This document shows positions 1 to 48,863 of a stretch of DNA of 48,863 nt, piece after piece (positions within the stretch are counted from its first letter, which is position 1; each line of letters opens with the position of its first letter). The stretch lies in contig WASQ01000129.1 in NCBI GenBank assembly GCA_009712185.1, forward strand, positions 1 to 48,863. Direction: 5' to 3'. The stretch is from Telmatospirillum sp. GTDB lineage: Bacteria > Pseudomonadota > Alphaproteobacteria > Rhodospirillales > Magnetospirillaceae. Both the position numbers and the translations under genes were made by a program. The notes beneath the pieces were generated by a model. It saw only the letters and a program-made list of their open reading frames with translations. It ran no database searches and was not told the DNA's origin.

Positions 1-78
1 GCCTGCCTTATGGCCTGTTGATCTGGATTTAGGATGGTCATGTTTTTCTACCTTTCTCCGGATAATTCCCCAAAAACC

Positions 79-1668
79 TCACACAGCAGTCGCGAGTGCT
101 TTCTTCTTCTTGGCATCCAGCAGGGCCCGCAACCCGCCCCACTGCGGACGGAAGATCTCCGCGGGCATGGATTTCAGGTCGGGGGAAATGCGCGGTGTGA
201 ATTCCATATGGGGCAGGATGTCATTTTCGACGCTGACGCCCGGCGCGACCTCGGTCAGGGTGACGAAGCCGTCCTGAAGTTCGAAAACAGCGCGCTCGGT
301 GATGAACAGCACCGGCTGATGGGTCTTCTTCGCATAGGCGCCGCTGAAGGTTACCTGCTCGACCTTCGAGACATACTTCTTGCCTTTGCCTTCCTGCAGG
401 ATCACAAGCCGGCCGTCGGTGACGGCGATCTTGAGCCCGCCTGCCGTGAAAGTGCCGCAATAGACGACCTTCTTGGCGTTCTGGGTGATGTTGATAAAGC
501 CGCCGCAGCCGACGCACCGTCCCTTGAACTTGCTGACATTGACGTTGCCGGTCGGATCGACTTCGGCCGCGCCCAGGAAGGCGTGATCCAGCCCGCCGCC
601 GTCATACCAGTCGAACTGGGCATGCTGCTCGACGAAGGCCTCGGCATTGTAGGACATGCCGAAATTCTCGCCGCTGGCGGGGATGCCGCCGATGGTGCCC
701 GATTCGGTCGTCAGGGTGAGAAGATCCTCGGCCTTTTCCAAGGCGGCCACGGTGGCCACACCCTGCGGAATGCCGATGCCGAGATTGACCACGGATCCCA
801 GTTCCAGTTCCATGGCTGCGCGCCGCGCGATGATCAGGCGCTCGTCCAGGGGCATTTCCGGGATCGAGTCGAGCGGCACCTTAAGGTCGCCCGAGAATGC
901 CGGGTTGAAGCGGGTTGCCGCGGACTGCCAGTGGTTGTCCACCGGGGCAACGACGATATGGTCGATCAGGACGCCCGGGACGCGGACCTTCTTGGGATGC
1001 AGCGATCCGGCTTTGGCCAGATATTCGACTTCGGCAATCACGACGCCGCCGCTGTTCTTGGCGGCCTGGGCCAGAGGCAGGCATTCAAGCAGCGCGCCCT
1101 CGTCATCGACGGTCAGGTTGCCGTTCTCGTCCGCCGTGGTGCCGCGGATGATCGCGACATCGATCTTGAAGGAGGGATAGAACATCCATTCCTCACCTTC
1201 GAGTTCGATCACTTTGACGATATCCTCGGTGGTCGCCTTGTTCATCTTGCCGCCTTCCAGGCGGGGATCGACGAAGGTGCCAAGCCCGATCTTGGTGATC
1301 AGTCCGGGACGGTGAGCCGCGATCTCACGCCAAAGCTGGCAGATCGCGCCCTGCGGCAGGCAATAGCCCTCGCAGCCGCCATCGATGATGTGACGGGCCA
1401 TGTCGGGGGCGAGCCCCGTATGTCCGCCGATCCAGCGCCGGACCATTCCAGGGCTGGCGAAGTGCTGGGTCCCTTTGGTTTTCCAGTCGCCAACGCCCGA
1501 CGCGTGAACAAGAGTCAGGTTGGCGGGGTGCCCCGTCTCCTTGAACCGCTTTTCAATGCCGACGGCAATTTCCTCGGGCCAGCCCGCAAGTGTCAGGGCA
1601 CTGGCACAAAGCGTCGCCCCATCCTTGATCAGGGCCGCGGCGTCGCTGATAGATATGACCTTGGACAT
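79..1668 (-). CDS. Acyl-CoA:carboxylate CoA-transferase (propionate/acetate CoA-transferase type, YdiF-like)
   Basis: A 529-residue family I CoA-transferase, with the alpha and beta halves fused in one chain as in propionate CoA-transferase and E. coli YdiF (about 520-530 residues). Such enzymes move CoA between short-chain acyl-CoA and free acids in the cytoplasm through a glutamyl-CoA thioester. The N-terminal half begins MSKVISISDAAALIKDG. The C-terminal half carries VVNLGIGIPQGV and then TTESGTIGG, in which E322 is the expected catalytic glutamate. I chose the ATG at 1668 because AGAGGAG lies eight bases upstream; an in-frame extension to 1722 has no better signal. It stands alone: the next gene is over 600 bp away and no beta-oxidation gene adjoins it, so the substrate cannot be read from context. 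Family assignment is firm, exact substrate unknown. Confidence 0.9.
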   Translation of the reverse strand: MSKVISISDAAALIKDGATLCASALTLAGWPEEIAVGIEKRFKETGHPANLTLVHASGVGDWKTKGTQHFASPGMVRRWIGGHTGLAPDMARHIIDGGCEGYCLPQGAICQLWREIAAHRPGLITKIGLGTFVDPRLEGGKMNKATTEDIVKVIELEGEEWMFYPSFKIDVAIIRGTTADENGNLTVDDEGALLECLPLAQAAKNSGGVVIAEVEYLAKAGSLHPKKVRVPGVLIDHIVVAPVDNHWQSAATRFNPAFSGDLKVPLDSIPEMPLDERLIIARRAAMELELGSVVNLGIGIPQGVATVAALEKAEDLLTLTTESGTIGGIPASGENFGMSYNAEAFVEQHAQFDWYDGGGLDHAFLGAAEVDPTGNVNVSKFKGRCVGCGGFINITQNAKKVVYCGTFTAGGLKIAVTDGRLVILQEGKGKKYVSKVEQVTFSGAYAKKTHQPVLFITERAVFELQDGFVTLTEVAPGVSVENDILPHMEFTPRISPDLKSMPAEIFRPQWGGLRALLDAKKKKALATAV

Positions 1669-2306
1669 TCCGTGAACTCCTCTTGGTCCGGGAGGAGAGG
1701 TCAGGCAAAGTCCGCCCGTCATCCCTCGTCGTCGTCACGACCAGGAATTGAAAACGAACAGCCGTAGTGATCCAGAGACTGACAGTCGCGTTGGAGGCCG
1801 GCGCCGTGAACCCGGAATTCTTAGGAATTCGTCATGAAATATGCCGTTCCGGGACTCTTTCGGCGGGAACGCCGTCCTTCCTGTTTTTGTTGTTAAGCGG
1901 GCGGCCGGGGTGGTGGCCCTGCCGTCCGCTTCGCGAGCTGCACTATCCTGGTCTTGCCTCACTCCCCAAAAAATACACTAACCAATGACAACAGTTTCAG
2001 TTGTGTCGCAAACGAAAGGCTGTAGTTAAAAAACAAACAATCTCTTCCCGCCATTCTCACGGCGTTGAAAAATCGATGAAATCCTCACTGGAGGACTATT
2101 AACACTGAGAATAGTAGGGGTATGGAGTCACGAAGGGAAATAGTTAATTCAGCTTGATTGAGTGACTTTGGATCTCAGATCCGCAATGTCTCGATTCCGA
2201 CGTTTCGCCTATAACCACGAAATTTATACGGTTTTAGAGTTGCTCTGAAACCAGCCGGAAAGGCGTAACGAACTGAGTTTTGTCGGGAAACAGGCCTGAA
2301 CGGACG
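1669..2306. other. Non-coding gap, AT-richer in its right half
   Basis: No convincing gene is present; the short open frames here lack coding character and ribosome sites. The left part holds a small hairpin (CGGCG, loop GGAA, CGCCG at 1861-1874) followed by a T-rich stretch at 1884-1888, possibly a weak terminator for rightward transcripts. Two copies of GGAATTC stand close together near 1815-1835. The stretch 1970-2280 is clearly AT-richer than the coding DNA and probably holds the 3' untranslated end of the neighbouring Lrp-type gene; I see no clear promoter. Confidence 0.5.
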
Positions 2307-2795
2307 TTAACGCGACGGTTGGGAAATCCCCTCCAACGGCAGGCGGGTCGTCTCCTTGACGGTGGACACCGCCATCATGGAGTTGATCTCCCGCACGCCG
2401 GGAAGACGGGACAGACGCTCGAAAAACAGACTTTCATAGGCTTCGACGTCCCGGGCGACGATCCTCAGAAGGAAATCGACCTGTCCCATCAACACGTAGC
2501 ATTCCAGCACTTCGGGAATGTCGGCGATGGCCGTGCGAAAGTCGTTCATGGAGTTGCCGCCGTGGGCCTCAAGCTTCACATGCGCGAAGATCAGCAGATT
2601 GAGACCCAGCGCCCGGCGGTCCAGCAGGGCCACCCGGCTTTTGACCAGCCCGCTTTGCTCCAGCCGCTGGATCCGCCGCCAGCAGGGAGACTGGGACAGG
2701 CCCACCATTTCGCCGACATCGGCGGCGGAGGCATCGCCGCGTTGTTGCAGCACATCCAGGATACGCCAGTCAATCTGGTCAAGCTTGTCCTGCAT
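2307..2795 (-). CDS. Lrp/AsnC-family transcriptional regulator
   Basis: A 162-residue protein of usual Lrp/AsnC length. The N-terminal winged helix-turn-helix (about residues 3-60) includes LDQIDWRILDVLQQRG and the recognition part SQSPCWRRIQRLEQSG. The C-terminal RAM/ACT-like ligand domain (about 65-150) includes LECYVLMGQVDFLLRIVARD. Members sense amino acids or related small molecules and bind DNA as octamers or hexadecamers, often controlling a divergent gene. The divergent neighbour is a lone ACT-domain protein, and the shared 165-bp promoter holds repeated TTTGCA elements, so control of itself and that neighbour is likely. The start is the ATG at 2795; a GTG three codons upstream is the alternative. 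No strong Shine-Dalgarno sequence is visible. Confidence 0.92.
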   Translation of the reverse strand: MQDKLDQIDWRILDVLQQRGDASAADVGEMVGLSQSPCWRRIQRLEQSGLVKSRVALLDRRALGLNLLIFAHVKLEAHGGNSMNDFRTAIADIPEVLECYVLMGQVDFLLRIVARDVEAYESLFFERLSRLPGVREINSMMAVSTVKETTRLPLEGISQPSR

Positions 2796-2831
2796 GAAAA
2801 CCACTCACTTTTGCTAATCAGAGAATTATTC

Positions 2832-2900
2832 ATGCAAAGATTGAGCGGTTTTCAAGATATTTGCAAAGACTATGTGCGGAATTCTTTATATCGTTTGCAT
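2832..2900. promoter_or_regulatory. Symmetric array of TTTGCA elements in a divergent promoter
   Basis: Between the divergent Lrp-type and ACT-domain genes lie ATGCAAA (2832-2838), the perfect palindrome TTTGCAAA (2860-2867) and TTTGCAT (2894-2900). The outer two are inverted relative to each other around the central palindrome, with centre spacings of about 29 and 34 bp, near three DNA turns. Lrp-family regulators typically bind phased arrays of degenerate sites on one DNA face, so this is the most likely operator for the adjacent regulator. The pattern is seen; binding is inferred. Confidence 0.5.
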
Positions 2901-2960
2901 ATCACGAACTCCCTCCGCTCCGACAATCGGGATTCCACGACCGTGCAAACACAGTCCTCC

Positions 2961-3224
2961 ATGACCTCCCACCTGGTTTCCGTCACCGCCGCTCCGGCTC
3001 CGGGCCTTTTGTCCCGTCTGACCATGGTCCTGGCCCGCCTCGAGATTCTTCCCCTGCAGATCTATGCGCGGAAGCGGTCCAATTCCGACGAACCCGAGAT
3101 CAGTGATGCCGACAGGCTGGAGGTCGACCTTTATCTTTCGGCCGAATGCTCCGAGAGACGGGACAGGCTGGTCGGATTGCTCCGGACCGTTGTCGGCGTC
3201 GAAAGCGTCGCCATCTCGCGCTGA
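2961..3224 (+). CDS. Small stand-alone ACT-domain protein (acetolactate synthase small-subunit-like, IlvM type)
   Basis: An 87-residue protein that is essentially one ACT domain: LVSVTAAPAPGLLSRLTMVL (first strand and helix), LEILPLQIYARKR, then LEVDLYLSAECSERRDRLVG and a closing strand VVGVESVAISR. This order resembles IlvM/IlvN, the regulatory subunits of acetolactate synthase, but no catalytic subunit is nearby. It may regulate a distant enzyme or act as a small-molecule sensor with the divergent Lrp-type regulator. The start is uncertain: ATG at 2961 or an in-frame GTG at 2943, neither with a clear ribosome site. It converges on the TctA gene, 31 bp away. Fold assignment is reasonable; function is inference. 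Confidence 0.65.
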   Translation: MTSHLVSVTAAPAPGLLSRLTMVLARLEILPLQIYARKRSNSDEPEISDADRLEVDLYLSAECSERRDRLVGLLRTVVGVESVAISR

Positions 3225-3255
3225 GGCAATCGACGCGATCGCCCCCGACCGGTGA

Positions 3256-4794
3256 TCAGGGCGCGGTCCGGTCGCCGCTTCCGGACAGACGTCCGCCGAC
3301 CGCGGCCAGCGTCCGCGTCACCAGGGCCTTGAAGGGGGGGATATAGAGAAGAAGGGTGAAGCACGTCACCGATGCCAGCGCCAGCGACAACGGACGCGTG
3401 AAGAAGGGCGAGATGGCCCCATCCGACAACACCAGGCCCCGGCGAAGGCTTTTGTCCAGAATGCCACCCAGAACCAGCCCCAGAACAAACGGGGCCATCT
3501 GATAGCCGCGGCGGCGCAGAAAGAAGGCGCCAACCCCGACGGCCAGCATGCAATAGATGTCGAACAGCCGCGAGGCTCCGGCGAAGGCTCCGACCGTGCA
3601 CAGCAGGAAAATGATCGGCATCAGGATTGTGCGCCGGACACGCATCACCAACAACAGCGGACGGACCAGGAAAAGGCCGAAAAAGAGGATCCCCAGCATG
3701 GCAATGGAGGTCATCGCGACGACGTCATAGACGAATCCGGGATGTTCCAGCATCAGCATGGGTCCGGGCTGGATGCCGTGGATGATCATTGCGGCCATCA
3801 GAACCGCCGATGGCGCGGATCCCGGAATTCCAAGCGCGAGGCAGGGAATGATATGTCCCGGAATCGCCGACATGTCTCCGGTTTCGGCGGCCATCAGTCC
3901 GTCGATCGACCCTTTTCCGAACAGGTGCTTCTCCCGGCTGGTGGCTTTCGCGGCGGCATAGGACATCCATGCGCCGGCATCCTCTCCGACGCCGGGCATC
4001 AGGCCGGTCAGAACACCGATCAGACCGGATCTCAGCACGGTCGGCCAGTACCGGGCGACCTCGCGGAACCGGGGCAGAACGGAATCGCGCATCTCAACCA
4101 TTTTCCGTTCGATCGGTTCGGACAGCACGGTCAGGACTTCGGCGAATCCGAAGGCGCCAACCAGCGCGGGAATCAGCGCTATTCCACCGGCAAGCGGAGT
4201 CCATCCGAACGTGAAACGGTCATGGGCATAAAGGCCGTCCTGGCCGATCTGCGCGATAAACAGGCCGAGCGTTCCCATCAGCCAGCCCTTCAGCGGGTCG
4301 CTGCCGACGAGACTTCCCGACATCGTGACCCCGAACAGCGCCAGCCAGAAAAATTCATAGGCGCCGAATGACAGCGCGACCTCGGCCAGCAACGGGGTCA
4401 GGGTCGCGAGACAGAGAACGCCGATCAGCGTGCTGGTGAAGGCACCCGACGTCGCAATTCCGATCGCCCGTCCGGCTTCCCCGCGCAATGCCAGGGCATG
4501 CCCGTCGGCGCAGGACGCCGCATTGGCCGCGGTCCCGGGAATGTTGAGAAGAATGGCGGTGCGCGATCCACCATACAGGGTCCCGACATAAGAGCAGATC
4601 AGGATCAGAATCGCGTCATGGGCCGGCAATTTGATCGTCAGTGTCGTCAGCAGGGCGATACACAATGTTGCCGACAGCCCCGGCAGGCAGCCGACGGTGA
4701 CTCCGATCAAGGCGCCACCCAGTCCATAGGCGATCGATGTCGGGTTCAGGAAACTGACATAGGCCTGGGCGAAACCGGAAAGACCGTCCAGCAT
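3256..4794 (-). CDS. tctA: Tripartite tricarboxylate transporter large membrane subunit (TctA family)
   Basis: A 512-residue polytopic inner-membrane protein, the usual TctA length. Family hallmarks near the N-terminus are GALIGVTVGCLPGLSATLC and GSRTAILLNIPGTAANAASC, the glycine/proline-rich loops thought to form the substrate path; further hydrophobic segments follow to the end. It imports a carboxylate, together with TctB and the periplasmic TctC protein, using the ion gradient. The ATG at 4794 follows GAGGAG by eight bases; the open frame continues upstream without a better start. It is the last gene of a five-gene operon headed by a LacI-type regulator, 94 bp after tctB. The substrate cannot be told from sequence. 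Confidence 0.94.
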   Translation of the reverse strand: MLDGLSGFAQAYVSFLNPTSIAYGLGGALIGVTVGCLPGLSATLCIALLTTLTIKLPAHDAILILICSYVGTLYGGSRTAILLNIPGTAANAASCADGHALALRGEAGRAIGIATSGAFTSTLIGVLCLATLTPLLAEVALSFGAYEFFWLALFGVTMSGSLVGSDPLKGWLMGTLGLFIAQIGQDGLYAHDRFTFGWTPLAGGIALIPALVGAFGFAEVLTVLSEPIERKMVEMRDSVLPRFREVARYWPTVLRSGLIGVLTGLMPGVGEDAGAWMSYAAAKATSREKHLFGKGSIDGLMAAETGDMSAIPGHIIPCLALGIPGSAPSAVLMAAMIIHGIQPGPMLMLEHPGFVYDVVAMTSIAMLGILFFGLFLVRPLLLVMRVRRTILMPIIFLLCTVGAFAGASRLFDIYCMLAVGVGAFFLRRRGYQMAPFVLGLVLGGILDKSLRRGLVLSDGAISPFFTRPLSLALASVTCFTLLLYIPPFKALVTRTLAAVGGRLSGSGDRTAP

Positions 4795-4888
4795 GTTACG
4801 CACTCCTCGCCGGCCGGTCAGGCTGGCCGATTGCCTCGCCATACCGGCATCCGCCGGCACCGCGTTTTATGATCCGGGGCACCGCCCC

Positions 4889-5491
4889 TTACGGAAGGCG
4901 CACCAGAAAGACCGTCTGAAACACCACGGAGATCAATCCGCCCGCGCCGGCGCCGATCAGCACCGGCAAGGCGACGTCGCGCAAGGTCAGGCGCCGTCCT
5001 GCCGATCGTCGGGCCGGTGTCTGGAGGACCGGAATGGCCACGGCGATGAAAACCGTCGCAGCCAGCCAGAACGGCAGACCATGCCCGACGAGACCCGCGG
5101 CAAAGCCGATGCAGAGGACCAACGCCCGCAAGATCTGACGCCGCCCCTCCGGCGCGGTCCCGCCAGCGGAGGGATGCCGTCCCACTCCGCGTCGAAGTCC
5201 CCGCAACGCCAGCAACAGTCCGAGAAAGATCATGGCGATGCCGAGAATGCCCGGCATAAGCCCCGGAACGGTGTAAGGATGCACGCCCTGGGCTTCGAGC
5301 CGATCCATCGCGATCGACGCCAGAAGAATCACGATACCGAGCCCGATCCAGGCCATGCCGCCGAAAAAATCGCTCCGCCCGGAGACCGGGCCGGACGGAG
5401 CCGGACGGGACCGCGCAACAGCCGCGCTGGGGGGAGTCGGGCCGGGGAGGGGGGATCCGGAAGCGGGCGATGGTTCGGAAAGAACTGACAT
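4889..5491 (-). CDS. tctB: Tripartite tricarboxylate transporter small membrane subunit (TctB family)
   Basis: A 200-residue protein with a proline/serine-rich cytoplasmic N-terminus followed by about four hydrophobic segments, for example MAWIGLGIVILLASIAM and PGILGIAMIFLGLLLAL, matching the TctB pattern in length and layout. TctB is the poorly conserved small membrane partner of TctA, so the call leans partly on its place between tctC and tctA. The ATG at 5491 is preceded by GGGAG nine bases upstream. The gap to tctC is 79 bp and to tctA 94 bp, both on the same strand, consistent with one transcript. Confidence 0.87.
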   Translation of the reverse strand: MSVLSEPSPASGSPLPGPTPPSAAVARSRPAPSGPVSGRSDFFGGMAWIGLGIVILLASIAMDRLEAQGVHPYTVPGLMPGILGIAMIFLGLLLALRGLRRGVGRHPSAGGTAPEGRRQILRALVLCIGFAAGLVGHGLPFWLAATVFIAVAIPVLQTPARRSAGRRLTLRDVALPVLIGAGAGGLISVVFQTVFLVRLP

Positions 5492-5570
5492 GGGAAACTC
5501 CCGTCTGACCATCGGAGGACAAAGCCGGGCAGACCGCCGCCACAGGCCGGACTGCCCGGATCAGGGAGCG

Positions 5571-6614
5571 TCAGGGTTTCGGAATGCCGACGGTATCCGG
5601 GGAAACTTTGGCCTGACCGCTGTTGTACAGCATCCAGGCATTGGCCTGCACCGCCGGGAACGCGATCTTCTGTGCCTCGTCGCCGTAGCTGGGGGCGAAC
5701 AGGGCGCCACGGCTGGCGGCAAACTTTTTCACCACCTCGCTGTTGGCGATGGTTTCTCGCCAGGCCTTTTCCAGAGTGGCAATCACGTCATCGGGAACGC
5801 CCTTCGGGATGAAAATGCCGAAATAGCTGAGCGGTGCCGTGAACCCGGGCAATGTCGCGGAGAGCGGCGGGATGGTCCCGTACCCCTCGACCGTGACCGG
5901 TTCGTTGGCGACAGTCGCCAGGGGGCGCAGCCGTTTGCCGCGAATCATCTCAACCTGTTCGGACGCCAGTTGCGCCGTCGCGTCGGTCTCGCCGGATACC
6001 GTCGAAATCACCGCCGGATTGCCACCGTCATAGGAAACATGCCGGTACTGGACGCCCGCGGCAGCGGCAATACGGTCGATCGCCGCATGTCCGGTCGAGG
6101 TCACTCCGGCCGAACCGACGGATATCTTTCCGGGGTTCGCGGCCATGGCGTCGATCAACTCCCTGGCCGTCTTGTAGGGCGACTTTTCATTGACGCTGAG
6201 GATGGGGATATTAGCCACGCTCAGGAACAGGTGCCAGTCGGTGATCCGGGTCTTAAGCGACCCCAGGGTCTCGTAAGCTCCAAGGTCCTGGGCGGCCCCG
6301 GCTGTCCAGGTATAGCCGTCATGCGGGGCCTCAAGCGCGCTCATGGTGCCGATGGCGCCGGACCCGCCGACCTGATTGACGACGACAATCGTCTGTCCCA
6401 GCGCCTTTTCCAGTTCTCCGGCCACCACGCGGGTGAACTGGTCGGTGGCGCCGCCGGCCGACCAGGGAACAATCAGATTGATCGGATGGGTCGGCTTCCA
6501 GTCGGCGGCGGAGGAGGGGGCGGCAATCGCCAGGGTCGCCGCCACCACCGCGCAGCAGGCCATCATCCGTCCGAATGCCGGACCCGCGCCACGGGCTCTG
6601 TTCGTCAAACTCAT
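5571..6614 (-). CDS. tctC: Periplasmic tricarboxylate-binding protein (TctC/Bug family)
   Basis: A 347-residue secreted solute-binding protein. The signal peptide ends around IAAPSSAADWKP, after a hydrophobic stretch MACCAVVAATLAIAAP. Mature-chain hallmarks of the Bug/TctC family are INLIVPWSAGGATDQFTRVV at the first lobe and VGSAGVTSTGHAAI in the second. It captures the carboxylate substrate in the periplasm and delivers it to TctA/TctB. GTG at 6617 and ATG at 6614 are adjacent; AAGGAGA lies about 12 bases upstream of them, so either could be used. The neighbouring sugar-type dehydrogenase and LacI-type regulator suggest the ligand may be a sugar acid rather than citrate, but this is inference. 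Confidence 0.93.
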   Translation of the reverse strand: MSLTNRARGAGPAFGRMMACCAVVAATLAIAAPSSAADWKPTHPINLIVPWSAGGATDQFTRVVAGELEKALGQTIVVVNQVGGSGAIGTMSALEAPHDGYTWTAGAAQDLGAYETLGSLKTRITDWHLFLSVANIPILSVNEKSPYKTARELIDAMAANPGKISVGSAGVTSTGHAAIDRIAAAAGVQYRHVSYDGGNPAVISTVSGETDATAQLASEQVEMIRGKRLRPLATVANEPVTVEGYGTIPPLSATLPGFTAPLSYFGIFIPKGVPDDVIATLEKAWRETIANSEVVKKFAASRGALFAPSYGDEAQKIAFPAVQANAWMLYNSGQAKVSPDTVGIPKP

Positions 6615-6638
6615 CACTTTGTCTGTTCTCCTTCTGAT

Positions 6639-6654
6639 TCAAAGGATTCTTTGA
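6639..6654. repeat. Short perfect inverted repeat ahead of tctC
   Basis: TCAAAG-GATT-CTTTGA forms a perfect six-base inverted repeat in the 60-bp gap between the Gfo/Idh dehydrogenase stop and the tctC start, just upstream of the tctC ribosome site. It could be a small operator or an mRNA hairpin tuning tctC expression. No T-run follows, so an intrinsic terminator is unlikely. Confidence 0.3.
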
Positions 6655-6674
6655 GTGAACACCGGACGGAGCGC

Positions 6675-7844
6675 TTATAGCGAGATGCGCCGTCCCTCCT
6701 CGGCCGACCAATAGCCGGCGTAGTGGATCCGCATGGTCTCGAACGCCAGATCGACCCCCGACAGGGGTTGACGGCCGAAAGCCACGCATTCCATGAAATC
6801 CTGGATTTCCTGGACATATCCACGCGTCCATTCCTCATCCAGGCAGAGAAACTGCCAACCGGTCTTACGGTCGACCTTTTCGGTGAAATAGACCTGTCCC
6901 AATCGCGAATCGTCGGTCAGGTAGGTCGTCATGTGATTGTTGGGCGTGATATTCGCGAGAAGCGTCCCTCCGCTGGTGTAGGTCTCCACCAGATTTCGGA
7001 CGCCCCCCATGATCATATCGCCGGAAAAGACCGTGCCCTTGGTTCCATCGGAAAAGGTGATCGTCAGCATCCCCCAATCCTCCACATCGACGGGATCGGC
7101 ATTGATGTGCTGGCGTTCCTCCGGTGCCAGGCCCGCGGACACATTTCCGACGTCGGCGACCACGTCGGTCACAGAGATTGTCTCACCACGGGCCTGTGCT
7201 TCGACCTGCTTCAGGAACAGAAGCGCCGACAGTGGATGGCACCCCATGCGGACAAGCGCTCCGCCACCGGTTTGCGCCCATTCCGCCGCATGGGGGGCAT
7301 GCGAACCGCTGTGACTTTCCTCGGCCTTCATGAATAGAATCTTGTTGCGGGTGGCGCGCAGGATTTCCGCCGTCTTGGCGATGGCGGGCGCATAAACCCA
7401 GTCCTCGGCATACATGAACAGACGGCCGCTGGTCCTGATCAAGGCCCTGGTCTCGGTCATTTCCTCCATGACGCGCTCGAACATCACCGACTTCGCGACC
7501 GTATGGCCGATCGGCGGCCGGTCGTCGATCCGCCCGAAATAGCCGGTGAACGGCTTTTCGCAGATGACATGGCGGCCGGCCTCAAGCGCGGCCACGATCA
7601 TTTCATTGTGGCAGTGGGGCGGGGTGCAAATGTCGATTACGTCTACTCCGGGATCGGCGATCAGATCCCGGTAATCGCGATAGGTGGTGGGGATCCGGTG
7701 CTTACGGGCGAACGGAATCACATGATCCCCGCGTGAGGCCACGGCGACGACGGCAATATCGAGACCATAGACCCTTCGATAGGCGTAGAGATGCATTTCG
7801 GCGATGAAGCCGCTGCCGATGATGCCCACGCGTACTTTCGCCAT
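6675..7844 (-). CDS. Gfo/Idh/MocA-family NAD(P)-dependent oxidoreductase
   Basis: A 389-residue cytoplasmic dehydrogenase. The N-terminal Rossmann fold starts VRVGIIGSGFIAEMHLYAY, with GxGxxA-like dinucleotide binding. The EKP motif that places the catalytic lysine is at VICEKPFTGYFG, and the C-terminal alpha/beta domain follows (HSGSHAPHAAEWAQTGGGAL, MGCHPLSALLFL). Relatives oxidise or reduce sugars, inositols and sugar acids. The ATG at 7844 is used because the longer frame starts with TTG inside the end of the regulator gene. It lies 14 bp after the LacI-type regulator and 60 bp before tctC, so it probably acts on a substrate brought in by TctABC. Substrate unproven. Confidence 0.9.
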   Translation of the reverse strand: MAKVRVGIIGSGFIAEMHLYAYRRVYGLDIAVVAVASRGDHVIPFARKHRIPTTYRDYRDLIADPGVDVIDICTPPHCHNEMIVAALEAGRHVICEKPFTGYFGRIDDRPPIGHTVAKSVMFERVMEEMTETRALIRTSGRLFMYAEDWVYAPAIAKTAEILRATRNKILFMKAEESHSGSHAPHAAEWAQTGGGALVRMGCHPLSALLFLKQVEAQARGETISVTDVVADVGNVSAGLAPEERQHINADPVDVEDWGMLTITFSDGTKGTVFSGDMIMGGVRNLVETYTSGGTLLANITPNNHMTTYLTDDSRLGQVYFTEKVDRKTGWQFLCLDEEWTRGYVQEIQDFMECVAFGRQPLSGVDLAFETMRIHYAGYWSAEEGRRISL

Positions 7845-7858
7845 GCCAATAAGCTCCC

Positions 7859-8929
7859 TCAACTCCCGGTGGAGATGGTGGTGGGGGGGATCTGACGGAC
7901 CGAGGATCCCGGAATGAATGTCACGGGCAGGATGGTCTGAGGTCCCCGGTGTTGCGGGTCGCGAACCTTCTCAAGCAGAAGGAGGGCTGCCTGCCGCCCC
8001 ATCTCACTTTCCGGCCGCTCAATGCAGCACAGGGGCGGTTCGATCAGGTCATACCATTCGGGTGTGCCGATCATGACCACGGACAGATCGTCGGGCCAGT
8101 GCAGCCGGCGTTCCCGCAGATGCTGCAACAGACCCTGCGCCACCCCGAGATGATGGCCAAGGACGATCCCGGTAATCCGGTCGAACGGAACCTGTTGGGC
8201 CCGTCGCCGCCCGGCGTCCAGGGACAGGTCGTCCAGATGAACCCAGTCGGGTTCGGGCGTGATCCCGAAGTCAGCCAGGGCCGCCTTGTATCCGTCCACG
8301 CGATGGTTCACGTTGGGAATGGGCGAATCCCAGCCGAAAAAGGCGATGGCCCGATGGCCTGCTTCGAGAAGGTGCCGGGTTGCCATATATCCGGATTGAT
8401 AGTTGTCGTGACCGACAAAGTCCTGATCCGGAATGATGTCGCCCAAAGGACGTTCGAGGATCACGGTGGGAACCCGGTGACGCTCCAGCAACCGCGTGCT
8501 CTCCGTTTGCGAAAGCGCCGGACAGAGGACGCAGCCGTCGATTTTCTGGGAGACCAGACGTTCCAGCGTACTGATCTCCTGGCCTGGATTTTCGTCGCTG
8601 TTGCAAATGATCACGACAAAGCCGGCGCGACGCGCCACGGCTTCAATTTCGACGCAGATGCGGGTGAAGAAATTGTTGCCGAATTGTGGTACCATGACGG
8701 CAACGATTCCTCGTTGCTTGCCTTTCAGGCTGCTGGCGACGGCGTTTTTCACGTAACCCAGGGTCTTTGCCGCCTCAAGCACGCGATCCCTTAGTTCGGG
8801 GCGAAGATAACGGTCCTTGTTGTTGAGGACATAGGACACTGTCGCGATCGACGTCCGGGCCAGATGGGCGACATCGCGGATCGTCGGGGCCTTGGCCCGG
8901 GATGCCGGGTCGCCCTTCGGCGTTTTCAT
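7859..8929 (-). CDS. LacI-family transcriptional regulator
   Basis: A 356-residue protein of normal LacI/PurR length. The N-terminal helix-turn-helix is TIRDVAHLARTSIATVSYVL (about residues 16-35), with a hinge around LGYVKNAVASSLKGKQRG. A periplasmic-binding-protein-like effector domain follows, including VAVMVPQFGNNFFTRICVEI and YQSGYMATRHLLEAGHRAIA. I chose the ATG at 8929 because GGAG lies six bases upstream and the helix-turn-helix follows directly; the open frame continues 69 codons further without a plausible start. As first gene of the operon with the dehydrogenase and tctCBA, it probably represses its own operon until a substrate-derived effector binds. A matching operator lies 62 bp upstream of the start. 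Confidence 0.93.
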   Translation of the reverse strand: MKTPKGDPASRAKAPTIRDVAHLARTSIATVSYVLNNKDRYLRPELRDRVLEAAKTLGYVKNAVASSLKGKQRGIVAVMVPQFGNNFFTRICVEIEAVARRAGFVVIICNSDENPGQEISTLERLVSQKIDGCVLCPALSQTESTRLLERHRVPTVILERPLGDIIPDQDFVGHDNYQSGYMATRHLLEAGHRAIAFFGWDSPIPNVNHRVDGYKAALADFGITPEPDWVHLDDLSLDAGRRRAQQVPFDRITGIVLGHHLGVAQGLLQHLRERRLHWPDDLSVVMIGTPEWYDLIEPPLCCIERPESEMGRQAALLLLEKVRDPQHRGPQTILPVTFIPGSSVRQIPPTTISTGS

Positions 8930-9329
8930 GGCCGGCTCCGCAGAGCGCTGGGGCCTGTGCCGGAAAACGAATGGGGGCGGGATCGGTGTCGTGAAACGTT
9001 TACATATCGTGACCCAGAAAAACCTGCGCTTACCATCGGTTCCTCCCGATTGTTCGAAGTCAGTGACGGGACTAGGTGTTGCCGGATCCGGACGTTTCGG
9101 AACACACAGGAGATTGTGTTGTTGCCGACAGAACAAACTCTCCTGTTAGTTGTTGGCGAAGGATAGGGAGGGGCCTAAGGGCTGTCAATCGGCTTTCCGG
9201 TTTCCATTGAAGGCGTTCCGGCCTATGGAATCCAGGCAATAAGCCCTGTTCAGGTCTTAAGATCTAGGCCGTTGGCCAAGGTCGGTGGATGGCGTATGGA
9301 GGGTTGCGCCGGGGGAGCCTCCAACCGGA
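8930..9329. other. 400-bp intergenic region upstream of the LacI-type operon
   Basis: No gene seen. It holds the presumed promoter and operator of the lacI-type operon at its left side, and the 3' flank of the diguanylate cyclase gene at its right side. Near 9131-9153 there is an imperfect inverted repeat (AACAAACT with AGTTGTT) of unknown meaning. No T-tailed terminator hairpin is evident. Confidence 0.4.
8991..9004. promoter_or_regulatory. Putative LacI-family operator (AAACGTTT core)
   Basis: The core AAACGTTT (8994-9001) is a perfect palindrome with the central CG typical of LacI/PurR-family operators. On one side it extends to the classic half site TGTAAACG; the other side is weaker (GTGAAACG). 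It lies 62 bp upstream of the LacI-type regulator start, where an autoregulatory operator for the whole operon would be expected. Core and location are seen; binding is inferred. Confidence 0.5.
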
Positions 9330-11279
9330 TCAGTCCGGCGTTTCCCCTGTGATGCCGTCGCGGAAAACCTGGATCCGGTTCCGCCCCTGCTGCTTGGCGC
9401 GGTACATGGCATCGTCGGCATTTTTCGACAGCTCGATGGCGTCCACCCCGTTCTCGGGGAACAGGGCGACACCAATACTGGCTGAAATCAAAAGCCGTTC
9501 GCCTGCCAGAAGAAAGTCGTGGCAGAGCGCGGCCCTGATCTTTTCCGCGACTTGCAGCGCGTCGGCGGACGATCCGACCGCCGGCAGCAGAACCACGAAC
9601 TCGTCCCCCCCGATCCGAGCAACCGTATCCGAATCCCGGACACAGCCGCGCATCCGGTCGGCGACTTCCTTGAGGAGGAGATCTCCGACGCCATGCCCGT
9701 GCGTGTCGTTGACGGGCTTGAACCGGTCGAGATCGACGAACATCAGCGCGACATGTTCGGCGTTCCTCCTGGCCCGGGACAGAGCCGTTTGCAGCCGGTC
9801 GGAGAACAGAGCCCGGTTGGGCAGCCCGGTCAGCGGATCATGTTGGGCCAGATGACGGATCCGGTCCTCGGTCTCGCGGCGTTCCGAGACGTCCGAGACG
9901 GTTCCGATCATTCTGAGCGGCACGCCCAGGCCGTCGCGGCTGACAACCATTCCACGAGCCTCCATCCAGCGCCAGGAGCCGTCCGGCCACCGGATCCGGT
10001 GCTCGCTGTGATAAATCGTGGCGTGACCGGCAAGACAGGCTTCGAACCGGTTCCGTTCCTCTGCCAAATCCTCGGGGTGGATGTGGGAGGTCCAGCTTCG
10101 GACATCGTCCACCCCGTCGCCGGACCCCAAAATCGCTTTCCAGCGGTGGGAGTAGCGAATCTCTCCCTTTTCCACATGCCAGTCCCACACCCCGTCGCCG
10201 GCACCCTCCAGAGCGAAGCGCCAACATGCCTCGCTTTCCTTCAGTTCCCGGGTCATTTCCTCGGCAATTTCCCGGGCGCGTTCCCGCGCGGTGGCCATCT
10301 GCCGGGCAACGACCGTAAGCAACACGGATAGCGACAGGCCGGTCAGCAGAATGAGCACGGACATGTCCCGGCCCGGATGATTGTCAAACGCCTTAGTGGC
10401 GTGCAGCGTGACCGTCCAGCTATGCCCGGCAATGACGACGATCTCTTCCGCCGAGCGGACCCAGGGACCCGAATTTCCGTCCGCCATATCACCCAGAAAC
10501 AGCCGGCTTTCCGGAGTGACGCGGGTTCCATCGGAAATTTCCGTCACGATCCCTTCCGCCCCTTCGCCATAAAGACTGGCGATCAGATCTCCCATCCGGA
10601 AAATGCCGACGACCCAGCCGGCAAGTGCGGCGCGTCGGGTTTCGGGACTGTCATGTCTCTGACCGGTGCGGTACACCGGCAGAACCATGAGAAAACCGGG
10701 CTGGGCCGCCAGTGCCTCCTCGAACCCCAGCCGCAAGCGTCCGGACAGAACCGCGTTGCCGGAATCTCGGGCCTGCTCCATCAGCGTCCGCCGTTCGGGA
10801 TCGGAAAACAGATCGAAGCCGACGGTCGACAGATTGCGTCCGAAAGGCGGTTCGATCTGAAGGAAAGGGGCGTAGAACTCCCGTTCCCCATCCGGCCAGA
10901 CGTGAAATTGAGACAATCCTCCAGCCCGCGCCCGCTGATTGAGCGCGGCCATTCCGCCGGGACGGACCAGAGGCACCAGTCCGATGCCCTGAATGCCGGC
11001 AAAGTCGGCGCCCAGTTGCAGGGCATCCACATAACGCGAGAAGGCATCATGGCCGATTTCCCCGGTCGCGGCGAACAGGCCCTGAACGCCGCGCAGCATC
11101 TGCTCATAGGCCGCCATCCGCTGCTCGATGCGGCTGGTGGTCTGGCGAAGCTGGTAGTCAAGTGCCGACTGGAGATCGCGCACAGCAACCGTTTTCTCGT
11201 GTTGCCATGCCAGCAGCGTGGCCAGAACGGACGCGAGAAAGACGATCAGGGTCGGAAGATGGCTGAGATATCTGCGCAC
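9330..11279 (-). CDS. Membrane diguanylate cyclase with CHASE, PAS and GGDEF domains
   Basis: A 649-residue sensor enzyme that makes cyclic di-GMP. The order is a membrane helix near the N-terminus (LIVFLASVLATLLAW), a periplasmic CHASE-type sensor (about 35-300), a second membrane helix (MSVLILLTGLSLSVLLTVVA), a PAS domain with a PAC-like end (about 350-470, including WRFALEGAGDGVWDW), and a GGDEF domain (about 480-640). The active-site motif is intact as RIGGDEF (GGDEF at 557-561) with an RDSD inhibitory I-site at 548-551, so the enzyme should be active and product-inhibited. No EAL domain follows. The start is GTG at 11279, only 9 bp after the stop of a solute-binding protein gene, suggesting translational coupling and a shared signal. 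Confidence 0.93.
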   Translation of the reverse strand: MRRYLSHLPTLIVFLASVLATLLAWQHEKTVAVRDLQSALDYQLRQTTSRIEQRMAAYEQMLRGVQGLFAATGEIGHDAFSRYVDALQLGADFAGIQGIGLVPLVRPGGMAALNQRARAGGLSQFHVWPDGEREFYAPFLQIEPPFGRNLSTVGFDLFSDPERRTLMEQARDSGNAVLSGRLRLGFEEALAAQPGFLMVLPVYRTGQRHDSPETRRAALAGWVVGIFRMGDLIASLYGEGAEGIVTEISDGTRVTPESRLFLGDMADGNSGPWVRSAEEIVVIAGHSWTVTLHATKAFDNHPGRDMSVLILLTGLSLSVLLTVVARQMATARERAREIAEEMTRELKESEACWRFALEGAGDGVWDWHVEKGEIRYSHRWKAILGSGDGVDDVRSWTSHIHPEDLAEERNRFEACLAGHATIYHSEHRIRWPDGSWRWMEARGMVVSRDGLGVPLRMIGTVSDVSERRETEDRIRHLAQHDPLTGLPNRALFSDRLQTALSRARRNAEHVALMFVDLDRFKPVNDTHGHGVGDLLLKEVADRMRGCVRDSDTVARIGGDEFVVLLPAVGSSADALQVAEKIRAALCHDFLLAGERLLISASIGVALFPENGVDAIELSKNADDAMYRAKQQGRNRIQVFRDGITGETPD

Positions 11280-11288
11280 GATTTCTTC

Positions 11289-12104
11289 TTAGAAAGCGAG
11301 CAATTGTCTGGCGATATCGCCCGGGAAATATTTTTCCAGAATGGACAGCATCGTTCCGTCGTCCTTCATCGTCCGGATAAGCGCGCGCCATTTATCCTGC
11401 TCGGCGGGCGGAAGGGATTTGCGCGACATGATCAGGCCATGCGGGATGGCCGGGTCGTCGAACTCGACGATTCTGGTTGCCTCGCGGATGGAGCGTTCCT
11501 GCAGGGCGGGATAGTCGAAAGGTTCGATGATCATTCCCTGGATCTGGTTGTTCATCAGCATTTCGTACAGGGGGGAGAGAGCGCCGGCGTAACTGACCCG
11601 CTGGTTCTCTTGCAGGCGGTCGACAAAATCGTTCGCCGCGGCTCCGTATCGGAAGCTTCGGATCACACCGAGATGAAGGCGCCTGTCACGCAGGAAACCG
11701 TCCACATCCCTTGGTCCTGCGTCCTTGCGCAGGAGGAGGTAATATTTATTCGCGAAATACCAGGCGAAGGAGGCGAACACCTCCCGTTCGGGGTTGCTGA
11801 TCCCGGACAGACTGAAGTCCAGGGCGCCGGTTTCGACCAATTGCCAGATCCGCGCGCGGGGAAGAAGGGAAACGACGATCCGGCAACCGGAACGGGCGGC
11901 CAGCGCGTCCGCGATATCCCTGTCTATTCCCTGGCCCGTATCCTGGGAATAGAGCAATCCATGATCATGCAGGCCAAGTGTGAAAGGTCTCGAACAGTCG
12001 GGCTGCGTCGACGGCAGGGAGGGGGGGGCCGCACAAGCCGGTGATCCCGCCGCCGAGAGACAGAGGCAGGCGCCGAATAGCGCAACATACCAACCGCGAA
12101 CCAT
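11289..12104 (-). CDS. Periplasmic solute-binding protein, amino-acid-binding type (SBP family 3), next to a diguanylate cyclase
   Basis: A 271-residue secreted protein. A signal peptide (MVRGWYVALFGACLCLSAAG with cleavage near SPACAAPP) precedes a type 3 solute-binding fold: PFTLGLHDHGLLYSQDTGQG, then GIDRDIADALAARSGC, and a hinge near ALDFSLSGISNPER. The ATG at 12104 has GGAGG ten bases upstream. No permease or ATPase gene is near; instead the diguanylate cyclase gene begins 9 bp downstream. I infer that the pair is a sensing module in which this protein binds a ligand and signals through the CHASE/membrane region of the cyclase, rather than a transporter part. That partnership is not shown by sequence alone. 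Confidence 0.8.
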   Translation of the reverse strand: MVRGWYVALFGACLCLSAAGSPACAAPPSLPSTQPDCSRPFTLGLHDHGLLYSQDTGQGIDRDIADALAARSGCRIVVSLLPRARIWQLVETGALDFSLSGISNPEREVFASFAWYFANKYYLLLRKDAGPRDVDGFLRDRRLHLGVIRSFRYGAAANDFVDRLQENQRVSYAGALSPLYEMLMNNQIQGMIIEPFDYPALQERSIREATRIVEFDDPAIPHGLIMSRKSLPPAEQDKWRALIRTMKDDGTMLSILEKYFPGDIARQLLAF

Positions 12105-12208
12105 CTTCGGCGAACCTCCAGCCCGGGTACACTGTCTTGGCCTATGGGGCCGAAAGCGAAAGGGGATGATATTTGCGGAAATGCTTCCAAATCGCAAACC
12201 ATCCTTAT

Positions 12209-12245
12209 CAGAAAAGAAAGCCGGCGTCGTTGCCGCGACACCGGC
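12209..12245 (-). terminator. Rho-independent terminator of the metQ-like gene
   Basis: Reading on the minus strand, GCCGGTGTCG and CGACGCCGGC form a ten-base-pair stem (one G-T wobble) around a six-base loop CGGCAA, directly followed by TTTCTTTTCTG. The hairpin lies about 55 bp after the stop of the metQ-like gene and ahead of the next minus-strand gene, as expected for an intrinsic terminator separating the two units. Confidence 0.8.
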
Positions 12246-12300
12246 CATATAGGTTGTATATCATAAAGAACAATTCGCGACGAGATTGATTCTATCCTGT

Positions 12301-13092
12301 TCAGAAGGCCGGCACCACGGCAGAGCCGAACCGCTCCTTGATGAAGGACTTGATTTCCGGAGACTGATAGATCCGGACCAGTTTCGCGAACACCGGCTTA
12401 TCCTTGTCGGCTGTTCTGACCGCGATGATGTTGGCATAGGGCGAATCCTGGCTTTCCAGGACCAGGGCGTCCCGGTCCGGTTTCAACCCGACCTCCATCG
12501 CGTAATTGGTGTTGATCGCGGAGATGGTCACGTCGTCGAGAGAACGCGGCAGCTGGGCGGCGGGAAGCTCGATGATCTTGAGTTTTTTCGGATTATCGAT
12601 GATATCGAGTTGCGTCGCTTTGATACCGGCGTCGGCGCGCAGCTTCACCAACCCTTTGCTTTGCAGCAGAAGCAGGACCCGTCCCCCATTGGTGGGGTCG
12701 TTGGGAATGGCAATCTTGTCACCGTCCTTCAGATCCGCCAAACTCTTGATCTTGCGGGAATAAAGGCCGATCGGGAAGATGACCGTCCGGGCGATTGAGG
12801 TCAACGGATAGCCGCGATCCTGCACCTGGGCGTCCAGAAAGGGCTGATGCTGGAAGGAATTGGCGTCCAGATCCCCATTCACCAGTGCGGCGTTCGGCAA
12901 CTGGTAATCATCGAACTCAAGAACCTTGACGTCGATTCCGTCCTTAGCCGCCAGTTTGGCGACCTGTTCAAAAATTTCCGCATGCGGGCCGCCGGTGACA
13001 CCGACCTTGATGGTCTCCGCGCTGGCTGTTCCCGCCAGTCCCACGATCAGAAAAAGGGCCAGGGCAAAACGGCGGAACAGGCTGTCTGTCAT
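12301..13092 (-). CDS. MetQ/NlpA-family methionine-type binding protein without a lipobox
   Basis: A 263-residue NlpA/MetQ-family binding protein, of normal length. Family features include TIKVGVTGGPHAEIFEQVAK, LNNG-type loop LPNAALVNGDLDANSFQHQP and IPNDPTNGGRVLLLLQ. Members usually bind methionine and are membrane-anchored lipoproteins feeding the MetNI importer. Here the signal peptide ends LAGTASAETIK with no cysteine, so the protein should be free in the periplasm. No metN or metI gene is in the window. The ATG at 13092 follows GGAGG closely. A strong terminator follows at 12209-12245 and an unusually AT-rich promoter region precedes it, so it is probably a single-gene transcript. The ligand could be methionine or a related compound. 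Confidence 0.88.
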   Translation of the reverse strand: MTDSLFRRFALALFLIVGLAGTASAETIKVGVTGGPHAEIFEQVAKLAAKDGIDVKVLEFDDYQLPNAALVNGDLDANSFQHQPFLDAQVQDRGYPLTSIARTVIFPIGLYSRKIKSLADLKDGDKIAIPNDPTNGGRVLLLLQSKGLVKLRADAGIKATQLDIIDNPKKLKIIELPAAQLPRSLDDVTISAINTNYAMEVGLKPDRDALVLESQDSPYANIIAVRTADKDKPVFAKLVRIYQSPEIKSFIKERFGSAVVPAF

Positions 13093-13411
13093 CGGAACCT
13101 CCAAAAAAACGGTCGTCTTTAGTAGCTCCGGCCCAAAAATATATCAAGTGTTGTGTTAAATTTAAAAAACAACACTAAATTCATGTTTAATATCAAAGAA
13201 AGTAAATTTATACAAAAATAGTAATATATTAAGTGATAAAATCGAACTTAGAGTAGTAAGTCAGCATGCAAAAGTGAATATTTTTCATAAATGAAGAATT
13301 TGTTTGAGTATGTATTTAAATTGTGCTGAAAATACAACGAATAATGGCGATTCTATCCGTTATTTTTCAGCAATATAGATCTGAAATATTTGAATGATTC
13401 GCCACCCCGCC
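13093..13411. other. Very AT-rich intergenic region between the metQ-like and MFS genes
   Basis: No gene is visible. From about 13130 to 13400 the sequence is strikingly AT-rich against GC-rich coding DNA on both sides. It lies upstream of the metQ-like gene and downstream of the MFS gene, both on the minus strand, so it is promoter DNA for metQ. Such a tract could be curved, bound by nucleoid proteins, or the scar of inserted DNA. I see no riboswitch I can defend. Confidence 0.5.
13147..13176. promoter_or_regulatory. Perfect 8-base inverted repeat upstream of the metQ-like gene
   Basis: AGTGTTGT (13147-13154) and ACAACACT (13169-13176) are perfect inverted arms separated by 14 AT-only or nearly AT-only bases. 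Immediately beyond it, on the metQ side, the minus strand reads TATATT at 13138-13143, a plausible -10 box about 45 bp before the ATG. The arms would then lie across or next to the promoter, fitting an operator for a dimeric regulator. No regulator for it is identified here. Confidence 0.4.
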
Positions 13412-14818
13412 TCACTTTTCAGCGGTCTGGCGATGTCCGCTGACGGTGGCGCCGGCATTCCGGGGCAGTCCAGCGCAAACCGGCGAGGCCGCGAGAGAAA
13501 TCGCCGTGACAGTCAGAAACGCCGCGGAAAAGTCGGAAAGCATGGCATGGGCGTGGCCCTGCAACATGACCGAAAAATGCAGGGCCGCAGCGGAAACGCA
13601 AATTCCCAGAGACAGCATCAGTTGCTGGAAGGTTGTGTAGAAACTGGTGGCATCGCTCATCCGGTGCGTCGGGATGTCGGCATAAGCGATGGTGTTGTAG
13701 GCGGTGAACTGAAGGGACTGAAAAAAGCCGCCGACCAGCAGGACCCCGTAGATCGCGGCAATCGGCCAGGACGGACGGAAACAGGCGCAGAGCGCAAGGC
13801 CAAGGGTCGCGATCAGGCCATTCCAGATCAGGGTGGTCCTGAAACCGAAGCGTCTCAGGATTGGCGGCGCCGCTGCCTTCATCAACAGGGACCCCGCGGC
13901 GGTCATGAAGGTGATCGCGCCGCTTTGCGCCGCCGATTTGCCAAAGCCGAGCTGCATCATCATCGGCAGCAGGAAGGGCAGGGATCCCCCGGTGATCCGC
14001 GTCAGAGATCCAGCGATCACCGACAGTCGGAAGGTTGGAATACGCATCAGCCGGATATCGAGAATGGGCGAGGGGTGGCTGCGCGCGTGCAGAAGATAGA
14101 GGCCGCCGAACACCAGCCCTGTTCCGAGGATTGAGACCGAGGCGAAGGGCGATGTCACGCCGCGGCTGACCATTTCCAGTCCGAACATCAGACAGGCCAG
14201 CGAGATCCCTGACGAGGCCAGTCCGATCCAGTCGAAACGTCCGGTCACCGGTTCCGAGATATTGTCGATGTAACGCAGGGACAGCACCAGTCCGGCGAGG
14301 CCGATGGGAAGGTTGATGTAGAAGATCCAGCGCCAGGAAAGATAACTGACAATCGCGCCACCCAGCGGCGGCCCCAGAACCGGCCCGATCAGCGCGGGGA
14401 CCAGGAACCAGGACATGGCGGAAACCAGTTCCTCCTTGGCAACGCTGCGCATCAGGATCAGGCGTGCGACCGGTACCATCATGGCACCGCCCAGACCTTG
14501 CAGCAGGCGGGCCGTCACCAGCATCGGCAAATCGTCCGCCTGGGCGCAGAGCAGCGACCCTCCCATGAAGACGATGATCGCCGAACAGAATACGCGACGG
14601 GTCCCGAACCGGTCGGCGACCTTGCCGCTTGCCGGAATAAAGACGGCCAGGCTGAGGAGATAGGATGTCAGGGCGACGCTCATATAAAGCGGCGAGATCC
14701 CGAAACTGCGGGCCATGCTGGGTAGCGCGGTGGCGAGAACGGTGCCGTCGAACTGTTCCATGAACAGCGCGCTGGCAACGATCAGCGCCGTCCGGCGGAA
14801 ATGTGGGGCGTTGGCCAT
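13412..14818 (-). CDS. MFS multidrug exporter, DHA2 (EmrB/QacA-like) family
   Basis: A 468-residue polytopic protein with many hydrophobic helices, fitting the 14-helix DHA2 group of proton-driven drug exporters. Hallmarks are MEQFDGTVLATALPSMARSF in the first helix (the D/T/ALP signature), KVADRFGTRRVF between helices 2 and 3 (motif A), ARLLQGLGGAMMVPVARL (motif B), and LGPPLGGAIVSYLSWRWIFY (motif C and following). It expels hydrophobic compounds across the inner membrane; the substrate cannot be predicted. No EmrA-type membrane fusion partner is adjacent. It follows a LysR-type regulator on the same strand after 148 bp, so the two may be cotranscribed. Confidence 0.92.
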   Translation of the reverse strand: MANAPHFRRTALIVASALFMEQFDGTVLATALPSMARSFGISPLYMSVALTSYLLSLAVFIPASGKVADRFGTRRVFCSAIIVFMGGSLLCAQADDLPMLVTARLLQGLGGAMMVPVARLILMRSVAKEELVSAMSWFLVPALIGPVLGPPLGGAIVSYLSWRWIFYINLPIGLAGLVLSLRYIDNISEPVTGRFDWIGLASSGISLACLMFGLEMVSRGVTSPFASVSILGTGLVFGGLYLLHARSHPSPILDIRLMRIPTFRLSVIAGSLTRITGGSLPFLLPMMMQLGFGKSAAQSGAITFMTAAGSLLMKAAAPPILRRFGFRTTLIWNGLIATLGLALCACFRPSWPIAAIYGVLLVGGFFQSLQFTAYNTIAYADIPTHRMSDATSFYTTFQQLMLSLGICVSAAALHFSVMLQGHAHAMLSDFSAAFLTVTAISLAASPVCAGLPRNAGATVSGHRQTAEK

Positions 14819-14966
14819 GGGGCGGCGGAACTTTTCGAAGAAGGGGACCGGACCACCCCTTGGCGATCCGGAAAAAGGAACAGCATAGGCGAAAGCCGGG
14901 CCGGCGCAATCTCCGGTCGACGCATGACAGCGTTGTCATCGTCCTCCCGACAGCCCCGGACACCGC

Positions 14967-15839
14967 TCAGGACACGGCATCTCCGACGGGATGGAGCGGA
15001 CAAGTCCGGCCGACCACGCCAACGATGAAGTCCAGGACATCCGCCACCGAAACGGATTTCCGCAGGTCTGGATAGACGGCCAGCCACAGGTCGCGCGTCG
15101 GCGGCGCCAGGGGGACGGGCAGCCGGACCAGCCCCGAATCGGCATCCCCGATGATTGTCGGCAGAACCACCGCGCCCAGGCCGGCGCGGGCGGCCTCCTG
15201 CTGCGCGAACAGGTCGCTCGCCTGGAAAACGAGAGGACGGCCGGCCAGCAGAGTGCGCAACCATCGTTGCGACGTCACATGATCGAGGGCCGGGTCATAG
15301 CCGACGAAGGCCCAATGATCGGGATCCAGATCCTTCATCGACGCGGCGCCATAGAGCCCGAACCGGACGGTGCCGACCTTTCGGGCGACGAGGTCGGGGT
15401 CTCCGGGCGGGCTCATGCGCAGGGCGACATCGGCTTCGCCCTGGTCCAGGGCGGCCGGGCCGGAGGCCCCCGACAAGACCAGCGTGATGTCGGGATGGGC
15501 GACGTGGAAATCGCCGACATGGGGGGCGATCAGGCGGGCGGCCAGCGCCGGCGGGGCGCTGACGCGGACTTCGGCCGCCCCCCCGATCTCGCGCGCACGG
15601 CGTCCGATGGATCCGGCTGCCACCTCCATATCGGCGGCAAGGCTGGCGATGACGCGCCCCTGTGGCGTCAGCAGCGCGCGTCTCGGAAGCCGGTCCAGCA
15701 GGCGCAGGGAAAGACTTTTCTCCAGCGCGGCAACCCGGCGCCCCACGGTCGCGTGATCGACCCCGAGTTCGCGCGCGGCGGCGGACAGCGATCCCAGACG
15801 CGCCAGAACACAGAAATAGTGAAGATCCTGCCAATCCAT
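14967..15839 (-). CDS. LysR-family transcriptional regulator
   Basis: A 290-residue LysR-type regulator. The N-terminal helix-turn-helix includes FCVLARLGSLSAAARELGVD and HATVGRRVAALEKSLSLRLL. The effector-binding half (about 90-290) includes VRVSAPPALAARLIAPHV and the second-lobe segment AGLGAVVLPTIIGDADSG. It is divergent from a quinone oxidoreductase gene 119 bp away, the classic LysR-target layout, and lies upstream of the MFS exporter on its own strand. It may therefore control the oxidoreductase, the exporter, or both, perhaps in response to a quinone-like or electrophilic toxin. A GTGCA inverted repeat overlaps its leader. Family certain, target inferred. Confidence 0.93.
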   Translation of the reverse strand: MDWQDLHYFCVLARLGSLSAAARELGVDHATVGRRVAALEKSLSLRLLDRLPRRALLTPQGRVIASLAADMEVAAGSIGRRAREIGGAAEVRVSAPPALAARLIAPHVGDFHVAHPDITLVLSGASGPAALDQGEADVALRMSPPGDPDLVARKVGTVRFGLYGAASMKDLDPDHWAFVGYDPALDHVTSQRWLRTLLAGRPLVFQASDLFAQQEAARAGLGAVVLPTIIGDADSGLVRLPVPLAPPTRDLWLAVYPDLRKSVSVADVLDFIVGVVGRTCPLHPVGDAVS

Positions 15840-15844
15840 GATCT

Positions 15845-15858
15845 GTGCAAAAATGCAC
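15845..15858. promoter_or_regulatory. Inverted repeat in the LysR/quinone-oxidoreductase divergent promoter
   Basis: GTGCA-AAAA-TGCAC is a perfect inverted repeat lying 6-19 bases before the LysR start codon, so protein bound there would also cover the ribosome-site region of the gene's leader. It sits in the 119-bp region shared with the divergent quinone oxidoreductase. LysR regulators commonly bind dyads in such regions and repress themselves. The surrounding 60 bases are AT-rich, fitting a promoter. Confidence 0.45.
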
Positions 15859-15958
15859 TATTATTGTGAAACTTTATAGAATTTTCGCACATTAGAGACT
15901 CGTGGTTTTCTGTCTTCGCCCGGGCCCGTCGGCATCGGATGACCAGGAGGAGGACAGG

Positions 15959-16927
15959 ATGACAACAGTTGTCGAGATTGCCGCCCATGGCGGACCTGAG
16001 GTTTTGATGGCGAGGGATCTGCCGCTGCGCCCCCCGGGAGAGGGGGAGGTCCGGATCCGCCAGGAGGCGATCGGCGTCAATTTCCTGGACGTCTATTTTC
16101 GACGGGGAACCCATCGGCCACCGGCACTTCCCGCGGTTCTGGGGGTCGAAGGGGCAGGCGTGGTCGAAGCGGTCGGACCGGCGGTCCAGGATATCCGGAT
16201 CGGTGACCGGGTTGCCTACGCAGGCATGCCGCTCGGGGGCTATGCCGGATCCAGGATCATCCGTGAGGAACGGCTGTTGCCCCTTCCGGATGACGTGTCA
16301 GCTTCCGATGCCGCCGCCAGTCTTTTGCGCGGACTGACAGCCTGGATGCTGCTTCATCGTGTCCGGACCGTCGTCCCCGGCGAATGGATCCTTGTCCACG
16401 CGGCGGCCGGCGGACTGGGGCAGTTGGTCTCGCGCTGGGCCAAAAACAGGGGGGCACGGGTGATCGGCACCGTCGGACGGGCTTCCAAGCGCGAGGTCGC
16501 ACTGGCCGCCGGCGCGGACCATGTCCTTCTTCATTCGGACGATGGATGGGCCGCCGATGCGGTCCGGATCGCCGACGGCGAAGGAGTTCATCTCGCCATC
16601 GATGGAATAGGGGGCGCCATGCTGGCGTCGACGCTGTCAACGGTCCGGCCCTTCGGCACCTGTGCGAGCGTCGGCTGGCCGGCCGGTCCGGTACCGCCGA
16701 TCGCCATTGCGGAGCTTGCGCCCAACGTTGCGCTGATGCGTCCCAGTATCATCTCGTTCGTTGAGGACGTCGACGGCTACCGTCGCGCCGCGAAGGCGTT
16801 TTTCCAGGAAATCCGGAACGGCCTGATCCCCTCCCGGCCTCGACTCTATGCGCTCGCGGACGCCGCTCAGGCGCATGCGGATCTCGAGGCCGGACAAACC
16901 ACCGCCGGGATCATCCTGGTTCCGTGA
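15959..16927 (+). CDS. NADPH:quinone oxidoreductase, zinc-free MDR family (QorA-like)
   Basis: A 322-residue medium-chain dehydrogenase/reductase of the quinone oxidoreductase type. Visible features are the GroES-like N-terminal part (AIGVNFLDVYFRRGTH, VLGVEGAGVVEAVGPAVQ), and the NADPH-binding Rossmann fold ILVHAAAGGLGQLVSRWAK with the AAxGGxG pattern. There is no structural or catalytic zinc cysteine cluster, as expected for this subgroup. Such enzymes reduce quinones and reactive enones in the cytoplasm using NADPH. The ATG at 15959 follows a strong AGGAGGAGGACAGG ribosome site. It is divergent from a LysR regulator that probably controls it. A hairpin follows the stop at 16956-16985. Confidence 0.93.
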   Translation: MTTVVEIAAHGGPEVLMARDLPLRPPGEGEVRIRQEAIGVNFLDVYFRRGTHRPPALPAVLGVEGAGVVEAVGPAVQDIRIGDRVAYAGMPLGGYAGSRIIREERLLPLPDDVSASDAAASLLRGLTAWMLLHRVRTVVPGEWILVHAAAGGLGQLVSRWAKNRGARVIGTVGRASKREVALAAGADHVLLHSDDGWAADAVRIADGEGVHLAIDGIGGAMLASTLSTVRPFGTCASVGWPAGPVPPIAIAELAPNVALMRPSIISFVEDVDGYRRAAKAFFQEIRNGLIPSRPRLYALADAAQAHADLEAGQTTAGIILVP

Positions 16928-16955
16928 TGGGCGCATCGCCAGCCGGTCAGGGCGT

Positions 16956-16985
16956 CTGCCGGGAGGGGATTTCTCTTTCCGGCAG
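16956..16985. terminator. Hairpin after the quinone oxidoreductase gene, possible terminator
   Basis: CTGCCGG (16956-16962) pairs perfectly with CCGGCAG (16979-16985) around a 16-base loop that can pair further (GAG with CTC). It starts 28 bp after the stop codon. No run of T follows the stem, so if it ends transcription it is not a classical intrinsic terminator. Confidence 0.35.
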
Positions 16986-17097
16986 GCTCTTAGGCAGACA
17001 TAATCAAACCATCAGAAACTCCAGCTATCTGCGGTATTGATCTGGAAAATGAAAACCATTGATCAAAACTGAAGATGATAATCACGTGAGGAAAAAG

Positions 17098-18126
17098 ATG
17101 GTTCATACCGCAAATCCGGATCGCTACAACCAGGGACATTATCGACGGTGTGGGAAAAGCGGTTTGACGCTTCCTTCTATTTCCCTCGGTCTTTGGCAAA
17201 ATTTCGGATCGGTCGATTCATTTGAGATGTCGCGTGCCATCCTGCGCCGCGCGTTTGACCGGGGTGTCACCCATTTCGATCTGGCCAACAATTACGGACC
17301 ACCGCCCGGCTCGGCAGAGGAGAACTTCGGACGCATTCTGACGCTCGACTTCAAACCCTACCGTGACGAGATGGTCATTTCGACCAAGGCCGGATATGAC
17401 ATGTGGCCGGGCCCCTATGGCGTGGGCGGATCGCGTAAATATCTGCTCGCCAGCCTCGATCAGAGCCTGGGGCGGATGGGGATCGATTATGTCGACATCT
17501 TCTATTCCCACCGTGTCGATCCTGACACGCCCCTTGAGGAAACCATGGGCGCGCTGGATCAGGCTGTTCGCCAGGGAAAGGCTCTCTACGCCGGCATCTC
17601 CTCCTATTCGCCGGATATGACGCGCAAGGCGGCGGCGATTCTCAAGGATCTCGGTACGCCCTGCCTCATCCATCAGCCGTCCTATTCGATGCTGAACCGC
17701 TGGATCGAGAACGGCCTCCTCGATACGCTGGAAGAGCTTGGAATTGGTTGCATCGCCTTTTCGCCGCTGGCGCAGGGAATGTTGACGGATCGCTATCTCA
17801 ATGGAATCCCCGAAGGGACGCGAGCCACAAGGGGCGGGTCGCTGCGCCACTCGTTCCTTTCCGAGGAGAATATCGGCAGGATCCGCGACCTCAACGCCAT
17901 AGCGCAGAAGCGGGGGCAGACGCTGGCCCAGATGGCCTTGACCTGGGTGCTCCGCGATCCCCGGGTCACCTCCGCCCTGATCGGCGCGCGCACCGTGGAA
18001 CAGCTCGACAACTCGCTCGACGCCCTGGCAGGACCGGCCCTCAGTCCCGAAGAACTGGCCGGGATCGACCACTATGCCAGAGACGGCGGTATCGATCTTT
18101 GGAGGGCCTCCTCCAGCCGGGTGTAA
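17098..18126 (+). CDS. Aldo/keto reductase, YghZ-like (L-glyceraldehyde-3-phosphate reductase type)
   Basis: A 342-residue NADPH-dependent aldo/keto reductase. Features of the YghZ/Gpr group are LTLPSISLGLWQNFG at the start of the barrel, THFDLANNYGPPPGSAEENF with the catalytic Asp and Tyr, VISTKAGYDMWPGPYG with the catalytic Lys, and the late FYSHRVDPDTPLEET. Close relatives reduce L-glyceraldehyde 3-phosphate and detoxify methylglyoxal and other aldehydes. The ATG at 17098 follows TGAGG by six bases; an in-frame ATG at 17059 lacks a ribosome site. It ends 34 bp before a hairpin repeat split by a group II intron, so the intron does not interrupt the gene. Confidence 0.94.
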   Translation: MVHTANPDRYNQGHYRRCGKSGLTLPSISLGLWQNFGSVDSFEMSRAILRRAFDRGVTHFDLANNYGPPPGSAEENFGRILTLDFKPYRDEMVISTKAGYDMWPGPYGVGGSRKYLLASLDQSLGRMGIDYVDIFYSHRVDPDTPLEETMGALDQAVRQGKALYAGISSYSPDMTRKAAAILKDLGTPCLIHQPSYSMLNRWIENGLLDTLEELGIGCIAFSPLAQGMLTDRYLNGIPEGTRATRGGSLRHSFLSEENIGRIRDLNAIAQKRGQTLAQMALTWVLRDPRVTSALIGARTVEQLDNSLDALAGPALSPEELAGIDHYARDGGIDLWRASSSRV

Positions 18127-18159
18127 CCGCGGGACATCAGTGCAGCGGACAAGAAGGCC

Positions 18160-18189
18160 TGTGAAAGAAATCCACCAGTGGCTTCGGCG
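18160..18189. repeat. Hairpin repeat copy A, left part (5' exon flank of the group II intron)
   Basis: The 30 bases before the intron, joined to 20102-20115, form a 44-base unit that matches 40 of 44 positions of the reverse complement of copy B at 39610-39653. The unit folds as an imperfect nine-base-pair stem (GGCTTCGGC with GCCGGAGTC) with loop GTCCCT. The intron cuts it after the first loop base. Confidence 0.8.
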
Positions 18190-18546
18190 GTGCGTCAGGC
18201 AAGCTGACGCATTCCAGTTGGTGGAAGTCCAACCCAGGTAAAGGGGTAGCGCCCGGCCTGGAAGCGAGTGTTGCGTGCTGGTCGGTGACGATCAGGGCGA
18301 AGCGTACACAGCGATCGTGCGGGGTGGGTTATTGAGCCACGAAATCCACAAGTTCGTAGGGGCCGAGACTGTCGCCAATGTCGAAGGCGGAATGTGCGGT
18401 GCCGCCATGCAAGGCGCTGACGCCCTACCGGGGTCAAAGACCCCATCACGTACGAAAGGAATGCGTTGGAACCTGAGAGGTCTCACGTTTGACCGGTGGC
18501 GAATGACTGCCCCGGCCCGCATGGGGAAGGCGAGGAGCCGTAGCCC

Positions 18547-20082
18547 ATGATGCACGAACGTGAGAAGTCGGACCCCAACATAGTAGCGGAGAAGCCAGCG
18601 AACGGAGCCGGGAGACTGGCCGAGGAGTTGGTGGAGCGAAGGACGGGGACCGAGGGGAATGCGGACCAGCGAAGCACGCTCCGGTCTCAGGGCCGGGAGC
18701 GCGTGGCACAGGGATTGGCCCGCATACGGCAAGCAGCCAAGCAAGGGAAGGGGACACGGTTCACGACCCTGCTGCCCCACGTTCACATCGACCAATTCCG
18801 GGAGGCGTTTTATGCCCTCAAGCGGAACGCGGCGCCGGGAGTGGACGGGGTGACGTGGCGAGAGTACGAAGCCGATCTCGACAGCAAACTCGCCGATCTC
18901 TGTGATCGGGTCCACAAAGGGGGGCCGTATCACCCGCTTCCATCCCGCCGCCGGTACATACCAAAGGCGGATGGCAAGCAACGGCCGCTGGCAGTGGCCG
19001 CCCTGGAAGACAAGATTGTCCAGAGGGCGGTGCAAGAGGTGCTGAACGCGATCTACGAGGAAGACTTCCTCGGGTTCTCGTACGGGTTCCGCCCCAGGCG
19101 CAATGCGCATGATGCATTGGACGCTCTGATGGTGGGTATCGGCCAGCGGAAGGTGAACTGGATACTCGACGCCGACATCCAAACGTTCTTCGACACGGTG
19201 AGCCAGGATTGGCTCGTCCGCTTTCTGGAACATCGGATCGGCGATGTGCGCATGCTCCGCCTGATCCAGAAATGGCTGAAGGCGGGAGTCTTGGAAGACG
19301 GGGTGCTGACGGTCAATGAAACGGGGACGGGACAGGGTTCGGTGATTTCACCGTTGCTCGCCAACGTCTACCTTCATTACGTCTTCGACCTTTGGGCCGA
19401 GCGCTGGCGGAGGCGCGAAGCGACGGGCGACATGATCATCGTGCGGTACGCCGATGATCTGGTTGCCGGTTTCGAGCTCGAAGCCGATGCGAAGCGCTTC
19501 CTCGACGCGTTGCGCGCAAGGTTTGAGGAGTTCGCACTGTCACTACATCCGGAAAAGACCCGCATCATCGAATTCGGCCCCCATGCGGCGACCGACCGCG
19601 AGAGACGTGGGCTCGGAAAACCGGAGACCTTCAACTTCTTGGGCTTCACCCACATCTGCGGCAAGACGCGCGCGGGCAAGTTCCTGGTCAAACGGAAATC
19701 CCGTCACGACCGCGTCCGGACGAAGCTCAAGGACATCAAGGCCAAGCTGCGACGGCGCATGCACCAGCCCACCCCGGAAATCGGGAGATGGCTGGGGCAA
19801 GTCGTCAGAGGCTTCTTCAACTATCACGCGGTGCCGACGAATTTTACGACACTTGCGATGTTCCGTCGGCATGTCGCCAAGCTCTGGTTCCGTACGCTCA
19901 GACGCCGAGGAAACCGAGACCACACGACATGGGCGACGATGGAGAAGCTGACCGGCGACTTCTTTCCCAAACCGAAGATCCTCCATCCCTGGCCCGGACA
20001 GCGCTTCGCCGTCAAGTACCCGAGGTGGGAGCCGTATGCGGGAAAGCTGCACGTACGGTTCTGTGCGGGGGGCGCCCAGTAA
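18547..20082 (+). CDS. ltrA: Group II intron reverse transcriptase/maturase (no endonuclease domain)
   Basis: A 511-residue intron-encoded protein. Reverse transcriptase blocks run from about residue 70 to 350 and include APGVDGVTWREYEADL, RRRYIPKADGKQRPLA, FSYGFRPRRNAHDALDAL, GTGQGSVISPLLANVYLHYV and the catalytic MIIVRYADDLVAGF (YADD at 301-304). The X/maturase region follows (WLGQVVRGFFNYHAVPTN). No HNH endonuclease domain follows, so second-strand cleavage by the protein is not expected. It helps the intron RNA splice and retrotranspose. Two ATG codons in tandem (18547, 18550) follow AGGAGCCGTAG. Oddly the frame continues through domain V and into domain VI before its stop, so the last 18 residues are read from ribozyme RNA. 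Confidence 0.93.
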   Translation: MMHEREKSDPNIVAEKPANGAGRLAEELVERRTGTEGNADQRSTLRSQGRERVAQGLARIRQAAKQGKGTRFTTLLPHVHIDQFREAFYALKRNAAPGVDGVTWREYEADLDSKLADLCDRVHKGGPYHPLPSRRRYIPKADGKQRPLAVAALEDKIVQRAVQEVLNAIYEEDFLGFSYGFRPRRNAHDALDALMVGIGQRKVNWILDADIQTFFDTVSQDWLVRFLEHRIGDVRMLRLIQKWLKAGVLEDGVLTVNETGTGQGSVISPLLANVYLHYVFDLWAERWRRREATGDMIIVRYADDLVAGFELEADAKRFLDALRARFEEFALSLHPEKTRIIEFGPHAATDRERRGLGKPETFNFLGFTHICGKTRAGKFLVKRKSRHDRVRTKLKDIKAKLRRRMHQPTPEIGRWLGQVVRGFFNYHAVPTNFTTLAMFRRHVAKLWFRTLRRRGNRDHTTWATMEKLTGDFFPKPKILHPWPGQRFAVKYPRWEPYAGKLHVRFCAGGAQ

Positions 20083-20101
20083 CGGACGTCCCTACCGCGA
20101 C
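20029..20101 (+). ncRNA. Group II intron domains V and VI
   Basis: Domain V is the 34-base hairpin starting GAGCCGTATGCG, with GAAA-type apex region and closing ACGTACGGTTCT, the most conserved catalytic part of these ribozymes. Domain VI follows, with GCGG pairing to CCGC at its base and an unpaired A at 20094, eight bases from the 3' splice site, the usual branch-point position. Confidence 0.9.
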
Positions 20102-20115
20102 TCCCTGCCGGAGTC
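20102..20115. repeat. Hairpin repeat copy A, right part (3' exon flank)
   Basis: The 14 bases TCCCTGCCGGAGTC complete the hairpin repeat interrupted by the intron (see 18160-18189). They match 13 of 14 bases of the uninterrupted copy near 39610, and similarity stops right after them. Confidence 0.8.
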
Positions 20116-20460
20116 CGCCGCGAAATCGGCCGAATTGCTGAACTCCGGCTCCGCCGGACCACAGGCGCGGAGGCCTGTTCTACCGATTCTTTCACACGCC
20201 CTCCCGCCCGATGTTTGGCGAAGCCGACAGAGCAGTAAATCCGCCTCAGCCGACGGAGGCTTGCGCGGACCGGAACGATGGGCGGCCACGGGATTATGAC
20301 TGGAGAAAAGCCATACAGATCCGGAATTTTACATATACGAATTGAGTAATTTGGAAAAGGTATTTGTCAATTTTCCTTTTTGCAATAATAAATACTTGCC
20401 GGTGCCCAGGTCTGGATGTGGGACATCGTCGGATCGGATGACAAACCGGAGGCGGGGACA
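20116..20460. other. Intergenic region upstream of the M48-like gene
   Basis: No gene is seen. The left half is GC-rich, with a small hairpin GCCTC/GAGGC near 20240. The right half (20310-20400) is AT-rich, with the inverted arms GGAAAA and TTTTCC near 20353-20376, and probably carries the promoter of the M48-like gene, although I cannot assign -35 and -10 boxes with confidence. Confidence 0.45.
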
Positions 20461-21837
20461 ATGCGACGCCTTTCTGCTTGGGCTGTGATTCTGTCGGCTC
20501 TGACCGCTTCATTGGCGACGCCGGTTTTGGCGGCCTCTTCCCAGGCGCCGGTCTTTTTCCGCGACTCCGAGGTTGAGGACTCCTTGCGCGCCATGGCGGC
20601 GCCGCTGCTTCTCAAGGCGGGATTGGAGCCGGGGAGCGTTTCCATCCGGGTGGTTCTGTCGCCGTCCGTCAATGTTTACACGGCGCCGGAGCGGACACTT
20701 GTGCTGTCGTCGGCAGTGGTCATGGGACAGCCCCCGGAGAAAGTCGCGGCCCTTCTGGCGCATGGCGTCGCCCACCTCGCTCACGGCGATATGCCAACCC
20801 TCGCCAATCATCGGGAGACCGATGAAAAAACGACGATTTCGGGCATAAGGACACTGGCCGGACTGACGATGATCGGCCTGACGGTTCTCAGCCGTGGAGA
20901 TGGCGCCGAATCGTCGAAGGCGATCAATTCCTATATGGTTGCCGACCCCTTCCCGGCGGAATATCCGATCTACAACTCCGGACAGGAGGCTGCCGCCGAC
21001 CGGGAGGCCCTGCGCCTGCTGGCGGACCAGCGCTGGCCCGTTCGGGGATTGGTGTCGGTTTTTCAGGATGGTGGCGGCCAGGACCAGCGCGCGGACGATC
21101 ATCAAAGCGCATTTGTCCGCACCCACCGCCTCACCGATGACCGGATCGGGGCGATGCGCAACGAGGCGGAGTTGCTGGTGGCCGATGATGGACCGCTTCC
21201 CGGTGAGGTTTCCGAACGGCTGTCCTGGGCGGCTGAAAAAATGTCCGCGTTGCTCGATCCCCCGGAGAAAACGTTGATGCGCGACCGGGCGGACAAGTCC
21301 GATCGGGCCGCCCGATATGGCCGTGCGATCGCGCTCGCGCGGCAAAACGACCTTCCCGCTTCCCTTTCCTTGCTGGACGGTCTTCTGGCGGAGGACCCGT
21401 CGTCACCGTTCCTGCGACAGGCGCGCGGAAGAGTTCTCTTCACCCATGCCGACGTCCGGGCCGCCCTCCAGGACTATCGTTCGGCCTCCGACATGCGTCC
21501 CGATGATGCCCTGCTGGCATTGGATTGGGCCTCGGCCGCCAACGAACAGGCCGATGTGCCGGCGATCCGGGCGGTCATTCCCCGCCTTGAGGAGATCCTG
21601 AGCCGGGTGGCGGAGCCCGATACCGCGGGTCCGTTATGGGCGGCCCTCGGTGTGGCCTACGGGAAATGCGGCGACGACGTCATGGCGTCCTACGCATTGG
21701 CAGAGGAGGCGTTGCTGAAAGGGGAAAAATCCAAAGCGGCATATCTCGGCGCAAAGGCGGCGCGCGCGATGGCGCATTCGGATCGTCATTGGCGTCGCGC
21801 GCGGGAAATCACGGAGCTGGCGTCTGCCGGCCGCTGA
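20461..21837 (+). CDS. Secreted M48-like metallopeptidase homologue with TPR tail; catalytic Glu missing
   Basis: A 458-residue exported protein. A signal peptide (MRRLSAWAVILSALTASLAT, cleavage near VLAASSQ) leads into an M48 (BepA/YfgC-like) peptidase domain (about 45-250) and a helical TPR-like C-terminus (about 290-450). The zinc motif, normally HEXXH, reads HGVAH at residues 101-105 (codons from 20761), so both histidines remain but the catalytic glutamate is glycine. The third ligand region EAAADREALRLL (E176, D180) is kept. The protein is therefore probably a metal-binding pseudo-peptidase or chaperone in the periplasm, by analogy with BepA roles in outer-membrane assembly. The ATG at 20461 follows GGAGG. 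Its 3' end overlaps the opposing DUF218 gene by 29 bp. Confidence 0.85.
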   Translation: MRRLSAWAVILSALTASLATPVLAASSQAPVFFRDSEVEDSLRAMAAPLLLKAGLEPGSVSIRVVLSPSVNVYTAPERTLVLSSAVVMGQPPEKVAALLAHGVAHLAHGDMPTLANHRETDEKTTISGIRTLAGLTMIGLTVLSRGDGAESSKAINSYMVADPFPAEYPIYNSGQEAAADREALRLLADQRWPVRGLVSVFQDGGGQDQRADDHQSAFVRTHRLTDDRIGAMRNEAELLVADDGPLPGEVSERLSWAAEKMSALLDPPEKTLMRDRADKSDRAARYGRAIALARQNDLPASLSLLDGLLAEDPSSPFLRQARGRVLFTHADVRAALQDYRSASDMRPDDALLALDWASAANEQADVPAIRAVIPRLEEILSRVAEPDTAGPLWAALGVAYGKCGDDVMASYALAEEALLKGEKSKAAYLGAKAARAMAHSDRHWRRAREITELASAGR

Positions 21838-22600
21838 TCCCGTAAGCCACCCTGTAGAAGGCCAGACCGCCCAGTTCATGCAGGGCGTAATAGCTTTCGG
21901 ACAGCGCCCGGGTGGAGGGCAGGATGTTGTAGATCACGCCGAAAACCGTGTTGTCGGGCGGCAGGCGTTCGTGGGAAAAGGCGGTCGGGGCCGGGGTGAC
22001 GGTCAAACCGGCAGCGGTGAAGCTCTGGACGGCTCGTGGCATATGCCAGGCATGGGTCACCAGCAGGATGCGGGTGATGCCCTGTGATTTCAAGATGTCT
22101 GCCGATCGCATCGCGTTCTGATGGGTGTCTTGCGACCGGTCCTCGACCCAGGTCACCGGAACGTGAAAATCCTCTTCCAAAGATCTCCGCATGGCGCCGG
22201 CAAGGCTGTCGGGCCGATTTTGCTGGGTCCCACCGGAAACCAGGATCGGCAGTCCGGTCCGACGCTGCAAAGCCGCTCCGTAACGCAGGCGTTCAAGGGT
22301 TAGCGGTCCGGGGGACAGGGCGGGATACTCCGGCTCCAGTCTCGCCTCGGCGCTCAGGATGACGATCGCCTGCGCATCCGCGGACAGGGGGCCCAGGGCG
22401 GCCAGCGGGGGACAGGTTTCGAGCCGGGCCATCAACGCCGTGCTGATGACCGGAATGGATAGAAGGTAAAGGACAGACAGCGCAATGGTCACAAGCAGGC
22501 GGCCGTGACGCCACCGTCGCAAGGCGATGTGGCCCGCAAAGGCGAGCAGGAACAGTGACGCCGGCGGCAAGGCCAGGGCCTTGACGATCTGATAGATCAT
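21809..22600 (-). CDS. YdcF/ElyC/SanA-type DUF218 membrane protein
   Basis: A 263-residue protein with two N-terminal hydrophobic helices (PPASLFLLAFAGHIAL and LLVTIALSVLYLLSIPVIST) and a DUF218 domain: AQAIVILSAEARLEPEYP, RTGLPILVSGGTQQ, EDRSQDTHQNAMRSADIL and RILLVTHAWHMPRAVQSF. ElyC and SanA relatives affect envelope polymer assembly, perhaps through undecaprenyl-phosphate use; the activity is not established. Such genes often accompany polysaccharide loci. It lies about 100 bp downstream of the amidotransferase on the same strand. In that gap GTCCGGC (22629-22635) and GCCGGAC (22656-22662) form an inverted repeat. Family call is firm. Confidence 0.9.
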   Translation of the reverse strand: MIYQIVKALALPPASLFLLAFAGHIALRRWRHGRLLVTIALSVLYLLSIPVISTALMARLETCPPLAALGPLSADAQAIVILSAEARLEPEYPALSPGPLTLERLRYGAALQRRTGLPILVSGGTQQNRPDSLAGAMRRSLEEDFHVPVTWVEDRSQDTHQNAMRSADILKSQGITRILLVTHAWHMPRAVQSFTAAGLTVTPAPTAFSHERLPPDNTVFGVIYNILPSTRALSESYYALHELGGLAFYRVAYGISGRQTPAP

Positions 22601-22699
22601 GGCCGGCGATCTCCCGGGCGGCGGCGGCGTCCGGCGTGATTGCCGGCAGTCTCCAGCCGGACACCGCAGGGACTCGGGCGAATGAACGGCCGGGCGCGA

Positions 22700-24619
22700 T
22701 CAGGCATTCTGGAGCCCGGCGGTCGCGACCTCGGTCGATTGTTTCAGGAAGGAATCGAACATCAGCAGAAGCCACAAGGCGGCCGAGTGATCCCAGCGGC
22801 CGGACGCATGATGGCGGACCAGGGCCGAGATCGCGTCCATATCGAAAATTCCCGTCTCCGCTAGCCGGGCGCCGGTGGCCATGGCTTCCAGTCGGGGCAG
22901 CAGGGGGCCCCGGAACCAGCGTGCCAATGGCATGGAAAATCCTTTTTTGGGACGATAAAGCAGGTCGTGATCGACCATCGGTTCGACGGCCCGCTTCAGC
23001 ACCAGTTTTCCCTCGTTGCCGGAAAGTTTGAGGCCGGGATCGAGGCGGGCGCTCCACTCGGCCAGACGGACATCGAGCAGGGGCGCCCGGACCTCCAGCG
23101 AGTTGGCCATCGCGGCCCGGTCCACCTTCACCAGGATGCCGCCGGGCAGCCAGGTTTTCCAATCGAGGTACTGCGTCTGCAGCACCACGTCGTCGGTATC
23201 GGCCCGGCGCATATGTCCCCGCATGACCTCGACCGCGTTGTAGCCCTGGAGCTTGCGGCGGAAGGACGGATGAAACAACTGCGCGCGCAATTCGTCATTG
23301 ATTACGGACACCGCACGGAAATAAGCGTCGCAACTGTCGAGCGCCAGTTCCTGGAAGGTGGTCTTGGCCCGCATCCAGCGTGGCGCCCAGTCCGCCTTCG
23401 GATAAACGCGGCCCAGGGTGCCGAACAGGGGGCTGCGCACACCGAGGGGGAGGGCGCGGCGGACCTTTTCCGCGCCGGCGTGGAGCGCATAGCGGCGATA
23501 GCCCGCGAACAGTTCGTCGCCACCATCGCCCGACAGGGCCACCGTAACGCGTTCCCGGGCCAGGGCGCAGACCCGGTAGGTCGGCATGGCGGAGCTGTCA
23601 CCGAAAGGTTCGTCGTAGATCGCAGCCAGCTTGTCCAGCAGCGTGAAGTCGTCGGGACTGACCTCCCGCGTGTGATGGTCCGTCTGATAACGCTCTGCCA
23701 TCCGCCGTGCATAGGCGGACTCGTCGTAGTCGCGATCACCGAACGCGATCGAAAAGGTTTTGACCGCCTGATCCGAAAGACCGGCCATGGTCGCCACGAT
23801 GGCGCTGGAATCGACGCCGCCGGAAAGAAAGGCGCCAAGCGGCACTTCCGACATCAGGCGCATGCGCGTCGCCTCGGTCAGACGGCTGATCAGTCCCGAT
23901 TTCGCGTCCTCCAGATCGTGGATGTCGGGATCGCGGAACTCCAGATCCCAATAGGCGTCGATGACCGGCTGGGGCGTGCCGCGGCGCCAGAGAAGGCGAT
24001 GCGCGGCCGGCAGCTTGCTGATGGCGCGATAGATCGAGCGCGGGTCGGGAACATAGCCATAGGCGAAATAGTCCTCGACCGCGAGCGGGTCCAGATCGCG
24101 GGACAGGCCGGGGTGTTGAAGCAGGGCCTTCAATTCCGATCCGAAGACCAGATGGCCATCGTCGAGGCGGGCGTAATACAGCGGTTTCTTGCCCATCTGA
24201 TCGCGGGCAATGAACAGGGTCTCCGCCTGTTCATCCCAAAGGGCGAAGGCAAACATGCCGCGGAAGCGTTCGACCGAGGACGGTCCCCATTGTTCCCAGG
24301 CATGAACGATGACCTCGGTATCGCTGTGGGTGCGAAACACATGGCCGGCCTGTTCCAGTTCTGTCACCAGGTCCTGGTAATTGTAGATCTCGCCGTTGAA
24401 GACGACGGCCACGCTGCCGGTTTCGTTATACAGCGGCTGCCATCCGCCGCTGACGTCGATGATCGCCAGCCGGCGGTGTCCCAGCCCGATGCCGGGACCG
24501 ACATGTTCTCCGCGTCCATCAGGGCCGCGATGGGCCAGGGCGTCGGTCATCCGGGCCAGAAGACCGCGATCGATATCGCGACGTCCCCGCGGGTCGAAAA
24601 TGCCTGCCAAACCGCACAT
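22700..24619 (-). CDS. Asparagine-synthase-like amidotransferase of the exosortase A system
   Basis: A 639-residue class II glutamine amidotransferase/asparagine synthase. The N-terminal nucleophile is Cys2 (MCGLAGIFDP), with HRGPDGRGEH, RLAIIDVSGGWQPL and NGEIYNYQDL completing the glutaminase. The synthase half has the ATP-binding PP-loop FLSGGVDSSAIVATMAGL and VALSGDGGDELFAGYRRY. The family that accompanies exosortase A has this length and layout, and the xrtA gene lies 45 bp upstream on the same strand, so it probably amidates a sugar acid of the exopolysaccharide rather than making free asparagine. Located in the cytoplasm. The ATG gives Cys at position 2 as required. Confidence 0.93.
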   Translation of the reverse strand: MCGLAGIFDPRGRRDIDRGLLARMTDALAHRGPDGRGEHVGPGIGLGHRRLAIIDVSGGWQPLYNETGSVAVVFNGEIYNYQDLVTELEQAGHVFRTHSDTEVIVHAWEQWGPSSVERFRGMFAFALWDEQAETLFIARDQMGKKPLYYARLDDGHLVFGSELKALLQHPGLSRDLDPLAVEDYFAYGYVPDPRSIYRAISKLPAAHRLLWRRGTPQPVIDAYWDLEFRDPDIHDLEDAKSGLISRLTEATRMRLMSEVPLGAFLSGGVDSSAIVATMAGLSDQAVKTFSIAFGDRDYDESAYARRMAERYQTDHHTREVSPDDFTLLDKLAAIYDEPFGDSSAMPTYRVCALARERVTVALSGDGGDELFAGYRRYALHAGAEKVRRALPLGVRSPLFGTLGRVYPKADWAPRWMRAKTTFQELALDSCDAYFRAVSVINDELRAQLFHPSFRRKLQGYNAVEVMRGHMRRADTDDVVLQTQYLDWKTWLPGGILVKVDRAAMANSLEVRAPLLDVRLAEWSARLDPGLKLSGNEGKLVLKRAVEPMVDHDLLYRPKKGFSMPLARWFRGPLLPRLEAMATGARLAETGIFDMDAISALVRHHASGRWDHSAALWLLLMFDSFLKQSTEVATAGLQNA

Positions 24620-24664
24620 GAAAAACTGCTCCGTAGGATAAGGGGACCGGACGCTGGTCTGGGC

Positions 24665-26227
24665 TCAGTGTGCCTTCCCGTGGGCCAGCGCGTCGAGAGC
24701 CTGGGTTGACAAAAACGCCTGCAGGCGGTCTGCCGCAGCGTCCGGTGTGTCATCGATTTCGGTGGCCACGACCACCAGCAGGGCGCGGCGGTGGCCGGAA
24801 AGCTCCGCCTTCAGATCCGAAAGGATGGTGTCAACGGCGGAACTGCGCCAGTCGCCTCCCGCCCAGACCATCGTCCAGACCAGCCGCTTTCTCGGCCCCA
24901 GTATCTCGAGATCGGCGATGGCGGGAACCCTGCGGCTGGCCAGGGGGACGGAGATCCGGGTTCGTGACAGCCGTTCCCAATGGTCGCTTCCGGTGATCCA
25001 GCGATCGGCGCCCAGGATCTTGCCATCCCTGACCGGTCTTTCCAGCAGTCCGATCGCGAAATGCACCCCCGGTACGGGACCGGCATCGCCGGCCTGCCGG
25101 CAGTCGACGAACCGCAGCACATCCAACTGCCGGACCTCCGTCGGCCAGGGCAGGGTGGGGATGGCCGTCTGCCAGTCGCCGGAGCATGTCAGGGGCGCCA
25201 GGGACGGCGGGACCGTGCCGGCCGCCGGGGGCGCGCCCAGGCGCAGGCCGACCGGCAGGACAAGCAGGGCCGCACCGGACAGGACGCCGGCCGTTCGCAA
25301 CGCCGGCAGCCTGGAGGCGGCGGTCATTCCGGCGACCGGGGAGAGGGACGCCGGGGAGGAGGTGGTCGACGGCGACGGCGCTCCATCCTGGCGAAATTTC
25401 TGTCCCATCATCATTGCCGCCAGCAACAGAATGGAAAAGAACCCCCAGCCATACAGCAGATGGTCGTCGACGATGTCTCCGACGTTATTGGTCAGATGGG
25501 CGATGGCAATGATCAGAAATACGCGGACCGCGTTTCCCGCCACCGCGACGATCAACAGGGCGGCGACGAAGCCGATCCGGCGTCCCCAACTCCGGTAAAC
25601 CAGCTCGACATAGGCCAGAGAGGTGGCAAGGGCAGCCAGGATGAAATTCAGTCCCGCGCATCCGGGCGCGACAAGATAATTACCGGTGGGGACCTCGATG
25701 CTGATTCCGTCCCGGAAGGTCGGGATCCCGGACAGATCAAGCATCCAGGCGGCGGATCTGGCGGTCAGGGTTTGCAGGGGAGGAATGAGGGCCTCGCCGC
25801 TTGGGACCAGCAGCCAGAGGTAACTGAACGGAATCAGCAACCTCAGATAAAGGCGCCATCCAAGGATCGTGAGGATCACTCCCTGGATCATTCCCACGAT
25901 CGCGAACTGCATTCCCTCGGCGATGCCGACCAGATAGGCGAGCGACCATAGAACCGCGAATATCAGGGTAATCAGCACGCCCCAGGGCGCGGACATGGGG
26001 CGCCATCCATCCAGATCGGGGAGGTTCGTCCGGATCAAATAGAAAAAGACGGGCAATATCAGAAAACAATGATTATAAGAGCCTGTATGGATCCATTGAT
26101 AGAGCGCCGACTGGACGCCGCCCCAATATACCCCCAGAATCAATAGGATTAAAAAGCCAAGCCCCCCCATGGCGGACTTCCAGCCGCTTTGTGCGTCACC
26201 GGTATATTGCGTCAGGCTGTCGTTCAT
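24665..26227 (-). CDS. xrtA: Exosortase A (XrtA) with C-terminal EpsI-like domain
   Basis: A 520-residue fusion. Residues 1-280 are a polytopic exosortase with about eight helices and the cysteine-protease-like triad: Cys190 in VAPGCAGLNFILA, Arg235 in AGNAVRVFLI and His256 in DDHLLYGWGFF. Exosortases cut and anchor proteins with PEP-CTERM tails at the inner membrane, in genomes that make certain exopolysaccharides. After a Ser/Pro-rich linker and another hydrophobic segment, residues about 320-520 resemble the EpsI-type domain often fused to or beside XrtA; that part is weakly conserved. The start is uncertain between ATG 26227 and ATG 26251. It is divergent from an XrtA-associated glycosyltransferase. 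No PEP-CTERM substrate is encoded in this window. Confidence 0.92.
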   Translation of the reverse strand: MNDSLTQYTGDAQSGWKSAMGGLGFLILLILGVYWGGVQSALYQWIHTGSYNHCFLILPVFFYLIRTNLPDLDGWRPMSAPWGVLITLIFAVLWSLAYLVGIAEGMQFAIVGMIQGVILTILGWRLYLRLLIPFSYLWLLVPSGEALIPPLQTLTARSAAWMLDLSGIPTFRDGISIEVPTGNYLVAPGCAGLNFILAALATSLAYVELVYRSWGRRIGFVAALLIVAVAGNAVRVFLIIAIAHLTNNVGDIVDDHLLYGWGFFSILLLAAMMMGQKFRQDGAPSPSTTSSPASLSPVAGMTAASRLPALRTAGVLSGAALLVLPVGLRLGAPPAAGTVPPSLAPLTCSGDWQTAIPTLPWPTEVRQLDVLRFVDCRQAGDAGPVPGVHFAIGLLERPVRDGKILGADRWITGSDHWERLSRTRISVPLASRRVPAIADLEILGPRKRLVWTMVWAGGDWRSSAVDTILSDLKAELSGHRRALLVVVATEIDDTPDAAADRLQAFLSTQALDALAHGKAH

Positions 26228-26319
26228 CCTTGGACCGTGCCCGTTGATCATTGATGGTAAAACCCTTCCATGATAGTTTGCCGAATAAGAGGCAAAAAGA
26301 TAGCGGAATCAGGCGAAAC
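26228..26319. promoter_or_regulatory. Divergent intergenic region between xrtA and the glycosyltransferase gene
   Basis: A 92-bp gap feeds xrtA leftward and the exopolysaccharide gene run rightward, so promoters for both directions probably lie here or overlap the coding starts. It is AT-richer than its neighbours. I cannot assign -35 and -10 boxes. Confidence 0.35.
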
Positions 26320-27555
26320 ATGAAGCCTCTCCTTTTTCTTTCCCAACGCATCCCGTTTCCGCCCAACAAAGGCGACAAGCTTCGCGCCTTTTTTGTGCTT
26401 CGGCATTTGGCGAAATCATGGAAAATTCATTTAGGGTGTTTCATCGACGACCCCGCAGACTGGCAATATGTTGATGAATTGCGCCCCTACTGTGAAGATC
26501 TGTGCTGTGTCGGGCTCGATCGCCGCTGGGCGAAGATTCGCAGCCTTCAGGGACTGATGACGGGCACATCCCTCAGTGAGCCATATTTCCGGAACGCCCG
26601 GATGAGCGGCTGGGTCAACGGGGTTCTCCGCGATGTCCGGCCGTCGGCTGCGTTCCTGTATTCCTCGGTCATGGGGCAATATATTCCCTTCAACGGCCCG
26701 TTGAGGCCCGGACGCGTGGTGATGGATTTCGTCGACGTCGATTCCGACAAATGGCGCCAGTATGCCGCCATGCGGACGGGACCTATGCGCTGGATCTACA
26801 ATCGCGAGAGCCGCCGGCTGCTGGAGTTCGACCGGACAATTGCCAGGCATGCCGACGCAAGCATCTTCGTTTCTCCGCCGGAGGCCGATCTGTTTCGCCG
26901 ACTGGCGCCCGAGGTGGCGGCGACGACCCATGCCATCAGCAATGGCATCGATTTCGACTATTTTTCCCAGTCTGCCGCGCATGCCAACCCCTTTCCGGCC
27001 GGCAGCCGCCCCATTGTTTTCACCGGCGCCATGGATTACTGGCCCAACGTCGATGCCTGCGGCTGGTTCGCTGAAAGCCTCTTTCCGGAGATCCGGAACA
27101 GGGTCCCGGAGGCCTTATTTTATATCGTCGGCGGCAATCCGACAGACTCCGTGGGGGCGCTTGGCAATGGCCCGGGGATCACGGTAACCGGCCGCGTTCC
27201 CGACGTTCGCCCCTATCTGGCCCATGCGGCCCTGGCGGTCGCGCCGATGCGGGTGGCGCGGGGCATCCAGAACAAGGTGCTGGAAGGAATGTCCATGGGA
27301 CGGATCGTCGTGACGACCGGCCAGGGACTGGAAGGGATCGACGCCATTCCCGGGCAGGAACTTCTGGTGGCCGACGAGGCCGGCGCCTTTGTCGAGGCCT
27401 GCGTCAGAGGGCTGCTGGATCCCTCTGTCGCCGGGCTGGGGGCTGCCGCCCGCCGGCGGATCGAACAGGACTATTCCTGGCAGGACAAGCAGATGGCCTA
27501 TGAGCGGCTGCTTGCCGGCGGCGTCATGCTGCCGGCGGACTCCCCGGTCTCCTGA
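26320..27555 (+). CDS. XrtA-associated family 4-type glycosyltransferase (TIGR03087-like)
   Basis: A 411-residue GT-B glycosyltransferase. The start MKPLLFLSQRIPFPPNKGDK and the following LRAFFVLRHLAKSWKIHLG are typical of the sugar transferase family found next to exosortase A. Later features are VMDFVDVDSDKWRQYAA, an N-terminal-domain motif of this group, and the donor domain VFTGAMDYWPNVDACGWFAE with VAPMRVARGIQNKVLEGMSM containing the acidic E of the EX7E-like region. It acts in the cytoplasm on the growing exopolysaccharide repeat. The ATG at 26320 is used although a longer frame exists. It begins a plus-strand run of three genes with small gaps. Confidence 0.9.
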   Translation: MKPLLFLSQRIPFPPNKGDKLRAFFVLRHLAKSWKIHLGCFIDDPADWQYVDELRPYCEDLCCVGLDRRWAKIRSLQGLMTGTSLSEPYFRNARMSGWVNGVLRDVRPSAAFLYSSVMGQYIPFNGPLRPGRVVMDFVDVDSDKWRQYAAMRTGPMRWIYNRESRRLLEFDRTIARHADASIFVSPPEADLFRRLAPEVAATTHAISNGIDFDYFSQSAAHANPFPAGSRPIVFTGAMDYWPNVDACGWFAESLFPEIRNRVPEALFYIVGGNPTDSVGALGNGPGITVTGRVPDVRPYLAHAALAVAPMRVARGIQNKVLEGMSMGRIVVTTGQGLEGIDAIPGQELLVADEAGAFVEACVRGLLDPSVAGLGAAARRRIEQDYSWQDKQMAYERLLAGGVMLPADSPVS

Positions 27556-27564
27556 CGGGTGCGG

Positions 27565-28599
27565 ATGGTGGCGATGTCATTGGGTCGTGTGGCGAAAGAT
27601 CTGGCATTTCGTACCGGCGCCGTGGCCGCATGGCACCGGCTGGTGAACCGCGACACCCTGACGGTCGTCATGTTCCATCGCGTGCTGCCCGAGAGCGAGT
27701 TGCGATCGGCCGATCCGGGATACACCGTTTCGACGACGCTTTTTGCGCAATGCCTCGATTTTTTCAGCCGGCATTACCGGATCATCAGTCTCGACGATCT
27801 GGTTTCCGCCATCGGGGGAGGCCCCCGTCTGCCACCTCGTGCATTGCTGATCACCTTCGATGACGGGTGGGATGACAATCTGCGCCATGCGGCGCCGTTG
27901 CTGGTGGAACGAGGTCTGCCGGCACTGGTTTTCCTCGCCACCGACCCCGTGTCCTCCCGAACTGCCTGGTGGTGGCAGGAAACTCTCTCCCATGCGTTGA
28001 GAGAGGGCCTGCGGTCGTTCGCGGACCTGTGGGCGGCTGTTCCCGGGCAAGATGCTCCGCCGCCGCCCGGTCCCGCCCGTCACCCGGCGTTGCTCGTCCG
28101 GTATGGCGCCCTGGAGGAGGCTGACCGCGAACGCATCCTGGCGCCTCTCAGTCCCGCGCCCGCGACGACCGGGCGGCCCGGGCGTCATATGCTGACACCG
28201 GAACGCGCTCTCAGGCTTGGCACGATGGGAATTGCCCTGGGAGGGCATGGCGCCGGCCATCTGCCACTCAGCCTTCTTGCCGATCCGCAACAGGATCTTC
28301 GCCGGGCACGCCAATGGCTGGGCACATTTGCCGGCGAAACGGCGGACCGGCCGGTCAGCCTGTCCTTTCCCCATGGACGATATTCGCCGAGGGTGGCGGC
28401 GTTGGCGAAAGAATGCGGGTTTTTTCCGCTGTTCACCAGCGACGCCGTGCTCAATGACATGCGCCACGGCATGCAGGGAGATCTCATCGGCCGGATCGAG
28501 ATACCGGCCCATGAGATCTCCCGCCCGGACGGGGGGCTCGATCCTCACCGTCTGGCCTCGTGGCTTTTCCTGCGGCCGCGGCGGCAACCCGCCTCGTAA
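27565..28599 (+). CDS. Polysaccharide deacetylase (NodB-type, CE4)
   Basis: A 344-residue protein with the NodB homology fold. Motif 1 is LLITFDDGWDDN, with the catalytic and metal-binding Asp pair; motif 2 is represented by GGHGAGHLPLSLL, with two histidines spaced HxxxH; motif 3 is PVSLSFPHGRYSPRVAAL. Relatives remove N- or O-acetyl groups from polysaccharides. No clear signal peptide is seen, so it may act in the cytoplasm on lipid-linked precursor or be exported by another route. GTG 27559, ATG 27565 and ATG 27574 are all possible starts; none has a clear ribosome site. It starts within 10 bp of the preceding glycosyltransferase stop, so the two are coupled. Confidence 0.88.
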   Translation: MVAMSLGRVAKDLAFRTGAVAAWHRLVNRDTLTVVMFHRVLPESELRSADPGYTVSTTLFAQCLDFFSRHYRIISLDDLVSAIGGGPRLPPRALLITFDDGWDDNLRHAAPLLVERGLPALVFLATDPVSSRTAWWWQETLSHALREGLRSFADLWAAVPGQDAPPPPGPARHPALLVRYGALEEADRERILAPLSPAPATTGRPGRHMLTPERALRLGTMGIALGGHGAGHLPLSLLADPQQDLRRARQWLGTFAGETADRPVSLSFPHGRYSPRVAALAKECGFFPLFTSDAVLNDMRHGMQGDLIGRIEIPAHEISRPDGGLDPHRLASWLFLRPRRQPAS

Positions 28600-28627
28600 C
28601 CGCGCGGACCGGCATCCCTCGCCGGAT

Positions 28628-31399
28628 ATGCGCAAGATATCGAAGGACGACATCGTAAAAATGCAGGCCTTGCCCAACGAATCGGTGAACAAGACCATTC
28701 TGCGCAGCTCGATCTGGATGCTGGCGCTGCGTTGGGCGCTGCGGCTGATCGGTATCGCCAACACCTTCGTTCTGGCCCGGTTGCTGGTTCCCGACGACTT
28801 CGGTCTGGTGGCCATGGGGATGCTGATGGTCGGGTTCGTCGAGATCTTCGGGCAGACCGGGCAGATTCTGGCGCTGATCCGTCATCCCAATCCGACGCGG
28901 GAGCATTACGACACGGTCTGGACAGTGTCCATCCTGGTGGGACTGGCGATCACTCTGCTGCTATGGGCCCTGTCCCCCCTGGCTCCGAGCTATTTCCACG
29001 ACGACCGCGCTGTTCTGGTGGTCCAGGTCCTGTCGTTCCGCGCGTTGATTTCGGGATTTGAGAACGTCGGCGTCGTGGCGTTCCGCAAGGACCTCCAATT
29101 TTCCAAAGAGTTCAAATATCAGGTGGCGCAGCGGGTCATCAATCTTGTGGTCACCCTGGTCGTCGCGATGTGGCTGCGCAATTATTGGGCGCTGGTGGTC
29201 GGAATCCTGGGCGGGCGTTTCCTGTCAGTGGCGATGAGCTTTTTCGTCCATCCGTACCGGCCACGGCTTTCATTCGCCAAGACACGCGAAATATGGTCCT
29301 TTTCCTTCTGGATGCTGCTGGTTCATGTGGCGCAGTTCATTCAGGATAAGACGGACGAGTTCGTGGTGGGCAATCTGAAGGATGCCCACTCGCTGGGCGG
29401 GTACAATGTCGCGGCCGACTTGTCCACCGCGCCGACGGTCGAGATGGTTCTGCCGACCACCCGGGCGCTCTTCCCGATCTTCTCGCGCATGTCCGACGAT
29501 CTTGATGCGTTGCGCCGGGCTTTCCTTGATGTTCAAGCCAGCGTGGCGATCATTGTGTGCGCGACGTCGGTCGGCGTCTATCTGGTGGCCGAGGACTTCG
29601 TGATGGTCACCCTGGGGGCGAAATGGATGGAAATCATCCCCCTGGTGAAGATCCTGGCGTTCAGCGGCGGATTCTATGCCTTCGCGAACGGAGCGATCAC
29701 CCTGATCTCTGCCAGCGGGCATGGACGGCTGTCGGCGTCGCTCGCGATCACCCGCACGGTTACCGCCGTGCCGGTCCTGATCGCGGCGGCCATTCTCGGC
29801 AGCATGGAAACCATTGCCTGGGCGCGGACCGTGCTTAGTCTGTTGTTTGTTCCAGGCGTGTTCTTCGCCCTGTCGCGGGTCGTGCCTGTCGGGCCGATGG
29901 ACATTCTTGGCCGCCTCTGGCGTCCGGTGATCGCCTCCGCGATCATGGCCGGCGTGGTGACGCTGTTGCATCCGGCGCATCCGCTGATCGCTACCATGCC
30001 CGTCTTCCGTCTGAGCTTCGACGCCCTGGTCGGCGCCGTTTCATTCGCTGCCGCCATGGTTGCCCTGTGGCGGCTATCCGGGCGTCCCGAGGGGCCGGAA
30101 AAGGCCATGGTCGGAAAGATCTCGGGATGGCTCGCCCGAAAGCCGGTGGCGGCCGCTGTGGCGGAGAGCGGCACCGGCCCCGTGGTGCTTGTGGTCAGCA
30201 CTTTCTCGTCGGCCGAGGAGGGGGCGCCGATCCGGCGCGGGCTCTACCGCTTTCTGAGGAACCGGGCCAGACGGTCGATCGACCGGACCATGTGGATGGT
30301 CTTCCGGCGATGGACCTTCGACTTCAGCACCTATGAGGACCGTCGCAACACCAACCGTGGCGATGCGGCCATCCGGATCGCCTCGATTCAGCTTTTGCGG
30401 CGGACCCTTGGCGCTGATATCCGCGTTCGCGAATTCGGCTGGAACGGGATCGGGCCGGACTTCGTGCGGATGGCAAATAAGGAAGCAGCCCTGGTGGTGT
30501 TCGCGGGCGGCGGTTATTTCTTCATCGATGAGCATGGCGATCTGCCGGAACGGATCCGCCGGCATGCGGAACTGGTGTCCGGCATTCGGGTTCCCGTGGT
30601 CGGGTTGGGGCTTGGGGTCAATGTCCTGCTGGGAAAGTCTCCGGATCATGACAATTATTGGTTGAGCCCGGACTCGGAGACCCTGCTTCAACGCTATCTC
30701 GGCCATTTCGCGGCCTGCTCGGCCCGCGATCCGGGTACCGCCGCGCGGCTGTCGGCGGCCTGTGCCGACGGGTCGCGCGTTGTTCTGGTTCCGGATCCGG
30801 CGGTCCTGATGACACCGGCCGGCCGAGGACGTCATCGTCCCGATGACGACGGCGCGGTGTGGGTCGGGGTCAACCTTTCCTTCCACGGAAAGGTCTCGGC
30901 ACGACGGCTTCGTCAGGCATTCCCCCATGTCGCGGCCGCGCTCGGAAAGCTGAAGGACGACCTGCCCTGCCGGTTCCTCTATTTCGTCCATTCGGATTCC
31001 GAACGGGTCCTTCCCGCCCTGCTTCGGAACGCGGGCATCGACGTCACCGTCATCGATACTTCGCCGACCGAGATGCTGGACTGGTACGCCACTCTCGACA
31101 TTCATCTGTGCATGATGCTGCACTCCGCGATTTTCGCGGTGAACCAGTGCGTTCCGACGATCAACATCGCCTATGACGCGAAGAATTTCGCGTTCGGCGA
31201 GTTTGTCGGGGCACTGGAGGTGATCGCTCCCGAGGACGTCACGGCGGAACGGCTGACCCTCAGCCTGCTGCGCCTGTGGGAGGGGAGGGCGGCTCGGCGT
31301 GCCACATTGGAACGGCGCAAGGAGGAGCTTGCCCGGGACATGGAGCGTTTCCTCGATCAGGTCAGGAGTCTGCCGGGGGTGGCGGCCCCCGCGGAATGA
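28628..31399 (+). CDS. Fusion of Wzx-like polysaccharide flippase and polysaccharide pyruvyl transferase
   Basis: A 923-residue single frame joining two functions. Residues 1 to about 490 are a MOP/PST-family flippase: ILRSSIWMLALRWALRLIGI, VLARLLVPDDFGLVAMGML and many hydrophobic helices; it would move lipid-linked repeat units across the inner membrane. Residues about 515-910 are a polysaccharide pyruvyl transferase domain: TNRGDAAIRIASIQLLRR (near 576), VVFAGGGYFFIDEHGD, VVGLGLGVNVLLGK and HLCMMLHSAIFAVNQC followed by PTINIAYDAK (near 831). These transferases add ketal pyruvate from PEP to sugars. No stop or frameshift lies between the parts. The start is ATG 28628, or ATG 28661 with GAAGGA upstream. 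A second, unfused flippase is at 45915-47405. Confidence 0.88.
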   Translation: MRKISKDDIVKMQALPNESVNKTILRSSIWMLALRWALRLIGIANTFVLARLLVPDDFGLVAMGMLMVGFVEIFGQTGQILALIRHPNPTREHYDTVWTVSILVGLAITLLLWALSPLAPSYFHDDRAVLVVQVLSFRALISGFENVGVVAFRKDLQFSKEFKYQVAQRVINLVVTLVVAMWLRNYWALVVGILGGRFLSVAMSFFVHPYRPRLSFAKTREIWSFSFWMLLVHVAQFIQDKTDEFVVGNLKDAHSLGGYNVAADLSTAPTVEMVLPTTRALFPIFSRMSDDLDALRRAFLDVQASVAIIVCATSVGVYLVAEDFVMVTLGAKWMEIIPLVKILAFSGGFYAFANGAITLISASGHGRLSASLAITRTVTAVPVLIAAAILGSMETIAWARTVLSLLFVPGVFFALSRVVPVGPMDILGRLWRPVIASAIMAGVVTLLHPAHPLIATMPVFRLSFDALVGAVSFAAAMVALWRLSGRPEGPEKAMVGKISGWLARKPVAAAVAESGTGPVVLVVSTFSSAEEGAPIRRGLYRFLRNRARRSIDRTMWMVFRRWTFDFSTYEDRRNTNRGDAAIRIASIQLLRRTLGADIRVREFGWNGIGPDFVRMANKEAALVVFAGGGYFFIDEHGDLPERIRRHAELVSGIRVPVVGLGLGVNVLLGKSPDHDNYWLSPDSETLLQRYLGHFAACSARDPGTAARLSAACADGSRVVLVPDPAVLMTPAGRGRHRPDDDGAVWVGVNLSFHGKVSARRLRQAFPHVAAALGKLKDDLPCRFLYFVHSDSERVLPALLRNAGIDVTVIDTSPTEMLDWYATLDIHLCMMLHSAIFAVNQCVPTINIAYDAKNFAFGEFVGALEVIAPEDVTAERLTLSLLRLWEGRAARRATLERRKEELARDMERFLDQVRSLPGVAAPAE

Positions 31400-31415
31400 C
31401 CGCAATCGGTCCCTG

Positions 31416-31433
31416 CGCCGCGTTGCCGCGGCG
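31416..31433. terminator. GC hairpin between convergent genes
   Basis: CGCCGCG-TTGC-CGCGGCG is a perfect seven-base-pair stem with a four-base loop, in the 42-bp gap between the convergent fusion gene and GT2 gene. It has no T-run on either strand. Its position fits a two-way transcription barrier or an mRNA 3'-end stabiliser. Confidence 0.45.
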
Positions 31434-31441
31434 TCCGCCAT

Positions 31442-32422
31442 TTACCGTCCGGGACGCAGGAAAAGGCGTTTGATCGGGGCCAGGGGGAGAAGGGCCCGGA
31501 GAAGCTTGCTGATATTCTCGACCGGGCTGTTTCCCATCGCCAGGGCCTTGACCACCAGCGGCACCCCTTCACCAAGCCGTCCCTGTCCCAAGGCGGACCG
31601 GCCGATCCGGCCGATCCTGGTGCCCAGGATTTGGCGGATCTCCGTCCGCGACAAAACCTCGCGGCGACTGCCGATATGCCGGCGGATCATCGGCAGCGTA
31701 TAGGTCAACTGGTCGTGAAAGTTCTTGCTGGACAGGCTGTTCGGCGTGTCATGGACACGCACCAGCGATTGGTCCAGATATCCGATCGGTCCCGCCATGG
31801 CGAGCCGGATCCACATGTCCTGATCCTCGCCGACCCGGAGATCCGTATTGAACAGTCCTGCGGCCGCGAAGGCGCCGCGGCGGGCAACAACGCTGGGCGT
31901 CGCGACGAAATTGTAGGCCAGAAGAACCCGCCAGGCCTCGCTGCCGGTGGCAGGCGGCCGGCCCGGATAAAGGCTGCCAAGATCGCGCCCGTCCGGGGCG
32001 ATCAGATTGGCGCCGCAGGAAACGAAGGTCATCGCCGGATCGCGCAGCAGCAGATCGACCTGTCCATCCAGCTTTCCCGGCTGCCATTCGTCGTCGGCAT
32101 CCTGGAAGGCGATAAACTCTCCCCGGCTTTGCTCGATCCCGAAATTGCGGGCGCCGGCCGCGCCGCGACAGTGTCCGGTCCCGATCACCCGGACGCCACC
32201 CGCAGCGAACTCCTCCGCCACCGCCACGGTGTCGTCGGTACTGGCATCGTCGACAACGATCACTTCGATCGGGGAGTAGTTCTGGATGAGGATGGAGTTA
32301 AGCGCGCGCCGAAGCGTTCGCGCAGCGTTATGGGCCGGGACGATCACGCTGAGAAGCGGGGGCTGTCGGACGGACGAACCGGTGACCCGCGGACGGGCAT
32401 GACCGAGGCGACCTTCAACCAT
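31442..32422 (-). CDS. Family 2 glycosyltransferase
   Basis: A 326-residue GT-A enzyme. The nucleotide-binding start is LLSVIVPAHNAARTLRRALN, then VIVVDDASTDDTVAVAEEF; the DXD region is FIAFQDADDEWQPGKLD, and an acceptor-site acidic motif is near VGEDQDMWIRLAMAG (ED). GT2 enzymes with this layout add sugars from NDP-donors to lipid-linked exopolysaccharide intermediates at the cytoplasmic face. It lies 39 bp downstream of the GNAT acyltransferase gene on the same strand, and converges on the flippase-pyruvyl transferase gene. Sugar and linkage cannot be predicted. Confidence 0.92.
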   Translation of the reverse strand: MVEGRLGHARPRVTGSSVRQPPLLSVIVPAHNAARTLRRALNSILIQNYSPIEVIVVDDASTDDTVAVAEEFAAGGVRVIGTGHCRGAAGARNFGIEQSRGEFIAFQDADDEWQPGKLDGQVDLLLRDPAMTFVSCGANLIAPDGRDLGSLYPGRPPATGSEAWRVLLAYNFVATPSVVARRGAFAAAGLFNTDLRVGEDQDMWIRLAMAGPIGYLDQSLVRVHDTPNSLSSKNFHDQLTYTLPMIRRHIGSRREVLSRTEIRQILGTRIGRIGRSALGQGRLGEGVPLVVKALAMGNSPVENISKLLRALLPLAPIKRLFLRPGR

Positions 32423-32461
32423 GCCAGATACCCGAATGTTGAACCGACAGAAAATGGAGGG

Positions 32462-33517
32462 TCATGTTACCGTGCCTCTCCGTTGTTCGCAAATTCTCTT
32501 CCAACGCCATTGCACGGCCAGGCTGGCGCGAACGGCAAGCGCGGTGACACCGGGGCGCTGCCAAAGACCCCGGCTGTAGCTGTGCGAGGCATTGGCGAAA
32601 TCCCGCTTCGCCGGTGTGTCTCCAGCGCCTCTGTCGATGCACAGAACCCCCAGTTCCGAGGCCTGACGGATGACGGAAAGGACAAGCATCCGTCCGGGGG
32701 AATAGGTCCGCATGTCCGGATTATAGACCGGGAACCAGAAATGCAACGTTCCGTGGGACATAAGACCGAAATGGGAGGCCACCCACTGATCGCCGGCATA
32801 GAGTGTGCTGAGGACACCCCGGCAGTCAGGCGCGTGCGACTGTTGCAACTCGGCCAGCAACGATTTGACCTCCGGCCGGCCGAGGGCGTCGTCTGCGCCG
32901 GTCCGGGCATATTGCTGGCGTTTCCGGTCGATCAGAAAGGTAAGCTCGGCGGGATCGTCATGATGAAAGGTCAGTTTCAGAGGGCCCGCCGCCTCGATCA
33001 GCTTGCGTTCCCGGCGTTCGGTATCGGAAACGAATTTTTTGTCGCTGGCCCGCAGGGCCTGCCAGAACTCCGCTCCGCCCTCCGGCAGCTCGATCCTGAG
33101 CCCGGTCTCCGGGCTTTCCCCCGTCAATCCGAATGTCGCCTGGCTTTCGTCCAGATGGGTGAACAGGAGCGACCGGATCCCGGCGAGGTCAAGGAGGCGG
33201 TCAGACGATATCGTGAAACCCGGCTCCGCGATCAGACCGAAATAGTCGGACAGCTCGCCACCGAGGCGGTCCGCCAGACCCAGGACGCGATGCCAGCGGC
33301 TTCGGTATTGGAACGGAAAGAAGGCGACGGGCCGTTGCTGCTCGTCGATCACGCAGACCCTGACACCACCCAACGCGCGGTTGACCGCAGTCACATAGGG
33401 CAGGCTGAGAAAAGCATTGGCCGGGGCGGGAAGGGCGTCTGACCATGCCCCCCACAGCGCCCGTTCTTCAGCCGACAGCGCCTGGGGCTGGACAAGTCGG
33501 GAGCGGAAGCCACTCAT
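32462..33517 (-). CDS. GNAT-fold acyltransferase, BioF2/FemAB-like (CelD-type)
   Basis: A 351-residue protein of the Acetyltransf_6 type, with two GNAT-like lobes. Visible segments are NAFLSLPYVTAVNRALGG, VCVIDEQQRPVAFFPFQYRS, SDTERRERKLIEAAGPLKL (the variable middle region) and WVASHFGLMSHGTLHFWFPV with the downstream YSPGRMLVLSVIRQASELG that would bind acyl-CoA. Relatives occur in exopolysaccharide and cellulose loci and are presumed to acylate sugars or peptides. I chose ATG 33517; an earlier in-frame ATG at 33601 would add 28 residues of poor quality. It lies just upstream of a GT2 gene on the same strand. The acyl donor is unknown. Confidence 0.82.
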   Translation of the reverse strand: MSGFRSRLVQPQALSAEERALWGAWSDALPAPANAFLSLPYVTAVNRALGGVRVCVIDEQQRPVAFFPFQYRSRWHRVLGLADRLGGELSDYFGLIAEPGFTISSDRLLDLAGIRSLLFTHLDESQATFGLTGESPETGLRIELPEGGAEFWQALRASDKKFVSDTERRERKLIEAAGPLKLTFHHDDPAELTFLIDRKRQQYARTGADDALGRPEVKSLLAELQQSHAPDCRGVLSTLYAGDQWVASHFGLMSHGTLHFWFPVYNPDMRTYSPGRMLVLSVIRQASELGVLCIDRGAGDTPAKRDFANASHSYSRGLWQRPGVTALAVRASLAVQWRWKRICEQRRGTVT

Positions 33518-33967
33518 TTGAAGGTTATTCCCCGATCCGCTGGCCGGATCATTCGCATTCAATAAACGTGTCCCCTGTTTACAGGGAGACGTTCCGTCCA
33601 TCAAGGCCGCGTGACGGGGGCGCCATTCCTTGACGGGACATAGGATATGTGCGACTAAGCCAGAGCTAGCATTTTTAAGCTCTTTTATGGGCGGATGTTT
33701 AAACTGGACGTCATAAAATCATCATTGTGCGGAAGGGAACTTTTTAAGGTCTTTCCGGGGAAAGCGGGAATTGACGAAGGCCATCGGGGGCCTTGTTCCC
33801 GCGGCATCCGACGTCCGCATTTGCGGTTGTCCGCCTAAAAGCCGTGCTTGTTCCGCCATTCCTGCGAAAACGCTTGGGCATGCACATATCCCGGACAGAT
33901 ATAACCGTCTCAGTTCGGCGTCATTGAACGGCCGGGCGGTTGTCGCCGACAGCTTTGGGGAGTCATT
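33518..33967. other. 450-bp divergent intergenic region with AT-rich centre and small hairpins
   Basis: It separates the minus-strand GNAT gene from the plus-strand GT8-like gene, so promoters for both should lie here. Two structures are visible: CCCTG-TTTA-CAGGG within a longer imperfect stem at 33567-33591, and AGAGCT/AGCTCT with a ten-base spacer at 33662-33683 followed by TTTT. The stretch 33640-33730 is AT-rich and is the likeliest promoter zone. No coding sequence is convincing. Confidence 0.45.
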
Positions 33968-34828
33968 ATGCAGGGCTATGTCACGGTCGCATTGGATAAG
34001 CAGAAATACGTCGATATGGCGGTCAATCTTGCCAGGTCGATCCGCTATTTCGATCCCGGTCGCCCCGTCTGCCTGATCTATAACGAAAAGGTGTCCCTGC
34101 CCCAGGGCGATGACGCGGTGTTTACCGACAAGGTGCTGCTGCCAGCCGATCCGGATTATGTCGGATGCACCAACAAGATCAGGCTCTACGATGTCTCGCC
34201 TTATGACGAGTCGATGTATATCGACGCGGACTGCCTGCTCGCCAAAGCGGACATCGACCGCCATTGGCGGGCCGCCTCGAAGAGTTATTTCGGGATGACC
34301 GGCGACAAATGCACAAGCGGCGTATGGAACGATATGTCCATCGAGAAGACCTGCCGGGACTTCAATATTCCCTATGTCGTGCGAATGAACAGCGGCGTGT
34401 TCTATTTCCGTAAATGCCCGGAATCGAAAGCCTTCTTCGACCGTCTCGATGTCTTGTACCGGAACCACCGGGACGATCTTTCGAACATTCACCAGGGCCG
34501 TGCCGGGCAGTATGCCGACGAACCTTTGTTCGGAACCGCGATGGGCGAGTTCCGCATCGATCCTGTCGATGGCGGGCCGTCGGAGGGATCCTGGATGGTG
34601 ACGACCTGGCGCGCCCGTCGCTGCCGCATGGATCCGGCGGCTGGTGTGTCCTATCTTGAGAAGCCCAGCCGCTTCTTCATCCGCGCCCCCCTGTTTCCCC
34701 ATGGATGGGTGAAGCACAGCCCCACCATTTTCCATTTTATCGGCCTGAAGCCGGAAAGTGTCTACGCCGGGGCATCGCACTTCTTCAAGGACGCGTTGCG
34801 CGCCGGAAAAGCCTGTCAGCCCGGCTGA
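33968..34828 (+). CDS. GT-A-fold glycosyltransferase, GT8-like
   Basis: A 286-residue protein. The N-terminus MQGYVTVALDKQKYVDMAVN and LARSIRYFDPGRPVCLIYN fits the first nucleotide-binding unit of GT8-type enzymes; the metal-binding DXD is MYIDADCLLAKADID (Asp near residues 86-88). MNSGVFYFRKCPESKAFFD is the typical following segment, and a late HSPTIFHFIG carries a His that often completes metal binding. It probably adds a hexose to the surface polysaccharide. ATG 33968 has GGGGAG nine bases upstream. The secreted RIFT-barrel-like gene follows after 65 bp on the same strand. Confidence 0.85.
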   Translation: MQGYVTVALDKQKYVDMAVNLARSIRYFDPGRPVCLIYNEKVSLPQGDDAVFTDKVLLPADPDYVGCTNKIRLYDVSPYDESMYIDADCLLAKADIDRHWRAASKSYFGMTGDKCTSGVWNDMSIEKTCRDFNIPYVVRMNSGVFYFRKCPESKAFFDRLDVLYRNHRDDLSNIHQGRAGQYADEPLFGTAMGEFRIDPVDGGPSEGSWMVTTWRARRCRMDPAAGVSYLEKPSRFFIRAPLFPHGWVKHSPTIFHFIGLKPESVYAGASHFFKDALRAGKACQPG

Positions 34829-34893
34829 TTGCCGGATCCCGATGGCCGAGGGGGCGGCAGGACCCCTCACCCTTGTCGAGGAGAGGACGTGGA

Positions 34894-37542
34894 ATGAGGC
34901 GGTTTCTGGCGCTTTTGTGTCTGATTCTGTTGGCCGTTCCCGCGGCCGGGCAGGACGATGCGGGATCCGGTGGTCCCTCGCTTCCGAAGGGGGTGCATAT
35001 CGGCGCCCTGAGACGTCTTCCCGACGGAACGATCGTTCCGGTCGAGGACGAGCCCGCGGATCCTCCGGCCCCGGATGCCGCGCCTCCCAAACCGCCCGTC
35101 ACTGCGGCGCCCGCGACCGTCAGAAAGCCCGTTGCGCCGACACCGGCCGTTCCGGTCGTTTCTCCCCCGCCCGCACCGGTGATTACGCCCCCCCGGTCCC
35201 AGGCGGCGGTGGAATCGATGACCGTGGCCAAGGCCATTCCCTGTCCGTCGCCGGCTGTGACCTGTGTCCAGGTCACGCGCAAGGACGCCGGAGATGGCTG
35301 GCAGCCGGTGACCTTCGGTCAGCCGTTCCGATCGGGAAGCGTGCCCGCCGACGGCCGCCTGATGGCAAAGGACAACAAGGGTCACAGCTTCCCCGTTCAG
35401 ATGGACGCGCGCACCAGCGCTCCGGGCGGCGGGGGACTGCGCTTCGCGGTTCTCAGCATGGACATCCCCGACATGGCCTCCGGGGAGACCCGCGAAATCC
35501 GGATTTTGACGGACGACGGCACAGCCGGCGGCATGGGGCAGGGGGCCGGAAAGGCGCTGCCCGCCATTCCCGATCTTTCTGTCGATCTGACGCTGTTCTC
35601 GCGTCAGGTGACCATCGTGAAGTTCGGCAATCGGAACGGCACAGTGCCTGGTATTCCGTTTGGCGTCGGCGAAACGATCACGATCCGTGTCGGCGAGGGT
35701 GCCCATGAGGAGCATTTCACGCTGACCGTCCAGCCGAAGATGTCGGGCGGGTCCCTGGACCCCTATCTCAATATCGCGATCGCCTTCAAGATTCTGATCA
35801 ACGAGCAGAGTCACTATTACCGGGCCGACTGGACGGATGCCAACGACGGCTATGAAAAGGTGTTCATCTCGACGATCAACACGGTCGAGCCCTTCAAGGT
35901 TGCGGTGGACTACGCCGGCGCGGCCAAAATTGCCGTCACGCCCTATATTCCGGTGGAGTCCCGCGAAACCTGGACGGCGCGGCTGACGGGACCCGGAACC
36001 GTGGCGAAACCCTGGCTTCAGGGGGCCGTGGCGGAGGAAAGCGACATTTTGGTGCCGCTGCTGTCCCAGACAGGCGGCAGGCAGCATCCACTCCTGTCGG
36101 TTCGCTATCATCTTCGGCGCTATCGTCAGTCGCAGGCTGTCCGAGCGGACGTGGTTATCGAGAATGACTGGGCATTCGAGCCCGGGCCGAAAAATGTGTT
36201 TTATGATGTCGCCATACGGGCTGGCGACAAGGCTCTCTTCTCCCACAGCAATGTAACCCATTTCCATCATGCACGCTGGCATGTGCCGATCTGGCTCGAC
36301 GGACGCAAGGAGCCTGCCGTACGCCACGATATTCCGACGATTCTGGACAGCCGGCTGGTGCTGAACTATGACCGCAAGCTTCCGATCTCGGGGAACTCGA
36401 TCGACGCGGATTCGCGCGCCATCGCAAAAGCCGATACCGGGCCGATGGGGACGGCGGGAGTGACGCGCTACATGCCCACCACGGGGGGACGGGCCGACAT
36501 CGGGCCGCTGCCGCGGTGGGCGGTGCTTTATCTTCTCACCATGGACCAGCGTGAGCGGACAGTCCTGTTTGCCAACGCCGACGCCGGCGCCAGCATGCCT
36601 GTCCATTACCGCGATAAGCAGACCGATCTGCTCATCTCGCTGGACAAGCATCCCAATCTGACCACCAACATAACCTGGTCGAGGGGCAGCGATGACCGGT
36701 TGCCCGCCGTTCTCGTGCCGGAAACGCCCTGGACTCTGGATTCCGCGCATCTGCCATCGCTGTTCTACGTCCCCTATCTGATCAGTGGCGACTTATTCTA
36801 CCTGGAGGAGATCGCCTTCTGGGGGAACGATGTCATCATCAGCGGGCATCCGGCCTATCGCGACGGGGCGCGCGGTCTCCTCGGACCGGATCAGACGCGC
36901 GGTCTGGCGTGGCGATTCCGCGCCCTCGGCGAGGCGGCTATGATCATGCCCGACAATCACCCGTTGAGGGGATATTTCAATCGACTGCTGAAAAACAATC
37001 TTGAGTGGTATCAGCAGGCCTTCAGCGGGAAGATCAGTTCACAATCCGTGTCGCCCTTGGGAATTCTTCCCAAGTCCGACGAGCCTGACCGGATGGCCCC
37101 CTGGCAGCAGGATTTTCTGATGCTCAGTCTCGGGCATCTGGCCGAGGCAGGGTACGGCGAGGCACGGGATCTGTTCCAATTTCTCGGCCGCTTCGGCGTC
37201 CGCCGTTGGGCCGCGGACCAGGAGGGCTATTGTCATCAGATGGCCCCCGCCTACTACATCAAGATCAAAGGCGCGGATGGTCGTTATTTCACGACATTGC
37301 GGGATCTCTTCCGCGCCAACTGGCCGGATGCCGCCACCTGCCCCTCGCGCTTTCCTTTTGAAGGATGGGGCGGGGCCTCGGGCTATGTCGCGGGGTCCTA
37401 CGCCATGCTTGGGCTCGCGGTCGATCTCGGGATGCCGGACGCGAAGGACGGGCTTCGCAACCTGAAAGCCGACGCTCAGGTCGTACTGGAGGGGATGTCC
37501 GACGATCCGACATACGCCGTGGTTCCGCGTGGCGGCGAGTAG
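34894..37542 (+). CDS. Large exported protein, probably polysaccharide-active (RIFT-barrel-like plus helical toroid-like)
   Basis: An 882-residue protein with a signal peptide (MRRFLALLCLILLAVPAAG) and a Pro/Ala/Val-rich linker at about 45-105. A beta-rich region then includes PVTFGQPFRSGSVPADGR, FPVQMDARTSAPGGGGLRF and ASGETREIRILTDDG, resembling the N-terminal RIFT-barrel domain of exo-rhamnogalacturonan-lyase-type proteins. The last 300 residues are helix-rich with aromatic pairs (SLFYVPYLISGDLFYLEE, TRGLAWRFRALGEAAMIM) as in an alpha/alpha toroid. I therefore infer a periplasmic or secreted lyase, hydrolase or binding protein for the polymer made here. The catalytic residues are not recognisable. 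ATG 34894 follows GAGGAGAGG. Confidence 0.6.
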   Translation: MRRFLALLCLILLAVPAAGQDDAGSGGPSLPKGVHIGALRRLPDGTIVPVEDEPADPPAPDAAPPKPPVTAAPATVRKPVAPTPAVPVVSPPPAPVITPPRSQAAVESMTVAKAIPCPSPAVTCVQVTRKDAGDGWQPVTFGQPFRSGSVPADGRLMAKDNKGHSFPVQMDARTSAPGGGGLRFAVLSMDIPDMASGETREIRILTDDGTAGGMGQGAGKALPAIPDLSVDLTLFSRQVTIVKFGNRNGTVPGIPFGVGETITIRVGEGAHEEHFTLTVQPKMSGGSLDPYLNIAIAFKILINEQSHYYRADWTDANDGYEKVFISTINTVEPFKVAVDYAGAAKIAVTPYIPVESRETWTARLTGPGTVAKPWLQGAVAEESDILVPLLSQTGGRQHPLLSVRYHLRRYRQSQAVRADVVIENDWAFEPGPKNVFYDVAIRAGDKALFSHSNVTHFHHARWHVPIWLDGRKEPAVRHDIPTILDSRLVLNYDRKLPISGNSIDADSRAIAKADTGPMGTAGVTRYMPTTGGRADIGPLPRWAVLYLLTMDQRERTVLFANADAGASMPVHYRDKQTDLLISLDKHPNLTTNITWSRGSDDRLPAVLVPETPWTLDSAHLPSLFYVPYLISGDLFYLEEIAFWGNDVIISGHPAYRDGARGLLGPDQTRGLAWRFRALGEAAMIMPDNHPLRGYFNRLLKNNLEWYQQAFSGKISSQSVSPLGILPKSDEPDRMAPWQQDFLMLSLGHLAEAGYGEARDLFQFLGRFGVRRWAADQEGYCHQMAPAYYIKIKGADGRYFTTLRDLFRANWPDAATCPSRFPFEGWGGASGYVAGSYAMLGLAVDLGMPDAKDGLRNLKADAQVVLEGMSDDPTYAVVPRGGE

Positions 37543-37552
37543 ACGGGGGGCG

Positions 37553-37589
37553 GGACCGGTCGATCGACCGGTCCGGAACGACCGGACCG
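37553..37589. repeat. 22-bp perfect palindrome overlapping a second, competing hairpin
   Basis: Positions 37553-37574 form a perfect palindrome (half site GGACCGGTCGA). The right part is reused: CGGTCCGG (37569-37576) pairs with CCGGACCG (37582-37589) around loop AACGA. In RNA the two folds exclude each other. It lies 10 bp after the stop of the secreted protein gene and 74 bp before the polytopic membrane protein gene, where an attenuator, mRNA processing signal or operator could act. Confidence 0.6.
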
Positions 37590-37662
37590 TGAGGAACCGT
37601 TGCCGCCATCGCGGCGGGCAGTCCGGATGCGGTCAGAACGAGTTGAAAAGCAGGGGAGCATC

Positions 37663-39570
37663 ATGACGGGGACTCTGGTGGCCGTGCTGTGGTTGGGCGC
37701 GATTGTGCTGGCACTGACATTTCTCGGACGCCGGATTCTTCTTTGGACGGCCCCGGAATTTTCCGGGGATACCGGGCTGTCCGCCGCCGCCGGGGTCTCC
37801 GCCTTCCTGGTGCTGTGCGGGATTGTGGATCTGTTGCGCATCGGCAGCGCGTCCTTGTTCGTCATTCCGGTCGCCTGCGGCGCTGCCGCCCAGATTTATC
37901 TTTTCTGGCGCCATCGGGGAGACGCCCCGGAAGGAGGCATCGGATGGACCGGGATGGCCTGGCTCGCGGCCGGTGCCTTCGCTCTGGTTTTCGCGATCTT
38001 CCTGCTGAATGGGGGGGATTGGGTCTACGGGACCATCGACGATCGCCATGGCTATCTGGTCCTGCCGGAACGGATCCTGGCTGAGGGCAGTCTTGGCCGC
38101 GATCCCTTTCTGGAACGGCGGGTCGAGGCCGGTCTCGGCGGCGGTGGCGGCTATTTCTACGTCCTGTTCAGATCCCTTCTGCCAATGGCGCAGACGCGAT
38201 TGGCCGATGTCGGCCTGGGAAGCGTCCTTCTGGTTCTTCTGGTGATCTCCCATGCCCGGGATCTGGGGCTCTCCGTGGTCCGGACGGTGGTGCTTCTGTT
38301 TATCGCTCTTGCCGTCGCAACTTTCAGTCCGATCATCAACAACACGCCCGAAACTATTGGCAAGGCGATGATTTACGCCTTGTTCCGGTTGGCACATCTG
38401 ATCGCGGAGCGGGAGGACCGGCCGTCCATCCGAGGGGCGGCTCCCCTGGCTTTGATGATGTTCGCGGTCATCGCGCTCAAGACGACCCTGCTTCCCGCCG
38501 CCGTGACACTGGGCGGGGTTTGCTATCTGGCGCGGCTGTTCCGCCGTTTCGACTGGCGTCTGATCGCTGAGGGTGGCGCCTGTATCGTCCTGATCCTGCT
38601 GTTCATGACGCCATGGATGTTGTCGATGCATCAGGTGGCTCAGACCTACTGGTTCCCGTTCCTGGGGTTTGGACTGGTCGAAAAAATGGCATTGACCGGT
38701 ATTACGACGCCCTGGATGTATTTTCGCGATACCGGGCGCCTGATGCTGTTTTTGTCGCCGATGCTGCTGCTGACGCTGGTTCAGTTCAGGGACAATTTGG
38801 GAAAGAGACGCTATTTCGCGGCCCTGGCTCCCTTGCTCTATTGCCTTGCGCTGGCTGCCGCGGAGTTGAAGTTCACCATTTTCCCGTACCGCTACGGGCA
38901 TGCGGTGGCGGCCGCAGCGTTCCTGTATTTCGCCGTGGAGGCAATGGCTCTCGGTTATTTTGTTGAGGCGTTTTCAAAAGGCTTCCCGGCCCGGGGACTG
39001 GTGAGGCAGGGCGCGCGTTACAGTGTGGCCGTTCTTTGCGTCCTGTCGGTGATCGTGATGGCTCTCAACAACACCACCGGACGACGCTGGTTTGTGGATG
39101 GAACGATGTTTCCCGGCAAGGACAAGGAGCGCGAACAGATTGCCCAGGCACGGCAACGGGTCGCGGCCGCCCAGCAAAGCGTTCCGGCCGGGCAGGATAT
39201 CGTGGCCATCGTCGACTGGCCGGCGTTTTTCGACTATGCCCGCAATCCCATGCATATCATGGACAATCCCGGCTGGATGGGACCGCGTCCCATGCCCGAG
39301 GTCGATGACGAACGCCAGTGGGCGGACTATCTGTTGGATAACGGCATCCGCTACGTGATCTATTCCTATCGGAACGAAGCCGGTTTCAATAAGGAACACA
39401 TCGCCCACGATCTTGCGATCTTCACAGCGAAAGAGACCTACAGCGAGTTCCAGATCCGCATGGTGCGGAAGGCAGGACTGCTTCACGACGTTTTTTCCCG
39501 GATCAGCCGCTGCGGCACCGTCGTCCATGACGACGGCGAGATCATTGTGGTGCGCCTGGAAAGGCAATAA
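37663..39570 (+). CDS. Polytopic membrane protein of the exopolysaccharide locus, copy 1
   Basis: A 635-residue protein with about ten to twelve hydrophobic helices and a soluble C-terminal region of roughly 140 residues. I do not recognise a named family, although the plan (helices, a conserved acidic loop, soluble tail) recalls GT39/ArnT-like or O-antigen-polymerase-like proteins. A striking segment after the fourth helix reads IDDRHGYLVLPERILAEG followed by LGRDPFLERRVEAGLGGGGG. The same pattern and a similar tail (VDWPAFFDYARNPMHIMDNP) recur in the protein at 42675-44525, so the two are paralogues. ATG 37663 follows GGGGAG. Role inferred from location: polymerisation, glycosyl transfer or transport of the polymer. 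Confidence 0.8.
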   Translation: MTGTLVAVLWLGAIVLALTFLGRRILLWTAPEFSGDTGLSAAAGVSAFLVLCGIVDLLRIGSASLFVIPVACGAAAQIYLFWRHRGDAPEGGIGWTGMAWLAAGAFALVFAIFLLNGGDWVYGTIDDRHGYLVLPERILAEGSLGRDPFLERRVEAGLGGGGGYFYVLFRSLLPMAQTRLADVGLGSVLLVLLVISHARDLGLSVVRTVVLLFIALAVATFSPIINNTPETIGKAMIYALFRLAHLIAEREDRPSIRGAAPLALMMFAVIALKTTLLPAAVTLGGVCYLARLFRRFDWRLIAEGGACIVLILLFMTPWMLSMHQVAQTYWFPFLGFGLVEKMALTGITTPWMYFRDTGRLMLFLSPMLLLTLVQFRDNLGKRRYFAALAPLLYCLALAAAELKFTIFPYRYGHAVAAAAFLYFAVEAMALGYFVEAFSKGFPARGLVRQGARYSVAVLCVLSVIVMALNNTTGRRWFVDGTMFPGKDKEREQIAQARQRVAAAQQSVPAGQDIVAIVDWPAFFDYARNPMHIMDNPGWMGPRPMPEVDDERQWADYLLDNGIRYVIYSYRNEAGFNKEHIAHDLAIFTAKETYSEFQIRMVRKAGLLHDVFSRISRCGTVVHDDGEIIVVRLERQ

Positions 39571-39609
39571 AGAGGGGTGCCGGTTAGTATTGGGGCGTGT
39601 CGTGGCCTG

Positions 39610-39653
39610 GGCTCCGGCAGGGACGCCGGAGCCACTGGTGGAATTTTTTCACA
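39610..39653 (+). repeat. Hairpin repeat copy B (uninterrupted), probable terminator
   Basis: GGCTCCGGC-AGGGAC-GCCGGAGCC is a perfect nine-base-pair hairpin, followed by ACTGGTGGAA and six T at 39644-39649. It lies 40 bp after the stop of the polytopic protein gene and ahead of a convergent LysR gene, so it may end rightward transcription. The reverse complement of the 44-base unit matches the rejoined flanks of the group II intron (18160-18189 plus 20102-20115) at 40 of 44 positions, showing this is a dispersed repeat. Confidence 0.8.
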
Positions 39654-39702
39654 CCCCCGGACGCCCGCCCCACACCTTCAGTCAGGGACTCATTGGCCGA
39701 AC

Positions 39703-40581
39703 TCACGATCTTTCCTCTGCGGCGCGACCGACAAGCCAGTCCCGGAAGATCGCCATCCCGGTTGTTTCGCGCCGGGATTTCAGCCATGTCAACCAGTAGG
39801 CGCCAACATCAACTTCGATCGGGAATGGTTGCACCAGCGTCCCCCGATCCAGTTCGCGGAAAAACAGGCGGACGGGAAGCAGGGCGATCCCGACGCCCTG
39901 GCGTGCCGCCTCCGCCAGGGCGAGAGAGGAATCAAAAACGGTGCCCCGGATAACGGGGCAGGGAATGTTCGCGGCCTGGAACCAGGAGGCCCATTCGTCT
40001 GCGCGATAGGATCGCAACAGGACTTCTCCCGGCAGGTCGCCGGGGCCGCCGAGATGAGCCGCGACGGCCGGCGAGCAGACCGGGGAGAGAGGGGCGGAAA
40101 ACAGGGGGAGGGAGTCGGTCCCTGTCCAGGATCCGTCCCCGAACCGGATGGCAAAATCCAGGCCTTCTCCGGCAATGTCGACCCGGTTGTTGTTGGTGAG
40201 AATTCTGAGATCGATATAGGGATGCGCATCCTGAAAAGCGGGGAGTCGGGCCAGCAGCCAGCCGGTCGCGAATGTGCCGACCATTCCGATGGTGACGACC
40301 TCCCGGAAATGGCCATCCACAAAACGGTCGAGGGTTGTCTGGATGGCGTCAAACGACCGCGTCACCACGGGGACCAGGGCCTGGCCCTCATCGGTCAGCG
40401 CCAGTCCGCGGGGCAGTCTGCGAAACAGCCGGACACCCAACAATTGTTCGAGACTTTTCACCTGATGACTGACCGCGGCCTGGGTGACGCATAACTCCTG
40501 CGACGCCAGCGTGAAACTGAGATGGCGGGCTGCCGCCTCGAAGGCACGCAGGGAATTGAGCGGTAACGTGGAGCGGATCAT
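39703..40581 (-). CDS. LysR-family regulator, AmpR/GcvA-like
   Basis: A 292-residue LysR-type protein of the AmpR/GcvA branch: LPLNSLRAFEAAARHLSFTL and VTQAAVSHQVKSLEQLLGVR form the helix-turn-helix, and LFRRLPRGLALTDEGQAL follows. The effector domain includes VVTIGMVGTFATGWLLARLP. AmpR-type regulators sense peptidoglycan fragments and switch on beta-lactamase genes lying divergent to them; here the divergent gene, 107 bp away, is a class A beta-lactamase, so the same logic is likely. ATG 40581 has GGGAG six bases upstream. It converges on copy B of the hairpin repeat. Confidence 0.92.
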   Translation of the reverse strand: MIRSTLPLNSLRAFEAAARHLSFTLASQELCVTQAAVSHQVKSLEQLLGVRLFRRLPRGLALTDEGQALVPVVTRSFDAIQTTLDRFVDGHFREVVTIGMVGTFATGWLLARLPAFQDAHPYIDLRILTNNNRVDIAGEGLDFAIRFGDGSWTGTDSLPLFSAPLSPVCSPAVAAHLGGPGDLPGEVLLRSYRADEWASWFQAANIPCPVIRGTVFDSSLALAEAARQGVGIALLPVRLFFRELDRGTLVQPFPIEVDVGAYWLTWLKSRRETTGMAIFRDWLVGRAAEERS

Positions 40582-40688
40582 GACATCTCCCGGCCCAAAT
40601 TTTTCTAATGGGTCGCCCAAGAGATCGTCGTTTGTCAACAGGGTTGCGCGCGGTCAGCATGACGCCCGTTGAAAGGAAGGAGATTGCC
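40582..40688. promoter_or_regulatory. AmpR-like regulator/beta-lactamase divergent promoter
   Basis: This 107-bp region holds both promoters. A dyad TGGG-TCG-CCCA lies at 40609-40619, flanked by the AT-rich stretch AAATTTTTCTAA on the regulator side, a plausible LysR-type binding site. A TTGTCA element at 40633 could be a -35 box for the beta-lactamase gene. Assignment is tentative. Confidence 0.4.
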
Positions 40689-41588
40689 ATGTTTTCAAGA
40701 CGGAATGTCCTGGCTGGTCTGGCGGGCGTGCTGATCGCGGGCGGCGCGGTTCCTTTGGCCGGACGATCCCCGGCCGCCGCGGTTCCCCTGATGGAGGGCG
40801 ACTTCGAAAGGCGGCTCAAGACGCTTGAGACCGCGTCGGGCGGCCGGTTGGGCGTCGCCTTCGTCGACAAGGAAACCGGAGCCGTCCGCGGTCATCGATT
40901 GAATGAGCGCTTTCTCATGTGCAGCACATTCAAGCTGCTGCTGGTTGGTGCCGTCCTGTCCCAGGTGGACTCCGGCAAGGAGCGGCTCGACCGGAGGATC
41001 ATGATCAGATCCGAAGATATTCTGGAGTATGCACCGGTCACACGGACACACCTGGACGGCCCGGGGATGACGGTTTCCGAACTTTGCGACGCTGCGATGA
41101 CGTTGAGCGACAATACGGCGGCCAATCTTCTGCTGGACGCCCTGGGAGGAGCGGAGACGTTAATCGCTTTCGCGCGCAGTCTGGGGGACCCGGTCACGCG
41201 GCTCGACCGGAAGGAACCCGACCTCAATCTGATGGTGGCCGATGACATTCGCGACACGACGACACCGGCTGCCATGGCCGCCGACCTCGACGCGTTGATT
41301 CTGGGCGACCGTTTGTCGCCGGAAATGCGGCATCGCCTGACAAAATGGCTGATCGGCAATCAAACGGGGGCCCATCGTCTGCGCGCCGGCCTGCCTCATG
41401 GCTGGAAGATCGGCGACAAAACGGGCTCCGGCGTCGGAATCGCCAACGACGTCGCCCTGGTGTGGCCTCCAGGTCGCGCCCCTTTTCTTTTGTCGGTCTA
41501 TCTGACGGGCGCGACAGGAACGGCCGTGCAGCGCGACGCGGTTCTGGCGGAGACGGCCAGGCTGGCCGCCCGCATCGTGGCCGCGTGA
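40689..41588 (+). CDS. bla: Class A beta-lactamase, probably Tat-exported
   Basis: A 299-residue serine beta-lactamase. All key motifs are present: STFK (residues 79-82, catalytic Ser and Lys), SDN (140-142), EPDLN with the deacylating Glu (176-180), and KTG (244-246). The signal peptide starts MFSRRNVLAGLAGVLIAGG, a twin-arginine pattern, so export by Tat to the periplasm is likely. A cysteine precedes the catalytic Ser, as in many class A enzymes, but the partner cysteine after KTG found in KPC/SME-type carbapenemases is absent. ATG 40689 follows AAGGAG. It hydrolyses beta-lactams; the spectrum cannot be read from sequence. A minus-strand gene ends 7 bp after its stop. Confidence 0.95.
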   Translation: MFSRRNVLAGLAGVLIAGGAVPLAGRSPAAAVPLMEGDFERRLKTLETASGGRLGVAFVDKETGAVRGHRLNERFLMCSTFKLLLVGAVLSQVDSGKERLDRRIMIRSEDILEYAPVTRTHLDGPGMTVSELCDAAMTLSDNTAANLLLDALGGAETLIAFARSLGDPVTRLDRKEPDLNLMVADDIRDTTTPAAMAADLDALILGDRLSPEMRHRLTKWLIGNQTGAHRLRAGLPHGWKIGDKTGSGVGIANDVALVWPPGRAPFLLSVYLTGATGTAVQRDAVLAETARLAARIVAA

Positions 41589-41595
41589 CGGCCGA

Positions 41596-42504
41596 TTACA
41601 TCAGGGCGCGAATGATGCTTTGGCTGAGACGACCGTAATGGTGGCGATGGTACCGGTGCAGTCCCAGGAAATGGACGAGGTCGGCGCAATCGGGCTCGAC
41701 CTCGTCGAAATAGGACATGTATTTCGGCCAAGGCAGGATCAGCGGATCCGGGAAATTGGCGATCAGAAAATTGGAGGTGATCTGCTCTGTGCCCCATTCC
41801 AACCAGCGACCCGCCAGTTTCCGTTCCATGACCGTCGAGAACATTTCGGCCAGCCTGCGTCCGCCGTCGTTGCAGGGGAACCCGGCAAAGCCGGAGCATC
41901 CCCGGACATAGCGCATCGAGGCCAGTTCCGGGCAATCCATCAGGATCCGCTCGGTCACGGTCTGGATATGGGTGCTTTCGCTCCCAGCCATCCGGGCCGC
42001 GGCTTGCGCGGGCGTCAACAGGACATCATGTCCCTTGCCGCCGGCCAGCGTGAAGGCGCGGTTCGTCCGAACCGCCTCAACCACCTCGGCCATCGGCCCG
42101 GAGGCGACCAGATCTGCGTCGACCTGGATCACATAATTGTCGCGAGACAGATCAAGAATGGTCAGAAGACGTTCCCACGTGCCGCCCTTGGGGCAGGGGC
42201 CGGTGTCCACGCTGGAAATCGGAATGACGCGCAGACCCTCGACGTGATGATGGAGCAGGGAAAGATCGTCGCCGGTCAGAGACCCGTCATTGATCACCGA
42301 TACCGATCCGGAGTCGAACGCGCGGAAGATCGATTTGATGGAAACAAGCCAGGGAAGGACGTCGGCGTGACAGACCATGCTGAGAAAGGTCAGGCCGGAT
42401 CCGGTTGCCACAATCGGCCGGGTTTCGGTGATCCCGGCGATCATGCGGTGATGATGCCTTATCTCAAGAGGGCGCCGGATGCGATAGGGGATGAGATCAA
42501 GCAA
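41596..42504 (-). CDS. Putative GT-A-fold glycosyltransferase of the exopolysaccharide locus
   Basis: A protein of about 302 residues. A metal-binding DXD lies in NYVIQVDADLVASGP, preceded by FDSGSVSVINDGSLTGDDLS, the expected nucleotide-binding region, and followed by VRGCSGFAGFPCNDGG. It is not closely like the GT8-type gene at 33968 but shares the general fold. The start is unusual: no ATG fits the N-terminus. A TTG at 42504 has AAGGAGA nine bases upstream and gives LLDLIPYRIRRPLE; GTG 42528 is the alternative with eight more residues; the first ATG lies 20 codons inside. It converges on the beta-lactamase gene. Substrate unknown. Confidence 0.7.
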   Translation of the reverse strand: MLDLIPYRIRRPLEIRHHHRMIAGITETRPIVATGSGLTFLSMVCHADVLPWLVSIKSIFRAFDSGSVSVINDGSLTGDDLSLLHHHVEGLRVIPISSVDTGPCPKGGTWERLLTILDLSRDNYVIQVDADLVASGPMAEVVEAVRTNRAFTLAGGKGHDVLLTPAQAAARMAGSESTHIQTVTERILMDCPELASMRYVRGCSGFAGFPCNDGGRRLAEMFSTVMERKLAGRWLEWGTEQITSNFLIANFPDPLILPWPKYMSYFDEVEPDCADLVHFLGLHRYHRHHYGRLSQSIIRALM

Positions 42505-42674
42505 GGGGACGTCTCTCCTTTTCCGCACGACATGGCGGACTCGGGCGAAAGGATATCAAAACATCACCGGTCGGCACCAGCGGGTTGGTTCGCCACCTGT
42601 GCGCGGAACGGCGCCAAAATGCAAATTTCACACTAAAGAAAAATGGAGTAAATGCCGCCCCTTTGAATTTTGCT

Positions 42675-44525
42675 TTATAGACGGATGGCGATCACTCTCC
42701 CGTCATCGAAAACCACCTGCCCATATTGCTTCAAAGCCATGACCGTATCATGCATCTCACGTGTCTTGACGAGCAGTGCGACCTGGAACGGACTGAAATT
42801 TCCGGGTGTCGAGAAGTTCTCGATGTCGCGCTTGATTCTTGCCCGGGGAAGACCGGCCTCATCGCCATAGGAATAGGCGATGTAATGGATACCCTGTGAC
42901 GGCAGATAGCGAGCCCAAGCTTCCGCGTCCGTGCTATCGGGAAGACCGGGCGGCCCGACCATGCCGGGCCAGTCCAGAACGCGGATGGGGTTGCGCCGGA
43001 AATCGAGCGAGGATGGCCAGTCGGCGATAACGGCAATGGGTTCGCCCTCGGGAATGGCGAGTTCCATGGCGCGCAGGCTGCGGATCATCCGGTCTCGTCC
43101 GTCGCGCCACCCCTGGTCCGGTCCCCCGGTGAACGCTTCGGCGACGAGTCCCTCATGGCCCCGCCAGTGGCCGCTGTGGGTCTGCGTGGCGGTCGTCCCC
43201 AGCGCCACCAGCGCCGCGCAGGCGATGGCGGCCCGGCGGAGATCCCACCTCTGCGACCATCGTGCGATCAGAGGGATCGCGGAAAAGAGCGCGAGTGTGG
43301 CCGCGCCCATATGGCCGTAGCGATAGCCGGCAATCGTGTATTTTCCCTGGGCGGCCAGCAAAAGGACGATGCCGGCGCCGATCACAGCGGGATAGAGGAG
43401 CCGCGAGGGGCCGGCCTGGCGATCCGTCGCGATCAGGACGGAGGCCAGGATCGCCGGTACCAGAATGCAGCCGATCCGTCCGGCATTCAGGATATAGGAA
43501 TAGGGCGCTGTCCAGCCGGAGATCTCCGAGTTGCCCAGCGTTCCGGTTCCAAGAAGCGGAAACCATGGAGTCTGCGCGAGCTGTTGACAGACCCACATCC
43601 AGGGAAGCGCCAAAGTCAGCGCCGCCGCTGCGGCAAGCAGAATTTCCATCAGGACGGCCGCCTTCGTTTTGCGGCAGATCTCCAGGGCGTAAAACCCCAG
43701 CAGTACGCCCGTGTCGACGGCAAGGTTGGTTGTCTTGAGGCTGACCAGCGCAAAGGCCGGTAGCGCAAAAAGAACGGCCCGGCGCCAGGACGGCGTCTCT
43801 TCCGCCAGGGCGAAAATCAGGCGGAGCAGGGTATACAGCAGGGCCTTGGCGACGGTATCGGCGGTGTTGTTCACATTTGGGCTGCAATGGGCCACCACCA
43901 GGGCCAGCAGAAGCGCGAGCGTCAGGGAAAATCCTCTCAGACCCTCGCGGCGCGCGTGGGAATAGGCCAGCAGTCCCAGCGTGACGGATCCGATTCCAAG
44001 GTCGGCAAGGCGCATATGGGGCACGTCGAACAGGGTTCGGAACAGCGCGTAAAGATAAGCGCCGCCGCCGCTCAGGCCCGATTCAATGCGGCGGTATTGG
44101 AAGGGGTCCCGACCGATAAAGCCTTCGCTCAGGATTCGTTCCGGAAAAACCAGATAACCATGCATGTCATCGAGGAAATCGAATGTCCAGGACGAGGCAT
44201 TGAGAAGATAGAGTCCATAAAGGCAGAGCACCAACGCCATGACCGGCGTCATCCCCTGCAACAGCCCCGTCGGTGGCATGCGCAATCCGAGCCGGATCAC
44301 CACCCCACCGGCGACGAGCGCCAGCAGCAGCGGGCGACTGGCGAGACCCCAGGCCTCGATCACGCCGCAGGCCGCGCAAAAAAGTGCGATTCCCAGTCCG
44401 GCGGCGATCCCGGCGTCGTCGGCCAGAGCGGGGGCGAGACGGCGTAGCGCCAGCCCTCCGTATCCCTGAAACGCACAGATCAGGAGGAACAAAAATAAAA
44501 GCGAAAGTAGTGAACCCATTAGCAT
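42675..44525 (-). CDS. Polytopic membrane protein of the exopolysaccharide locus, copy 2
   Basis: A 616-residue paralogue of the protein at 37663-39570, with about ten to twelve helices and a soluble C-terminal region. Shared segments are LDDMHGYLVFPERILSEG, IGRDPFQYRRIESGLSGGGA, and in the tail VIADWPSSLDFRRNPIRVLD and IHYIAYSYGDEAGLPRARI. Relative order and spacing match copy 1 throughout, so they come from one duplication or two related insertions. No named family is recognised. ATG 44525 follows AAGGA by eight bases; ATG 44519 is possible. A hairpin CCGACC/GGTCGG lies at 44550-44566 in the leader. Probably acts in polymerisation, transfer or export of the polymer. Confidence 0.8.
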   Translation of the reverse strand: MLMGSLLSLLFLFLLICAFQGYGGLALRRLAPALADDAGIAAGLGIALFCAACGVIEAWGLASRPLLLALVAGGVVIRLGLRMPPTGLLQGMTPVMALVLCLYGLYLLNASSWTFDFLDDMHGYLVFPERILSEGFIGRDPFQYRRIESGLSGGGAYLYALFRTLFDVPHMRLADLGIGSVTLGLLAYSHARREGLRGFSLTLALLLALVVAHCSPNVNNTADTVAKALLYTLLRLIFALAEETPSWRRAVLFALPAFALVSLKTTNLAVDTGVLLGFYALEICRKTKAAVLMEILLAAAAALTLALPWMWVCQQLAQTPWFPLLGTGTLGNSEISGWTAPYSYILNAGRIGCILVPAILASVLIATDRQAGPSRLLYPAVIGAGIVLLLAAQGKYTIAGYRYGHMGAATLALFSAIPLIARWSQRWDLRRAAIACAALVALGTTATQTHSGHWRGHEGLVAEAFTGGPDQGWRDGRDRMIRSLRAMELAIPEGEPIAVIADWPSSLDFRRNPIRVLDWPGMVGPPGLPDSTDAEAWARYLPSQGIHYIAYSYGDEAGLPRARIKRDIENFSTPGNFSPFQVALLVKTREMHDTVMALKQYGQVVFDDGRVIAIRL

Positions 44526-44549
44526 TCCGATGTCCTTGCCACGGTACCG

Positions 44550-44566
44550 CCGACCTGCCGGGTCGG
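44550..44566. repeat. Small hairpins between the GT2 and polytopic-protein genes
   Basis: CCGACC-TGCCG-GGTCGG is a perfect six-base-pair stem 25 bp upstream of the polytopic protein start. A second stem, CTTCGG-AAT-CCGAAG, lies nearby around 44630-44645. Neither has a T-run. They may slow or separate expression of the two minus-strand genes. Confidence 0.3.
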
Positions 44567-44690
44567 ACGGTGTCGGGAAGCGGTCTCCGCTGATCGGCGG
44601 GCCGGTCTCACCCCGGGATCGTCCTGCCCTTCGGAATCCGAAGCACCGAAGCAAGCGGTTTGACGGGAGAGGGCGCCGGCCGCGATGTCG

Positions 44691-45722
44691 TCACGCAGGC
44701 TCCTGACAGGAGGCCTTGCCGGCTTCCGCCGCATTTGTCAGGGGACTCGGCGGAGCGGGGATGGACAGATAGTAAAGACGCTTCATTTCGCGCCGGCCTC
44801 GCGTCACGGTGTCAAGGACCATGCCGCAAGTGAGGCTGAGGAAGGCAAGAAGCGTGATACCCGTCGCGAGGAGCGCTGTCGGCAGGCGGGGCACCAGGCC
44901 GGTCTCAAGCCATGTTGCGATGACCGGAATCGCAAGGAGCAACGCCAGAATTTGAAGAACTCCGGCGAGGGATGAGAAAAAGACCAGCGGCCTTTCCTCT
45001 TTCACCAGAAGAAGGATCATCCGAAGAATGCGAAACCCATCCCGGTATGTCCTGAGTTTGCTCGTCGACCCCACCGGGCGGTCCTTGTAGGCCGTTTTCA
45101 CTTCCGAGACCGGCATGGCCAACTCCAGCGCATGGACGGTCAGTTCCGTTTCGATCTCAAAACCGCCGGAAAGCGCCGGAAAGGACTTCACGAAGCGACG
45201 GGAAAAGACGCGGTATCCGGACAGCATGTCGCCGATCCGGTCGCCGAAAATACGGGCCACGATGCCGGTCAGCAGGCGGTTCCCGAAGCGGTGTCCCGGA
45301 CGATAGGCGGCGACGATATCCGTCACCCTGGCCGCGTTGACCATGTCGAGGGATCCCGCCATGAGGCGCTCGATCAGATCCGGTGCCTTCGACGCATCAT
45401 AAGTGTCGTCACCGTCGACAAGAACATAGATGTCCGCCTCGATATCGGCGAACATCCGCCGGACCACATATCCCTTGCCCTGCTGGGTTTCCCGGCGGAC
45501 CACGGCCCCGGCCCCGAGGGCGACGGTCACCGTGTCGTCGGCCGAATTGTTGTCATAGACGTAGATCGTGGCATCCGGCAACGCCCTGCGGAAATCGGCA
45601 ACCACCTTTCCGATCGCCGCCTGCTCATTATAGCAGGGGATAAGAACCGCGGTTCGTGGCGGACGGGACGACCCGGCGGCATTGTCACGAATGAAGGGGG
45701 ATGTCTTGATGTCGGATACCAT
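44691..45722 (-). CDS. Polyprenyl-phosphate-type family 2 glycosyltransferase with C-terminal membrane helices
   Basis: A 343-residue enzyme like dolichol/undecaprenyl-phosphate sugar transferases. The catalytic domain has TAVLIPCYNEQAAIGKVVAD, TIYVYDNNSADDTVTVALG, the DXD-like ADIYVLVDGDDTYDASKAP, and SGYRVFSRRFVKSFPALSGG followed by FEIETELTVHALEL. Two hydrophobic helices follow (LVFFSSLAGVLQILALLLAI and LLATGITLLAFLSLTCGMV). It probably charges polyprenyl phosphate or adds an early sugar. ATG 45722 is preferred because AGAGGA lies seven bases upstream; ATG 45737 would add five residues. It follows the second flippase gene after 192 bp on the same strand. Confidence 0.9.
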   Translation of the reverse strand: MVSDIKTSPFIRDNAAGSSRPPRTAVLIPCYNEQAAIGKVVADFRRALPDATIYVYDNNSADDTVTVALGAGAVVRRETQQGKGYVVRRMFADIEADIYVLVDGDDTYDASKAPDLIERLMAGSLDMVNAARVTDIVAAYRPGHRFGNRLLTGIVARIFGDRIGDMLSGYRVFSRRFVKSFPALSGGFEIETELTVHALELAMPVSEVKTAYKDRPVGSTSKLRTYRDGFRILRMILLLVKEERPLVFFSSLAGVLQILALLLAIPVIATWLETGLVPRLPTALLATGITLLAFLSLTCGMVLDTVTRGRREMKRLYYLSIPAPPSPLTNAAEAGKASCQEPA

Positions 45723-45914
45723 CTGATCCTCTGGCATGCGCGGAGCAAATTCCTGGAAATTTTCTACGGATTCTGCCGTAAGTGTATAGATTGACGGAAA
45801 AATAAAGCCAATGGTTATATTTCTTTGAAGAATGACTGACGGGTCGCGCCAGCGATGCCGGGGAGCCCATGCCTCATGTCTTGACCTGACGGGGCCGTCG
45901 CCACGGGGGTGTGA

Positions 45915-47405
45915 TTATCGGCGGCGGCTTTGCAGCCAGGAGGTGGCCGCGCCGAGCAGGTCATTCTCCACGCCCTGAGGCCGTCCTGACAGGAACCAGA
46001 GACCGAACAGGAGGACGACATAGATGAGACCGCCGGCAGCAATATCCTTGATCATCGATAGAAGATGCGGCAGGGCGGGGCCATGACCGCCCAGCAGATA
46101 TAAGCCGAGCGCCATGCCGGCTGAGGCGGTGACTGGCCGCCACAGCAGTCGCCCCAGTTCGGTCGCGGAAATCCAGTGCCATTGGACCATCCGCGCGAAT
46201 ATGGCGACGAGGAGAACCGTCATGACTGCGATCCTGGCCCCCGGAATCGCCGGAGTTCCCAGAATAAAGGCCGCTGCCGCCACGGCGGGTATGGTGATCG
46301 CCGAAAACACGAGATTGGACAGGGCAAGGGCACGTTCCCGTCTGGCGGCGATGAAGAATGGGTCCAGCATCAACCAGGCGCCTTCGAGCGCGCCGTAGAC
46401 TCCCAGCCAGCGGACAAAAGGCACTGCCGCCGACCACTGGCCACCCAGGACGAGGTTGACCGCATCGTCGGCGATGCATGACATGCCAATACCAACGGAA
46501 GAGGCGATCACGGCAGCAAATCCAAGAACCATGCGGAATGCTTCGCGCATGCGCACGGGGTCATGCGCGATCGTGGAATAGGCCGGCATCAGCGCCCGGC
46601 CGGCCGGGAACATGATTTCCCGCGTCGGCATCATCGCAAGATCGAAACCGACGGCGTAAATCCCGGTTTCCGCCACCCCGCCGATGTGGCTGATGACGAA
46701 CTGGTCGCAGCGCTCTCCCAGCAGACGGCCGCAATTGAACAGCATCTGCCAGCGGGAGAATTGCCAGAAGTCCCGCCAATGGGCGAGGGACAGGCGGGGA
46801 CGGGTCGGAACCATAGCGTAGCTGAGGGCGACCGTCAGGACGGCGGATGCCGGCATCGACCAGGCCAGGGCGAAATAGTTGCGAAACAGGAACACCAGAA
46901 CCAGTCCGGCCACAAAAGTGATCACCCTTTGCAGCACCAGATAACGGAATTCGATGTCAAATCGCAGATTGCGACGGAATTCCGCCACGCCGATGTTCTC
47001 GAATCCCAGGATCAGGGGGCGCAGCGCCGCGATATGGATGACGGTTTCGATGCGGTCGTCGTGAAAATAGGCCGCCGCCGGCGCGGCCAGGAACCACAGA
47101 ACCGCGAAAGTTGCCAGCGCCGCCAGGATCTTGACGGTCCAGCCGGTGTCGAACAATCGTTCGGATGCCGACCGGGTCCGGATCAGCGCCATCTCGATGT
47201 CGCCATCCGTCAGCGTAACGACGAGATCAACGGCAATCATGGCCAGAGCGACAATCCCGAAGTCCTCCGGCACCAGAAGGCGCGCAATGATCGCCGTGTT
47301 GACAAGGCCGATCAGGCGGATCACCCAGCGCATCGCGACCATCCAGAGCGTCCCGCGCGCCATCTCGCGCCCGATCGATCTGCCGGAGGGGGCGTCGTCA
47401 GTCAC
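45915..47405 (-). CDS. Wzx-like polysaccharide flippase, second copy
   Basis: A 496-residue MOP/PST-family membrane protein with about 12-14 helices. Its start, ARGTLWMVAMRWVIRLIGLV and NTAIIARLLVPEDFGIVAL, clearly parallels the flippase half of the fusion at 28628-31399; later AALRPLILGFENIGVAEFRR matches as well. It would move lipid-linked polysaccharide repeat units to the periplasmic side. It lacks a pyruvyl transferase domain. The start is uncertain: GTG 47405 lies 38 bp after the stop of the deacetylase, and GTG 47486 would overlap that gene by 44 bp. It is probably cotranscribed with the deacetylase upstream and the GT2 gene downstream. Confidence 0.88.
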   Translation of the reverse strand: MTDDAPSGRSIGREMARGTLWMVAMRWVIRLIGLVNTAIIARLLVPEDFGIVALAMIAVDLVVTLTDGDIEMALIRTRSASERLFDTGWTVKILAALATFAVLWFLAAPAAAYFHDDRIETVIHIAALRPLILGFENIGVAEFRRNLRFDIEFRYLVLQRVITFVAGLVLVFLFRNYFALAWSMPASAVLTVALSYAMVPTRPRLSLAHWRDFWQFSRWQMLFNCGRLLGERCDQFVISHIGGVAETGIYAVGFDLAMMPTREIMFPAGRALMPAYSTIAHDPVRMREAFRMVLGFAAVIASSVGIGMSCIADDAVNLVLGGQWSAAVPFVRWLGVYGALEGAWLMLDPFFIAARRERALALSNLVFSAITIPAVAAAAFILGTPAIPGARIAVMTVLLVAIFARMVQWHWISATELGRLLWRPVTASAGMALGLYLLGGHGPALPHLLSMIKDIAAGGLIYVVLLFGLWFLSGRPQGVENDLLGAATSWLQSRRR

Positions 47406-47442
47406 GGTGTCCGGCCCTGACGGTCCGGCCGACGGGGTCCGT

Positions 47443-48612
47443 TCATGCGGCCCGGCCGGATCCAAGAGCGCGCAGGCGGATCTCACCCGGGGTCGCCGCC
47501 TGTCCTCCGATCTCGCCGAAGAAGAATTCGAGATAGCCGGAAAGCCAGTCCAGAAAAGCGGTCAGATCCCTTGAATTGCGGACATAAGGGGTGTGGCCGA
47601 CCGCCAAAGAGGAACTGTGATAATTCACGCAGAACGTCCGATGCCCCCTCTCGGCAAGCCAGCGGGTTACTTTCTTGGCTTCCGACAGGGTCGTGCCCTC
47701 AGGGGTCAAGGGAATACGGTTCAGAAATCCCAAGCGCGACAACACCGCCGGAACGCGCCATCGATTGGCGGCCGGGGTCGATGTCCGCCGATAGACCGTC
47801 GCGCCGATCCCGACACTTTCGAGAAGACCGACCATTCCCGCGGTGACCGGCAATTCCAGGAGTCCGCCCCTCTGGTCGAGCCAGAAGGGCGTGGTCGAAA
47901 AACGGCTGAAATCGGGTCCTTGCCGGGGCCGCAGATTGACCCAGGGCAGGACGCTGCAGTCGATCTCATATCCAAATTGTACAAGGGCGTCGGCCGTATT
48001 CGGGCCAAGCCCGTATCGTCCCGCGCGGTACACTTTGGGCGCGATCCCGAACGTCTCCCCGATGATTTCGGTCAATTGTCGGATTTTCGCCAGTTCGAGA
48101 GCCTTGGGAAGATTGCCGGCGAACGTGCTCGTCCGGGTGATGGTTTCGTCAAAGGGAGGTGTCACCCAGGAATGCAACTGAGCGCCGATCTCACAGCGCC
48201 CATCCGCCATCAGATCGCGCAAGGGCGCAATGCCGTCCTCCTGGGAGGCGACCGGATAATCGATGCAGTAGGTCGGAACCACGCCATAGGGTTCGAAGAG
48301 CGCCTGGGCCTGCGTCTGGGCGCGGATGTTGGTCACCGACGTTGCCGAGCGCGTGAAGCTGTCCCAGGCGAATTCCTCTTCGGCGTCGATGATGACCGAC
48401 AGCAAGGGAGGACAGTCGGCGGGGAAGTGGACGAACCGGCCGTTGTCCGGTGGCGGGATGTCGTCGGCCAGTGCGACGGGAACGGACGGATCGTCCTTCC
48501 GGGGGTCCTCAACTGTCAGCGCACTTTCGTCCGACGGCGCATCGATCATGGCCGGCGACGGAACAGAGGAGGGGGCTTCGGTCAAAGGAGAGGGCTGGGC
48601 CGAGTCGGTCAT
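47443..48612 (-). CDS. Polysaccharide deacetylase-like protein (WalW type)
   Basis: A 389-residue protein of the CE4/WalW-like group. The presumed metal and catalytic acidic cluster is LLSVIIDAEEEFAWDSF, and the histidine motif is GAQLHSWVTPPFDE. Later segments YRAGRYGLGPNTADALVQFG and FCVNYHSSSLAVGHTPY complete the fold. The N-terminal 70 residues are Ser/Pro/Asp-rich and probably disordered; no signal peptide is obvious. It probably removes acetyl groups from polysaccharide or a lipid-linked precursor. ATG 48612 is used; GTG 48702 would add 30 residues. It is the first gene of the minus-strand run with the flippase and GT2 genes, and the second deacetylase of the window. Confidence 0.85.
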   Translation of the reverse strand: MTDSAQPSPLTEAPSSVPSPAMIDAPSDESALTVEDPRKDDPSVPVALADDIPPPDNGRFVHFPADCPPLLSVIIDAEEEFAWDSFTRSATSVTNIRAQTQAQALFEPYGVVPTYCIDYPVASQEDGIAPLRDLMADGRCEIGAQLHSWVTPPFDETITRTSTFAGNLPKALELAKIRQLTEIIGETFGIAPKVYRAGRYGLGPNTADALVQFGYEIDCSVLPWVNLRPRQGPDFSRFSTTPFWLDQRGGLLELPVTAGMVGLLESVGIGATVYRRTSTPAANRWRVPAVLSRLGFLNRIPLTPEGTTLSEAKKVTRWLAERGHRTFCVNYHSSSLAVGHTPYVRNSRDLTAFLDWLSGYLEFFFGEIGGQAATPGEIRLRALGSGRAA

Positions 48613-48863
48613 CGATCGGGCCTCGGCGGCTCTTTCTTTCCCCGCGTTGTCACGAAGAAACGTGAGGTGACGTTCACGCGTGCATTCCCGGACATGTCCC
48701 ACCCAGCCGTTGCATCATAGCAAAGGCCCCTGAGCCCTGCCAGCCGGATCCGATCGCGAGGACAGATCCGGCGCATTCGGGGGTGGCAAACCGACGGGAC
48801 GAATCCCGGTTGTCGCCCGAGGCATCGCGCCCGGGGGCCCGGGGGGGGCGGGGGGGGGGCGGG
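48613..48863. other. End region with G-homopolymer tail
   Basis: No gene is seen. The first 100 bases probably carry the promoter of the minus-strand deacetylase-flippase-GT2 run. The last 35 bases are runs of 5, 8 and 10 G broken only by C, unlike any other stretch of the window, which suggests a contig end with low-quality sequence. Confidence 0.5.

Follow-up and report, generated by a model that had tools for sequence, protein, structure and literature searches.

The window, by which we mean the whole 48,863-nucleotide stretch of Telmatospirillum sp. DNA analysed here, carries a class E group II intron that probably uses RNA-DNA pairing to home into a MITE-like element with inverted repeats and several hairpins that is present in many copies, a reading drawn from sequence comparison to which we give a probability of about 85%. 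Within the left end of the element, GTGG would be the partner of EBS2 (CCAC) and (T)CGGCG that of EBS1 (CGCCAA), and insertion would take place before the T that follows IBS1. As for other introns that lack an endonuclease, retrohoming would be expected to proceed into single-stranded DNA during replication. The repeats may help mainly as numerous and expendable targets, and their hairpins would be part of the anatomy of the target, not a signal that the intron recognises.

The intron occupies positions 18190-20101 of the forward strand and is delimited by Rfam matches, by its junction sequence and by the similarity of its maturase. It is complete, with the D1-D4 core of a group II intron (18224-18443, Rfam), domains V and VI (20027-20101, forward strand; RF00029, 56 bits, with the match ending exactly at 20101), ends of the GUGYG...AY type (GTGCG at the 5' end, AC at the 3' end) and an open reading frame for a reverse transcriptase/maturase of 511 amino acids (18547-20082, forward strand; TIGR04416), the 3' end of which overlaps domain V. 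The genes on either side of the intron encode an aldo/keto reductase and an M48 peptidase. The GTGCG start, the AC end and an insertion point one base into the loop GTCCCT, all described in the initial annotation, are seen in the sequence.

The maturase shares 55% identity over 319 residues (350 bits, tblastn) with a reverse transcriptase encoded by plasmid pRmeGR4b. According to the part of PMC5894124 available, this plasmid carries S.me.I4, a disrupted class E intron, and the matched reverse transcriptase is taken to be that of S.me.I4. Identity to the copy of the class D intron RmInt1 on that plasmid is 31%. Relatives in the PDB reach 127 bits; the GsI-IIC reverse transcriptase among them gives 126.7 bits by phmmer, a value that can be set only roughly against the 350 bits of the class E match, since the two come from different programs. 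RVT_1 is the only Pfam match, TIGR04416 is the best and the sole NCBIfam match above the cut-off, and profile searches of Pfam and NCBIfam found no endonuclease domain in the 511 residues. The intron thus resembles a IIB-like class E intron without endonuclease. The class assignment comes from similarity; a phylogeny, which had been proposed for the purpose, adds little on class, as the tree of 46 maturases holds one class E and one class D reference, with S.me.I4 outside the other 44 rows and the class D reference on a very long branch. The group IIC frame against which the intron was initially set does not hold. No class C maturase was indicated by similarity, and the insertion lies within a hairpin, not immediately past one of the terminator or attC kind. 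A group IIC assignment was rejected on the maturase similarity to class E and on exon structure. An intron of the same class is also present in the congeneric genome G001, and its 5' junction recurs on contig JARLJB010000123.1 of a Telmatospirillum MAG.

When the intron is removed, its target is a 127-bp element formed by 18159-18189 and 20102-20197. The left 31 bp (18159-18189, forward strand) consist of the terminal inverted repeat CTGTGAAAGAA followed by the 5' exon, and the right 96 bp (20102-20197, forward strand) contain further hairpins and the terminal inverted repeat TTCTTTCACAC. The first hairpin, derived from the fold of an empty copy at 39603-39656, has its 5' arm (GGCTTCGGC) at 18180-18188, where it overlaps IBS1, and its 3' arm (GCCGGAGTC) at 20107-20115, both on the forward strand. 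The empty copy itself (39610-39654, reverse strand) is truncated to one end and hairpin 1. The 44-mer made of 18160-18189 and 20102-20115 shares 40 of its 44 bases with 39610-39653 read in reverse complement, as the initial annotation had stated, against a best match of 27/44 in 100 Markov-resampled windows. The end of similarity at the edges of this unit is likewise real, but it marks the truncation of the copy at 39610-39654, which is why similarity is confined to 44 bases; the window copy continues to 20197.

With its 127 bp, its inverted ends (GTGTGAAAGAA...TTCTTTCACAC) and its many copies, the element appears MITE-like. By eye it folds into four hairpins, and an alignment of 11 elements from three genomes gives three hairpins and a terminal stem, with double changes in 7 of the 32 pairs of the alignment fold (three in hairpin 1, two in hairpin 4 and two in the terminal stem). 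A single element (L015) folded alone as single-stranded DNA is unusually stable, at a z of -3.8, with a best fold that is not a simple row of four hairpins. The outer flanks of the element are themselves repetitive. Several element copies in the genome of the window (L010, L014, L017, L018 and L173) contain runs of N, some of them beside low-complexity G or C, and these stretches look like assembly artefacts at a repeat.

In the genome to which the window belongs (G000; 6.1 Mb, 153 contigs), the 20-base tail of the element has 29 matches with at most three mismatches, against one for a reversed-pattern control, and the 24-base head has 35, against none. Tail, head and covariance-model rows together place whole or partial copies at no fewer than 56 distinct sites (at least 56, a lower bound counted among the matches listed). 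The head has no match in 40 other relatives, a set without G025, G028 and G034. A covariance-model search, in which the best 63 candidates per genome were scored (63 of 10,256 first-look candidates in G000) and a single locus can be matched on each strand, as in G002, returned at least 63 matches each in G000, G001, G002 and G034. Among the best 63 candidates of each further genome, it returned 47 in G028, 44 in G004, 14 in G031, seven in G017, six in G025, two in G027 and one in G071, and none in the other 44 of the 55 family genomes, which include the congeneric 0.9-Mb genome G003. As far as this search sees, the element appears to be frequent in two genera, that of the window and a sister genus, and almost missing from the rest of the family. 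The absence of the 44-base unit from the rest of the genome and from relatives, which the initial annotation had named as a danger to its proposal, was not seen.

How the intron may find this element can be read from its relatives. In the aligned 5' regions of related introns, a loop of domain I holds a six-base stretch complementary to the end of each intron's own 5' exon (its last six bases), and this alignment, a pairing test and a scan together locate EBS1 (CGCCAA) at 18373-18378 on the forward strand. Over 42 exon/EBS1 pairs, 227 of 252 positions pair when wobbles are included; shuffled pairs give a mean of 105 (sd 8.3) and a maximum of 139 in 10,000. Three of the 45 rows were dropped because of an unusual loop length, and two rows that lie at the 3' end of another intron (the second L075 row and L093) were kept and lower the score. 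A scan of 37 introns in which no position was specified beforehand gives EBS1 a z of about 14 and EBS2 a z of 9.7, the latter for pairing with exon positions -12 to -8; it used 60 permutations per test over many tests. The recognition expected of class E, a 6-bp EBS1-IBS1 pairing together with EBS2-IBS2, is found across the relatives, and the window intron itself has 5/6 and 4 bp. Its IBS1 is TCGGCG (18184-18189, forward strand), the very sequence for which pairing had been proposed in advance. EBS2 (CCAC, 18346-18349) faces IBS2 (GTGG, 18178-18181), both on the forward strand and placed by the covariation scan, with the four bases within the scanned stretch and their exact pairing picked by eye.

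Most relatives have a stronger EBS1 match than the window intron, and with the element consensus, CCGGCG, CGCCAA pairs at only 4/6 positions. The motif GTGGNNNNGGCGT alone is expected by chance 0.67 times per window. Given this frequency and the weak pairing, protein or further contacts, or selection against other sites, must contribute. The data as a whole fit recognition of class E targets by sequence, through base pairing of EBS1 and EBS2.

A second insertion of the window intron is visible in the same genome. Its 5' end on contig C130 reads GTGGCTCCGGCG↓GTGCG, where the arrow marks the insertion bond, lies in another, diverged element and is identical to the window intron over 50/50 bases; a 3' end on contig C80, CGCGAC↓TCCCTGCC, shows 95.7% identity over 140 bases. 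Both junctions use the same bond as in the window, and each lies at a contig end, so they may belong to one copy or to two. Among 39 distinct element heads, counted in the loci examined for this purpose, the intron occupies two; 17 empty heads keep GTGGNNNNGGCGT intact, and the remaining 20 have been altered or have diverged. Only two insertions of the window intron itself are known, and intron copy numbers in general are lower bounds because draft assemblies break at introns; most copies are visible as one end only.

A related intron in G004, a genome of the same genus, shows the same behaviour in a different repeat. This intron (GTGCGTCAGGAAAGCTGG...) occurs at one position of a hairpin-rich repeat with inverted ends (CAGGGCAATCGGGTGAAC ... 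GTTCACCCGATTGCCCTG) at all 11 of the 5' ends found, and the six 3' flanks viewed, out of 11 alike RF00029 matches, all continue the host repeat. The search pattern had two matches besides these 11, L320 and L321, which are IIC-like. EBS1 of this intron, readable in one copy as CGCTCA, pairs with TGAGCG at 6/6 positions. Comparison of the copies gives 99% identity for the first 60 intron bases (n = 11) and 100% for the last 75 (n = 6); for the flanking repeat halves the averages are 82% (range 74-94) and 86% (77-92), and the DNA outside is about 20% alike. Since the introns are nearly identical and the repeats have diverged, the introns must be younger and have entered pre-existing repeats separately. 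Empty copies of the repeat are found at L326, L334, L341 and L347.

These comparisons bear on how the intron came to lie in more than one element. With its inverted ends and its many dispersed copies, the element may be mobile, and it could have transposed with an intron inside and so multiplied a single insertion. This is highly unlikely, as the introns in G004 are 99-100% alike at their ends against 82% and 86% for the repeat halves, empty copies exist, and in G000 intron identities of 50/50 bases at the 5' end and 95.7% over 140 bases at the 3' end stand against element arms that are 23/31 (5' side) and 86% (3' side) alike. On this divergence between arms and introns, co-transposition of element and intron was rejected. 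Selection alone, with insertion over a wide range of sites and survival just in expendable repeats, is barely credible. A short target motif has chance matches genome-wide, the elements are numerous and the window insertion is intergenic, all of which such a filter would accommodate; the same bond is used in every examined junction of the window intron and of its relative in G004, and selection is therefore insufficient by itself. It may add to specific homing, which remains the preferred reading.

The proposal that a dispersed hairpin-repeat family serves as a landing site is borne out by the use of one bond in two element copies and extends to relatives of the intron; the part of it that pictured a group IIC intron directed to a hairpin loop is not. 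Homing guided by structure, with the hairpin as the recognised feature and its loop as the point of entry, in the manner of group IIC introns at terminator or attC hairpins, is improbable, although several observations speak for it. The window insertion lies one base inside the loop of a hairpin whose empty copy (39603-39656) folds stably, with z of -4.3 and -4.8 on the two strands. An intron in G034, a genome of the sister genus, immediately follows the 127-bp element's terminal hairpin at 4/4 of the 5' ends found, and we take it to be IIC-like from its sequence type and its place. In addition, shuffles of the same composition fold somewhat less stably than the actual 5' exons of class E relatives (median rank 0.27, with 5/41 at or below 0.05). 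Compared with windows of the same loci, by contrast, these exons are ordinary (median rank 0.70, with 0/40 in the most stable 5%). The test used the 40 bases upstream of the intron at 42 loci, 40 of them with local controls and 41 with shuffles, and the 40 represent 39 distinct places, as L068 and L295 are the same place. The position of the site also varies, being by eye the loop in G000, the 3' arm of a small hairpin in G004 (GGCGCGTTGAGCG↓CC) and the 5' arm in G025. The maturase resembles class E, and because most of IBS1 forms a stem arm, folding of the hairpin would hide IBS1 or compete with EBS1.

Hairpin recognition is thus unsupported both by 5' exon stability and by the changing position of the site between loop and arm, and we conclude that the hairpins are probably part of the target repeats and not a recognised signal. 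Across class E, a hairpin is not required. The shuffle comparison leaves room for a weak structural preference of class E introns. The part of PMC7923331 available notes that upstream structure had not been reported to matter for IIB introns, and raises the possibility that it does; such a role finds no clear support here for class E. Copies in hairpin-free targets, which were to count against the landing-site proposal, do occur among the class E relatives, but not for the window intron with its two insertions.

The 127-bp element family is used by further introns. In G025, a genome of the sister genus, a class E intron lies near the other end of the element (CTGTGAAAAAATTGGTGGCG↓CCGGCCTCCGTGCCGGC). 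Its maturase is 71% identical to that of the window, and its EBS1, CGTCAC, pairs with GTGGCG with one wobble. A third type of intron sits inside domain VI of this intron and forms a twintron (end of L065 on contig C77, start of L267 on contig C30), which is why the class E junctions fall on two contigs, the link between which is inferred. For this third type, 14 3' ends were found in the genome, many at contig ends. The maturases of the window and of G025 are not sisters in the tree, and the shared element family may therefore have been reached twice, and not through inherited targeting.

The IIC-like intron of G034, a different species from G025, occurs at either end of the 127-bp element. 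Eight 3' flanks were viewed out of 13 RF00029 matches; L248, L262 and L265 continue into the element tail and L259 into part of it, and in the other four the element is unrecognisable. Its 5' and 3' ends presumably belong to one intron. Besides the four 5' ends, the pattern matched L307, which is chance-like, and L312 and L314, where terminator-like hairpins precede a further IIC-like intron. In G000, L297 is likewise an intron of IIC-like look, after a terminator-like hairpin with a T-run. An earlier pattern for class E 5' ends gave 21 matches, mostly GC-rich and chance-like, and was replaced by a later one.

Class E introns were also observed in other surroundings. An older remnant in G000 (L002/L309, contig C135, 5265-6169) begins within a palindromic sequence that is also repeated but differs from the element (AAAGGGGTCAGTG...CACTCTGA↓), and a further copy of that palindrome truncates it. 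In G023, a class E intron (L068/L295) lies in repeat-like sequence beside GGTGACAGTGCA / TGCACTGTCA, and in G024 class E introns (L067, L294 and L304) adjoin repeat-like sequence of the CACCAAGGACACCAAG type. The intron start at L093 and an intron-start-like sequence at L116 directly adjoin the 3' end of another intron, in tandem. The 5' exons of three class E introns (L107, L108 and L090) resemble one another and end in TACTGG↓ or TATTGG↓, perhaps a coding motif that is conserved. The remaining class E sites, in Azospirillum, rhizobia and others, are varied.

Five class E introns (L100, L104, L106, L117 and L119, with 5' ends near 3135-3138) stand directly after LexA-box-like sequences, which are imperfect in L117 and L119; we take the consensus of the box, with the insertion point, to be CTGT-N8-ACAGT↓. 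The four that are in the tree form one clade (100/100), and EBS1 pairs with the box at five or six of six positions. The next gene was identified as imuA at L100 and as sbmC at L119, and none of this type was identified at L104, L106 and L117. These introns might be under SOS control.

Homing into multi-copy elements through retuned base pairing is a known principle. In the available part of PMC5894124, RmInt1 of Sinorhizobium meliloti homes into ISRm2011-2. Like the window intron, it is a IIB-like intron without endonuclease that recognises a multi-copy mobile element, its natural target, through EBS/IBS pairing; it differs in belonging to class D, in its maturase (31% identical) and in a target that is a coding insertion sequence and not a short hairpin repeat. 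The introns of Thermosynechococcus elongatus, as far as described in the available part of PMC2882425, form families with diverged EBS and different targets, which is also seen for the window intron and its relatives, and enter a conserved site in an IS200-family element as well as other introns. They belong to another lineage, and short hairpin repeats are not named among their targets in that part of the paper. Group IIC introns, in the available parts of PMC4424553 and PMC7923331, are found at terminators and attC sites, and share with the window intron the use of multi-copy hairpin targets largely outside genes; they use a hairpin and a short IBS1, in contrast to EBS1 and EBS2 in the class E intron of the window. 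In Pseudomonas putida, 2/9 group II intron copies lie at REP sequences (PMC1525189, available part), which ties group II introns to dispersed palindromic repeats there too, although for a minority of copies and in a table row that gives neither target pairing nor class. A literature search, mostly without subscription papers, found no class E introns in MITE-like repeats, no such repeats shared with IIC-like introns, and no class E introns at LexA boxes.

The location of EBS1 and EBS2 in class E introns makes their targets predictable and testable. Group II introns are thought to persist at sites where they do little harm, such as insertion sequences, terminators, attC sites and other introns. 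To our knowledge, class E has not been reported to use hairpins. The present findings suggest that short hairpin repeats serve as such low-harm sites for class E, and that a second type of intron uses the same repeats in another way. An intron and the repeat that hosts it are not of the same age, so that the copies within one repeat family record the relative timing of invasion. On three class E sites in two repeat families and two genera, we lean somewhat towards the broader view that dispersed hairpin repeats are a shared and renewable niche, in which class E introns would retune EBS1 and EBS2 to abundant repeats and IIC-like introns would use the end hairpin, class E as a whole then being a set of specialist lineages for multi-copy motifs, the clade at LexA operators included.
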